A program made the position numbers and the translations under genes. From contig OX155976.1 of NCBI GenBank assembly GCA_944548615.1, positions 755,954 to 819,953 of the forward strand: 64,000 nt of DNA, read 5' to 3'. This DNA is from Micropterix aruncella (lineage: Eukaryota; Arthropoda; Insecta; Lepidoptera; Micropterigidae). The notes under the pieces were generated by a model. The model was not told the DNA's origin. It saw nothing but the letters and a program-made list of their open reading frames with translations, and searched no databases. The first letter of the stretch is position 1; each line of letters starts with the position of its first letter. Of the stretch, positions 1 to 64,000 are shown one piece after another.

Positions 1-770
1 AAGGAAGCTAATGGGCCCTTGCTGAGTTGGCCACGAAGACCCATTCTGTTCAGGGTTGGTCACACTCACGGGTCAACACCTATCCTATGGCCTCCACGCA
101 TGAAGTGCGAGCCTGGGTAGGACTCTGGCCTTATGGTTAGTTTCCCCTGCAAATCAACCTTCTGGCGCTCCTGGACGAGCACTCTTCTGCGCACTCTGAC
201 TAACAGTCGGGGGAGTCTGGAAGCAGTACTGTTTCCTATAGAGCGGGGGTGGTTGCGGACCTTACGGCGACTGCTCTTGAAACGACCATCGGCTACGCGA
301 TCCTGGGTGAACAGCTGGGCAAAGGACGCCGCGGTCCGCGATAGATTCGGTATACACCGTTTCACCGCTTCTTAAGGGAGAGGACCGCGCAAGCGACCTC
401 GAACTCGTAACTAATCGAGAGACTGGAGTAATCTGGTCGCAATTGGAAGTAAGGGCGTGAGTGTAAGCCTGCTGGGTAACACTCCTGGCTATCTCGCTGT
501 TAAGGCGTTGGCCTCTTACGGGTTTGTGGCGGAGCTAGACGGAGGACTGTTTTTGTCCTAAGTCTTCTGCGCTCACTCCAGGGAGATAGAACGACTAATC
601 GTTAAAACTTCCTGAGGTGACGGGCTCGCCCGCTGTAGTTGACAACTCTAGTTGTCTTTAAGTCATCTACGCTTACCTCACGGGAGATAAAACGATCACT
701 AACGTTAACACTTCCTGATGTGACGGATTCGCCCATTGATGTAGACAACCCAAGTTGTTGTCATTAGTAG
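1..770 (+). repeat. R620 retroposon copy 1, with duplicated 3' tail
   Basis: This copy begins close to the window edge with TAATGGGCCCTTGCTGAG and runs to a 3' end reading GTAGTTGACAACTCTAGTTG near 660. The family recurs on both strands near 9396, 26448, 26635, 53215, 56014 and 57288. After the usual 3' end a second, diverged version of the last 110 bp follows (about 660-770, ending GACAACCCAAGTTG). No conserved reading frame persists across copies, so I read it as non-coding. The family name is mine; I do not recognise it. Confidence 0.75.
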
Positions 771-1084
771 TCATATGCCAGCAAGTTCTAATATGGGAAA
801 TGAGTAGATGAGCGTAAGAAAGTAATCGTGGGAATGTCGGGGTGTTCGCAATGGCAATGTGCTTGCGTAGGAGAAGATCATTTATTATCCAAAGTCGTCG
901 AATTTGTATATATAATTCAGTATTTTCGGCCATGAAATATTCGGCCATTACATAGCATTTAAAGAAATATAGATTGGACACAATATTAATTCATAACTCT
1001 TATTTCGCCCACGTGTTACAGCCCTGACCTGATCCACTTAGTAATTACTGGGCTGTGTGCCTCGTGGATAGGATTTAATTGATA

Positions 1085-1222
1085 TTTTGTCATGCTTTGT
1101 TATACAATACAATACAATCAACTACTCCGGTAGATAGGAATTCCTACACTTGGATGCGTCACAAAATTAAATGCTTAAAATTTAATTATTAAATACATAA
1201 CTATCATGACAGTTGTCAACGC
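1085..1222 (-). repeat. LINE 3' end with (ATTGT)n tail
   Basis: The reverse complement of this stretch matches 43690-43813, the 3' UTR of a non-LTR retrotransposon. Both share GTAGGAATGCCTATCTACYGG-like sequence and end in ATTGT repeats. Only the 3' UTR is present here. Confidence 0.6.
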
Positions 1223-1241
1223 TATAATATTATATTCAATA

Positions 1242-1690
1242 CTAGCTGACCCGTGCCCACTTTGTTGGGCGGTAAACATTTTTACTTGTGATGAAATTAT
1301 GAGTGAGGTTCGGTCAGTACTGTGTGCTATGATTTATTTCCTAACTGCCAAAAGAAGGGGTTATATTTTTTTGCATATGTATGTATGTATTTGCATGCCA
1401 ATTTGACTATATTACCGGGTTTCAAATGAGAGAATAAAATGATTATGATTGAATAAATTATGTTTATTTTAATTGTTCAAAACTTCTATGTATACTCTAT
1501 TAGATGTAATGTTATTATTTGGTACCATTCTTTCAGGAGTTCCAACCCGAGATACGGTCGCGGTTCCATACCTATGTCGTATTATCTCTTTAGCTATTTA
1601 TGCAGTAAAAGGAAAATTATATGCAGTAAAAGGGTAAAGTCCTTTGTTTTAAACATTTGAGACGATAAATTTACTTATTTTCATTTAGAG
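1242..1690 (-). mobile_element. Non-autonomous Helitron, 3' part
   Basis: Read on the minus strand the element ends GGGCACGGGTCAGCTAG followed by T, the CTAG terminus expected of Helitrons, with a GC-rich hairpin just before it (CCGCCCAAC...GTGGGC). The body matches the Helitron at 23830-24571, including a shared stretch with GCAGTAAAAGG and the AACCGCGACCG motif. The 5' end is not identified. Confidence 0.7.
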
Positions 1691-1714
1691 AGTGGTTTAC
1701 GACAGATCATTATC

Positions 1715-1975
1715 CACCTCCGCTGCTTAGGAGACAGTATATTTCTATAGTCTGAACGGTGCGCAAACCGTCCACTAGCGCCGGGATATAATCCCCCAGG
1801 AGAAACTGATCTGCCAGCCGTGAGGCCTGAAACACGAGTCTTACCCGGGGTAGCCGTCCACACGAGGAAGCTACTGAATAGGAGTTGAATCGTGAGTTGG
1901 ACCGATCCGAGAACACAATGGATCTTATGGCCCAAGCTGCACGAAACAATTCTCTCAATGCCATAGTACATTTTG
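1715..1975 (-). repeat. Divergent R620 relative
   Basis: The landmarks GTGCGCAAACCGTCC, GAGAAACTGATC, GTCTTACCCGGG and CAATGGATCTTATGGCCCAAG occur in the same order as in minus-oriented R620 copies such as the one at 9396-10016, with many substitutions. It is an old or subfamily copy. Confidence 0.5.
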
Positions 1976-2242
1976 GCAACCCTTCTTTACTGGCGACATG
2001 CAGGTGACGCTGATAGAATTGTCCGGTGAAACTAAAAGCAATTTATTTGGCCATCTATAATATTATTGACATTGAATGGTTTTTAATGACAGACTCATTG
2101 ATTATAAAAGCTTATTTTAACCAAAGAAAACAATAATAGTCTTAAGTGAATAGTTCTATCTATCGCATTTTTTTATAAACTAATAACATCGCAGAATAAC
2201 ACGGAAAAATTAGAATTCCATCTATTAGACTATTTGAACATT

Positions 2243-3238
2243 AACCCTTCGAGTAGCGTCATAATTTCATGGCAGACCGCGGCAATTTATTGGAATTTCT
2301 TGCAATATCGCCGCGATCGACAAAAAGTACTATAACTATGGATAACTATCGATTTTTATGATGGATGAATAGCAATCATAAAAAGAATAACTGTGCAATG
2401 AGCGCATTAAAATTTCGTATATAGAATATTGAAATCTCATTTGTAAAACAATTAGATAATTATGAATAAATTTGAGAAATTCGAAAAAGTGAAAAAAACT
2501 CGGCATTTCTAACTTGTACTTGTCGTACGGAAAAATATGGAATCCTATTTAGTAATTATACATATTATCGTAATCTTTATTAGATTCTCTATCAAAGGTA
2601 ATATTTCGTTTAACTAATTTACATACAAAAATATTTAGATATCAGCCCATAAAAACCAATAAAAAAATTGATGATTTCTCGAAAAAAATCTCGAAAAAAA
2701 TAACCTCACTAATTTACAAATACTCCGAAAAATTCATATATTTCAGTAAAAAACAAAGTATGTAATATGTATTTCGTCAACGAATTAGGCAGACATTTTG
2801 CATTTTTTAGAGTTATTTAACGCAAACAACTCAATAATTAGTAATGACGTCATAGCGCCCGCACTCAATTTTCAACTCAAAAATACAGGTAAAATTGGAA
2901 TAAAATATACATAACATCACTTAATTCGGTTGATAAAGTGTTTAAGAATCAAATTTACTTACATATCTATTCATATTCCAACTGAAAACACGAAAAAAAC
3001 ACTAAAAGCTTCACAACCCAATGTCAGCCGACAGAGGCAAACCAGCGATGTTTAACAATTGAATTCTACCATAAATATCCATTAAAATCACGCCGTCTAT
3101 GTATCTATGGTAATAATGTGTGTTCGTGTGGATTTTAGGACCATTCTAATAAGAAAATAATATTACTGTGCGCTCCGGGAGCAAGCCGCCAATATTGGTC
3201 GTTACGTAGCCAACGGTCGTTATGTAGCCGAACGGCTG
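2243..3238 (+). mobile_element. CCCTTCGAGTAGC MITE, long copy (piggyBac-like)
   Basis: The left end is TTAA followed by CCCTTCGAGTAGCGTC. The right end carries the inverted motif TACGTAGCC/TATGTAGCCGAACGG. Three other copies lie at 25401, 33892 and 61403. This copy has about 320 bp of extra internal sequence (about 2706-3030) absent from the 670 bp copies. The TTAA flank and the CCC start suggest piggyBac, but no transposase is present. Confidence 0.6.
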
Positions 3239-3242
3239 GAGG

Positions 3243-3672
3243 ACGTAAATTATTTAAAAAAACATCAAGTAGATGCTAATAAGCCACCATTTCAGTGATC
3301 TGGCCGAATTTGAGGGCCATGACTTTTCAAATATTGTGATCATTTAAATGACTTAGAAAAGTAGAGACTTATTATCTGATTATTTTATTTAGCCTTATTG
3401 GTACTTTTACTGAAAATTTGAATATTACCGCGATAAATGTTACGACGTATCTTTTCGAATTATTGAATTTTTCGAATATTAGGCTTCTATTTTGATTATG
3501 TATATTTATATTTATAGTTTGATAATCTAATAGTTAAATTCTTGACTACCTATGTATGTTCAGTAAAGAGTAGTAACGAGACTTACTACCTAACACAATT
3601 ATTTTGACACATCCAAGAGCGGTTTTTATCCGTCAATTAGACACGACGAAAATGTAATGTAATGTAATATAA
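3243..3672 (+). mobile_element. LINE 3' UTR ending in ATGTA repeats
   Basis: This matches 52430-52879 (plus) and 28747-29200 (minus), sharing TTTGAGGGCCATGACTYTTC, GTTCAGTAAAGAGTAGTAAC and GACACGACGAAAATGTAATG. The tail is a run of AATGT units. The coding part is missing, so the copy is 5' truncated. The better copy at 51985 shows that the family encodes a reverse transcriptase. Confidence 0.7.
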
Positions 3673-4318
3673 TTGCAATACGAGTTACTGTATTGCTCTG
3701 CAGCAAACTGAATTACTCGGTATTGCAGTACTGAGTTATATGTTTGTCAAAATATTCAATGACAGAGAACTGTCAAATGGATTTATAGGTTAGGTATTAT
3801 TATTTCAAAGGAGTACATAATAATGAAAAACTGAAAAACCCATTCAACAACCTACTCATGTACTGACAAGTGATTTTTGATTGTCTGTTTGAATTAGTAT
3901 TTGAAATGACCCGTCTATGCATTTTGCGATATACTGTTCACACCTAAATTATTTTGTATGGTATTAAAAGTGGATTAGGTATAGTGGTGTGACTGTACTT
4001 ATAGTAATTATGTGTTTCGTCGTGGCAATGTTGGACGGCCTGATGCCTCCATAGCGACAAATTGTTAACGAAACTGAACGGGCGATTGCGTGATCTTTCG
4101 CTTCTTTAATCGCAGATTAAATCGTAGATAAGTGCATAGCAAAAAGGTAGCTATAGCATACAACGACCTGTCGTAGGGAAAACGTAAGTTAAAGAGGTCA
4201 TCTGTGATGTTCTTATGCTCTAATAACAATAAGGTTATAGTAGAGTTATAGGTTTAATATAATTATATATAACAATAACGGATCGTTTCAAGGACAGCTG
4301 ACATGACTGACTGACATG
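3673..4318. other. Unassigned AT-rich sequence
   Basis: No reading frame, repeat or recognisable motif was found here. It could be unique intergenic or intronic DNA. Confidence 0.4.
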
Positions 4319-5211
4319 GCTGACTGTGAAAGACCTTGGCCTGATTATTGATGAAAACTTATCTTGGCATCCTCAAGTAAGTGAGGTCAGTCGTAAAGTC
4401 TTTGGAAGTCTCCATTCTTTTAAACGGGTTCAGAATCTCTTACCTCTTTGTATTAAACGCCAAATGGCACAATCTTTTCTTTTACCGCTAATTAATTACC
4501 CTGATGTGGCCTACCTAGATGCGAATGAAGAACTACTCGATAAGCTAGATAGGGTTCAAAACGCGTGTATTCGCTTTGTTTATTCCCTGAAGAAGTTTGA
4601 TCACATATCAAACTTTCGCAGGCAAATGGAGTGGCTACCCATTAGACGATGTCGGGAATTTCACATAGTCGCCCTACTCTTCCGCGTACTACAGTCAAAC
4701 TGTCCTACTTATTTGTATAATCTCTTCTCTCCGCTTTCATCCCATGGTCTCCCATTGCGCTCTCAGGAAAATCTATTACTGGCTATACCTCAGCATTCAT
4801 CAACTTTCATGTCTAGGTCTTTCGCAGTGCAAGCGGCCCGTCTCTGGAATTCCGTGCCTTTACCGATAAGACAACTTGAAAACCTGAGCGGGTTTAAAAA
4901 TTCTTTAAAGAGACATTTACTCAACTTATGAATTCCCCCCTCCCCTCCCGTCTCCTTTGCTTGTCCTTATATTTCACTCCTCCCTTCAATACGAGTTGGC
5001 ATACGTTACTAATCACTGAATTATATTTTATACTATGATGACTTTTTTGTAAGTGTATTTATTTATTACTTGTAAATTTATTTGCCCATATAAACCTTCA
5101 GTCACAATAACCCTGGCGGTATGGTCGGTAGATATTGCCACTTGGCAATAGGCCCACCACATTGTATTCTTTTGTATGTGCAATAAAGCTTTTCAAACAA
5201 ACAAACAAACA
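4319..5211 (+). mobile_element. 5'-truncated non-LTR retrotransposon
   Basis: The insertion holds a 201-residue C-terminal reverse-transcriptase region, a pyrimidine-rich 3' UTR, a small hairpin (TATTGCC-ACTT-GGCAATA at 5133-5150), an AATAAA, and a tail of AAAC units up to 5211. This is the classic layout of a target-primed LINE insertion. Confidence 0.85.
4326..4931 (+). pseudogene. LINE reverse transcriptase, C-terminal fragment
   Basis: The frame encodes the part of a non-LTR reverse transcriptase just after the catalytic palm. It opens with KDLGLIIDENLSWHPQV, the usual K.LG..ID..L.W..H segment, continues through a thumb-like region (QSFLLPLINYPDVAYL, KLDRVQNACIRFV), and ends with the ARLWNSVPLPIRQ...FKNSLKRHL motif common at LINE C-termini. 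The catalytic YADD box and endonuclease are absent because of 5' truncation, so it cannot act on its own. The reading frame has no internal stop, which suggests a fairly young insertion. Clade not assigned; Jockey or CR1-like groups are possible. Confidence 0.85.
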
Positions 5212-5215
5212 TCAG

Positions 5216-5310
5216 GTCGACAACTATTCCGCTGCTTAGGAAACATACGTTTCCAGACTACCCCGGCTATTTGCCGGATTGCGCATGAGGTTGAAAAAAC
5301 CCGCTGATCA
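5216..5310 (-). repeat. Short R620-like fragment
   Basis: GAAACATACGTTTCCAGACT followed by GGATTGCGCATG resembles the middle of minus-oriented R620, and GCTGCTTAGGA is shared with the divergent copy at 1715. Confidence 0.35.
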
Positions 5311-5744
5311 GACTGTTCTATACCCGAATTACAACCTTGTAGAAACTACATACATCACATGTTGTAATTCATTTACGTTGCCAGAAAACAATTTAAATAT
5401 CCGACAGGTGGCATTGCCACGCGCGTAATTTAACTATCAGATAAATTGTCACATAGCTTTTACGAACGCACACCTGGTAAATACCAAGCAGGATCGAACA
5501 CGTCCGCCCACCCGATAGTCTTCATTCAGTATCCGACTTACACTGCGCTTAAAGAGCATAAAAACCTAAAACATTAACATAACCAACCAAACAGAATAAA
5601 TCAAGACAGGAGGTATTGATTTCTTCTTTTTTCTTCGGTTCCTACCTTTCCTCTGAATCTTTATCTAATTACGATTTGTTTTTTTTTGCTATTTTCCTTT
5701 TTTCTAGTTTTCAGTTTATGCTATCATTTTAATTTTTACACGAC

Positions 5745-5985
5745 TGCCCAACAAAATTGAGTGTAATGTGTTCAGGCTTCATATATGTATGTTTTCCGTA
5801 GAAGCTATTAAGAAGTGTGTATTATTGTTAGAATCGTTATGTTGTCCTGAGTGTCATAGGGTACTTAAACTGTCCAAATACCATAAAAGCAATTGCCTAA
5901 ATGTGCAAATATAAATAAATATAGATACATATGTCATATTTAGTATCAATTGAAAGGTCTGATTGAGTTACATTGTAAAAATATA
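5745..5985 (+). repeat. Dispersed repeat (GCCCAACAAA family), uninterrupted copy
   Basis: This resembles 11008-11230 joined to 24732-24770: GCCCAACAAAA, GTGTTCAGG, GTTTTCCGTA, AGAAGTGTGT, TGTTAGAATCG, then AAATATAGATACATATG and AATTGAAAGGTCTGA. It therefore shows what the 11 kb locus looked like before the (TA)n tract and its insertions. Confidence 0.6.
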
Positions 5986-6005
5986 TGGATAAAATCACAA
6001 ACCGC

Positions 6006-6259
6006 TTTATTACTTGAGCACCGAGGGCAACCGACTGAATGTCGCGACGGCGGCTCGCAATTCTTTTTGAGATACCTGCAGGTCGCGCAGGTCTGCGACG
6101 TCACACTCTGAAAGCCGGGTCAATATGCCCTTCTCACGTGAAGCCCTGCTCGACGGGTCTTGTTTGGGGACTGACCCACAAAATGCGCAACTGTCTTTGA
6201 GCACTGGATGTTTATAAAGGAAACATTCGTCAACGGGGATGTAGCGAAGCTTCCGTAAA
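6006..6259 (-). CDS. Candidate terminal exon of an unrecognised host gene
   Basis: On the minus strand a GC-richer open frame of about 83 codons runs from a possible splice acceptor (AAAATTCAG at 6260-6268) to TAA at 6010-6012. It reads LRKLRYIPVDECFLYK, HPVLKDSCAFCGSVPKQD, then a helical SECDVADLRDLQVSQKEL and ends RLPSVLK. The base composition contrasts with the AT-rich flanks. AATAAA at 6006-6011 overlaps the tandem stop codons TAATAA, so translation and transcription would end together. No domain is recognised and no start codon is needed if it is a 3' exon. It could instead be a fragment of an unfamiliar mobile element. Confidence 0.4.
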
Positions 6260-6574
6260 CTGAATTTTGTTTCAACGAATATTGTTTCAAAAAAGACAGT
6301 TATTCTCTAACAAACGTGCTTTTTAGCGCGAACAAACTATTTTTATAATTATAAATATAATAGTTCACTTTTTGTAAAGGAAGTCGTGTTTTTTCATTCT
6401 TGTTATATTGTGTATGCAATGCAATACTTGTGATATACACTTAAGTTAAAGGCTATTTATTTATTTATTTAAAGCATTTTTTAAAACTATGTACATTACA
6501 TATTATCATTAGAGGCTCCGTTGTAAATAGTAGCAAAAAAGAGAGTAACGTAGCCCAGTCCTTCTTTAGATCAA

Positions 6575-6613
6575 CGCTGCCTAACTAGGCCTAGGCCCGT
6601 ACTAAGGCAAGCG
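6575..6613 (-). other. Hairpin with GCCTAGT loop
   Basis: On the minus strand CGCTTGCCT pairs with AGGCAGCG (one bulged T) around a loop containing ACGGGCCTAGGCCTAGT. The same loop pattern is seen at 6851 and 60181 with different stems. Confidence 0.45.
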
Positions 6614-6722
6614 TACCAAGAAAATAGTGGCTTGTGCATACTTTAAACTACATAATGTTAAAAGAGAAAAAAAATAAAAAAATAGTATCTAATAATATTA
6701 GGACTTAACGGCAATAAACAAA

Positions 6723-6805
6723 TGTAACATATATGTGTATGTGTGTATGTATGTATATGTATATGTATATATGTGTATATTTATATGTGTGTGTATAAAT
6801 GTATG
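6723..6805 (+). repeat. (TATG)n/(TA)n microsatellite
   Basis: Imperfect TATG, TGTG and TATA repeats, with no coding content. Confidence 0.85.
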
Positions 6806-6850
6806 TGTCCTACGTCAGTTATGCTTCTCCACCCAAGTCTGAAAATAAAT

Positions 6851-6894
6851 CGTATGCCCAGATACAGGCTATACTCGGCCTAGTTGGGCATACG
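6851..6894 (+). other. Hairpin, 10 bp perfect stem
   Basis: CGTATGCCCA (6851-6860) pairs with TGGGCATACG (6885-6894); the 24-base loop contains ATACAGGC and GGCCTAGT. It probably marks the 3' UTR of a degraded LINE. Confidence 0.6.
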
Positions 6895-7216
6895 CTGCGC
6901 ATGGTCATGTGAATGTGGGTCATCGTTTACTTCGCACCATTACTTAGTATAACCATTTTATGAATTTCGCATGTTATATTTAAAATAAATCAAAAAAAAA
7001 AAAATAATCATTACTCTAAAAACAAGGTCATTGATATGTCAATGCGTCTGTCAGTCTGTCAGTCTGCAAATTATATTTGTAAAATACCTATCAAAAAACA
7101 CAACAAAATTAATTTCAATAACACGAAAAAGGTAAATAATAACGAGGAATTGCAATGAATAGTGAAATAATCAAATTGAAATAATTATGGCTGGAAAAAG
7201 GAATTAAAATGTGAGA

Positions 7217-7560
7217 ACCGAGCCAAGCATAACAACGTTTAAAAACAGACTCAGACAGCATTTGAAATCTTCCAGATAAATTCCCTTTCCCCTCCCATTC
7301 CCCTCCTTTTAAAACTTTAGCGTCCTTATAGGTGTTAGATTATTTTGATGTGGCAAATCTGTGCCCGCAAAGAGTAAAGTTTTTCTTTCTATCCTCCTTT
7401 ATTTCATTTGTCATACTTTTTATATAGGTTAAGTTATGTAGTCTACTCGCAAATAATGTTCTTAAAACAGTATAGGTTAGCTCTAAAATATTGCCTGTAG
7501 GCAATAAGCTCGCCTTTTCTTAAGAATAAAGAGTTTTATTATTACTATTATTATTATTAT
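7217..7560 (+). mobile_element. LINE 3' end inserted at a TTA microsatellite
   Basis: It starts inside the last coding residues (GAGAACCGAGCCAAGCATAAC...) and carries the whole 3' UTR, including TTTTGATGTGGCAAATCTGTG, a TATTGCC-TGTA-GGCAATA hairpin (7489-7506) and AATAAAGAGTTTTATTA running into TTA repeats. A longer copy of the same element is at 49010-49590. Confidence 0.8.
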
Positions 7561-7740
7561 TATAAATAGTCAAAAAATCAAATAGGTAGCTGATAGATAT
7601 TGCCGCAAAGCTTGATATTTTGTGGAAAATAAAGTTTTATTATTATTAATAATAATAATAAAATATTTGTAACATGAAACTTTAGACTTCTATATATATT
7701 TGGAATTAAAATATTTGTAAATATTATACCTAATACTTTA

Positions 7741-8200
7741 TTTATTTATTTATTTATTTACAACGTACATGAAAAAAATACAAGGACATGCATACTGTTG
7801 TACATGAGGAATAATTAAGAACAAACATTATTATAGCGAAAATCATAGCTCTATACATATAAATATGCTAGCATATCCGAATGAGGCAAAATCGCACAAC
7901 CAACTAGACCTAGAAGGTCTGTCTCTGGCTGAGCTGTGTTATATCAACTGTATTTTTGTAACTCGCGAACTGACGAAGGTGATCAATTTTCAAATATTTC
8001 TAAATCTAACAAATGTGTTGTTTACACAAATTAAAGTAAAATTTAAAGTAGAAAAAAATATGTATGCAATTATGGACTAAAATGAAGTAAACTTTACATT
8101 ATATTCAATAAATTTAAGTGGAAAATAAGTAATAATATATACAAATATATGAATAAACACTACATTCTAATATATATGTACAGGAAAATGATATGTAATA
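7741..8200 (-). mobile_element. LINE 3' end with (TAAA)n tail
   Basis: This is the reverse complement of 50195-50647. Both share CTAGCATATCCGAATGAGGC, CTAGACCTAGAAGGTCTG and TCGCGAACTGACGAAGGTG. The TTTA run at 7741-7761 is the tail read on the other strand. Confidence 0.7.
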
Positions 8201-8259
8201 TTGCACAATTTTACAAACACATATTTTTTTTAATATTCACCCTACAGTATTAATAAGAT

Positions 8260-9395
8260 CTTTAGTTTTTGAACGCCCAATATCTAGAAGCCAATGCTTT
8301 GATAATGCTATGTGATATTTAACCCTTAGAAAGTTAGCAATGGGAATAAAACTCACGACGGCATTTTTTCAACCCCAGTTTTTTTTGTAGGGGGTGTTAG
8401 TGCACGAATACTAATGTATAATGGTGGCTTATTCAATGAAAGCCACTTTTTCGCATATAGTTACGCAATTGCATGAATACGGTGATCGGCCGCCCGCGAG
8501 TTGTTGCAATGGAAGAACCGCCGATCGGTGGTATTATTGGCATTGCAGCGTTTAATATGTAGGATGCATCCAAACCGCGCATCCTTGGAGATCCCAGCGA
8601 AGCACCTTTAACGAAATTTTTGTATTTTTTACCATCGTTCATCACGGATTACGCCACGGGCGGCACCCCCCCCCCCCCCCCCCCGTCAGAGTCGCCCCGC
8701 GCGTTAATCCGGGATTAAGCCCCGCGTAAGATCACGCAACCGCGTCGCCTAATTCGAACGTGTCGAGTCATTACGCCTGACATTGATTTATAGTGGGGGT
8801 GTATTATTAAGAAGTGGAAAATGATTTTCATACTTAATCCGAACGGCGTAGGGGAAGGCGGGGATACAAAGGAGGTGGGTACGGGGCGAGTTTCGTGCGA
8901 AGGGTAGAGGTAATTGATCGTCTTTCTCGCTTTTTTATGTATCGAATGGAATAACCGACGATTATTACATTTAGGTCGAGCTTCGAAGTTGAGTATAATA
9001 GCCCTTTGTCGAGTGTATGAGCATTTTGTATGAAGGGATCAAAACGGGTGAATTGTGTGTATTCTGGAATGACTCTCCTGATTTGTGAACGATTTTTCCT
9101 GTAATTTAAACCTATAGAAAAACCCCTGAAATACTTTCAAAATCCTCACTAAACTGGAATTACTAGTCATAGAATATGAGCAATGTATATGTTTGTTTGT
9201 TTATTTCCAGTACAACTTCACAGTTGTGTGGTAAAAATAAATTAATCTTAAATTAGTAAAAATCATAGTAAATATTTAATCAACCTTAAATTAATTACTC
9301 GATTCGAAAAAATGCTATTCAGTAAATTACTCCAAAATTATTCCAATTACCAAAAAAAGTTTATAATATCCCAATTGGTCATAAATAGTTAGTAC
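8260..9395. other. Unassigned region with a poly-C run
   Basis: No gene was found. A run of about 18 C lies near 8667-8684 within a GC-rich patch (8630-8760) that resembles in composition the patch near 45830-45910. A minus open frame of 70 codons at 8433-8645 shows no recognisable motif. From 9186 on the sequence is AT-rich. Confidence 0.4.
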
Positions 9396-10016
9396 ACCTC
9401 AGGAAGTTTTAACGATTAGTCGTTCTATCTCCCTGGAGTGAGCGCAGAAGACTTGGCAGAACATTCCACCGTCTAGCTCCGCCACAAACCCGTAAGAGGC
9501 CAACGCCTTAACAGCGAGATAGCCAGGAGTGTTACCCGGCGGGCCTACACTCACGCCCTTACTTCCAATTGTGACCAGATCACTCCAGTCTCTCGATTGG
9601 TTACGAGTTCGGGCTCCCTTACGAAGCGGTGAAACGGTGTATACCGAATCTATCGCGGACCACGGCATCCTTTGCCCGGCTGTTCACCTAGGATCGGATA
9701 GCCGACGGTCGTTTCAAGAGCAGTCGCCGTAAGGTCCGCAACCACACCCGCTCTATATAGGAAACAGTACTGCTTCCAGACTCCCCCGACTGTTAGTCAG
9801 AGTGCGCAATCGATTGGCTTATGCCGCATGGTGCGCAGACCGTCCAGGAGCGCCAGAAGTTTGATTCACAGGGGAAACTGACCATAAGGCCAGAGTCCTA
9901 CCCGGGCTCGCACTTCATGCGTGGAGGCCGTCGGATAGGTGTTGACCCGTGAGTGTGACCAACCCTGAACAGAATGGGTCTTCGTGGCCAACTCAGCAAG
10001 GGCCCATTAACTCCCC
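9396..10016 (-). repeat. R620 retroposon copy
   Basis: Minus-oriented and nearly full length. It begins (on its own strand) near GGGGAGTTAATGGGCCC at 10016 and stops about 25 bp short of the usual 3' end, at CTTCCTGAGGT. Immediately beyond its 5' end, 10019-10080 resembles a second diverged R620 5' segment. Confidence 0.8.
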
Positions 10017-10080
10017 ATGAATTGGACAGACCCCAAGAAACAATGGATTTTATGGGCCAAGCTGAACGAAACCGTTATCT

Positions 10081-10526
10081 ACCATATTTTTTCAAACGTA
10101 AGAATTTGGCGCCCCTTTAATAATTGTCGCCCGGGGCAGAAACCCCAGTTTGCACCCCATCCCCCGCGCCTCTCCAGATCCGCGGCTGACTCCTATATAG
10201 AATGATGGGCGAAAGGTCGGCTACATCGGATATCGGGCACGGTACCCGTAGAATAAGAAAAAACACAACAAATATTCATCGATCCATAAGCAATACTGGC
10301 CGGTAATGGCTCCCCGAAAGGTCAAATATTGCTAATAATAGAAGTAGGGGTGGAAAATGGGCAGTGGTATTTAAAATATTTAAATTACCAACCCGCTGTG
10401 GTGACAGTTTATAAAAGGAAATGTCGAAGCGTTTCCACACCTTTTATAAAAAGCTTGAAAGAGTTACGATTCCATGAAAAACTTTAAATCAATGAACAAC
10501 ATGAAATTGTCTTCATTATTACTAAT
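10081..10526. other. Unassigned region
   Basis: It contains a GC-rich stretch (GTCGCCCGGGGCAGAAAC near 10126) that looks like a transposon terminus, and AT-rich DNA after 10260. No gene was found. Confidence 0.35.
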
Positions 10527-10996
10527 CCAGTGAATAGAGGGGGGTTACCTTACAAACGGTCCGGTAGTTCTGAATTTTTGATATGTTGTCTAAGATAGTT
10601 AGTGAGTGTTAAAAGTTTGACAAATTTCCGGAAAATTCGATTTCACAATTCACAATTCCCCCCCTTTCCGTGCCCGCCGCCATATTGAAAAAACTGAAAA
10701 AAATCGACAATTTCTTCAGATTTTCGCTTATATTTTCGTTTAGGTGCATTTTAGCTAGAAAAGATTTGTATACAATATTGTAGAGAATTAAATTTCCTAT
10801 AATATACGATTTAAAATTTGTTTCTAGGACAGATAGTTACCAAGATATGCACTTCTTTAAAAATGAGAAAAATCGAATTTTCCGGAAATTTGTCAAACTT
10901 TTAACACTCACTAACCATCCTAGACAACATATAAAAAATTCAGAACTACCGGACCGTTTGTAAGGTAACCCCTCTCTTTTAATCTCTATTCACTGG
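10527..10996. mobile_element. 470 bp foldback MITE
   Basis: Inverted repeats of about 120 bp lie at each end. The left arm starts CCAGTGAATAGAG and continues GGGTTACCTTACAAACGGTC, with CCGGAAAATTCGA at its inner side; the right arm carries the reverse complement of all of these. The arms differ by small indels and there is no coding content. A target duplication is not clear (flanks ...ACTAAT and ACTATAC...). Confidence 0.75.
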
Positions 10997-11007
10997 ACTA
11001 TACTCGA

Positions 11008-13038
<2,031 letters not shown>

Positions 13039-13046
13039 TCCCCCGT
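13039..13046 (-). promoter_or_regulatory. Polypurine tract
   Basis: On the minus strand ACGGGGGA lies directly before the TGTAACG start of the 3' LTR. This is the position where plus-strand synthesis is primed in LTR retroelements. Confidence 0.7.
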
Positions 13047-13822
13047 ACCACCGTTAAAAAAATTAAGCGACCTTAATTTTTTTCTCCGCCAACAACTCAA
13101 CCCTTCCAAATTCCGGTGAGTAAACCATCTTGACGTGATACCTATTAGGTTAACCTCAAAATCAAAAAACGAACGACTCTGCAGACTTATATCGCAAAAC
13201 GCCAGTGAAAACCTAGTTCCGACTATCTAACGTATAACAATAAACGCGTGTTAACGTTCCGCACACGAAAAACTGTTTACAAACGTAAATCAAAATTGCA
13301 TTGTGTCAATAACCACGTTGACCCAATTTTGCAATTCGACACGGACTACAGCCTGTCCCAAGATCAACAATTAGAGATCGGGAAAGCATTATAAGCACTG
13401 GAACCACTCCCAGACTGTAGCTACTGGCCTGTTTCTCTAATCAGTGCGAGGACATACTCTAATATTCATCTCATTCATTCCTCACTAAATCCATCCACAG
13501 CCATTCTACTGGGACACCTATGAGAGCCTCAGACCATTCATAATACCGTAGCTCATAAAAATTTGATCTACGAAAACCTCCTCCGAAACTACCACAAGTT
13601 TATTTAACGTAAATGTCCAAACATTTCAGCACTTATGCCGTCAGCCGTCCCGGTCCGCACCAAAAGCTGCTGCGAACTACATGCTGCTGATCATTCGAAA
13701 CCCGTAAGTTTTTTTTTTTTTTTATTCAAGTCTCCCCTATCTTTCACTACTAATATTTTTTAAAAATTTAACTATGGTACAAGTAAATATTGGTGATATA
13801 ATTTTCAACAAAAATTAAGAAG
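13047..13822. other. Non-coding 3' internal region of the Gypsy-like element
   Basis: Between the integrase stop and the polypurine tract I see no open frame of note. An A/T run lies at 13708-13722. Confidence 0.5.
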
Positions 13823-14711
13823 CTATGTCCGTTGGTCTACTGTCGACAACTCACTGGTACACCCGTTTACTTTAAAGTCTTTTGCGTGATAATCGCCTGG
13901 CAATAATTTGCCGTCTAGTGTTTCGAGTTTGAATACTTGATCGCACAGTTTTTCAGCGATACGGAATTTTTCGTAATTGGGTGCCAGTTTGGATGAAAAT
14001 CCCTTGCCTTTATTGGACAAAAATCTAGTCTTTTTCCATACTATGTCACCTTTTTTCAAGGGTAAATGTCGTCGGCCTTGGTCATAAATTAATTTATTTT
14101 TGTCATGTTGTTTTGACAAATTTTCATTGACCTGTTTAAAAATCCTTTCCAGAACGCCAACTCTCTCTAGACGGTCGTCTTCTTCTGGTGACATCAAGAC
14201 CTCCTGGGTTTCGGCCAAAGACATCGCGGCATAAACTTCTCCACTAGAGACAAACTCACGACCGAATACCAAAAAGTTTGGGCTGTAACCACTGGCTTCT
14301 GACCGAGCTGCGTTCAGAGCAAACTGAAATTCAGATAGGTGAGCATCCCACGTTTTATGATTTTTACTGGCAAATGCCGTCAACATTGAGTTTAACGTAC
14401 GATTATATCGTTCGACCGTGTTTATTTGAGGAGAATGATATGGAGTATTAAAGATGGTCGGTATATTATAATCCGAGAAAAATCTCTTCATCTCCTTGGA
14501 TATGAAGGGTTTGCCGTTATCCGACAACACCACTCTAGGTATACCATGAATAAGGAATACCCTTTCCCGAATTAACGGTATCATAGACGCTGAAGTTGCC
14601 TCTTTAAGCGGTATGACTACGCAATATTTGCTAAAACAGCAGGTGACCAATAATATGTACCTGTGTTTATTTTTGGTCATAGGTAAAGGCCCGTGTACAT
14701 CGAGAGCAATA
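13823..14711 (-). pseudogene. Gypsy integrase fragment with intact DD35E triad
   Basis: The frame covers the integrase catalytic core and C-terminal region. The first acidic residue is in LDVHGPLP just upstream of the first methionine, the second in LSDNGKPF, and the glutamate in HSPQINTVERYNRTL, with 35 residues between the second and third. A basic tail (KKGDIVWKKTRFLSNKGKG) follows, typical of the Gypsy integrase C-terminal domain. The frame is cut at 14711, immediately before the first catalytic residue, where it joins inverted LTR sequence; the zinc-finger domain, RNase H and reverse transcriptase are absent. It would need the missing N-terminus to work. Downstream DNA (13047-13822) shows no env-like frame. 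Confidence 0.85.
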
Positions 14712-14713
14712 AC

Positions 14714-15008
14714 TTAGTTTAAATTGTTTGAATATTAGTTTGCATATTTTTTGAATATTAGTCTTAGTTTGAATATTAGTTTAAATTGTGTTTTATACTT
14801 ATAACGTTTACTTGTTTTAACCTATTAAGGTAATATTTGAAGGATAGGGTTTAGCCATATCCTTCACCCTAATTTATATTTATCCGCACAGACCTCCACT
14901 GTGCCGAGTGTGCATAAATTAGGCAAAATAAAGAATTTAGAAACATCACTTCTTTTTAGTTTATAGTTTCTACATATTCTATATATATAGACCTTTTTAT
15001 ATGTCACA
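14714..15008 (+). repeat. Inverted LTR 3' end (U5 side) with stuttered junction
   Basis: From 14768 to 15008 this is the last 230-240 bp of the LTR, in the orientation opposite to the element. Before it, 14714-14767 contains broken partial copies of the same edge: TTTGAATATTAG occurs at 14727, 14749 (approximately) and 14768, and TTAGTTTAAATTG at 14714 and 14776. The LTR end ...TGTCACA is followed by TTA and then the primer-binding sequence. Confidence 0.75.
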
Positions 15009-15011
15009 TTA

Positions 15012-15087
15012 TGGCGCCCAACGTGGGGCCCGAACCCACGACCCTGAGATTAAGAGTCTCATGCTCTACCGACTGAGCTAGCCGGGC
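15012..15087 (-). tRNA. tRNA-Lys(CTT), full length with encoded CCA, probably a reverse-transcribed primer
   Basis: On the minus strand a complete 73-nt cloverleaf is followed by CCA. The acceptor stem is GCCCGGC/GTTGGGC, the D arm GCTC-AGTCGGTA-GAGC, the anticodon arm TGAGA-CTCTTAA-TCTCA with anticodon CTT (lysine), and the T arm GTGGG-TTCGGGC-CCCAC. Eukaryotic tRNA genes do not normally encode CCA, and no T-run terminator follows within 60 bp. The 3' end instead joins TAA and then inverted LTR sequence, exactly as a primer joins minus-strand strong-stop DNA. The only departure I can recall from insect tRNA-Lys(CTT) is G at position 58, normally A and m1A-modified. A real gene hit by two elements is less likely. 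Confidence 0.85.
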
Positions 15088-16014
<927 letters not shown>

Positions 16015-16256
16015 TGGCGGATCCAGGGGGGGGGCTAAGGGGCTGAAGCCCCCCCCAAAACATAAATAAACAAAACTTTCAGATTTGTTACTAAACTGTA
16101 TATTAAAAATCTGTTAGTTCAGCTCAAAATTTAGAGACAGCACCAAAAAATGCTACATCCAAACAAAACAATCCAGAATCAGCTGATTGAATGTTGCCAT
16201 ACTCTAATTATGAAAAATATAATAAAAAAAGTGAAAGAAGCAAAATATTACGCTGT

Positions 16257-16852
16257 TGTGAGAATGGCCACCCTTCACTAGACTCCAATTGATTGTGAGC
16301 GAAGGGTGGTTCTCATCATGAAGGTTGCTCCGTTAATGAGAGTCGTATATGTCCGTGTAGAAGAGTTTATTCAGAAGTGAGTCGAAGTCGCCAGTTCTTA
16401 ACGCCTTGAGTCGTGTTCGCCGTTGTGTTGTAGTTTGGGCGCGAGGTGAAGCCGTGGCGGTCCGTGTGTAGTCGAGGAGCGAAGTGTGTAGTCGAGATAT
16501 CTGTCCACTGAGGGGACGATGTGCAGAGCGCGGTAACTGTCTGCCGAAGTAATGATGTAGAGGTGTGTAGGTGTACTTGACCACCAAAGGAATGATGTGT
16601 AGAGGTGTGTAGGTGTACTTGACCAGCAAAGGAATGATAATGATCGAATGCAATGTACTGCGTTTTATAGGGTGATCGGTGATGCAATAGCTACGAGTGG
16701 GGCGACGCATGTGTCGCTAACCTGGGCAATATTTGCCAGATTTAGCTGGAAATTAACTGCAGCTGCGCGTGCAAGTTTGAGCGAGTCTGCAGTTTTCTGT
16801 TCTGTGAAATTGACTTTTTTGTTGTGGGTATGTAGGGCCGTAGGCTCCTACA
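16257..16852 (-). repeat. LTR (3' copy), 596 bp
   Basis: On the plus strand it reads TGTGAGAATGGCC ... GGCTCCTACA. It contains a near-perfect internal tandem of about 47 bp (ATGATGTGTAGAGGTGTGTAG type) around 16550-16640. It appears identical to 18816-19411. Confidence 0.9.
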
Positions 16853-17256
16853 TGGCTCCCCCCTAGTGAAGGGCTTGCGTATGACAATATGGAAGGTCTT
16901 CACGACAAAGTGGCAAAAAAGTCGGAGTGTGACAATTAAAAGTGTGTGTGGGGTTGTGTTCGCGAAAGTTTGGGAATCGTATGTTTTTATGCGAGTGTTT
17001 GACAGTTTGAGAACCGTATGTTGTTATGAGTGTCGAAGGCATTTCGTTACAATGTGTTAAAAACTGGCGCTGTTATAAAATGTTGACAATAAGGAAAAAT
17101 AAATGAATACAATGGACAATGGTTAGTATAAACGCTGACATAATAAAATTCGCTGTACGTGAAACGAGTGAATACAATGCAATATGTTACGCGCCGAACG
17201 ATAAAAATGATTCGCGCGGCTTAAAAAAAATGTGGAGCATATGAATTAATAATAAT

Positions 17257-17821
17257 TTAGCGCGATAAGAATGCAATCTGAGTAATTTCGCGCGCGTGAC
17301 GTCTGAAGTCCATTGTTTGTTTGTTGCGCATTCGTGTGGACTTCCGGTCTTGAAGTTGAAGATTCCCGATAGTAGCTGTTTTGGAGTGCGGCGCCTTGCT
17401 TCTGCGAATGAGGTCGTACAGTTCGGTGGTTTTAGTCAGTGAGTCGCTAAACCATTCGGTCGACTTCCAAATTGCTTCGACTATGACGTCGTATCCATGC
17501 GTGTTGTGTGGGAATCGCTTCTGTTGTTGCAAGTGGGATAATATCGCCGATTTTACGCTTTGAATGAGTGGTTTCGCTATACCGTCTATTCTCGGCGTTT
17601 TGTAATTTTTGTGGGTGAGTCGGCTTCAGCGTGCTGATTAGCGTAGTCCATTGTTGTTTTTTTGAGGTTGGTTGTAGCGTTTGATTTTTTGTGATCGGGT
17701 ATGAATGCTGTGGAGTGTGAGTTCCATCCGTTTTGCGTTTTCGATGTTGATATTCTTCCGCTGCGTGGTTGTTTCCGTTTCGTAGTGTGTTTATCGATTG
17801 AAATTGTGATTGAGAAGGCAT
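17257..17821 (-). pseudogene. Possible gag-like remnant inside the LTR element
   Basis: Two overlapping minus frames (17821-17447 and 17532-17257) together form about 180 codons. The first is hydrophilic (HRKRKTDGTHTPQHSYPITK), the second reads HGYDVIVEAIWKSTEWFSDSL and KTTELYDLIRRSK. They look like one frame broken by a frameshift near 17450-17530. No zinc knuckle or recognised domain is present, so gag is only a guess from position. Confidence 0.25.
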
Positions 17822-18796
17822 TTAGGCCGATAGTGTCCTTGGTCAGCTGTTAGTCTATACTGGACCTAAGTGCCATTCTCCCGGATGTTGCGCCTGCAGG
17901 TCATTAAGCTGCAGAAAACGTCTTACTGCTGTCCGGTGAAGAGTGTGAAGCGATTGTGACGACTTCCTTTCGTAGGATTTTACCTGAGAGTGTATCAATG
18001 ACGGTTTCGCCTGTACAAGTCCTCAGGGCCGCACATCGTTGTTTTTATAAAATTCGTTAGCGTTCGTTGTTTTGATCCGAGATAAGTGCTGTATGAATGT
18101 GGCATTGGTAATTGCGCGTGCTGATAATGTCGTTTAGCCATGACCGTGGGTGTGTGTTCGTTGATTGTAGGTGCCGAGTATATTTTTAAATAAGTCGCGT
18201 GAGTACTTGCTTACTGCTTATTGGTAGAAGTACTTGCGAATGTGTTGCGGGAAATTTGCTTCCGCGGTTGATGCAATGTCTGCATTTTTATTAATCGAGC
18301 AGGAATTTCGTCTGCTTTTGCGTTGTTGTCGTTTTGTAGTGGCACCGGTCGTCGTCGTTTGGCTGTTTATTTGCGCTGAGAGGCTTGTGTGGTGTCGTGT
18401 TTCGCTGAGTCGTTATGCGTTTTATTGTTTTACTTGCTAGGCATGACCGATGTTGTGAATGCATATTGTAGTTGGTGGTCATGCGTAGCAAGGATCATTC
18501 CTTTTGGCTTATTTTAGTGGTTGACGTGTCGCCTTAATGATTTATTGAAGTCCTCCGTCCGTTGTTGTGAGAATTCGCTCGTTGATTGACGGGGTTTATT
18601 TGCTTCCATTTTCTGCTGATTTGATATTTGAGACGTGGAAGCGATGACTCGTCGTCGCGCGTGATATGTTGGCGTGCGAAATTATGATGCGGCGATCGAG
18701 TTTTTTGGCGATGTGGCGTTTGTTTGCGCGTGTCTGTGAATCTTGTGGTGTCGGTGTATTTTGTAATGGCGAATATGTAGGTCAGCTGGCCGCTTG

Positions 18797-18814
18797 ATCA
18801 CGTCGGGGTCACCA
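18797..18814 (-). promoter_or_regulatory. Primer binding site, tRNA-Trp
   Basis: TGGTGACCCCGACGTGAT on the minus strand, one base after the LTR end. It matches 18 nt of the complement of the tRNA-Trp 3' end including CCA. Confidence 0.8.
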
Positions 18815-18815
18815 A

Positions 18816-19411
18816 TGTGAGAATGGCCACCCTTCACTAGACTCCAATTGATTGTGAGCGAAGGGTGGTTCTCATCATGAAGGTTGCTCCGTTAATGAGA
18901 GTCGTATATGTCCGTGTAGAAGAGTTTATTCAGAAGTGAGTCGAAGTCGCCAGTTCTTAACGCCTTGAGTCGTGTTCGCCGTTGTGTTGTAGTTTGGGCG
19001 CGAGGTGAAGCCGTGGCGGTCCGTGTGTAGTCGAGGAGCGAAGTGTGTAGTCGAGATATCTGTCCACTGAGGGGACGATGTGCAGAGCGCGGTAACTGTC
19101 TGCCGAAGTAATGATGTAGAGGTGTGTAGGTGTACTTGACCACCAAAGGAATGATGTGTAGAGGTGTGTAGGTGTACTTGACCAGCAAAGGAATGATAAT
19201 GATCGAATGCAATGTACTGCGTTTTATAGGGTGATCGGTGATGCAATAGCTACGAGTGGGGCGACGCATGTGTCGCTAACCTGGGCAATATTTGCCAGAT
19301 TTAGCTGGAAATTAACTGCAGCTGCGCGTGCAAGTTTGAGCGAGTCTGCAGTTTTCTGTTCTGTGAAATTGACTTTTTTGTTGTGGGTATGTAGGGCCGT
19401 AGGCTCCTACA
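18816..19411 (-). repeat. LTR (5' copy), 596 bp
   Basis: Same sequence as 16257-16852 by eye, including translated shadows that are residue-for-residue equal, which implies very recent insertion. Confidence 0.9.
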
Positions 19412-19796
19412 CTGTACTTGGCGACGAAAAAACAGATGCTAGGAGCAACTGAGTATATGCATCAGGTACTTGGATATACAAAAGAGCACAATACATGAAG
19501 AGTTCATGTGCTTTTTATCTGCAGTTGACTTGAGTGGTGCTGCTTTGAGCGATCACATTCTTCAAGAATTAAATCGAGCCGGCCTGCAGACTGAGAACTT
19601 GAGAGGTCAAGGTTATGATGGAGGTGCCAATATGTCTGGAAAGTTGAATGGTGTACAAGCCCGCCTAAAGCAGGTCCAACCGCTTGCTGTTTAAGATGCG
19701 ATTCCACCAGTGTGCAGAACTGTGCGGCACTGCAATGCACATTGTGCGACACAAATGTTTATTCTGGGCGACTCACTAAAGCAAACAATAACAAAT

Positions 19797-19830
19797 TGTG
19801 CGCGAACATTCTAGAAATGTTCGCGCACAT
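19797..19830. promoter_or_regulatory. Subterminal palindrome, probable transposase binding site
   Basis: GTGCGCGAACATT and AATGTTCGCGCAC flank a five-base centre CTAGA. Single arms recur at about 19892 (TGTGCGCGAAC), 19942 (TGTGCGCGTAC) and, near the other end, 22244 (TGTTCGCGCACA). Confidence 0.6.
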
Positions 19831-19976
19831 CTGTATACTTTTGTGCGCGCACACATGCAGGCAGTGGACTCGCGTCGACGTGTACAAACCTGTTGTGCGC
19901 GAACTCAGTCTTGCTTCCGCTACCGGAGTGAAAACATTGATTTGTGCGCGTACATTGTTAATTAACCAAGCTAAAT

Positions 19977-21715
19977 ATGGATTGGACGAATGATAAAATT
20001 ATTAATTTTATTCAAGCTATTGAAACTTATCCTGTATTATGGGATTCTAGTCACAGTGATTATAAAAATAAAAACAAAAAACACGACGCCACTCAAGAGT
20101 TGGCCCAAAGTTTCAATTGTGACTCGACTGAGGTAATGAGAAAATGGAAGATTATTTTGGCTCAATACCGAAGAGAAAAGAAGAAAATCGCGGACTCAAA
20201 ATCTTCAGGTTCTGGGATTTTAGATATATATAAGCCGAAATGGTTTGCTTATGCATATTTGAATTTCTTTCATGGAAGGGATGAGCCGAACGTCAGCTTG
20301 AACTCACACGACGAAATAAATGAACAGGTAGGTACGTTTTAAATGTTTATTTTCTTACCTCTAATATTATTACTTAGATACCTATACTATTTACGCCAGT
20401 GTTTCTTGCCATGGCACCATTCCGATGTCAGTTTGGAAATAATGTGCAAATTCTTCTCTTATGTTTTTCGCATCGCCAGGGGTCTTCTTCCAACATGTCT
20501 TAAAGGCAGTAAGTTTGCCATGCCTGCATCACGCCGCCAACTTCCATCGATAGTGCAATGAGTAATTTGGTTCTCAGTATCAAAACAGCCAGCAGAAGTA
20601 TAAAGTTGTGAAGACGATTTTTGTGTTATCAAAAAATTATGCAAGTAACAACATGTCAGTGTTATCAATTGTGTCTTTTCTGGAGCTAACAGAATAGGTT
20701 TCCTGAGTACGCGAAATACACCGGACATAATGGCGAATACGTTTTCCACAATACGTCTCGCTCTGCTCAACCGATAATTAAATATTCTCTCTTTTGATCT
20801 TTTGTCATGTTGACCGGGATATGGTTTCATTAAATTTATATCTAACGCAAAAGCATCATCTGCCACAATGACATGTGGAATTGGTTTGTTCCTTCCGGGT
20901 AACGGGTAAGGTTCAGGCAAATTTAATTTTCCTTGCTGAAGATTAGCATAGAAACCAGTATTTTTGAAAACACCACCATCCGATATTCTTCCTTTACAAC
21001 CGACATCTACGTACGTAAACTTATAATTTGCATCAACCAGTGCTAAAAGCACAATGCTGAAATCACCTTTGTAATTGAAAAAGTCGCTTCCAGTATTACT
21101 TGGAGCTTGAATAACAACGTGTTTGCCATCCATAGCCCCAATGCAATGAGGGAAATTCCAAAGATGGTCAAATTGGCGCTCTAAGATCATCCATTCTTCT
21201 AAAGTGTTAGGCATCTGAAAAAGGAAATTTTATTACTATTTCAGGTATCACAAGATATTATTATCCAGAATGACACAGTAAATGAAGATCAAGAGTCTCT
21301 TCATGAAAGGCCAGTCGAAAAGTTTAAGGCTCCGAAGAACTCGCTTAAACGCCGTATTGTCGATGAAGACCCGAGAATCGCCCAAGCTTTGTCCATTATG
21401 AATAACGTAAACAAGCAGATGGAAGCAAAAAAACCTGATGACGAAGACATTTTTGCTGCAGCCGTCGCAACGAAATTAAGGAAAATTAGAGATGAGCGAA
21501 CCAAGATTTTAGTACAAAGGGATATAGATAATTTATTGTATGACGCTATTATTGGTACTGGAAAATATGTTACAACTCCAATGCCTTCACCGTATTCAGA
21601 TTCGTCAAATTGTCAGAGTCAAGGACCGGCTTCAAGTTTTCAGGTCCGCGATAATGATTATTCAGATCTTTTACGTCAGAATGATGACGAAACAATATCT
21701 TGGCATGAAATGTAA
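19977..21715 (+). CDS. MADF-BESS protein of the Harbinger element (two exons)
   Basis: Exon 1 is 19977-20327, exon 2 is 21245-21715. The donor is CAG/GTAGGT and the acceptor TTACTATTTCAG/GTATCA; the join keeps phase and gives about 273 residues. Residues 1-105 form a MADF DNA-binding domain (NFIQAIETYPVLWD, then VMRKWKIILAQYRREKKK, then WFAYAYLNFF). The C-terminal part has a BESS-like segment (DIFAAAVATKLRKI, DERTKILVQRDIDNLLYDA), known for protein-protein contacts. In Harbinger elements the Myb- or MADF-type partner helps the transposase reach the nucleus and bind DNA. Exon 2 sits inside the transposase intron. No stop or frameshift is visible. Confidence 0.85.
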
Positions 21716-22257
21716 TGCAATAAAAGTGACTAAAATAAAATGGTATATTATTTTTATTTTCTTACCTTAATATTTTCTTTCAACACGCTTATCAACGCCT
21801 TACAAGTCTCAGGTACAATCCGAGCAATAAGCTCTTTTGAAACTTTAAATAAGAACATTAAACTTGCAAAAGAATCTCCAGTAGCAAGATATATTAAGGT
21901 GATTGCAAGCCTTATTGAAACAGGGACACATTTTCTGTAGTTGGTATCTTGCTTAGCAATAAAAGGACTAGTTACATTAACCAGCAACTCAAAATCTTCG
22001 CAAGATATACGTGTGAAGTTTTTAAATCCACTCAATGGATCTATTTTTATTTCTTCTAGAAATTTATTCGTTTCTTCATTCCGTCGCTGTAGTAACGGCC
22101 TCACCCAACATCGCGGTTTCTTCCTTCGTTTCTTTTTAAAGAGACTACATAGTAAAACACATGCTGCAGCACAAAGCACTACGTTTTCCTGCCCGTTCAT
22201 ATTAACTACTGAACTGTCTCGGCAGAAACTCTGCTCAGTGAACATGTTCGCGCACAA
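20459..22257 (-). CDS. PIF/Harbinger transposase (two exons)
   Basis: Minus strand: exon 1 is 22257-21766, exon 2 is 21214-20459, with donor AAG/GTAAGA and acceptor CCTTTTTCAG/ATG; phase is kept and the product is about 415 residues, normal for the family. Exon 1 carries the helix-turn-helix-like N-terminus (FKNFTRISCEDFELLV, SIRLAITLIYLATGDSFASL). Exon 2 carries the DDE_Tnp_4 core: IGAMDGKHVVI (first D), HVIVADDAFAL (second D) and RARRIVENVFAI (E). The start could be the methionine at 22257 or a later one (MNGQENVV) near 22200. Exon 2 sits inside the MADF gene's intron. All catalytic residues are present, so it may be active. Confidence 0.9.
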
Positions 22258-23383
22258 GTGTGCTGAACTGTGCGCTTACAAAAGTTACGCACAGCCTTAC
22301 CAGTGGAGACGGAAGCCAAATGCGACACCAGCTTAGTACCTGCACTGTTGGAGTTTTGCACAAAATGTGTGCAAGCAAATGTGCTGCACACTGTTTTGGT
22401 GGAATCGCACCTCATGCATTGTGCAGCACACAAACTAAACTTGGCTATCTTGAAAGCCTGTAGCTTGCCGAGTATTCGCAATATGATGGAAGTTGTAGGT
22501 AGTGTAACTAATTTTGTGCGAGAGTCAGCAAAAAGGTCGGAACTTATCAAACGAGCTATTCTCGAAAAACATCCGGAGGAGAAAAAAGTAAAATTAAAGG
22601 GCTTCAGTGACACGCGTTGGCTTGAAAAGCACGATGCACTTCTTAAATTTAAAGAGATCTTTGACTCTATTGTACAGTTCCTTTCCTTGAGGAAATGGAC
22701 AGAATATCTCCATCATTATAAAGTGCAGGTCTTCTCGTATCAATTCTACGATTCGATTTCGTCTTATCTCTGACTGAAACCGCTGCTGTGTTTGAAATTA
22801 CTGTATCACTCTCACGACAACTACAGGCTGTCGCTTTAGACCTCCACCTATGCTACGAGATGGTAGAAACGGTAATAAAAACACTGGAAAGGTACAAAGA
22901 AATAAAATTTAAAGAAAGTTTTCAAGAGGTGTGTCTTTTTGTAGAATCTCTGGACATTCCAATACAAGTACCTAGAATTGTAAAACGGTCCTTTTAACTC
23001 TCAAATATTGAGGCCTCTGATGTAAAGGAATACTACAGGTCAGGCAAATATTAATCAAATTAAATACCCACTGTATCATGTTTCAATTGCTATACAGTTT
23101 TTCTTTCATTTCATAAAATCAGTTTTTTTGTAAAATAGACGATGACAGAAGAGCGCCTGAATGATTTAGCTACTATATATATACATAGGGACATATCGAG
23201 ATGTTTACATGCTGAAGAAGTTGTGGAAGAATTCGGACAAAAGTATTCTCGGAGACTAGCAATGTCCATTGAAAAATAAAACTTAATGGTTCTTACGAGT
23301 AACATAGTTTTTTATCTTAATTTTCTGTGAAACTTAGTAGAGCAATAAAATACCTTTAAGTAGAATCTGGAATTACTGTTATC

Positions 23384-23829
23384 ATAGGCTACATATTAAT
23401 CTGTCATAGGCTATATATTAATCCGAAAAATGAAAAGACTTTTTCGTGGTAGTCGGATTTCCAAAGTAAGTCGGAAAAAACGGTCGAACGTAAATGTTTC
23501 TAACTAACGCTGCCTTAACGATGAGAGATATATGATTAAGTTCTAGAGAAAAGTTGTAGAGCTTGATAATGCCTACAAAAAAGTAAGCGACAGCATATGT
23601 CTAACTTTTATATTTAAGTCACAAAAAGTAGTTTATCTAATTAAAAAAATAATTTAAATCGTTAGGTCATGTTTATTTTTCATATTATCAACAATTATGA
23701 ATTATTATCAAAATAAATAAATTTATCGTCTCATGTGTAAAACAAAAGACTTTTCCCTTTTACTGCATAAATAGCTAAAGGATAATACGACATAGGTATG
23801 GAACCGCGACCGTGTCGTCTGTCTGTACT
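23384..23829 (+). repeat. Helitron internal segment, first of two tandem copies
   Basis: About 370 bp here (GGCTATATATTAATCCGAAA to TTACTGCATAAATAGCTAAA) repeat at 23948-24345 with few changes. The block ends with the AACCGCGACCG motif seen in the Helitron at 1242-1690. Confidence 0.65.
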
Positions 23830-24571
23830 TCTATACTAATATTATAAAGAGGTAAAGTTTGTGACGTTGTAGGAAGTAATCTCTGGATCTACTAAACCGA
23901 TTTTGAAAATTCTTTTACCAATAGAAAGCCACGTTATTTTTGAGTGTTATAGGCTATATATTAATCCGAAAAATGAAAAGACTTTTTCGTGGTAGTCAGA
24001 TTTCCAAAGTAAGTCGAAAGAAACGGTCGAACGAAAACGTTTCTGACTAACGCTGCCTTAACGATGAGAGATATATGATTAAATTCTAGAGAAAAGTTGT
24101 AGAGCTTGATAATGCCTACAAAAAAGTCAGCGACAGCATATGTCTAACTTTTATATTTAAGTCACAAAAAGTAGTATTTCAAATTAAAAAAATAATTTAA
24201 ATCGTTAGGTCATGTTTATTGGTCATATTATCAACGATTATGAATTATTATCAAAATAAGGAAATTTATCGTCTAAAGTATTTAAAACAAAAGACTTTTC
24301 CCTTCTACTGTATATAATTTCACTTTTACTGCATAAATGGTTGAAGAGATAAGACACTCACAAATAAGAAACTCACAAGAAGACACTCACAAATATCGGT
24401 ATATAGTCAAATTGGCATGCAAATACATACATACATATGCAGTAAAAATATAACCCTTCCTTTGGTAGTCAGGAAATAAATCTTAGCAATCAGTACTAAC
24501 AAAACCACACTCATAATTTCATCACAAGTAAAAAGGTTTACCGCCCAACTAAGTGGGCACGGGTCAGCTAG
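23830..24571 (+). mobile_element. Non-autonomous Helitron nested in hAT
   Basis: It starts TCTATACTAATATTATAAAG and ends with a hairpin (CCGCCC...GGGCACGGG) followed by TCAGCTAG and T. There is no terminal inverted repeat and no target duplication, as expected for rolling-circle elements. The last 220 bp match the minus-strand element at 1242. Confidence 0.75.
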
Positions 24572-24638
24572 TTTACTGATATAGCTATTAGCGAGACCGA
24601 CCCTCAGCCCCCCCCAAATATAAATCCTGGATCCGCCA

Positions 24639-24641
<3 letters not shown>

Positions 24642-24731
<90 letters not shown>
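24642..24731. repeat. (TA)n microsatellite, right tract
   Basis: About 90 bp of TA right after the hAT end, followed by the continuation of the dispersed repeat seen at 11008. Confidence 0.95.
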
Positions 24732-24734
<3 letters not shown>

Positions 24735-24741
24735 TGTTGTC

Positions 24742-25400
24742 TCAAATGAAAGGTCTGAATGGGCATATTCCGGAAAAATTCAAATTCAAATTAGCTTATA
24801 CATATGTATCCAATTTATATTTTTACAATATTAAATAGTCGAAACCTAACTAGGCGACCGCCTGTTCTAATGTAGACAATTTATTTTCATCGTTAATATT
24901 TAAGAATTTCTTTTAACATAAAATTACCATAATAGCCTACATACAATTCAAAACAAAATGTCATAAAAAATATAAAATTTCAGTAATAAGCAAATAATTT
25001 AAAATATATTTAAAAACATCAGAAAGAGTCAAATTATCCCTACAAATGAATAATAATTTTTAATGGATTGTCAATACAAGAATCTATAAATATATAAATA
25101 CATAAACAACAAATATTTCATAAAAAAACATAATAAGATGAGTCGTGTTTTTCAATTCTTTTTGATATATTTACTTGTTTTCACTAACTGATCATCATGA
25201 CGCTTTAAGTCGACGATCGCTACATCTATAAATTCGCGATGAAACTACGCTTGGCTTTGGTTTATTAGAATAGGTTGTGACCTGTTCTAGTAAACTCGAG
25301 GTGAACGTCAATGTCAATTTAAGCTAACCTGGTCTGGGCCAAGTTAAGTGACATTGGCACTGAACTATGCAATGTATTCATTCACTGGTATTGAATCTTT
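24742..25400. other. Right half of the dispersed repeat, then unassigned AT-rich DNA
   Basis: AAATGAAAGGTCTGAATGGG (24745) continues the repeat broken at 11230. The rest has no gene; 25190-25390 is richer in GC with short repeats of GGTTGTGACCTGTTCTAG-like sequence. Confidence 0.4.
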
Positions 25401-26067
25401 AACCCTTCGAGTAGCTTCGTAATTTCATGGCAGAGCGAGGCAATTTATTGGAATTTCTTGAAATATCGCCGCGCTCGACAAAAAGTACTATAACTATGAA
25501 ACTACTATAGCAATCAAAAAATAATACCTGTGCAATGATTGCATTAAAATTTGATATATAGAATATTGAAATTTCATTTTGTAAAACAATTAGATAATTA
25601 TGAATAAATACGATAAAGTCGAAAAAATTCAAAAAACTCTTCATTTCTGAAACGTGTACTTGTCTTACGGAAAAATACGGAACCCTATTTAGAAATGTAA
25701 ATACTATCGGAATCTTTATTAGATTCTCTATCAAAGGTAATACTTCGTTTTGCTTATTTACGTACAAAAATATTTAGATATTAGCTCATAAAAACCAATA
25801 AAACTTTTGATAATTTCTCGAAAATAAAATTGATGATGTTTGACAATGAAATTTTACCCGAAATATCCGCGAAATGACGCGCGAAATTATTCTAGCGGCC
25901 GTCTATGTATCTATGTTAATAAGATATTTGGTATGGATTTTAGGATGCGTTCGAATTAGAAAATAATATTACTGTGCGCTCCTGGAGCAAGCCGCCAATA
26001 TTGGCCATTGCGTAGTCAACGGTGTTCTGATGTGCAACCAAATTTGGTCGTTACGTAGTCGAAGGGT
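25401..26067 (+). mobile_element. CCCTTCGAGTAGC MITE, 670 bp copy
   Basis: Left end TTTAA then CCCTTCGAGTAGCTTCG; right end TACGTAGTCGAAGGG. It matches 2243-3238 apart from the internal 320 bp, and shares GCGCTCCTGGAGCAAGCCGC with it. Confidence 0.7.
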
Positions 26068-26447
26068 CGACTTTTTCATTCGTCGTTTCATCTTAGTGGA
26101 TGCTCGGATCCGTCGGAAGAAATCCTCTATTTTATAGTGATATCTTTCTTATTCTGAGTTACATACAATTTGTTTGAATTACTATTATAACATACTAAGA
26201 TGTTAAACGTTGCAAGTTCTAAAAAGTGTGTGTCTCTTCTTTTATTTTCCTCTTTGATGTTCCGTTCTTATTTCATTAATATTCGGTTGCCATGACAAGT
26301 TATATTTTCCTTTCATGCGGTCGAACTTGCTGTATCCCTTCATCATTTTGAATTGATGCGCCGAATAGTAGGCTTCTATATTATGTTTGCAATATCACCT
26401 TCCCTTTTGGAGTCACCAGTCGGTGCTACTAGCAAACGAACTGGTTG
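26068..26447. other. Unassigned sequence
   Basis: No gene or repeat was recognised. Confidence 0.35.
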
Positions 26448-26613
26448 GGAGGTAATAGTCCCTGTTGGAGTTGGCCACGAAGACCCATTCGTTCAGGGTC
26501 TGTCACACTCACGGGTCAACACCCATCCGGCTGCCTCCACGAAGAAGTGCGAGCCAGGGTAGGACTCTGGCCTTCGGGACAGTTGCCCCAAGGAGTCAAC
26601 TTTCGGGCGCTCC
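26448..26613 (+). repeat. R620 5' fragment
   Basis: It begins GGGAGGTAATAGTCCC and stops at TTTCGGGCGCTCCA, so it covers only the first quarter of the family. Confidence 0.7.
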
Positions 26614-26634
26614 AATTTCTGGTTCTTGGTCCAG

Positions 26635-27257
26635 TGGGGGTTAATAGGCCCTTGCTGTGTTGGCCACTAAGACCCATTCTATTCAGGGTTGGTCACACTC
26701 ACGGGTCAACACCTATCCGACGGCCTCCACGTATGAAGTGCGAGCGTGGGTAGGACTCTGGCCTTATGGTTAGTTTCCCTTGGCAATCAACCTTCTGGCG
26801 CTCCTGGACGGTCTGCGCACCATGCGGCATAAGCCAATCGATTGCGCACTCTGACTAATAGTCGGGGGAGTCTGGAAGCAGTACTGTTTCCTATAGATCG
26901 GGGGTGGTTGCGGACCTTACGGCGACTGCTCTTGAAACGACCATCAGCTACCCGATCCTGGGTGAGCAGCCGGGCAAAAGATGCCGTGGTTCGTGATAGT
27001 TTCGGTATACACTGTTTCACTTCGTAAGGTCGTAATCAATCGAGAGACTGGAGTAATCTGGTCGCAATTGGAAGTAAGGGCGTGAGTAACACTCCTGGCT
27101 ATCTCGCGGTTGAGGCGTTGGCCTCTTACGGGTTTGTGGCGGAGCTTGACGGTGGACTGTTTTGTCCAAGTCTTCTGCTCTCACTCCAGGAAGATAGAAC
27201 GACCAATCGTTAAAACTTCCTGTGACGGGCTCGCCCGCTGTAGTCGACAACTCTAGT
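26635..27257 (+). repeat. R620 full-length copy with 14 bp target duplication
   Basis: GGTTCTTGGTCCAG lies immediately before (26621-26634) and after (27258-27271) this 623 bp unit. The unit starts TGGGGGTTAATAGGCCC and ends GTAGTCGACAACTCTAGTT. There is no poly-A tail. This copy defines both ends of the family. Confidence 0.85.
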
Positions 27258-27271
27258 TGGTTCTTGGTCCA

Positions 27272-27770
27272 GGCTTCCTACACAAGATCACATGGTCCTT
27301 TCATTTGGAGAACATAAACTTCATAGCTGATTATGTCATTTTATTCGACGTTTGCATGAAAAGTCGATGGGATTGCCAAGGGGGACGGAGGGTGGGAGCG
27401 GCACGATTTCTCTGAAGGGAAAGTCGACTTAAAGCGACGATTAGAACCCTTCCACTTAATTATTTCTGGTAATTCAAAGGCAAGAGCGGATTGAACGCGC
27501 CAAGTTGGCTTTAAATTGCATCCCTAAGGCGAAGCCCTGTCCCTCTCCTCGCTTCCTTTTAGGCAATTAGCCCGCGGGGCAGCAAGATAACATTAATTAG
27601 GCTGATCCCCTTTAAAAACATACTTCCCCGGGACATGTAAGACGAAATTGGCCCATGAAATTTAACGATAATTAAACATATATCGATCCCTCGTTTAGAA
27701 GGAACACGGGATCAACGAATATGTCTGGAAGGTACGTTATGTTTTCACAAATCGAGAAGGATACCAAGGG
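27272..27770. other. Apparently unique mixed-composition DNA
   Basis: About 500 bp with GC near 45 percent and no repeat seen elsewhere in the window. No open frame with motifs was found. It could be host intronic or intergenic DNA. Confidence 0.35.
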
Positions 27771-28456
27771 TGTGACGGAAGGCCGACTCTCACTGACTCC
27801 AAGATATTCGTTGTGAGAGCCGGGTGTCAACAAGTCCTTTTACTCCGTAATAAGATGCAATTTATGTTATCAGAAGGTTTTATTTATTATTGGTATATCG
27901 ATTTAACAATTTATTTACGGTGATTTGAATGTTATGCCGTATCGTACTATATTGCCAGTATAACGTTCCCGAATAATTAACGCGGCGCGCGGCGAGGAAG
28001 GAAAGGTTACCTTTTGTATCAGAGATTCTTTGTCTCCTCGATACTTGCTCGGGCCTGTAGGAGTGACAGACCTCAGCTTACTCAACTCGATAAGGAGGGA
28101 AGGATGAGGTGATAGCACTGGCTAATGCATTGACCGGCTCACGAAGAGTCGTAGCTACAGAAGCACTCACTAGGAGATGATCACTCGAGGAATGATAATT
28201 GATTGGTCAAATGTACTGGTTTATATACCCTGATACATGACGCAATCCTGAAAGGAGTGATGAAATAAGTGTGTCAATCCGATCGATTTGGAAAAATTGG
28301 CATGACTCACCGCCTGTGACTGCATTAATTACCGAAATTCTATGGAATTTAATAGCAGTGCACGCGCAGAATCGATCGTATTTGCGTTTATGAATTTCTG
28401 AATTCATTGGTTAGTCATGCTTTTGTTGGCTGTATGTAGGTACTAAAGTCCCTACA
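27771..28456 (-). repeat. Solo LTR, relative of the tRNA-Trp-primed family
   Basis: The plus strand reads TGTGACGGAAGGCC...CCCTACA, parallel to TGTGAGAATGGCC...CTCCTACA of the 596 bp LTRs, with the same CACTGACTCCAA and TTGTGAG landmarks at the start. Flanks AAGGG and AAGGA suggest a 4-5 bp target duplication. Confidence 0.65.
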
Positions 28457-28746
28457 AAGGATTGTATTTCTGTGAGAGAGCCCATGTGATATAGGGTCGG
28501 TTCACGGCAGCAGTTAAGTTCAATTTAATTACAGAACTAAACTCAGACCTCAATACCAGAACGAGACATAGGTACATTTTAGAAAAATAATTGGGGCACT
28601 TATTTTTATTTACATTTCAGCTAATATCTACATTAACAGAGAACATACGTATTGTACGACCATGACCAAATATACTCTCGCTTTCGCCCAAAGTTAAAAT
28701 CAAATTTGCGCAAATAGTAACAGCAGTAATTTGCCGCCTATCCGCA

Positions 28747-29520
28747 GAACGACATTACATTACATTACATTTTCGTCGTGTCCAATTGACGGCTAAAAAC
28801 CGCTCGTGGACGTGTCAAAATAATTGGGTTAGGTAGTAAGACTTGTTGCTACTCTTTACTAAACATACATATGTAGTCAAGAATTAACTGCTAGACTGTC
28901 AAACTATAAATATAAATAATCAAAATAGAAGCCTAATATTTGAAGAAGTTAGTAATTCGAAAAGATATGTAGTAAAATTACTCATCGTAATATTTAAATT
29001 GTCAGAAAATGTTAAATAATCAAATTACTTTTAGTTTCAAATACAACTACGATATGCATTTGAAACTAAAAGTACAGATATAAGACGATATAAAATAATC
29101 AGACAATGAGCCTCTACTTTTTTAAGTAATTTAAATGGGCACGATATTTGAAAAATCATGGCCCTCAATTTCGGCCAGATTATAGAAAGGGTGGCCTATC
29201 AGCATTTCATTGATGTTTTTTTAATGTTATGTCTTCCAGCTGTTTAAATTTTATAGGGAGTATATTATATAATTTAAAGCTAAGGTATAAGAAGCTTTTT
29301 TATACTTTTGCCAGTCGCATTCGGGGTACGCATAAAAGAGAGCTACCGCAGGTATGATGCGAGTGAATGTCTGCATTAATTGCAGTTTCTGCAAGATGCT
29401 GTCTAGCATATATTAAACACTGGTATATGAATGCCGAATATATTTAGTCATTACCTTTGCCTTACTGAAATATTCTTTGCATGATGTCTGAAATATTCGT
29501 CACCTGATACATGCTGCGCA
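28747..29520 (-). mobile_element. LINE 3' part, ATGTA-tailed family
   Basis: Minus-strand copy of the family at 51985-52879. The tail appears as ACATTACATTACATT at 28751-28769. Its 5' limit is close to the conserved ATACCAGTGTTTAATATATGC. It is non-coding apart from the last residues. Confidence 0.65.
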
Positions 29521-29596
29521 GTGCTCTCTTTTGCAAAAGAAAGATTCTTTTACTGGTTGCGACGGTACTTATCCTAAAATATGGTTACGTATCTTA

Positions 29597-29842
29597 AAGT
29601 GCTCCCTCACCGAGAGCATTCGCCTGTAAGGTAAAGTTATAGATTCGAGCATTACGTCAGTGAGGAAGGAGATCCGAGCATTACAGTGTGCAACCTGTAA
29701 TGATACAATCTGTCTACAGGCGAATCTATGTTACATTACAGGCGAATGCTAGTCAGTCAGGGAGGAAGCATTGTAATGTAATGCTTAAAATCGAATCTAA
29801 AATGTTACATTACAGGCGAATGCTCCCGGGCAGGGAGCACTT
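29597..29842. mobile_element. 246 bp MITE with TTA target duplication
   Basis: Ends are AAGTGCTCCCTCACCGAGAG and the inverse of AAGTGCTCCCTGCCCGGGAG, flanked by TTA on both sides (29594-29596, 29843-29845). The inner motif ATTACAGGCGAATGCT is repeated on both strands. The TTA duplication points to a PIF/Harbinger-type transposase. Confidence 0.7.
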
Positions 29843-29906
29843 TTAGAAAAAAACATACATGTTTGTAATTATGTAGGTAAGGAAATATTTAGAATGTAGT
29901 ATTTTA

Positions 29907-32209
29907 GTAGTAGTAGTAGTAGTAGTAGATAGGGTGGGGGGCTTGTTTCCAGCCCTTGATGTCACCTAGATCTGTAAGGTCTTTTGTAACTACCCACTGT
30001 GTGGTTAGGTCAATTGTTAGCTAGTAGCCCGGTACTTCTTACCAGACTAAGCAGGTCACTGACCTTCAAGTTGGGCAGATCGCTGGGTTCGAGAAAGGCT
30101 CGTCCCAGTAAACTGTGTCTTTTGGCGGCGAGCCCTGGACAGCGGCCAACAATGTGTATGCTGTCTTCAGGTTCCTCGCCACATATTCGGCAATCCTTGC
30201 TCTCAGTCAAGCCAAGGTTGAATAGATGAGCTCTAAGGGTCGTGTGTCCGGTGAGGAGACCGATAGTGGTTCTAAGGTTCTTCTTGCTCATGTCAAGTAG
30301 GGCCTTGGTTTTCTTCTGTAGTGGTTGCTCCATCATGGCTTTTGCCTGGCGACATCCCTGACTCTGTTTCCAGGAAGCCCGATGTTCCTGCTCCAAGCAG
30401 TCCCTGATGATTTTCTTACCTGTAGCGAAGGGGACCCCTACAGCTGGCTCCACTGGGCAATCCAGTGTGCCCAGTTTTGCCAGTCTATCGGCCTCTTCGT
30501 TTCCGGGTATGCCTTGGTGACCCGGTATCCATATTAGGGTGATTTTGTTGGATTTTCCCAATTTGTTCAGCTCCTGCATGCAGTCCCAGACCACAGAAGA
30601 TTCTGTGGTGGCTTTAGCCAGAGCGTCCAGTGCTGCTCTGCTGTCAGAGCAGATGAGGATTTGTCTGTTTTTTACCTCAAGTCGACTTTGTAGTTTTATG
30701 CATTCCAATATGGCAAGTACCTCGGCTTGGAAAACCGTAGCGTATTGTCCAAGGGGGATGCTGATTCTGTGGTTGGTTTTGGGTCCGTACACGCCTGCCC
30801 CAAAACGTCCATTTGTTCCTGAGCCGTCGGTGAACCAGGCGTCTGCGTTGTGGCTTTGAAGCCACTGCGGATTTTTCTATTCTTCCCTGGTGGGGATTAG
30901 GATTTTATAGGATTTCTCTACCGAAATTTTTTTCCGTAGTCGATCCTGGGTCAGAGTGAATGGGCTTTTGTGGAGGAGGTTTAGCTCAGGATGATTGTGC
31001 CCTCCACGCTTCCACTCGCCCAAACACTTCAGTCTGTATACTGTAAGTCTGGCGGAGTGGATGATGAGCTTGTCCAGAGGCGGGCAGCAGAGTGCTACCT
31101 CTAATCCCGCTGTTGGGGTGGTCTTCATGACGCCAGTTGCAGCCCTCAGGTAGTTACCTTGAAGGCTTTTAAGCATTTTTACTGTCTCAAGCTTTTTCAC
31201 CCTGGACCACCAGACTATTGCAGCATAGGTTAGTCTCGGCAGCAGTACTGCCCTGTAGAGCCATAAGGCGACCCTGGGTTTGAACCCCCAGGTTTTTCCC
31301 ATGACTCTTTTGCACGTCCACAACGAGGCATAGAAGGTTGTTCTCTTGCGCTCGAGGTGGTGCTTCCAATTGAGCTTTGGGTCTAGATAGACTCCAAGGT
31401 ATTTAACTACTGTAGCGTATTCTATCTCCTTATCCCAGAGCTTGAGACACTCAACGGGTTCGGGTTTGTATTTTCTGGTGAAAATCTTGGCCTTAGTCTT
31501 GCTTGGACTAGCGGATAGACCTCTGGCCTGGCACCAGTCTTGGGTGGTCTTAAGTGCTTTGTCCATGAGCTCCTTAAGTATTGATAGGAAGTTTCCTCTG
31601 ACTACTATGGCCACGTCATCAGCGTAGCCGTAGACAGAGAGGCCTAGGTTTTGTAGATCTATTAGGAGTTCGTCTACAACGATGCTCCACAAGAGGGGGG
31701 AGATGACTCCACCCTGTGGACAGCCCTTAGCAGGGATTCCCGTGATGGAGGTGTCGCCTTGATAGACGGTCAGATTCCTATTTGATAGCATACTCAATGT
31801 CCAGTCAATAATGGTCTCTGCTATTCCTCGTCTGTGCATAGCGTTTTTTATAGTTGCATATGATGTGGTATCAAATGCTCCTTCGATGTCCAGGAATACT
31901 CCCAGAGCGTAACCTTTCGCCGCTAACTGTGTCTCTATTGTGCTCACCAGGTGATGTAGGGCAGTGTCCGTAGATCTGCCCTCCCTGTAGGCATACTGAG
32001 CATCCGCAAGCGGTTGAAGAGCTAGGTGGTTGTTTTTCAAGTAGCCGTCAACTAGTCTCTCCAGTGATTTCAGGAGAAAGGAGGTGAGGCTAATGGGTCT
32101 GTAGTCTTTGGCAAAGATGTGGCCGTTCCTGCCTGCCTTTGGAATGAACGTGACTCTTGCGCTGCTCCAGGCATGAGGGACGTGTCTGAGGGCTATGCTC
32201 GCTCTGAGT
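29907..32209 (-). mobile_element. 5'-truncated LINE with RNase H domain and target duplication
   Basis: ATGTAGTATTTTA occurs at 29894-29906 and 32210-32222, a 13 bp target duplication. On the minus strand the element runs from reverse transcriptase through RNase H to a short 3' UTR and a tail of CTA units (29907-29930). A second, older piece of the same family is at 40064-41820. Confidence 0.9.
30010..32209 (-). pseudogene. LINE ORF2: reverse transcriptase + RNase H + CCHC, one stop codon
   Basis: The frame starts inside the reverse transcriptase (SARVTFIPKAGRNG, then DYRPISLTSFLLKSLERLV). Key motifs follow: LDIEGAFDTTSY, KGCPQGGVISPLLW and VYGYADDVAIVV with the catalytic DD. After one in-frame TAG at 30874-30876 the frame continues with RNase H (AWFTDGSGTNGRFGAGV, LAILECIKLQ, ICSDSRAALDAL, WIPGHQGIPGNEEADRLAK), all four acidic residues being recognisable, then a C-terminal zinc-binding CRICGEEPEDSIHIVGRCP. 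The endonuclease is lost by truncation. RNase H after the reverse transcriptase is typical of the I, R1 and LOA groups. The upstream start at 32418 lies outside the element and is spurious. Confidence 0.9.
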
Positions 32210-32307
32210 ATGTAGTATTTTAAGAACCATATTAATATTATCTTCATCAAAGTATGTAACAAGTCACTGAAAGTCAAAAAGTGCAAGACTCTAAAAAGTA
32301 CAATATA

Positions 32308-33889
32308 CAGTACCGAACAGATTAATTGAAACAGGTAGTTATTCTTAACAAAATTGTTATATTTCAGCAGATATACAAATTCTGAGCAAACTTCACCCTT
32401 CCTATGTGAGCTAACCATTTTTGGTTAGACGCTTTCCGCGCTGTGCTAACTGTAATATTTATTATTATCTTAATTGTTTTACGAGATAATGTTGTAACGT
32501 TATAATATTTCAAATTTCAATGTGATCATTTTGCAGTTATTCTTTTTACGATCCGTATAGTAGTTTAAAAGTTATGCGCAAAACTATCCCGGGCAGAAAT
32601 TTTACCCCGCCATAGGAGGGGTTAACTTAATAATTTATGTGACCTCCTTTGGCTTCTATTAAACTTCTGACGCGGTTAGGCATGGATTCTACCAAGTTTT
32701 GACATGTAGACATCATTTTTTCGTCTTTGAACCAGACTTGGATTATCGCCGAAATTAGCTTCTCTTTTGTCGTGCAATCCTGTATTGACAGACGAACCTT
32801 GCAGATAGCCCAGAGATTCTCAATAGGGTTTACGTCGGGAGAGTTCCCTGGCCATTCTAGAACAGTGAGCTGGTTATCTTCAAAGAATTTCTTCATTTTC
32901 TTCGATGTGTGGCAGGGAGCCAAATCTTGCTGGAACACGCCGTCGCCTGTAGGCCTGTGTCTCTGAAGCTCAGGGGTCATTCTGTCCTGTATTATGGGTA
33001 TATATTTTTGGGTATTCATCATCCCCGTGATTGGAACCAACGGACCAGGCCCATAGTAAGAGAAACATCCCCAAAACATTTTTTTAGTGGATATTTCATG
33101 GCTTGAACAATGTTAGCAGAATTTATTCTGTCATTTATGCCACGTCGAATGAACCTGAACTGCTGCTCCTGAACAATAAAATGGGGCTCATCAGAAAACA
33201 ACACCTTCTTCCATTGATCTGCGGTCCAGTGTGAGTATTTTTTGGCCCAGGCAAGTCTTTACGTCTTCATCGCCGCAGTCAGTAGTTGTTTTTTATCGGG
33301 CGTTCTGGCTGGTCTCCCTGTCGCCAGGAGCCTACGGCGTAGAGTCATCGGAGTCACATGAACCCCAAATTCGCTCAACTCTCGTCCAAGGTCCACAGCA
33401 CTCTTCCGTGGGTCCCTCTTGCTGGAATCCAGGATTCGCTGGTCATCCCGATTAGTGGTTTTCTTTTTTGCCCCACATTGTACTATCCTTTTGACAGAAA
33501 TCTGTCCCGTACTCTGGTGCTGCTTAATAATTCAATTTAGAGTCGCAATGCTCACTCTAACCTCAGCAGCAATCTCCCCTTGTGTTCTAGAAGTGTGCTC
33601 TAATAAAGTGTGTATCTTAACACGTGTTTCTATTGAGGTATCCATTGTCCACTGCTGGATTTAAGCCACCGAAACAGGAATGTAAAACTCGCACTAACTC
33701 AAAAGAATTATAAAACTCTGTTTTGTAGGTTATATCGACTGGAAACTTGCTCACAAGTAGCACAAAGAGTCATATAAGCATTCAAACGTCAAACTGTAGA
33801 CAATAAGTGCCAGTAAGAAAACAAAAAATGTTGACAATTTGAAAAATATGAAAAAATCATGTTTGTTTCAATTAACCTGTTCGGTACTG
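32308..33889 (-). mobile_element. Tc1/mariner transposon
   Basis: The ends are CAGTACCGAACAGATTAATT at 32308 and the inverse of CAGTACCGAACAGGTTAATT ending at 33889, flanked by TA on each side. The length of 1582 bp is normal for the family. Confidence 0.9.
32627..33645 (-). pseudogene. Tc1 transposase, broken
   Basis: The gene starts at 33645 (MDTSIETRVKIHTLLEHTSR) and ends at 32627 (about 339 codons, the usual Tc1 size). The N-terminal helix-turn-helix region is followed by PARTPDKKQLLTAA, then the catalytic triad: FSDEPHF (D), VFQQDLAPCHTSK (D) and SPDVNPIENLW (E), a DD34E arrangement. A stop near 33537 in the N-terminal domain, another near 33255 and a frameshift between about 33080 and 33040 disable it. 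The triad itself is intact. Confidence 0.9.
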
Positions 33890-33891
33890 TA

Positions 33892-34535
33892 GGTAACGTA
33901 ACGACCAAATTTGATTGCACATCAGAATACCGTTGACTACGTAACGACCAATATTGGCGGCTTGCTCCCGGAGCGCACAGTAATATTATTTTCTAATTCG
34001 AGAGCATCCTTAAATCCGTACCAAATATTTCAATATTACCACGGATACATAGATGGCCTCTAGTATAATTTTGCGTGTCATTTCTGGTAAAATTCCTTTG
34101 TCAAACGTCATCATTTTTTTTTTCAAGAAATCATCAAGATTTTTATTGGTTTTCATAAGCTAATATCTAAATATTTTTGTATTTAAATAAGCAAATTAAA
34201 ATTATCTTTGATAGATAATCAAATAAAGATCACGATAGTGTTTACATTCTAAATATGGTTCCCGAGTAAAAATGCCGAGTTTTTTTCACTTTTTCGTCTT
34301 TCTCATATTTATTCGTAACTATCTAATTGTTTTATAAAATGTTTTTTCAATATCCTATATACGAAATTTCAATGCGATCATTGCACAGTTATTCCTTTTA
34401 TAACTGATATAGTAGTTCCATAGTTATAGTACTTTTTGTAGAACGCGGCGATAATGCAAGAAATTCCAATAAATTGCCGCGGTCTGCCATTAAATTATTG
34501 GTTTGTTTGTTTGTTTGACCGCTACTTGAAGGGTT
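33892..34535 (-). mobile_element. CCCTTCGAGTAGC MITE, minus copy
   Basis: It ends GCTACTTGAAGGG then TTAA at 34536, matching the TTAA-CCC start of other copies. The left terminus is missing where the Tc1 element begins. A TTTG repeat (34500-34517) interrupts the subterminal region. Confidence 0.65.
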
Positions 34536-34539
34536 AAAG

Positions 34540-35125
34540 ATTTAACGAAGCGAAATGTGTTTTTTATGAAATTGGCCAATATAAGATATTATGTTTTGCT
34601 TCGTTGAAATCGTTTTCTAAGCGTATCGTTTCGAGTTTTTAGCGATATTGTAACGATATACGGATTTTAGCGATAATAACGATATAAAATCGCACGGCAG
34701 GTTGATTTTTATAAGGGCCGGCGTATCGTTTAGATTGCAACGGGGGTCCTAGTCGGTGGTAATTGTCGAGTTGTACTGTGTGCTAACGTATGACCTCTAC
34801 TTATGCGTAATTGGAGTCGCTGCGGCTATGAATGTTTCATAATTACGGGTTGCTTTGAGCAAATTATGCGACCTTTCCGCGGCAGGGGAAAGGCGACGCA
34901 CACACTTTCATATAATGAAATGCTACCAATTTGCCGACTTTGCACGCCGGGAAGTCTAATCTTAGGGAATAGGATTAGAGACATTTTATGTCGAAATTTT
35001 TTACACTGTTATTTGTTACAGTAACGATAACGGTAAAAATTAGCGTTCTTCAACGCGTTATTAGAATAATATCGATATTTAATAATTTTCTCTTCGAAAG
35101 TGAATCAATAGTTTGATTGGTTGTT
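34540..35125. other. Unassigned sequence
   Basis: It includes several AACGATAT/ATATCGTT-like short inverted motifs (34640-34700) and a 73-codon plus frame (34803-35024) without recognisable features. Confidence 0.35.
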
Positions 35126-35127
35126 TG

Positions 35128-35265
35128 TTTATCTATACTCTTTATTGTCAAGTTTCACAATGGGCGGGTTTATTGTCATACGGCAATCTCTTACAACGAA
35201 CCCTTCAATGAAGTGTTTATATCTAACCCTACTATGAAGTGTTTATATATAACTTATTCCTTTTT
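35128..35265 (-). repeat. SINE 3' tail fragment
   Basis: Reverse complement of the end of the SINE at 58476: it shares GTCGTATGACAATAAA/ACCGCCCATTGTG type sequence, then extends beyond it. The tRNA-like head is missing. ATGAAGTGTTTATAT is tandemly repeated at 35207-35250. Confidence 0.55.
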
Positions 35266-35269
35266 TCTA

Positions 35270-35674
35270 TTTTTCGTTCTCATAAAATGTGTCATTACAT
35301 AATTATATATCTTATTTTCTTATTACTATCTATTTAATAATTAATTCATTTATTAACATATTAATATACATGTTTATGAATCTATTTACTGTTTTTTCTG
35401 CTCTATTTACTCTTTTAATACTCTGGACTGTTTAGTAACTTAGCAATTACTTTTCAGAATATTTTCTGTTTATTTAAAAAAACCCTAATAATTTCACTTT
35501 TCACTTCAAAAAATGCTTGTATTTTTTAAACTTTCCTTTTATATAGAATAACGCACTATATGACTATTTAATTGGTGGAAACATATAAATGGTTTATGTT
35601 TGTTATATTTTGATTAAGTAAATATGTTTTTCGTACTGTCTGTTTCCTGAATAAAATAAAAAAAATATGTGTGT
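35270..35674. other. AT-rich DNA, nothing recognised
   Basis: Very AT-rich with no open frame or repeat noted. Confidence 0.4.
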
Positions 35675-35736
35675 GTCAAATCAAATCACATTTATTGTCT
35701 TCAAAAGCTTTTACATAGTTGTTTAGACATTTTAAA
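35675..35736 (-). repeat. LINE 3' terminus, GATTT-tailed family
   Basis: TCAAATCAAATCACATTTATT followed by ACATAGTTGTTTAGAC is the reverse complement of the 3' end of the LINE at 43985-45198. Confidence 0.6.
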
Positions 35737-38090
35737 TAGTCATTGTAAATGCAAGGCGAACAGGAAACTGCAAACGCCTAAATTGAAACGGCAAGTCGGT
35801 TGGAATCAGTGGTATCCTTGGAATCAGAACATCCTTGCCTTTGAACTTTCCTATGATTATCGTAGCTTCAATTACGTTGTTCATCAGCTTCTTAACATCT
35901 AGTCTTGTTCCATTGCACAGTCTTGGTTGGTTCAAATTGCGTAACATGATTATCACCGAGCCGATCTTGAGTTGCAAATGGTGCGGCGGCATTCCCGGCA
36001 AATCCAATGACTTCAGGAGTTCCGTAGGGCAATTGACGACTTCATCTGGATCGGTAATGTAATCGATCGACTAATATGAATGCAATTGTCCATCTATTTC
36101 ACTTTGAATTGATAGGTTCAAATTGTCTACGTCCTTATTTTTCGCTCCCAAAATGGCTCCTTCGCTCAACCAAACATGGTTTTTGTAATTTTTACCAATA
36201 TTAGGGAACACTTTCATGATCAATTCTTCTTTCGAACTTGTGAATTGACAAAAATCAGGTGGGAATGAAATAAAGCCAGTGGAAGCGTCAATTGGTATTT
36301 TTCCATTGCCAATGTCTAATAATTGTTTAGAAAACACTTTCGCCGATTCGTCATTTTGTAACGCGACGCGCATATTCGTTTTTAACTTGAGAATTTTCAC
36401 GTATCTCCACAATTTCGATGACTTCAAGCATGCGTTAATTTCATCAGCAGCTGTTGATCGTGGAATGACTGGCAGCGTTTGGCGAAAATCGCCGGCCAGC
36501 AGAATCATCGTACCTCCAAAGAGGTACTGATTGTTTCGCAAATCTTTTAACGTTCGATCGAGTGCCTCCAATGCTCGTTTGTGAGCCATCGTACACTCAT
36601 CCCAAATTATTATTTTGCAATTCTGTACTTTTGCCATTGCTGATTTTTTGGAAATATTGCATGTCGGTTCATCTATAGTTTGCAAATTCAGTGGCAGTTT
36701 GAGCGCAGAATGAGCTGTTCGTCCGCCTTCTAACAATGTGGCAGCGATCCCAGATGATGCTACAGCAAGCGTTATTTGACTTTGTGCTCGAATCGTAGCT
36801 AAAATCAATGAAATTAGGAACGTTTTGCCAGTTCCGCCAGGTGCGTCTAAGAAAAGGATTCCTCCGTAGCCGTCTTTGACTGCTATCATTAATGTGTCGT
36901 ACGCGGTTTTCTGCTGCTGATTCAAAAGTGGGACCATTGTTCGTACTGACTGACTTAGAGCATTACGATCGTATTGCCGTTCTCGTTCAAATTCTCGATT
37001 GAATGCATCGTGCATCGGGCGATTCGTTGCTGGCATTTCTAATTCGTGCAACATCTTGCCGGCCATTATCTTGCACAAATCTTTTATAGAAATCAACGCC
37101 TCGTTATGTATCTCCGTGTTAAATTCAAGTTCAGGATTTGCTGTTATTGTACGCACTCGGAGCAAAATGTCTTCAGCCATATTGTCTTTTATATGTTCCA
37201 CAAATGAGGTCGGTTCGATGGAAAACACGTTGAAATGACGATTGCAAAAAGTGATCGAATTTGATGTGTAGAAGAGGAAATAACAGCATCATCGAGTGTG
37301 TGATCCCAATGAATGTCATCCTCGAGCAAATGTAAACATTGACAGGCTTCTCTATATGTTGCGCATAACTCGCCATTGACAGTTCATAGAAATTCAAATG
37401 AAGTCGGTCCACGAACATTAACCAATAAATAACGCAGGTAAAAACATTCGTCATTGCTGGGATGAATTGTGTGAATGCGCCCCAATGCATCGGTTGAATA
37501 TATATTCACGTATCCAGGAACAGGGTTTCCTTGATTCCGTTTTTGGATTTTTTTTGATGTTGCGTTCCATGTGAAATATCTCTCAAAGTAAAGCAGTGTT
37601 CTTGCAAATGGATCATATGCGCAAGTCGCAAAGAAGCTTGTCAGCGTTGTCGCTGGTGGTCGTTCAGCTCTCTGCGCTGCGTTTGCTGCCGTGAAGCAAA
37701 CTCGTTGTCCATTTTCCAGGTGCACAGCTAAATGGACCACAGTGGGATGACGTTCTTGTATGGAGAATGAAAAGATTCTCCACACCGCCTCATTGCTGCT
37801 GACATATCTTCCCATCTGATATTGCGAAACTTCATCGTTTGCATCTGGAACTGAAATACCAAATACAGCCATGTCGCTTCATTTCGTGACGAACTTGCAA
37901 ACGTATTTGATTGATTTCACAGAATTGCACTACTCAATATTGCAATGCGCTTTGAATGTTTTGGAAAGCAGTGGCGAAAACGGAACAATCCAGCTGTTGT
38001 CGACTACAATGTCTTTATTTTTGACTTTCAAAGTTATCGTTCTGCCGTTATGTAGTCGTTCTATTTTTGACTTTTTCATTTTCTTTTTTA
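35737..38090 (-). pseudogene. Helitron Rep/Pif1-like helicase remnant
   Basis: From 5' to 3' on the minus strand: DNSWIVPFSPLLSKTFKAHCN (near 37995, end of the Rep region, with stops); 37872-37384 (VSQYQMGRYVSSNEAVWRI, LLYFERYFTWN, GRIHTIHPSNDECFYLRYLL), the Rep-helicase linker; a frameshifted stretch 37383-37229; 37228-36071, the Pif1/RecD-type helicase core with Walker A DAPGGTGKTFL, Walker B IIIWDECTMAHK and GDFRQTLPVIP; then, after one TAG at 36068, the C-terminal motif GMPPHHLQLKIGSVIIMLRNL. Several stops and at least one frameshift show it is dead. Confidence 0.9.
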
Positions 38091-38534
38091 ATTACCCCAA
38101 TGATTTATTATGATTTTTTAAATCAGAACAAATTATATCTGTGCGCAAAATTCCTTTTTTTATTGAGATTTTCATACAAAAATACCATCCAAATTTCGGA
38201 AAATTTCCGATATTTCCGGTGGATTTTCTAAAAATTTTCTTCCGTACAAACCTTGTCCTTGAAATTACCAATACTAAAAAAAATAAAACAGCCAAATCGG
38301 TCAAGCCGTTATGAAATGCTGCTCCGTCAAACATGCGAAATTTCATTCATACAAAAACATCATCCAAATTTCCGAAAATTTCCGTTATTTCTGGTGAATT
38401 TTCCAAAACTTTTCTTCCATACAAACCTTGTCCTTGAAATTACCAACACAAAATAAAAAAACAGCCAAATCGGTCCAGCTGTTCTGAAGTGATGCTCCGT
38501 CAAACATGCGGCATTTCATTTTTATTTATATAGA
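35737..38534 (-). mobile_element. Autonomous Helitron, decayed
   Basis: On the minus strand the 5' end reads A then TCTATATAAATAAAAATGAA at 38534, a common insect Helitron start. Two tandem copies of a 170 bp AT-rich leader follow (38170-38350 and 38345-38520), then Rep/helicase coding remnants down to 35737. The 3' CTAG terminus is missing; the element stops at a LINE fragment. Confidence 0.8.
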
Positions 38535-39090
38535 TTCTGAATGAACAAATTGAATACTGAATACTGAATACTGAGATGATATTATTTTTCAAAATAAATG
38601 TATAATGAAATATTTTTTCAAGGTCGACACCTAAGATATAGCATGTATGATAAGTCAGTGTTTAAACTCAATATTCGAACAATCTTGGCTCTAAAATCGT
38701 ATTGACTTTGGAAGGTTATTAAAAAGTTTAAAGGCCAAATAGACAAATAACATGACGTTTTTTTTTTGATTGTCGAAATATATTATCTCTTCTGTGTGTC
38801 TCTCTAGTAGTGCTGGGCTCCCGAAGAGGTTTTTTTTTTAGGAAAATATATTGTTTAGCAATAAATAGGCAAACGTAGTAAATATACTACAAATAGCGTA
38901 TACTATAGTAACATATACTTTTCAAAATCAAAATTGATTTCTGGTTAAAACATGACAACTGGCAAAATATCCACAAATTGATATATCCAGACAGTTTGCA
39001 GTTATCCTTGACTATTCTTATGACTTTTTCTTATTATTTAATTTTGGTCACTATTATTTATATCCGATTTCAATTTAAACTATTTCCTAA
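38535..39090. other. Unassigned AT-rich DNA
   Basis: No gene. A run of T at 38829-38838 and AT-rich filler. Confidence 0.35.
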
Positions 39091-39190
39091 TCTATACTAA
39101 CATTTAAAAGAAGTAATGTTTGTAAGTATATAACGGGTAATATCCGAAACTACTAATCCGATTTCAAAAATCGGTTGTCTGTAAAGTCGG
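39091..39190 (+). mobile_element. Helitron 5' end fragment
   Basis: A then TCTATACTAACATTTAAAAG, followed by ATCCGAAACTACTAATCCGA, matches the start and internal pattern of the Helitron at 23830. The 3' end is not found. Confidence 0.5.
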
Positions 39191-40063
39191 TTTACTGACG
39201 ATAGTTGAACGTGACAACGTCATAAGAAAATACTGATGGAATGGTTACATTTGAAGCAGTTTCATTTAAGATTCTGATATTGTTTATTACAAACACCCAA
39301 AAATATATGCTTTTATACTCACCGATTTGACTACAACATGTAGTGGTATTATTGTATAGCAGTATAATTGTTTATTGTTTAAAGTTTATTGTTTTTTTTA
39401 ATTTGAAAGTTTGAAATCTCAAACTGTTAAATAACGGTTTGAGAAGCGTTTGAGCACGCTGCGCCATCTAGCGGTAGGTAATACGTCGTAAATAAACAAT
39501 ATCAGCGACATTTTACCAACCGCTAGATAGCGCACCGTAATGATACTTTTTTTTTTTAATAAAAGTTGCTTACTTTGTTGCACTTTGTTGAACCCACAAG
39601 AAAATTGTCCGTTCAGTAATAACATTCCGTATATCAAGAATACATATAAAATTATGTCAAGACTTTAAATCAATCTAGTGATTTTCATTCGTACTATTTT
39701 AGACTGAGGTTAGTAAATAATTCTTGTCGCAACCGGTAGATGGCAGCGTTTATATTGAATAATAAATATAATAAATGGAACGCCTCAGAGCGAGGTAACG
39801 CCGCATGAGTCATGTTTTTTCGTGCGTGCAGCAGGCTCCATCGATTTATAAGACGTTGTCACGTCAAAAACTCTTTCATTACTTAAAATCTTCATTATCG
39901 ATGAGATTTATAGGCTATATTTTATTGTGATAGATGTTAGTTTTCAATAAGAAATAATGATATTTTCAAATCAAGTCGGAGAAGAATGATCTGAGTTGTT
40001 TTATCGGCGTGCGCTGAAGAAACGGTTTGATAATGTGAAAATAATACAAGACAAAAATATTAT
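39191..40063. other. Unassigned sequence
   Basis: No gene. AACCGCTAGATAGCGCACC (39517) and CATCTAGCGGTAGG (39464) form an inverted pair around the TAGCGG motif. Confidence 0.35.
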
Positions 40064-40667
40064 TAGTGGTGCCAGTTATTAGAGCCCCCTTCGCTATAGG
40101 TATGAAAATCATCAGGGACTGCTCGGAGCAGGAACATTGGGCATCCTGGATACAGAGCCAAGGATGTAGCCGGTCAAAGGCCACGATGGAGCAACCACTT
40201 CCTAAGAAAACCAAGGCTCTACTTGAAATGAGCAAGAAGAACCTTATAACCACTATCGGTCTCCTCACCGGACACACGACACTTGGATCATAACTACTCA
40301 ACCTTGGCTTGACCGAGAGCAATGACTGCCGAATATGTGGCGAAGAAGCTGAAGACAGTGTAGGAACTTCGCCCTACATATCAAGTCAACAAAAGAATTA
40401 GATTCTAGAAATCCATAATCGCAAACACACTCTATTCTACACGTGTAAACTGACATTAAATTCCATCTAATTTCGGTAATTAATGCAGACACAGCCGGTG
40501 ACACATGTCAATTTCTTCTAATCGATTCAATCGAACACACTTAGTTCCCCCACGCTCTCATCATTGCATCATGCATTATAGTATTAAAGCCCATACATTC
40601 GATCAATTAATTATCATCCTCGGTCAGTTCGCGATCATCATCCTCTAGTGACCGCCTACCGTGCTCA

Positions 40668-41400
40668 TTTTTTTTTTTTTTATTTTATTTTTCCTAAAAA
40701 CATACAGCATAAAAAAATACGTATAAGCATAATATATATATAGCAGTAACAAAGCCAATGATGTTTTAAATTATTTGCTATATAAGGATTACAAAATATG
40801 CTAAACAATACAAAATAAATAAAACCAAAAAGAATTTAAAAGTAACAGTTAAAATCGCTAGGTGCGAGTGTATGGATGTTAGTGTGTGTTTGTGTGATGG
40901 AGAGCGTGTATGTGTGAGTGTGTGTAAGTGTGTGTTTGTATGTGTGTGTGCGGGTATGTATGTGTGTGTGGGTGTGTGTATCTGTAGTGCGAATGTGCTT
41001 GTGAGTGCTTGTGCATGCTAATTCAATCCGATCTGATAATCAGCTTTTCACGTACCTCCTTAACAAAGGATCGACTATTCTGATGGTTAAATATGTCAAT
41101 ATCGTTAAAGCATACATTGTATGCATGCATAACGCGCGGCAATAACGAATTGGAACCATAGTTAGTGTTGAACCTTGGTACGTAAAAAGTTGAGTGAGCA
41201 CGTGCGAGTCGGGAAGGCGCTCGTATGCTCACCCTACTCAGGAGGTATGAACTGTCCAACCCAGTATGAACAATTTTATGTAGAAACGACATATCTGATA
41301 CTACTCGCCGGTCCTCTAATGTCTCTAAACCGTAGCGTTGCAGACCTTCAGCGTACGACAAGCCGTTGGAAAATAAGCGGTAATTTAGATAATTTAGATG
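40668..41400 (-). mobile_element. LINE 3' part nested in the solo LTR
   Basis: A T-run with TTTTATTTTATTTTT at 40668-40691 is the A-rich tail on the minus strand. A long GT-rich microsatellite (40905-40990) lies in the 3' UTR. The coding end is at 41023-41400. CTCAT may be the short target duplication. Confidence 0.75.
41023..41400 (-). pseudogene. LINE reverse transcriptase, extreme C-terminus
   Basis: About 126 codons: GLETLEDRRVVSDMSFLHKIVHT, then RAPSRLARAHSTFYVPRFNTNYG, then LLPRVMHAYNVCFNDIDIFN. This R..R....F..P...TNYG..S..PR..R..N pattern is common to many LINE C-termini (compare 51055 and 61669 here). No catalytic motif remains. Confidence 0.75.
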
Positions 41401-41899
41401 ACTCATACTTCGCTATCATCTACGAGCAGTCACTTCATTATCCGCGATACCAACTACTCAGCCGCGATCATCACCTTCCAGCGCACACTACATACACCGC
41501 GACTTACTATTCGAAAGCGTTACGCCTGGCAATCATTAACTACGTTCTTCAATAAATAACTTCAGCACAAGCAAGACCGACTTTCACTACGGAGAAAACC
41601 CCCTGATGATACCAGCTCCTCAGTCACGAGCAATTGGAGTCCAGTGAGGGGTGGTCCCTCACAACAGCATACACATTGTTGGTCGCTGCGCAGGCCTTGC
41701 CTCAAAAAGACACAGTTTACTGGGCCAACCCTTCCTCGAACCCAGTGAGCTGCCCAATTTGAAAGTCAGTGATCTGTATGGACTGGTAACCAGTACCGAG
41801 CTTCTAGCAGACCACTTAAAGAGATTTATCAGAATCTTAGCCTTAAAGAGCTATCGAGCCTTAAAGAGATTTATCAGAAAGTTAAAGATAGCATATATC

Positions 41900-42289
41900 A
41901 AACTTTGATATTTGGGCTACAAAAACTGCTTTTATGTCTCAAAAAAGTATGAAAAATAAGTAGGCAGTGTTTGTTGAAGACATTAGCAATACAATAACAG
42001 TCGTTATCTAAGTAAATGAATCCATCATAGCGAGTGTTAAATAGAGATATAATTAACTATTTACTGTAAGATTTTAGGTGGTATATTTATAGAGATATCA
42101 TGAAATTAGTAATGGGCGGCGAGGTACAAGACGCGTATGTCTACGAGATAGGTAGCGTGCATCTGAAGGGGGACGTCTTGCACTATATATCTAAAGGTAG
42201 CGTCTAAAAAGTCAAATAAACGCCACCCTACTTAAATTAACAAAACGATTCGAAACTTTACGCGAAGCGAAGCCGCGGGCAACAGCTAG
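41900..42289 (+). mobile_element. Helitron 3' part
   Basis: It ends ACGCGAAGCGAAGCCGCGG, GCAACAGCTAG and T, the hairpin-CTAG-T end of lepidopteran Helitrons. The body is non-coding; the 5' end was not located. Confidence 0.65.
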
Positions 42290-42299
42290 TGTGATTATA

Positions 42300-43119
42300 A
42301 GTTTGCTAGTTATTATTAGTTATAATATGTAATGGTTAAGGTAATATAAATGCTTTCCTTTTTCAACTTGCCGCAATATATGTACAAATAAAATTAAAGT
42401 ATGGGCCAAAGAAACGTTCCGATGGGGTAATAAACCGAGCTGTTATCAAGGATGCGGTTAACGTCGATATTGCTTGTCGATGAATTACGCTTGCTCGATG
42501 AAACAGTATTATACATCTGCATTTATTATAGTACCGATTGCTATATTTATTATTATAGGTCGGGCTCGGGTTGCGACGCGCAGCAGTGAGAGAATCACTT
42601 GACACAAAAACTATGAGGGATTGAGGGGATTGGTGTCTTGTGTGCTTGCCGGGAAATTCTTGGCGTGACACAACCGTTTTTTTATTAAAGATTATAGAAA
42701 TTACTCATTCAAGGTCGGGCTCAGGTTGCGACGCGCAGCAATGAGAGAATCCCCGTATATCCGGACTGAAAAATCTCTGCCGCTTTTAATGGCGGACGGG
42801 TAAAGGAAAAATGTCGGCTTTGAAGCAGATCTTCGGGATTAAAATCCCTACCCGGCCATGCTAATGACCCCCTTAACCCCGACCCTCAACCCCCTCTACC
42901 CCTCCATTCCCCTCCTACCCAACCTACTCCAGACATTTACTAACCAACACTCATTTTCTTATTAATGAAAGCGATCTTGAGGGGAAAAGAGTTCCCATTT
43001 AGGACTACTGTGCCAATGCTATTTTTCAAGCTCTACATTTTTTTTCAGGCTGTATTTGGAGAGGGAGTACAAGATAATTATTTTCCTTTAACAACATTAT
43101 ACAACAAACATATATACTC
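42300..43119. other. Unassigned, with a 40 bp direct repeat
   Basis: GGTCGGGCTCGGGTTGCGAC at 42558 recurs as GGTCGGGCTCAGGTTGCGAC at 42713; both continue GCGCAGCARTGAGAGAATC. The C-rich stretch 42865-42930 follows. It looks like LINE 5' UTR material but no coding region supports this. Confidence 0.4.
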
Positions 43120-43813
43120 AATTGATACATAACACATGTAGTTGTTTCTGTTTGTCTACGCTCGTAGACACCTAACAGAAGCTCCGGTGAATAGTGATTT
43201 TCATCATCACGATACGAGGAATAAATCCAATCTCCACATAAACCGACAGCGACTTAGCAAAGTGCGATACAGTTTTATTCACCAAAATCTGTCCTTCTAT
43301 AATAAGATTCCAGGCCACATGAAAAGCCTTGGAGAGGACCAATTTAAAAAGATAATTATACATAATTTGGTAAGTAACCCAATTTATGGTATAAGGGAGT
43401 TTAAAAATTCTGAGTTTATTTTCCATGTTGATGACTAATGAAATGCGTAAAGTTTAAAACATATTGGTATTATGATAGCTGACATTCTCATTTTCATATA
43501 ATTTATTATATGAAATGCATCTATTCATTTTTTTTTAATACGAAGGCATATTGCTGGATTGACAATAAAATATATATTTTTTGATTATTCTACATAGAAT
43601 TTGCATTTCTTTTTTAATATATTATTCTCCCTGACTCTTAAATCACATTAGTATATTTTGATTATTTGTATGTAGGTAATATTGAATTACAGCCATGACA
43701 ACTATCACGATAGTTATGTTTTTAATAATTAAATTTTTAGCATTTGATTTTGTGACGCATCCAAGTGTAGGAATGCCTATCTACTGGAGTTGTTGATTGT
43801 ATTGTATTGTATT
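43120..43813 (+). mobile_element. LINE 3' part with (ATTGT)n tail
   Basis: A coding end (43142-43438) is followed by an AT-rich 3' UTR and ATTGTATTGTATTGT at 43798-43813. The 3' UTR is shared with 1085-1222. Confidence 0.75.
43172..43438 (+). pseudogene. LINE reverse transcriptase C-terminus
   Basis: HHHDTRNKSNLHINRQRLSK, SFIHQNLSFYNKIPGHMK and FKKIIIHNL form the H.TR....L.......Y...S....G...YN.LP motif shared by LINE C-termini. No catalytic part remains. Confidence 0.75.
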
Positions 43814-43984
43814 GTTTAGGTGGCATGTATGCTAGTCCTGGATCTAGTCTTCCCATATAACTAGATTTCTGTCGTCTGGCGATACACGCGGGAGTTTGTT
43901 AACCCGGCGAGGATGTGCAGGGGTCAATTTGACCCTGCTCATTTTGTTTTGTGAACAGTATTTTATCCAGTGGTCGTACGCTGG

Positions 43985-45198
43985 CGAACGAAAGACAAAT
44001 AGAGAGCTGGTTCTTAAAAAAGAATATGCAGATGACACCAGCATAAGCTTTGCAGATGCCAAAATAGAGAATGTAGTGAAAACGTTAAACTATGAATTGG
44101 CTCTGTTGAATACCTGGTTCGAGAAAAATAATCTGTCTCTTAACACATCCAAGACAGTATCCATCTTCCTATCTTGTAAAAAAAATAAGGTTATGAACAG
44201 TCAAAATTTAATTATCGGTGCAAACACAGTAGCCAATATTAAAAGCCATAAATTTCTGGGTTTAGTTTTAGATGAAAATTTAAGGTGGAATGCTCACGGA
44301 GAGGAATTAAGCGACAGACTTTCCAGCGCCTGTTTCTTACTAAGGCAAATAAGGAAACTGATCAGCGTTAAACACACCAAAATAATATACTTTGCCTATT
44401 TCGAGTCAATTCTTCGTTACGGGATTCCCTTCTGGTCACAGTGTACAGTAGTTTTAAGGCAACATATTTTCTCTCTCCAAAACCGAGCCATAAGAATATT
44501 GATAAACCTTAAACATAATGAATCATGTCGTGGTCACTTAAAAAATCTCAGTATTCTAACGCTACCATCACTATACATATATGAATGCATAAAGTTAATA
44601 TTAAAAAACATAGGAAAGATGAAGACCCAAAAAGAAATTCACTCGCATTTCACCAGATGTAGGCACAATTTAGCATTACCCCGTCCATCTCTGGAATTAT
44701 TCAAAAGGGATCCAAATTACGTTGGAATGGCGTGTTACAATAAACTGCCTGAGAATATCAAAATTATATGTAGAAACGGAATAATAACCCAATTTAAATC
44801 GAAATTAAAAGGCTACCTTATTGCGAGAGAATTATATGATATTAACGAATTATAATTAGATTACTGACAATTTCCATCTCGATTTTTTATTTTTTTATTT
44901 AACTTGACATTTGTACCATTTTATTGATTATTATATTATTACTATTATTTCTAATTGTCTCCCATAATCAATTTTATTTCTTATTTATAGGACCATTTAT
45001 TTTTAATATTATAATTTCATGACTATCTGTAGTTATAAATATCTAATATAACTCAATTGTGTGGTTAGTCTCTAATGAAATATTTAGTATATCTTTTAAA
45101 GTTATTTTAACAGCGGCTATTTTAGCGGCTATATAAAGTGTCTAAACAACTATGTAAGAGTTTTTGAAGATAATAAATGCGATTTGATTTGATTTGAA
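43985..45198 (+). mobile_element. 5'-truncated LINE with GATTT tail
   Basis: It begins within the reverse transcriptase just before the catalytic box and ends with GCGATTTGATTTGATTTGA. The terminal 60 bp also occur at 35675 on the minus strand. Confidence 0.85.
43989..44855 (+). pseudogene. LINE reverse transcriptase from the YADD box on
   Basis: The frame contains LKKEYADDTSISFA (catalytic YADD), NNLSLNTSKTVSIFLSC, SHKFLGLVLDENLRW and SILRYGIPFWSQ, then a basic C-terminus ending YLIARELYDINEL. That is the back half of a Jockey/CR1-like reverse transcriptase. The endonuclease and fingers are absent. No stop breaks the remaining frame. The first 30 or so codons of the longest open frame (43896 on) do not look like reverse transcriptase and probably belong to flanking DNA. 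Confidence 0.85.
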
Positions 45199-45207
45199 TA
45201 GCATGGC

Positions 45208-45340
45208 CTTGAAATAAAATATATTTGAATTTAAAATTCCAACTCAAACCCAAGTTGTCCAAGTTCAAAGTGGCCAGTGAGAAAAGCAGTAATTACATAG
45301 GTAAGGTGTATGACCCAATAACAGATGTATGAGCTCTGCC
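45208..45340 (+). repeat. Short dispersed repeat (with 47960-48080)
   Basis: GCATGGCCTTGAAATAAAAT, AAATTCCAACTCAAACCCAAG and GTCCAAGTTCAAAGTGGCC recur in diverged form at 47972-48080, both in plus orientation. Confidence 0.5.
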
Positions 45341-45399
45341 TGATGGTATTTATTTTTACATGGTTCTAAAAAAATAGTACCTCATTACCACTTTTTTTA

Positions 45400-46035
45400 A
45401 CTCCCCTCATAATTTGAGTGAGTAGCTTCAAAAATATCCAAGTAAGTTTAGATGCATTGCGTTCAAGAAAGTATCGCATAAACGGCATATTTAGACTACT
45501 ATCGCGTCATTTCCTTTTAAAGAGCTCCTGGTTGTTTAATTAGGAGGCTTCTTATTTCTTATCACGGCGACAGCGGCGTTATCTAGGCTTGAAATAAAGG
45601 AAACACGAGCGAAACCACTAATTTACGCGATAAAAACGAGCGGCTCACCTTTTGCGCGTTTCGCTTTGGAAAATCGTTTTGCGCGTGGGGGTAGAAGGTG
45701 CGGGGCGGGGGGTCGAGAGAGAAGGTGGAAGGGGTCGAGACAGAAAGGGGTGGGGGTGGACCCCGCGGCGGGGGGGCGAGATTGTTATCGTCTGAAGCGG
45801 TCATCGCGTGATTATGCGGTCTTTCATTTGACGCCATTTTAATTTCTTTTTAATGGCTCCCCGGAGGGGGGGGGGGGGTAACGCGACGCAGTCAAACCCC
45901 CCTTACCCCCTCGTCTGGGTATATTAGCGAGTGGTGAGTGAGCAAGCCCTCGGGACAACGCTTTGACGAAGGGCGACGAAGAAAATATAATGCAGCATCC
46001 ACGCAAAGCCTAAACAAACCACAAAATAATTATAG
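45400..46035. other. GC-rich island in AT-rich DNA, no gene
   Basis: 45650-45920 is strongly G-rich, with GGGGCGGGGGG runs near 45700 and 45860. It could be an unmethylated or structured (G-quadruplex-prone) stretch, or an unrecognised element. The 84-codon minus frame at 45583 is low-complexity proline-rich and probably not coding. Confidence 0.4.
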
Positions 46036-46044
46036 TTTAAATTA

Positions 46045-47100
46045 GGGATGGATATCTGAGCTGGTACTTTACGCAGATGACACATGCGCAGTAATAGAGA
46101 GCGAGAGTGTACCATCGTTAACCGGCAATACCCAACTTGTGTTGAATGAGTTAGGTGCATGGTTTGACGCTAATGGCCTGGTACTCAACATTAACAAAAC
46201 TAATGTTATGTATTTCAGCCTTAGACCTACTAAAACCGAAATACATGTGACCGTCAATAACAAAGAATTAACTCAGGTATCCTCAACAAAGTTCTTGGGA
46301 TTCGTAATCGATAATGAGTTACGATGGCACCTACATATTGATGCTTTATGTGATAAATTAGGAAGAGCGTGCTATGCACTCTATCGCATCGCTTCATTTC
46401 TCGATTTATCCGCGCTGCGCATGTGTTACTTTGCATACGTTCATTTGATGCTAACGTACGGCGCGGAGTTATGGGGGCGAGCAGCCGACCGGCAGAGGGC
46501 TTTCATTATACAGAAGCGTGCAGTCCGCACAATAGCGCGTGTGGCGCTTGATACGCCAGCTAGGCCTCTGTTTAGAGATCTCTGCATCATAACGCTGCCG
46601 TCCATTTATATAATGGAAGTAGCGCTGTTCGTTCGCAGAAATCTAGCCGATTTTAAAGTGAATGGTGTGCATCATCAGTATCCAACAAGATCCCGTAGCA
46701 TGCTACGTTCGGTAAGTCATGCATTATCCAAGTCGGAGAGGCTAGCCTATATCGCCGGCCCAGCGGTTTACAACAAACTTAGCGAGCACATTAGGGAGGC
46801 GAAATCTCTTGACGTGTTTAAGAGACGCCTTAAGAGATACCTTACAGATAATGCGTTTTACTCACTGGAGGAATATTACTCGAGTGAAGTCTAAAATGGT
46901 TTGGTGGCAAAAATATTTAATGATCTCTTTGCATTTTATCTTGTATTTCTTCTTTTTACATTATTCTTGTGTTTTTTCCTCCGTTTTGTTTTGTTTATTT
47001 TATCTTTTCTTTACGATAAAAATGTTTGTTTGCTAATATGTATGAATGTTTGCTAATCTGTATCTGACTTGTATACCAGTATTTTTATAAAATGAATATG
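46045..47100 (+). mobile_element. 5'-truncated LINE
   Basis: It runs from the catalytic box of the reverse transcriptase to a T-rich 3' UTR ending near GAATATGAATGTGAAT. It is a different family from the LINE at 43985 but has the same layout. Confidence 0.8.
46056..46894 (+). pseudogene. LINE reverse transcriptase from the YADD box on
   Basis: It opens LVLYADDTCAVIESESVP, continues NGLVLNINKTNVMYFSL and STKFLGFVIDNELRWHLH, then the thumb (MCYFAYVHLMLTYGAELWG) and a C-terminus ending YSLEEYYSSEV. The frame is open for about 279 codons. The catalytic aspartates are present but the fingers, endonuclease and ORF1 are missing. It is similar to the reverse transcriptase at 43985 by motif order, with higher GC. 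Confidence 0.85.
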
Positions 47101-48319
47101 AATGTGAATAATATCGATGTCCGATATATCGAAAACATCGATGATTATAGATCTATGTTCGATGTCTTTTACATCGATGGTGCCTTATTGATGTTCCTCT
47201 GTCGATGTTTCTTATATACAAATTATGTTTTTTTTTTTACTATATATGAATAATAACATTTTATCAAAGTTTACACTTTTATAATGAATTGATCAAACAT
47301 TGCGATTTCCTATTTTTAACATATATTTAATTACTTTTTTAATTGTCCTTACCCATTACTTGCTGTTTTATAAAGGAAATGTAAGGCCAAACACGTTGTA
47401 TGAAATATATATATTGAATTACTAGAAATATTGACCCCTATTTTCTATGCAGATTTGTAATTTAAATAGGAGTTGCTTAATTCCTCTGCTTTAAAACCCT
47501 CGTGGACAGGAACCAATGAATATTTTGAAGGCGTTTTTCACCGACCCCTTAAAGTAGATTTTTCCCTTGTAGAAAGATATATACATTTTGAAAAAAAAAC
47601 TAAAACTCTATTGAAGCAAGGTCTGTCAAGTACGGTGGATGACAAAGAGTCTCCAGCCGCAACTAATGCAACTTTGCGACTGTGCAGTGAAATCTGTGGT
47701 TACTCGTTGTCATGCCGAAGTAGTGGCGATGAGCGATTGGCCAGGCTCGGTTATTTAATCACGAGCTTCTCCGTCATTGTTTGCAGTTCTTAACAGTACA
47801 TATTTATAATAACTGTATAGCCAGAATGCAAGAAGCTATAATAGATAATTTCGGCATAGGGAAATAATGCAAATTTTCAACTTTACCATGGTTGCACAAA
47901 CGAAAATATTTGAGCAAAAACGAAAGACGAAAAGACAAATAGACATCTGATTCCTTAAAAAGAATACAAGGCCATGGATAGAAATTTATTTGAATACGGA
48001 ATTCCAAATCAAACTCAAGTTATCCAAGTTCAAAATGGGCAGTGTGAAAAAACAGCAATTACACAGGGAAGGACCCAATATATTATATCACTGTGTTCAT
48101 CTCTGTTATTGATTTTATTAGTAGAAACTTATAGGACTTCCAATAAAATGAGCCTAACAAACGATGTTTTTAAAAAGAAAATGTCTTCTTGAAAATGTTT
48201 TAGATTTGCTAACGATATTTTTTAACGATCGCTGTTTGCGTTACGATGTTGGTATCTATGATAACATCGATGTTACCATAGATACAAATAGGAACAATCG
48301 CTATATAGGAACAGGCCAC
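47101..48319. other. Unassigned, ATCGATGT-rich
   Basis: 47100-47215 and 48230-48290 contain many ATCGATGT motifs. A plus frame at 47473-47793 (106 codons) has no recognised domain. 47972-48080 is a copy of the repeat at 45208. Confidence 0.35.
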
Positions 48320-48640
48320 AATGGCCTCACGGGGCATTGTGGCCTGAGCAAACACATGTACAACCTCTAGCTCCGGGACACGAAAAGTACAGGTTCTGCC
48401 AAGAGGCAGAGTAAACTCCCCTGCACCTCATGTGCGAGTGTGGCCCGCTGATGCGTCAAAGATACACCCACTTGGGTGGTCATTACCTCCAACCTGAGGA
48501 GGTAAAACAATCTGACGCCAAAAGCCCATTTCGGTTCTTAAATGACACGAGGCTTAACGCAGAATTATAGCAGGTGGCGAACACAATAGATCAGCAATAG
48601 TCGCAGTGTTACAAGGCTCATAAAGACCTTAGAAAAGCCC
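48320..48640 (+). pseudogene. RNase H-type LINE, C-terminal fragment
   Basis: Translation gives TGHNGLTGHCGLSKHMYNL, then, across stops and frameshifts, a C..C...EET..H..CEC zinc-binding segment (near 48415-48450) and RFLNDTRLNAEL. This order (tether, zinc knuckle, tail) follows the RNase H domain in I/R1-like LINEs. It is degraded and ends before the ATCGATGT block at 48660. Confidence 0.55.
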
Positions 48641-49009
48641 CAAACAACAAATGAAAAATAAAAAACATCGATGTGTTTTCTTCGATGTCCATTCCTAGTT
48701 TAAATCGACAAGATATAGTTGAACCATGCCCACTGCAATATATCATACCGCCAAGCCGCCAAGCCTCAACACATTTGTTATCTATACCGGTATATACTCT
48801 GCTTTATTAAACATCAGCCCAAGTAGGTAGCTCATTTTGCATGGTTCTGGTTCCGTGCAGCTTGGCTGGTATTGGCCTAACTCTCTGTCATCTGACCTGC
48901 TTAACTCATGGTTCAGCTTCTATGTGGTAGCGTCCACGAAGGGAAGCTTACACTGTCAGGGCCGCTGTGAGATTCTGCCACGGCTGTAATCCTGTCGGCT
49001 GTAATCCTA
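48641..49009. other. Unassigned sequence
   Basis: No gene; short ATCGATGT motif at 48665. Confidence 0.3.
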
Positions 49010-49590
49010 ATGGCTGTCGATCCGGGAGAAAAGAGACATGCGAGTTCTCTGTATGCTTTTCAAGATCTTGGATGGCGTCGCTCCCAATTATCTTACCGGC
49101 AGATTTACTGCACTATCGGCTCATGGACGCCCTCTGAGATCAATAAACAACCTGCTATCCCTAGTCACAGCAGTGACTTCTTCTCATTCTCTTTCACCGT
49201 GCATGGAGCCCGTCTTTGGAATGCTTTGCCGAAAAATGTGAGAACCGCGCCAAGCACAACAACTTTTAAAACCAGACTCAGAGAGCATTTGAAATCCTCC
49301 GGATAAATTCTCTTTCCCCTCCCATTCCCATCCTTTCAAAACTTTAGCGTCCTTATAGGTGTTAGATTATTTTGATGTGGCAAATCTGTGCCCACAAAGA
49401 GTAAAGTATATATTTCTTTCTATCCTCCTTTATTTTATTTGTCATACTCTTTATATAGGTTAAGTTATGTAGTCTATTCGCAAATAATGTTCTTACAATA
49501 GTATAGGTTAGCTCTAAAATATTGCCTGCAGGTAATAAGCTCGCCTTTTCTTAAGAATAAAGAGTTTTATTAGTATTATTATTATTATTA
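49010..49590 (+). mobile_element. LINE 3' part (same family as 7217)
   Basis: The coding end reads, with a frameshift, DLGWRRSQLSYRQ / FKILDGVAPNYLTGRFTALS then FSFTVHGARLWNALPKNVR and FKTRLREHLKSSG. The 3' UTR carries a hairpin TATTGCC-TGCA-GGTAATA (about 49521-49538) and AATAAAGAGTTTTATTA into a TTA repeat. Confidence 0.8.
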
Positions 49591-50194
49591 ATCCTGCGGT
49601 CGGAGGTGGTTGGAATCAGAAGATCGTGGATTCAGGGGAAAACCTAAGGAGGAACTGGTCGGTTGGAGCACTATATGCACTTGCGGAAAAAACGAAGAAA
49701 GCCCCAGCCGACGGATAGCCAGCTGGAGAGGTATGTTACCAGTACCGCTTTCAAAGCTGAGGTCACAAAATGGTTACGTGCAAAAAGTAGAGGCGAATGC
49801 GAAAGGCAGCTCATGGAAGTTGTGTCTTAAAATAATAAAGAAAAGTTTTTGCAATTATTTATTTTTGTTTATTTATATATTATTATATACGTATATATAA
49901 AGTATATATTGAATATAGGTAGATACGTTTTCTATATATGTATGTGTGTGTGTATGTGTATATATATATTTTATAAGTATGAGTGTATATATAAATGTAT
50001 ATATTTATTATAATGCCTATGTAGGTAATTATCCTTTTATTCTTTTATTATTTTATTTTACAATTATTATTATTACAATTATTATTATTACAATTATTAC
50101 AATTTTATTTTATTTTATAATTTTACAAATACATAAATATGTATTTGTAAAATTGTGCAATATTACATATCATTTTCTTAAACATATATACTAG
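49591..50194. other. AT-rich with TATG and ATTATT microsatellites
   Basis: A 96-codon frame at 49610-49900 shows no domain. Microsatellites occur at 49935-49970 and 50060-50100. Confidence 0.4.
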
Positions 50195-50650
50195 AATGTA
50201 GCGTTTATTCATATATTTGTATATATTATTACTTATTTTCCACTTAAATTTATTGTATATAATGTAAAGTTTACTTTATTTTTAGCCCTTAATTGCATAC
50301 ATATATATTTATTTATTTATTTTTTTTCTACTTTAAATTTTACTTTAATTTGTGTAACAACACATTTGTTAGATTTAGAAATATTTAAAATTGATCACCT
50401 TCGTCAGTTCGCGAGTTACAAAAATACAGTTACTGTTGGTATAACACAGCACAGCCAGAGACAGACCTTCTAGGTCTAGTTGGTTGTGCGATTTCGCCTC
50501 ATTCGGATATGCTAGCATATTTATATCCATAGAGCTATGTTTTTCGCTATTATAATGTTTGTTCTTAATTATTCCTCATGTACAACAGTATGCATGTCCT
50601 TGTATTTTTTTGTTCTTGTACGTTATAAATAAATAAATAAATAAATAAAT
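50195..50650 (+). mobile_element. LINE 3' end with (AAAT)n tail
   Basis: Sense-oriented counterpart of 7741-8200, ending ACGTTATAAATAAATAAATAAAT. It is non-coding. Confidence 0.7.
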
Positions 50651-50849
50651 ATTACCGCTTTACTAACTAATATTAGATGTCTTTTCTTCAAATGTTCTTA
50701 ATTACGTTGCTAAATATTTTCATTATTTTAACAGAAAGTTTATAAAAATGTGTACTATGTAACAAATACAAGGTATCACTACAGAACAGACTGTAGTCTA
50801 GTGGAGCTGATAAAATCCATCAAATCTGTACTTTCTTTGATTCGCAAAC

Positions 50850-51720
50850 AATGATTTTATTTTATTTATTTTATTTTGTTTTCATTTCTTAGGAAAACTT
50901 ACAGCTAGTTAAACATATAAAGGTACACATTGAGAGATATGTGCTGAAGGCCAATTAAAAGTTTTCACACATAATAAAAAGATACAACAAGTGAATAAAC
51001 AAGCAACTATAACTAGATAGACGCTAATATTTCTAAGAAGAAAAGAACATATTGTTAAGTATAAGTTGTTGTGTTGAATAGGTCAATATCAACTTCTCGT
51101 GCAAATACATTAAAACATCTACTCGCTCGTATAACATAGGAATTATTCTTATAATTCGTTTTTGCAGTGGGCACGTAAAGCAGGTTGGGATGCCTGAGAC
51201 GCGCACCAGGGGTACGTAATCCCAAACGTCCAAGCAACTCGGGACAGTCAACCTTTCCATTTGCAATGTTTAGAAGATAGGACAGGTCCGCTATGCTCCT
51301 TCTTTTGGATAGTGGGAGAATATGGAATTTCTTACAACGCGTTGAATAGCTAGGAATGTATGATTTAATTCTGAATTGCAAGTACCTGAGGAACCGTTTT
51401 TGAATGCCCTCTATGCGAGTTATATAGGTATCGTAAGATGGGTTCCAAACCTGAGACGCATATTCGAGATGACTTCGAACAAATGCACAGTATAGTATTT
51501 TGAAGGTTTTAACTTTTTCAAATTCTGCTGACATTCTAATTACAAAACCTAGTGCTTTGGACGCTCTCTTGACAATGTTGTCAATATGTTCATTAAAAAG
51601 CAGCTTAGAATCAAAAGTCACACCTAAATCTTTAATGGAGGAAACTCTAGCCAAGGTGCTATTTTGAAGTTTGTAATTATATAGAGACGGTAGAGGCTTA
51701 CGTGTGAAGGATTAAGTATT
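50850..51720 (-). mobile_element. 5'-truncated LINE
   Basis: The minus strand runs from reverse transcriptase C-terminus (51654-51055) to a 3' UTR whose tail is the T-rich run at 50857-50875. The terminal 150 bp also occur at 52915-53080. Confidence 0.75.
51055..51654 (-). pseudogene. LINE reverse transcriptase C-terminal region
   Basis: 199 codons without a stop: VSSIKDLGVTFDSKLLFNEH, then EYASQVWNPSYDTYITRIEG, then QKRFLRYLQF, then CPELLGRLGLRTPGARLRHP, then SYVIRASRCFNVFAREVDID. This is the post-catalytic part of a LINE reverse transcriptase. The copy at 51985 carries the same CPELL...FDVLAREVDIDLFN segment but a different 3' UTR. Confidence 0.85.
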
Positions 51721-51984
51721 TGCTCTTTCTACACTGTATTATTTATGTCAACATTGTAAATTTTTATTTTGGATTTAAATAAATAAATAAATAAATAAAA
51801 ATACTTAAACAGCGAAGGGTAGTCGTCGACCTGACGTCTTCAATCCGTGAATCCCGATCCAGAGTGACCATGGCGGGCAATGGGCGTCCCGTTTCGCAAT
51901 ATATTCAAACTCAATAACCGTTTACATGAGCTATGCTCCTTTTTTTGATAATAGCATGGATTTTTTGGATAATAACATGGATTT

Positions 51985-52879
51985 TTTCGGATTTTTTGGA
52001 GCATAGCGGACCTGTTAACTGTCCCGAGTTGCTTCGGCGTATGGGCTTACGTATCCCTGCTGCGGGTTTCAGGCATCCTAACGTGCTTTACGTACCCACT
52101 GCAAAAATGAATTATAAGAATATTTCTTATGTCATACGAGCGAGTAGATGTTTTGATGTATTGGCGCGAGAAGTTGATATTGACCTATTCAACACTTCTT
52201 CTCGAAAAGAATATTTCAGCAAGGCAAGGGTAATGACTATGTATTCGGCGTTCATATACCAGTGTTTAATGTAAGCTAGATAGCACCTCGCAGAAACTCC
52301 AATTAATGCAGACATTCACTCCCTTTTATGCGTACCCCGAATACGACTGGCTAAAGTACAGAAAAGCTACTGCATTAAATTCTATAATCTACTCCCTACA
52401 AAATTGCTGGAGGACATAAAATACAGAAAAACACCAAGGAGATGCTGATAGGTCACCCTTTCTATAATCTGGCAGAATTTGAGGGCCATGACTCTTCAAA
52501 TATTGTGCCCATTTAAATTACTTAAAAAGTAGAGCCTTATTGTCTGATTATTTTATATGGCCTTATATCTGTACTTTTAGTTTAAAATGCATAACGCAGA
52601 TTTAATTTGATTATTTAACATTTTACTGACAATTTAAATATTACGATGAATAATTTTACTACGTATCTTTTCGAATTACTAACTACTTCAAATATTAGGT
52701 TTATATTTTGATTATTTATATTTATAGTTTGACAATCTAGTAGTTAATTCTTGACTACCTATGTATGTTCAGTAAAGAGTAGTAACGAAACTTACTACCT
52801 AAGCCAATTATTTTGACACGCCCAAGAGCGGTCTCTAGCCGTCAATTGGACACGACGAAAATGTAATGTAATGTAATTG
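51985..52879 (+). mobile_element. LINE 3' part, ATGTA-tailed family
   Basis: Coding end from CPELLRRMGLRIPAAGFRHP to EVDIDLFNTSSRKEYF (about 52017-52274), then the 3' UTR shared with 3243 and 28747, ending ATGTAATGTAATGTAATTG. The frame start at 51933 lies in a hairpin, not in the LINE. Confidence 0.8.
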
Positions 52880-52914
52880 AAACTTATACTAAACAATATG
52901 TTCTTTTCTTCCTA

Positions 52915-53083
52915 GCAATATTAGCATCTATCTACAGTTATATTTGTTTGTTTATTCATTTCTTGTATCTTTTGATTATGTGTGAAAACTTTTAATTGGC
53001 CTTCAGCACTTATTTCTCAAAGTGTACATATTAACTAGCTGTAAGTTTTCCTAAGAAATAAAAATAAAATAAAATTCGACTGA
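52915..53083 (+). repeat. LINE 3' UTR fragment
   Basis: Plus-strand match to the reverse complement of 50860-51005: TGTGAAAACTTTTAATTGGC, then AGCTGTAAGTTTTCCTAAGA, then AAATAAAATAAAATT tail. Confidence 0.65.
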
Positions 53084-53214
53084 CATAAGGGTTAGTGCTG
53101 CCATCAAAATATTTACCTCATATCGAATTAATGTCTATTCTTAATGGTCAGACTTATCTTACCTGGTACCTATCTTAAAATACACTTTGGCAAGCCTCAC
53201 AGCAAAGTAAACAA

Positions 53215-53672
53215 TAAAGAGTTGTCAACTACAACGGGCGAACCCGTCACCTCAGGAAGTTTTACCGATTAGTCGTTCTATCTCCCTGGAGTGAGCGCAG
53301 AAGACTTGGACAAAATAGTCCACCGTCAAGCTCCGCCACATACCCGTAAGAGGCCAACGCCTCAACCGCGAGATAGCCAGGAGTGTTACCCAGCGGGCTT
53401 ACACTCACGCCCTTACTTCCAATTGCGACCATATTACTCCAGTCTATCGATTGGTTACGAGTTCGAGGTCGCTTGCGCGGTCCTCCCCTCGCGAAGCGGT
53501 GAAACAGTGTATACCGAATCTATCGCGGACCACGGCATTCTATGCCCGTCTGTTCACCCAGTATCGGGTAGCCGATGGTCGTTTCAAGAGCAGTCGCCGT
53601 AAGGTCCGCTACCACCCCCGCTCTATGGGAAACAGTACTGCTTCCAGTCTCCCCCGACTGTTAGTCAGAGTC
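53215..53672 (-). repeat. R620 minus copy, 3' part (split)
   Basis: It starts with the family 3' end (GTTGTCAACTACAACGGG) and breaks at TGTTAGTCAGAGT. The rest of the same copy resumes at 56685. The outer flanks GCAAAGTAAACAA (53202-53214) and GCAAAAGTAAACAA (56804-56817) are its target duplication. Confidence 0.75.
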
Positions 53673-55525
53673 TTGCCGTAGACTCGCGCGTACCTGATCT
53701 GTCAGAGGTAACAGCGGACGAGGTCGGCACCATCATCGGGTCGCTATCGCGCAGAAAGGCACCGGGGATAGACAACTTTACGTCTGATATAGTGAAGCGG
53801 GTGTGGGAATTCGCAAGATGGGAGGTGACTGTCCTGATGCAGAAATGCATTAGGGACGGTCATTTCCCATTATGCTGGAAGGCTGGCCTCCTGCGGGTGA
53901 TTCCCAAAGGTAACGACAAGCCGCGCTCGGATCCGAAAGCGTACAGGCCCATCACGCTCCTTCCCATAATGGGTAAGGTGCTCGAAGTGCTTGTGCGCGA
54001 ACGGCTGGAAAGGACTCTGTCTCCCCAGAACGAGCGTCAGTTTGGCTTTACCCGAGGGAAAAGCACGGAGGACGCCATCCTGTTTGCGAAGAACTGGGTC
54101 CGCAACTATGACGGCCGCTACGTGGTAGGCGTATTTTTGGATATCTCCGGTGCATTCGACAACGCGTGGTGGCCGATGCTCATATGCAAGCTTCGCGCCC
54201 GCCTGTGCCCGAACAATTTGTTGAAAGTAGTGAGGAGCTACTTTTCAGACAGATCTGTCACTCTGAGGTACGGCCCGACCAGCGTCACCAAAACCCCGAC
54301 TATGGGCTGTCCACAGGGGTCAGTGTTGGGTCCTAGCCTTTGGAACATTCTCTTTGATGATTTCCTCGGTCTACCTTACCCGGAGGGGTGCACCGTCAGC
54401 GCTTATGCAGACGACGCTCTCCTCCTGGTGGGCGGCAGGAGTCGCGCAGAGGTCGAAAGAAGGGTGGCTGACTCGCTGGACCTGATCCTCGGATGGGGTC
54501 AGCGAAACAGACTCACCTTCTCTCCGACGAAAACTCAGGCGCTTCTCCTGAAGGGACATCTTAAGCGGAACCCTGTCATCAGGATGAACGGTCGCCCGGT
54601 ATCCTTCCCGGCCACCGTTCGATACCTGGGGGTGACGCTTACGGCTTCCCTTTCCTTTCTTTCGCACGCAAAGATTACAGCCGAAAAATCCCGGGATCTA
54701 TTCTTTGCGCTCCGCGGAGTGAGTCGGGCCGACTGGGGAATTCGTTGCCCGGCGGTCATGACTATCTATAAGGGCGTCTTCGTCCCGCGTGCGACTTATG
54801 CCGCACGCGCTTGGACGGAGTCTGCTGTTCCTGAGGCGACGCGTGTCGCGCTGCTGCGCGGACAGCGCATCCCTCTCGTGGCCCTGACCGGGGCGTACAG
54901 AACGACGTCCACTCTTGCGTTACCCGTCATCGCTGGCGTTCTGCCGATTGACCTGGAGATTCTGGAGCGTGCAGCCTTGTCGCGGTACCGCCGGGGCGAG
55001 CCGGTAGTCCTTCATGGCCTATCGATCGACCCGGTGGCGCACCGAGCTGGGGAGTTTGCCCGCCTGATTCGGGTGGAGTCCTTGCGTGTCTGGCAGGCTA
55101 GATGGGACGCCGGGGGTACGGGCCGCCTCACCCATTGCTTCTTCCCGTCTGTTGCAGTGCGGATGGCAAATTCGTTTCTGCGGTTCGACCACCATACCAC
55201 GCAGCTGGTTGGGGGCCACGGAGAGTTCAGAGCCAAACTATTTGACTTTGGACTTGCCGATGACCCCCGGTGCGCCTGTGGGTATGGTCGCCAAACTGCG
55301 GAACACGTAATTTGGTCTTGCCCAATTCTAGCGGCTGCACGGGAGAAATTGATGGATGCAGTGGGCGCGTGCGTTGGGCGTTCTCCGATTTGGTACCCGG
55401 ATTTGGTCAGTTGTAGGAGCTGCTTCCAGTCGTTTGGCGAGTTTGTGGGGCTCTGGGTGGCTTCTTGGGAAAGCATGAGGCTTCGGGATACCCCCCAGGG
55501 GGTACCCTCTTCCTTGGTGGCGTGA
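53672..55525 (+). CDS. R1-clade LINE ORF2: reverse transcriptase and CCHC, 5' truncated
   Basis: The frame is open from the insertion point (LAVDSRVPDLSEVTADEV; no start codon) to a stop at 55525. The reverse transcriptase follows in order: RRKAPGIDNF, LRVIPKGNDKPRSDPKAYRP, LPIMGKVLEVLV, RQFGFTRGKSTEDAI, FLDISGAFDNAWW, GCPQGSVLGPSLWNILFDD, SAYADDALLLVGG (catalytic) and RYLGVTLTASL. The C-terminus holds the R1-type CCHC finger, DDPRCACGYGRQTAEHVIWSCP. The apurinic-type endonuclease that would choose the target is missing. Codon use is GC-rich and there is no stop or frameshift, so the insertion is young. Confidence 0.9.
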   Translation, partial: LAVDSRVPDLSEVTADEVGTIIGSLSRRKAPGIDNFTSDIVKRVWEFARWEVTVLMQKCIRDGHFPLCWKAGLLRVIPKGNDKPRSDPKAYRPITLLPIMGKVLEVLVRERLERTLSPQNERQFGFTRGKSTEDAILFAKNWVRNYDGRYVVGVFLDISGAFDNAWWPMLICKLRARLCPNNLLKVVRSYFSDRSVTLRYGPTSVTKTPTMGCPQGSVLGPSLWNILFDDFLGLPYPEGCTVSAYADDALLLVGGRSRAEVERRVADSLDLILGWGQRNRLTFSPTKTQALLLKGHLKRNPVIRMNGRPVSFPATVRYLGVTLTASLSFLSHAKITAEKSRDLFFALRGVSRADWGIRCPAVMTIYKGVFVPRATYAARAWTESAVPEATRVALLRGQRIPLVALTGAYRTTSTLALPVIAGVLPIDLEILERAALSRYRRGEPVVLHGLSIDPVAHRAGEFARLIRVESLRVWQARWDAGGTGRLTHCFFPSVAVRMANSFLRFDHHTTQLVGGHGEFRAKLFDFGLADDPRCACGYGRQTAEHVIWSCPILAAAREKLMDAVGACVGRSPIWYPDLVSCRSCFQSFGEFVGLWVASWESMRLRDTPQGVPSSLVA

Positions 55526-55998
55526 TTCGGCGGCTACTTCCAGCCCGAAGTGCCCGTCTTTGTGTCCGTCTCTTTACCGCCCCGAGGGGCGTTTCGTTCT
55601 TTGCAGGATCCAGGGATTCCTCCCCCCCGTGGCTGCTCCGAGACCTGCCCACGGACAGCGCGCCTTCACGTTCATTGTTCTGGAGCGTCCTCTACCCCGC
55701 TTACCGGCTCCTAAATTTATGATATTGTTATTTCTTTTCTCGTTATATTATGTGTAATATTTTGTAAAATTTTAATTTTTTTTTGTAAATAAGTTTTATT
55801 TTTGAATAAATGGGTTCTCGGGGCGGTACGGGGGGGGGGTGGTTTACCCTATTTCACCCCCTGCGCGTTTTACCCTTCTGGTACGCGCAGGGTTGTCGTA
55901 GCACGACATCCCGGGCAGACAAGACGACCCTCGTCGTTATAACTGCCCGGGCGGTGGGCGGGGTTTGCTGCCCTCACCTATCGCCTTGAAACTCTTAA
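53673..55998 (+). mobile_element. R1-clade LINE, 5' truncated
   Basis: The element lies between two copies of CTGTTAGTCAGAGTC (53658-53672 and 55999-56013), a duplication of about 14-15 bp inside R620. It contains a 618-codon open frame and a 470 bp 3' UTR. Its GC content is far above its surroundings. Confidence 0.85.
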
Positions 55999-56013
55999 CT
56001 GTTAGTCAGAGTC

Positions 56014-56684
56014 TAGGGGGGCTAACGGGCCCATGATGAGGTGGCCACGATGACCCATGTGTTCAGGGTCGGTCACACTCACGGGTCAACACCCATCCGA
56101 CGGCCTCCCCGCATGGGGTGCGAATCCTGGGTAGGACACTGGGTCAACCAGTATCCCCTGGGAATCAAACCTCTGGCGCCCCTGGACGGTCTGCACACCG
56201 TGCGGCGCAAGCCATTCGATTGTGCTCTCCGACTAACAGTCGGGGGAGTCTGGGAACTGTATTGTTTTATATAGAGCGAGGGTGGTTGCGTACCTTATGG
56301 CGACTGCTCTTGAATTGACCATTGGCCATCCGATCCCGGGTAAGAGGCGGGCAAAGGACGCCTTGGTCCGCGATAGATTCGGTGCACTCCGTTTCACCGC
56401 TTCATAAGGGAGAGGACCGCGCAAGCGACCTCGAACTCGGAACCAATCGAGAGACCGGAGAAATCTGGTCACAATTGGAAGTGAGGGCGCGAGTATCTCG
56501 AGCCCGCCGGGTTTATTCCTGGCTAACTCGCGGTAAGGCGTTGGACTCTCACGGGTTGTGACGTAGCTGGACGTAGAATTGTACTGTCCAAAGTCTTCTA
56601 CGTTCACTGCAGGGCGACAGAACGACTAATCGTTAAAACGTCCTGTGGTGATGGGCTCGCCCGTTGTAGTCGACACCGCAAGAT
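56014..56684 (+). repeat. R620 copy nested at the R1-type site
   Basis: It starts TAGGGGGGCTAACGGGCCC and ends GTAGTCGACACCGCAAGA, between TGTTAGTCAGAGT at 56000-56012 and at 56684-56696. It is plus-oriented within a minus-oriented host copy. Confidence 0.75.
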
Positions 56685-56803
56685 GTTAGTCAGAGTGCGC
56701 AAACGAGTGCGTGGAGGCCGCCGGATGGGTGTTGACCCGTGAGTGTGACCAACCCTGAACAGAATGGGTCTTCGTGGCCAACTCAGCAAGGACCCCTTAG
56801 CTA
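56685..56803 (-). repeat. R620 minus copy, 5' part (split)
   Basis: GTTAGTCAGAGTGCGCAA resumes the copy broken at 53672 and continues to its 5' end (CAACTCAGCAAGGACCCC). About 90 bp between GCGCAA and GAGTGCGTGG are deleted relative to 9780-9920. Confidence 0.7.
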
Positions 56804-56879
56804 GCAAAAGTAAACAATTGGAATAGCTAAATTAGTAAGATCTTCTATAAAATCCTGTCCCGGATACGGTACCTCATAC

Positions 56880-57200
56880 GGTGTCATATGGTACCTGGTG
56901 CCTATCTTAGAATACGCTTTGGCAAACCTCACAGCAAAATTAAACAATTGAAATAGCCAAATTAGCATGATCTTCTATAAAATCCTGTCCGGAAAAAGAA
57001 AGTAGAATAAACTCGATTGCCTGGACTAAAATAGGAACACGATAATATACGTTTTACAGTACAGGGCTTTTATACACTTAACGTACTCCAAAAATAATAG
57101 ATTTGATAAGGCAACAGCAGCAGTAGCGACTTGTCGGATGTTGCAGGATAAGACATCTGGAAACAAGGTCACGTTGATGTAATTAATGTGGATGTAACCT
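56880..57200. other. Paralogous empty site and unassigned DNA
   Basis: 56888-56995 resembles the flanks of the R620 complex joined without it (CCTATCTTAGAATACGCTTT, CCTCACAGCAAAATTAAACA, GATCTTCTATAAAATCCTGT). The rest holds no gene. Confidence 0.55.
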
Positions 57201-57205
57201 GATAC

Positions 57206-57262
57206 ATATATCCTTCCCTTGGGTTGGAAGGTATATCCTTCCAACCCAAGGGAAGGATATAT
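57206..57262. repeat. Perfect 26 bp inverted repeat
   Basis: The arm 57206-57231 (ATATATCCTTCCCTTGGG + TTGGAAGG) is exactly complementary to 57237-57262 around TATAT. Its TATATCCTTCCCTT part is also the target duplication of the R620 copy next to it. Confidence 0.9.
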
Positions 57263-57287
57263 CCTTCCCATGATATATCCTTCCCTT

Positions 57288-57850
57288 GGTTGGCCACACT
57301 CACGGGTCAACACCCATTCGACGGCCTCCTATGAAGTGCGAGCCTGGGTAGGACTCTGGCCTTGGTCAGTTTCCCCTGGGAATCAAACTTCTGGCGCTCC
57401 TGGGCGCTCCTGGGGGAGTCTGGAAGCAGTACTGTTTCCTATAGAGCGGGGGTGGATGCGGACCTTACGGCGACTGCTCTTGAAACTACCATCGGCCTTC
57501 CGATCCTGGGTGAACAGCCGGGCAAAGGACGCTGTGGTCCGCGATAGATTCGGTATACACCGTTTCACCGCTTCGTAAGGGAGAGGACCGCGCAAGCGAC
57601 CTCGAACTCGGAACCAATCGAGAGACCGGAGTAATCTGGTCACACTTGGAAGTAAGGGCGCGAGTGTCGGCCCGCCAGGTAACATTCCTGGCTATCTCGC
57701 GGTTAAGGCGTTGGCCTGTTACGGGCTTGTGACGTAGCTGGTGGACTGTTTTTGTCCCAAGTCTTCTACGTTCACTCCAGGGAGATAGAACGACTAATCG
57801 TAAAACTTCCTGAGGTGACGGGCTCGCCCGTTGTAGTCGACAATCCAAGT
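57288..57850 (+). repeat. R620 copy, 5' truncated, with 14 bp target duplication
   Basis: TATATCCTTCCCTT occurs at 57274-57287 and 57851-57864. The copy begins at GGTTGGCCACACTCACGG, 60 bp into the family, and has an internal deletion near 57408. Confidence 0.85.
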
Positions 57851-57889
57851 TATATCCTTCCCTTAATATTATTTGATATTATTATACAA

Positions 57890-58360
57890 AATCGAAGCTG
57901 TTAAAAACGTTCAGCGAGAAAAATCGGCGTCTGCGAACATATATTGGATAGCGGAAATAACCACTGGATGCAGTTTCAAAATCTCATTGTGCTATCCAAG
58001 GAACAATTATACTTTTCACGCATAATCCGGGAAGCCATTGAAATAAGAGAAACCCCGAACTTCAATAGAGGCGACGGTTACAAACTCTCTTCTACGTGGA
58101 ACCCTCTTCTTAAAATGTTCCCGCCGCCGAACGCCGAACGCAAGGACGTAAGGCAGGATACAGTGAGTGTTGTGTGCAAGACGGATTTTCGAAATTCTCG
58201 CACTCCGAGCCTGGCCCCCCACCACCGTTATAACCTACGCAGTGGCGGCAGCGGTATGCGGCCTACCCGCAAAACAATGGATTGACAGTTCTTTCAGTCT
58301 ACCCTGGACAACGGCGGCTGCAACGTCACCGAAACGTCGGGTGCTACAAATTTTAGGCGG
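57890..58360 (+). mobile_element. Penelope-like element 3' part
   Basis: It has a coding end that resembles the region after the GIY-YIG endonuclease and a 3' structure (58303-58338) reminiscent of a hammerhead ribozyme. A second, degraded copy of the 3' structure is at 62870-63060. Confidence 0.55.
57944..58285 (+). pseudogene. Penelope-like protein, C-terminus
   Basis: LSKEQLYFSRIIREAIEIRE, then TPNFNRGDGYKLSSTWNPLL, then HHRYNLRSGG. The REAIEI...NFNR.DGY.LS..W.P pattern is known from the C-terminal GIY-YIG part of Penelope-like retroelements. The first codons (57944-57990) are consistent with this frame. The reverse transcriptase is absent. Assignment rests on motif memory. Confidence 0.6.
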
Positions 58361-58475
58361 TAAATTTGTTTCTATCCTATTTATATTATATAAAAGTCTA
58401 CGACAATATTATACAAATCGTTATGTTACATGTTAAGTGTAAATTAAACGAATACTTACTATCTTATATAAACTT

Positions 58476-58740
58476 GGCCCGGTGGTATAGTGGTTAGGTC
58501 GCCTGATCTTACATTGGGGTTCGATCTGGGTTCATTCTGGGTTCGATCTCAGGCTAGATCACCATTTTCCGTTGGGATAAAATTAACGGAATGGCATTTC
58601 AAACCTGTCGAGCGAATGCAATAATAAGACACACACTTACACACATGCTACATGAACACATACATATAAACACTTCATAATAGGGTTTGTTGTAAGAGAT
58701 TGTCGTATGACAATAAAACCGCCCATTGTGATATATATTA
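58476..58740 (+). mobile_element. tRNA-derived SINE
   Basis: The head GGCCCGGTGGTATAGTGGTT carries a pol III A box (TAGTGGTTAGG) and a B box (GGTTCGATC). The B-box region is a perfect/near-perfect triple of an 11-mer (GGGTTCGATCT, GGGTTCATTCT, GGGTTCGATCT at 58517-58549). The body ends CAATAAAACCGCCCATTGTG. A tail piece of the same SINE is at 35128 on the minus strand. Confidence 0.8.
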
Positions 58741-59370
58741 CCTTTAGATATATATTAAAAGACGTCCTGTTCGCTTTTTGTTCTTCGCCACCCGCCGCCT
58801 TCTGCTGAACGCTGATCTTGTTGGGCTAGTCGCCGCCGCGCAACCCCCGCTAGGTATTTCGAGTTGCTTGCCCGCGTTACTTATTTCATGATATGTCTAA
58901 AACTATTCCAACCTAAAAGTTACAGTATATTGCTAATTTTATCTCCATTAAACTGCTAATGTCTTCCACAAACTTTAACTACTTTTTTCTTATTTTTTTG
59001 CGTCATAAAAGCAGTTATTGTAGCTCAAATATAAAAGTTGTATAAAAGCTCAAATATAAAAGAATATGTTGTCGCTTTGAGGCCGACGTTTTTGTTGTAC
59101 ATAGTTTTCAAAAATACCAAACCTTTTCGTCAGCGCACGCCGATAAAGAACATCACCAGCACATTTTCTCTGACTCGATTTACAAATAACTTGATTTCGT
59201 ATTGAAAACTACTATTTGTCACAATAAAATATAACCTATAGAACTACTCAATAATTAAGCTTTCCATTTCTTAAAAAAAAATATTAAATCGAATAAGTAG
59301 TTTTGGAGATTTCCCCCTACATACAAACTTACAAACACACCTCTTTATTTATCACGCTAATAAAGATGTA
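58741..59370. other. Unassigned, Helitron-like bits
   Basis: 58790-58880 is GC-rich; 59290-59345 (AAGTAGTTTTGGAGATT, CCTACATACAAACTTACAAA) resembles the interior of insect Helitrons, but no ends were found. Confidence 0.35.
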
Positions 59371-59702
59371 ATGGAATCTAAGGTAACTAATTTATATATA
59401 CGAACAATAGCACTCTACTACTATAGACATGACCTGGTGCCTCAGAATACCTCTATGCACAAGTACGATATCAGAAACCGTAATAACCAACCCCAACAAA
59501 CTAAAAACTCAGCATACGGACAGCGACATTATGCATTTCACTCGCCGAGGATTTACAATATGTTCATATCTGAGGTGGGGGGGAATGCATTGACGTCAAC
59601 ATCGACAGTCGTGCTGAAGAAAATGGTGGTGTGTTGGCTACTAAACAAAGGGAGAAGGGAAACCGAAAACCTATTTAAAATTCTTGTCTAAAAAAAAAAA
59701 AA
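59371..59702 (+). pseudogene. LINE reverse transcriptase C-terminus
   Basis: MHKYDIRNRNNQPQQTKNSAYGQ, RHYAFHSPRIYNMF, then VLKKMVVCWLLNKG form the usual C-terminal Y.TR.........R...F...R.YN motif. A short A run at 59692-59702 may be the tail, or the element may continue to about 60235. Confidence 0.65.
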
Positions 59703-59810
59703 ATAATATTATTGCTGTTGTTCTTTTTTTGGTATTTGCTTTACATATCTACGTTAACTACATATCTTCGTTATAATTATCATTAAGGTAAAAATATCTA
59801 TCAATAATAT

Positions 59811-59860
<50 letters not shown>

Positions 59861-59923
59861 AATATAATATTAGTGTTATATTACTATTATGTTATGTATA
59901 TTGTATATGTGTATATGTATGTA

Positions 59924-60114
<191 letters not shown>

Positions 60115-60180
60115 GTATGTATATATATATTATTATATTCTTTTTAACACACGGCTGCTACTAGACAACCTTCACTAGAC

Positions 60181-60218
60181 TACTGCCTCGACACAGGCCT
60201 AAGCCTAGTGAGGCAGTA
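60181..60218 (+). other. Hairpin, 9 bp perfect stem
   Basis: TACTGCCTC pairs with GAGGCAGTA; the loop is GACACAGGCCTAAGCCTAGT. It is related by loop to the hairpins at 6575 and 6851. Confidence 0.6.
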
Positions 60219-60345
60219 AAATCCACATGAGCCTGTACCTTTTTTTTTTATCAATGATTAATTAAGTATTAATGTTAAGCACTACTAGTTTTTAATCAAT
60301 AGTTTGTAATTAATTAATTATATGTTATTAATATGGATAAAAAAA

Positions 60346-60380
<35 letters not shown>

Positions 60381-60467
60381 ACCATCTTCCAAGGATCGTA
60401 GCGTCATGATAATTGGCAGCTGTATCTAGTTCTGATGACAATACAATAATATGGTACTGTCGAACTG

Positions 60468-60825
60468 ATCTGATGATGGAGTCGGAAGATATGAACTGGA
60501 ACTTCATGATGGAACATCGTATCATAGCTGTGTTTGGACTTGTTAGAAAAGTCTTGGAATGAACTTTGACCACGAGTAGGTTTCAAGGTCTGATGATGAA
60601 GCCGGAATATAGGCACTGGCATTCCATGATGGAATATCGTATCATAGCCGTGTTTGGACTTGTTAGAAAGGTCTTGTAATGACCTATGACCACGATTAAG
60701 TTTCGAGGTCTGATGATGAAGCCGGAAGACAGGAACTGGCATTACATGATGGAATATCGTATCATAGTCGTGTTTGCACTTGTGAGAAAGGTCACGTAAT
60801 GGACTTTGAACACGATCAGGTGTTA
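60468..60825 (-). repeat. 120 bp minisatellite, three units, open in one frame
   Basis: Units begin at about 60470, 60591 and 60711 with TCTGATGATGAAGCCGGAA. On the minus strand one frame stays open for 144 codons (60838-60404) and reads a 40-residue repeat around SKHGYDTIFHHGMPVPIFRL. Confidence 0.75.
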
Positions 60826-60839
60826 TAGGCTTTAACACA

Positions 60840-61402
60840 GCCTATAACAAACCTTCTTTGGTTTTTAGGTGCATTTATAAAAGCGTATTTTTAGTGTTTT
60901 TTTAACTATTAATTTATAATATTATTATTAGCTTTTTATAATGTTAGTATAGATAACGCTTATTTTTACCGCTGGATATTACTACCCATCAAATTTTCGT
61001 GCCGGGGGCTTTAAACGAAATCGATTCTTAAGGAGTAAAGTCAAATAAATAAAATTAAACATCCTTTTGATGTAACACAATCCTTATCCTTAATTTCTTT
61101 CCGCGTCCGCCCATCTCAATGTTATACGTTTTGCCGACGACTGCCAGTGCCAACTCAATTTATAAAAGGAAACTTATGCAATTTCCTGCTGGCGCACAAT
61201 AAACGAGTAGACCCACCTCCGCACCCCTTCTCGAAGATACCTCTAAGGAAGGAGGACATCCACTCGAACCTCACTTCACCTTACTCGGGTCGCAAAAGAG
61301 TAACTTTTTCCGCACTACTAAATCGAAATCTAAGTGAGGTGTATTGTATTTTTGAAAAAACATTTTTTGGGAGTGGCTCTGCAAAAAAAGAGCTATACAT
61401 CC
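60840..61402. other. Unassigned sequence
   Basis: A plus frame at 61147-61455 (102 codons) begins PTQFIKGNLCNFLLAHNKRV without a known domain. The rest is AT-rich. Confidence 0.35.
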
Positions 61403-61629
61403 AACCCTTCGGCTACGTAACGACCAAATTTGGTTGCACATCAGAACACCGTTGACTACATAACGACCAATATTGGCGTCTTGCTCCCGGAGCGCACAGT
61501 AATATTATGTTCGAAAGCATCCTAAAATTCATACCGAATATCTCATTATTACCATAGGTACATAGACGGCCGCTAGAATAATTTCGCGCGTCATTTCGCT
61601 GATATTTCTGGTAAAATCTGGTAAAAAAA

Positions 61630-62417
61630 AAAAAAAAAGGTCTTAGCTTCAATACCCATATCGAGCTAATGACTTCCAAATGTTACCAGTTGCTGGGATT
61701 CATTTGGAGAGTAACGAAGCCTTTCAAGGATTTCCGCGTTGTTATGCTCCTGTTTACATCGCTTGTCCGGAGTAGATTGGAGTTTGGCAGCGCGATTTGG
61801 AATCCATGTTATGAACAATATGTTTCGGAAATTGAAAGAGTTCAGAAAACGGTTCTGAGGTTGATGCGTTTTAAATTCTTTCAGGAAATAGAATTCGCCG
61901 ATTACAACGCCCAAACTCACTTTTTTAAATGTCAATCTCTGAAGACGAGACGTACTCTTACAGATCTTCTCCTCATTAATTCACTTTTTACCTATAAACT
62001 CGACTGCCCTGATCTGCTCAGTTGTTTCCCGCTGAACGTTCCGTCGACCCACAGAACTCGTCGTTGTGATGTCTTCCGTCCGCCGCATTGTTCAACCAAT
62101 AACGCTCTATTCTCGCCGGTGCCCCGTATAATGCACTCATATGTGAAAATTGTTAATTGCTTTGATGGTATGCTTCTCAGTAAATCACAATTCAAGCAAC
62201 TCGCCTCTGCTAAAATAACTGACTAAAAAAAAAAAAATAAACACCAAACTGAAATTAAAATAAAATATTTAAGGTATTAGAATAGTATAACAAAATAGGT
62301 AAATTATGAATAAGTAGAAAACGTTTTTAGATTTATATCAAATAACTTAATGTAATATTATCTCTAGTACGTAAGACTGATGTAAATCTGTTGTTTTTTC
62401 AAATAAAGAGAAAAAAA
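61630..62417 (+). mobile_element. LINE 3' part nested in the MITE
   Basis: The coding end (61640-62226) is followed by A-rich 3' UTR ending AATAAAGAGAAAAAAAA. A-rich runs on both sides obscure the target duplication. Confidence 0.8.
61669..62226 (+). pseudogene. LINE reverse transcriptase C-terminal region
   Basis: CYQLLGFIWRVTKPFKDFRV, then LVRSRLEFGSAIWNPCYEQY, then KTVLRLMRF, then LDCPDLLSCFPLNVPSTHRT, then SPVPRIMHSY. It is open for 185 codons; catalytic motifs lie upstream of the truncation point. Similar in layout to the LINE at 51055. Confidence 0.85.
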
Positions 62418-62869
62418 AATCCATTGGAAACGTCAAAATTTTTTTTCGACAAATCATCAAAATTTTTATTGGTTTTTATGAGCTAATATCTAAATATTTT
62501 TGTATGTAAATAAGCTAAACGAAATATTACTTTGATAGATATTGTAATAAAGATCACAATAATATTTAAAATTCCTAAATAGGGCTTCGTATTTTTCCGT
62601 AAGGCAAGTACAAGTTAGAAATGCCGAGTTTTTTTTCACTTTTTCGATTTTCTCATATTTATTCATAATTATATAATTGTTTTACAAAACGATATTTCAA
62701 TATTCTATATACTAAATTTCAATGCAATCATTGCACAGTTATTCTTTTTATGATTTCTATAGTAGTTCCATAGTTATAGTATTTTTTGTCGAGCGCGGCG
62801 ATATTGCAAGAAATTCCAATAAATTGCCATATACAAACAAAGAAAATAATCAGTTGAGTCACCCCATGA

Positions 62870-63060
62870 CTTTTTCGCCAAGTAGCCAAGGACCGGGAAG
62901 CCGCCCCACCGCCATCATTATAATCTGCGCAGAGGCAGCGGTTTGCCGCTTACCTACCCCCGGAAGCGGGGGTAAGCGGCATGGATTAACTGTGCTTCAT
63001 TCTGGACAACGGCGATTTCAACATCGCCGAAACGTCGAGTTCTACGAAATTGAAATTTTA
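62870..63060 (+). repeat. Penelope-like 3' structure, second copy
   Basis: CCCCACCGCCATCATTATAA, GCGCAGAGGCAGCGG and CTGGACAACGGCGATTTCAA / CATCGCCGAAACGTCGAG parallel 58217-58340. It also contains an inverted repeat GCCGCTTACC-TACCCCCGGAAGCGGG-GGTAAGCGGC at 62946-62981. Confidence 0.55.
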
Positions 63061-63108
63061 CATGTTGGTTCAGTTCCAAGACAATGCATTTTTATGGTAA
63101 GCATGACC

Positions 63109-63500
63109 TGATTCTGCACCCAGGATTGGCTTCCGACGAGGGGACTCATCAACGGTCAACAGCAGAGACATAAAAATTTATGTACGCATTTAATTGTAAT
63201 AGCCCGTTATAAGTTTCATCATAGCATGGCTACTGCACCCAGGGTTGGCTCTTAACGAGGGAACTGCTCAACGTTCAACAGCACAGGTAAGAAATTTTGT
63301 ATACCCATGCATTTATGACAGCCCGCTCTAAATTTTCCCATGACATGGCTGCTGCACCCAGGGTTGGCTCCCGACGAGGGAACTCCTCAACGGTCAACAG
63401 CAGAGAAACGAAATTTTGTATACGCATTCAATTATGATTGCCCATTCTAAGTCCACTATGACATTGCTGCTGCACCCAGGGTTGGCTCAGGACAGAGCAT
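63109..63500 (+). repeat. 119 bp minisatellite, 3.3 units
   Basis: Units begin near 63110, 63229, 63348 and 63466 with CTGCTGCACCCAGGGTTGGC. Each carries CTCAACGGTCAACAGCA. Period 118-119 bp, so no frame is kept. Confidence 0.85.
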
Positions 63501-64000
63501 TTTAATAAAAACTTGTTTTTAAAAATGTTTTTTTTATACATATTTTTTTAATTTGATAAATTACTGTTCTTGTTTCATTTTTGTTTTTATTTTATGACTA
63601 TATGCTCTTTCCATTTTACTATCACATTGCTACCATGGATCCAACGTTAATCGAAACTACGAGGAACCGCCGAAATCTGTAAGACCCACCTGAGTTAGGC
63701 GTGGGGACAAACAGCTGACTATCGTGTCATTATAAATCGTTAGTCGGTTCTCTACATTTACATATTCGTAAATCAATATGCGGCTATTGTTAGAATTAAA
63801 ATATGCAAAAGAGGTTGAATATAGGATGGATTCGTATATCAGGCATATACTTAGAAATGTACAGTAATTATAGTAAGTAGAAGTAATAATTAAAGTGGTA
63901 CATATTTCTCTACATGGACTGAGGATTTTTATTTACCTTGCATTGTTTGTTAGTTTTTTGTCAAGTAAAATACAAAATAAATTAGAACCACTTCCTCTTA
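63501..64000. other. Unassigned AT-rich DNA
   Basis: No gene or repeat recognised. Confidence 0.4.

Follow-up and report, generated by a model that had tools for sequence, protein, structure and literature searches.

A complete tRNA-Lys(CTT) copy in primer-type arrangement inside an aberrant Ty3/Gypsy-type LTR element of Micropterix aruncella

Structure of the element and its surroundings

The window (the whole 64-kb stretch of DNA that was analyzed) harbors a single aberrant LTR element of the Ty3/Gypsy type at positions 11386 to 15916, lying on the minus strand within a (TA)n tract. Its complete 3' LTR (11386 to 13038, minus strand; TGTAACG...TGTCACA) is 1,653 bp in length, with bounds defined by an inverted 241-bp copy and a direct 830-bp copy of its own sequence and by its TG..CA ends. 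Adjoining this LTR is a purine-rich tract, ACGGTGGTACGGGGGA (13039 to 13054, minus strand), which to judge from its sequence is likely the polypurine tract; TG...CA ends next to such a tract are those of a Ty3/Gypsy LTR. After 768 unassigned bp, an integrase ORF of 285 aa without its 5' end occupies 13823 to 14680 (minus strand). The product contains a core domain of the retroviral/Ty3 type: it matches Pfam rve (E value, 7.3e-11) from profile position 21 onward, and its sequence matches in the PDB include Ty3 (7q5b) and the PFV integrase. Among its 17 relatives, the 9 with species names are all from Lepidoptera; the highest identity to any of the 17 is 63%, across 37% of the query. An integrase pattern gave 28 matches in viral contigs, none of which was confirmed. 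Judged by eye, the likeness to the relatives extends to VIALDVHG at about 14713, where the reading frame encounters a stop codon. The integrase ORF is the only one of more than 115 aa between 11386 and 15916, indicating that gag, RT and the start of the integrase are absent from this copy. With neither gag nor RT/RNase H, it is a deleted copy and not an intact member of Ty3/Gypsy.

The 5' LTR and the upstream genes have been replaced. Read along the plus strand, the antisense integrase, cut near 14713, is followed by 54 bp of filler (14714 to 14767), the last 241 bp of the LTR in sense orientation (14768 to 15008, plus strand), a TTA spacer between the LTR end and a primer binding site (15009 to 15011, plus strand), the complement of a tRNA (15012 to 15087), and the first 829 bp of the LTR in antisense orientation (15088 to 15916, minus strand). 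The sense block corresponds to LTR positions 1413 to 1653, is identical at 241 of 241 positions, likely represents R-U5, and is inverted relative to the rest of the element. Its terminal CACA at 15008 is the true end of the LTR, matching the terminal 241 bp of the complete LTR on the opposite strand. The antisense block, which represents U3, corresponds to LTR positions 830 to 1 (829 of 829 identical, or 830 when a shared G at 15087 is counted) and finishes in a normal LTR terminus. The two blocks together show no difference in 1,070 bp, and each is unbroken up to its junction. When positions 10000 to 20000 were compared with the window by BLAST, 14768 to 15012 was recovered as the inverse of 11382 to 11626 with a single mismatch outside the 241-bp block, and 15081 to 15916 as a direct copy of 12202 to 13038 with a single gap at the tRNA junction; the other output consisted of simple repeats and two further pairs. 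Both outer termini of the element are normal LTR ends embedded in (TA)n (left flank, 11376 to 11385; right flank, 15917 to 15926). Any even length of target duplication fits both flanks, and the (TA)n would mask such a duplication.

The filler is itself largely derived from the LTR. All of its matches of 10 nt or more fall within LTR positions 1412 to 1434, in sense orientation only, and they form three re-entries (1421 to 1434, 1413 to 1427 and 1412 to 1425) that account for 42 of the 54 bp, with the other 12 bases lying outside them. A single 9-nt match elsewhere, at LTR position 499, is likely due to chance. The pattern looks as if a polymerase had stuttered at the 3' end of a template ending at about LTR position 1412. 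Two motifs fit such an end being the start of R: an initiator-like TCATTG at LTR position 1402 fits a putative R start at about 1404 to 1412, and an AATAAA polyadenylation motif at 1572 fits both that start and an R-U5 assignment. The first motif also occurs at 460, and the second at 473, 477 and 527.

The neighborhood is rich in other repeats. Identical 596-bp direct repeats at 16257 to 16852 and 18816 to 19411 (TGTGAGAATGG...CTCCTACA) have CTGT on both sides and enclose no ORF that reaches 150 aa; this stretch (16257 to 19411) has the appearance of a non-autonomous LTR element of young age, and such an element would likely mean that a source of active RT is present in the genome. Beginning at 15921, an inverted pair (15921 to 16027 and 24626 to 24732), consisting of (TA)n and then CAGTGGCGGATCCAGG, presumably represents ends of the DNA-transposon type; a DDE_Tnp_4 ORF lies between its members (20459 to 21214). 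Further repeats are a 111-bp inverted repeat at 10533 to 10980 (95% complementary, arms 226 bp apart), 300-bp direct repeats at 23402 to 24244 (spacing, 543 bp; 95% identity), and two neighboring, tandem-like repeat families at 26492 to 26804 with a spacing of 190 to 191 bp and 80 to 90% identity. A PIF1-like helicase ORF at 36071 to 37228 is possibly derived from a Helitron. The window also encodes an R1-like RT. Among the best 120 of its 143 relatives, those with names are mainly from Lepidoptera and aphids, with beetle, crab, nematode and fluke sequences also present, and the top matches show at most 50% identity.

The tRNA copy, its junctions and base 58

The only tRNA that ARAGORN reports for the 64 kb is a tRNA-Lys(CTT) of 76 nt, CCA included, at 15012 to 15087 on the minus strand, exactly where the sequence-only reading had placed it. 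The Rfam tRNA model covers 15015 to 15087 with 60 bits against a gathering score of 29, and all 21 stem pairs (21/21) are standard. A 21-nt piece of the tRNA, with up to 2 mismatches allowed, matches the window once, whereas 100 shuffles gave 0.00 matches on average; the match is not due to chance. Patterns for tRNA-Lys gave 0 matches in viral contigs and 0 in genome contigs.

The surroundings of the tRNA are those of a primer. On the plus strand the order is ...TATGTCACA-TTA-TGGCGCCCAACGTGGGGC..., in which the LTR end, a spacer of 3 nt and a primer binding site (PBS) of 18 nt are followed by the remaining complement of the tRNA. The PBS (15012 to 15029, plus strand) is identical to the Lys1,2 PBS given in PMC1084362. 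In tRNA sense the sequence reads tRNA-CCA-TAA-TGTGACATATAAAAAGG..., with the 3' CCA followed by the complement of the spacer and then by antisense U5-R, and this order is the one expected when a tRNA primer is extended on element RNA to give minus-strand strong-stop DNA. The join of tRNA, TAA and LTR end had been proposed from the letters alone to be that of a primer to strong-stop DNA, and the exact LTR end bears this out. The element around it had been read less fully. The tRNA does lie inside an LTR element, but the arrangement is not an ordinary 5' LTR and PBS in which the PBS is too long; the element is a deleted one in which this piece lies in reverse orientation, and the 1,653-bp LTR, the inverted R-U5, the U3 copy at 15088 to 15916, the filler and the change at base 58 are all additions to the earlier picture.

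On its 5' side the tRNA copy ends at nucleotide 1 without any leader, and the adjoining base belongs to U3. This junction (junction 2) reads GCCGGGC, where the corresponding LTR sequence is GCCGGGAC. Had copying ended at nucleotide 2, GCCGGGAC, including its A, would be expected, and the simplest reading is thus that tRNA nucleotide 1 was copied as well. The simplest account of the junction itself would be that the copied end re-annealed to the LTR with one bulged base. A homology of this kind, either exact or with one skipped base, arises somewhere in 281 of 5,000 shuffled LTRs, and its role as a re-annealing site is suggestive only. The claim that the whole tRNA was copied and integrated agrees with this anatomy, in which both mature ends, 5' and 3', are preserved.

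The base after PBS position 18, singled out by the sequence-only reading for comparison across other copies of this LTR, was read in the window's copy, where it is C on the plus strand and corresponds to G58 in the tRNA (position 15030, minus strand). Compared with human tRNA-Lys(CTT) as printed in PMC8216282, the copy is equal at 72 of 73 positions, and A58G is the sole difference. In the Rfam consensus, A is conserved at position 58, and from this conservation we infer that the tRNA-Lys(CTT) gene of the host has A58.

Position 58 is the methylated base at which primer copying normally stops. In HIV-1, m1A58 is described as the main stop of plus-strand strong-stop synthesis: native tRNA mostly halts RT, unmodified tRNA is copied through to its end, a modified A37 acts as a minor stop, and m1A58 is found in every retroviral primer tRNA listed in that review (PMC13191261). 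In the window's element, copying went past both sites 58 and 37, and position 37 is unchanged. The stop at native m1A58 is reported to be only partly effective in vitro (PMC1785368), and m1A sites in a template are reported to yield both arrest of RT and misincorporation (PMC4787781). When the 3' neighbor of m1A is G, the C signal among the mismatches is described as low (PMC4787781). The 3' neighbor of A58 in this tRNA is G, so that little C, and hence G or T, would be expected, and G58 fits. Integration of read-through products appears to be rare, as suggested by HIV-1 primed with an A58U Escherichia coli tRNA, for which the integrated PBSs are described as carrying no extra tRNA sequence (PMC1785368).

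Proposed route and alternative explanations

Very probably, the whole primer tRNA was copied while attached to strong-stop DNA. We further consider it probable, with less confidence, that RT copied its own primer from the CCA to nucleotide 1 through m1A58 and that A58G is a misincorporation caused by the methyl group, a germline fossil of an RNA modification. The inverted orientation of the R-U5-tRNA piece within an element that has suffered a deletion calls for two template switches or more, and the following route would provide them. Ordinary minus-strand synthesis would yield the antisense LTR, the polypurine tract and the integrase. At about 14713 the growing end would leave its template for another strong-stop DNA of the same particle, a second one that had not been transferred and whose 3' end was free; three stutters at that 3' end would make the filler at 14714 to 14767. 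Synthesis would then proceed across R-U5 and the TTA spacer into the attached tRNA and reach nucleotide 1 of the latter, with C placed opposite m1A58. The new GCCGGGC end would re-anneal to LTR positions 830 to 837, with one base bulged, and U3 would be copied to the LTR end. The resulting linear DNA, with two proper LTR ends, could then be inserted into (TA)n by integrase. The left end requires its own U5 end from a first primer, which implies that two primed RNAs were present in one particle.

Two alternatives are variants of this route that share its core, the copying of the whole primer. A minus strand might have switched onto its own 5' end, the tRNA-U5-R already transferred, and copied that. 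The same order of blocks would result, and to judge from the map one primed RNA would suffice; however, R is continuous with U3 on the transferred strand, which would have no end near LTR position 1412, leaving the re-entries and the final entry, which start at or after that position, unaccounted for. We regard this fold-back as unlikely. Equally unlikely in our estimation is the joining, by cellular repair, of a separately made double-stranded copy of tRNA and strong-stop DNA to 5'-truncated element DNA and a U3 fragment. Short homologies and filler are likewise marks of microhomology-mediated joining, but a single 23-nt site, copied repeatedly as a stuttering polymerase would do, supplies 42 of the 54 bases of the filler, and the far end coincides precisely with an LTR terminus. 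A somewhat more credible doubt, still improbable on balance, accepts the tRNA copy as described and attributes base 58 to a variant of the host tRNA, an ordinary RT error or a later mutation instead of to m1A. The two published tRNA copies considered below, for HIV-1 and cqgypsy_1, are described without a base change, so that such events do not regularly leave a change at 58 behind. Against this stand the facts that the sole difference in 73 positions is at the modified one, that the consensus letter there is a conserved A, and that the LTR-derived blocks are unchanged over 1,070 bp, from which the chance of a later mutation at one given base is at most 0.0014 (95% bound).

A resident tRNA-Lys gene, with an LTR element inserted beside or into it, would explain the intact cloverleaf with its 21 of 21 pairs. 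A nuclear tRNA gene has no encoded CCA, a nearby T-run and A58, and none of these applies to the sequence at 15012 to 15087: CCA is present, no T-run occurs for 83 nt (the only TTTT within 122 nt past the CCA begins after them), there is no leader, the spacing is LTR-TTA-TGG, and base 58, which lies inside the B box, is not A. The absence of a pol III terminator and the presence of CCA had already been raised from the sequence alone against a resident gene, and we find both to hold; this explanation is highly improbable. A further rival is an assembly or library chimera. The risk of such a join is raised in regions with inverted repeats and long (TA)n tracts; yet the window contains no Ns, and joined genomic pieces are unlikely to give a CCA-ended tRNA that is attached to exact strong-stop sequence and altered only at the base that is methylated. 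We consider such an artifact quite improbable.

Three further structures were considered and rejected. In autointegration products, the CA of the LTR end is joined directly to internal sequence, while here TTA and the complement of the tRNA come directly after CACA, and the LTR end does not lie directly on the body of the element. Normal transfer of plus-strand strong-stop DNA predicts U3-R-U5-PBS in one orientation, and here R-U5 is inverted relative to U3. A TRIM of the Helenus type is excluded by the complete LTR at 11386 to 13038, which contains no tRNA; the only tRNA that ARAGORN finds in the window lies outside it.

Implications and comparison with known systems

The methyl group at A58 restricts primer copying to 18 nt in retroviruses and likely also in LTR elements. 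The evidence that we considered on failure of this stop comes from test-tube assays and cultured cells. The locus described here is an apparent product of complete read-through that was integrated all the same and is changed at the methylated base; if this is true, the methylation state of one tRNA molecule has been recorded in DNA. The identity of the LTR-derived blocks suggests that the insertion is likely young, and it may be polymorphic. The structure also supplies a sequence rule for genome searches, namely, a junction of CCA, spacer and antisense U5 together with the base at position 58. An intermediate consisting of a tRNA and strong-stop DNA has been proposed as raw material for the birth of tRNA-derived SINEs, and the locus bears on the question of whether such chimeras seed new tRNA-derived repeats.

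A literature search yielded no title or opening of an abstract in which an integrated LTR element carries its complete cognate primer tRNA altered at position 58; few subscription papers were covered, making this a weak negative. Several related cases are known. The Helenus TRIMs are likewise LTR elements containing tRNA-like sequence, but as described in PMC10886601 that sequence lies within the LTRs and is not complementary to the PBS, whereas ARAGORN finds no tRNA in the window's LTR. Some HIV-1 variants contain stretches of tRNA-Asp (63 nt) or tRNA-Glu (65 nt); this tRNA sequence was gained by recombination according to PMC12220202, whose account of them does not describe it as joined to strong-stop DNA. 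Closer is an MMLV circle with a tRNA-Gly between its LTRs (Colicelli and Goff, as cited in PMC12220202). There, as here, a primer-like tRNA was copied and retained; unlike the window's element, the circle is described as unintegrated, its primer as spurious, and four 5' bases as absent, and that description mentions no change at base 58. An HIV-1 provirus with a copy of tRNA-Gly (Gurgo and Franchini 2025, PMC12220202) shares with the window integrated retroelement DNA that adjoins a CCA-ended tRNA copy. In the provirus the tRNA is non-cognate, comprises 67 of 72 nt without the 5' end, and lies at the outer end of the 3' LTR, while in the window it is cognate to the adjoining PBS, contains all 76 nt and is internal. 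The tRNA-Gly is reported as a "perfect match" across the 67 nt, and its authors prefer a separate insertion (PMC12220202).

The nearest counterpart is cqgypsy_1, an Osvaldo-lineage element of Culex quinquefasciatus (PMC3286476). In common with the window's element, it is a Ty3/Gypsy element with a long LTR, a tRNA-Lys primer and a CCA-ended tRNA-Lys at the border of LTR and PBS. According to PMC3286476, the LTRs of the lineage measure 997 to 2055 bp in the text and 2137 bp for cqgypsy_1 in the table, the Lys primer is invariant, and the target duplication is short, mostly 4 bp in the Culex table; the window's element has a 1,653-bp LTR, a Lys PBS and (TA)n flanks. By LTR length and primer it fits the Osvaldo lineage, RT being absent from this copy. 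The two differ in their tRNAs. In cqgypsy_1 a tRNA-Lys and a tRNA-Glu, called identical to tRNAs, stand head to head in a 26-nt LTR duplication (PMC3286476), whereas the window's element has one tRNA with A58G, an inverted R-U5 and a jump to U3. The authors of the Culex study propose that mature tRNAs were incorporated after reverse transcription by a transposition-like insertion (PMC3286476). We infer that the mechanism suggested for the window's element would account for cqgypsy_1 too.
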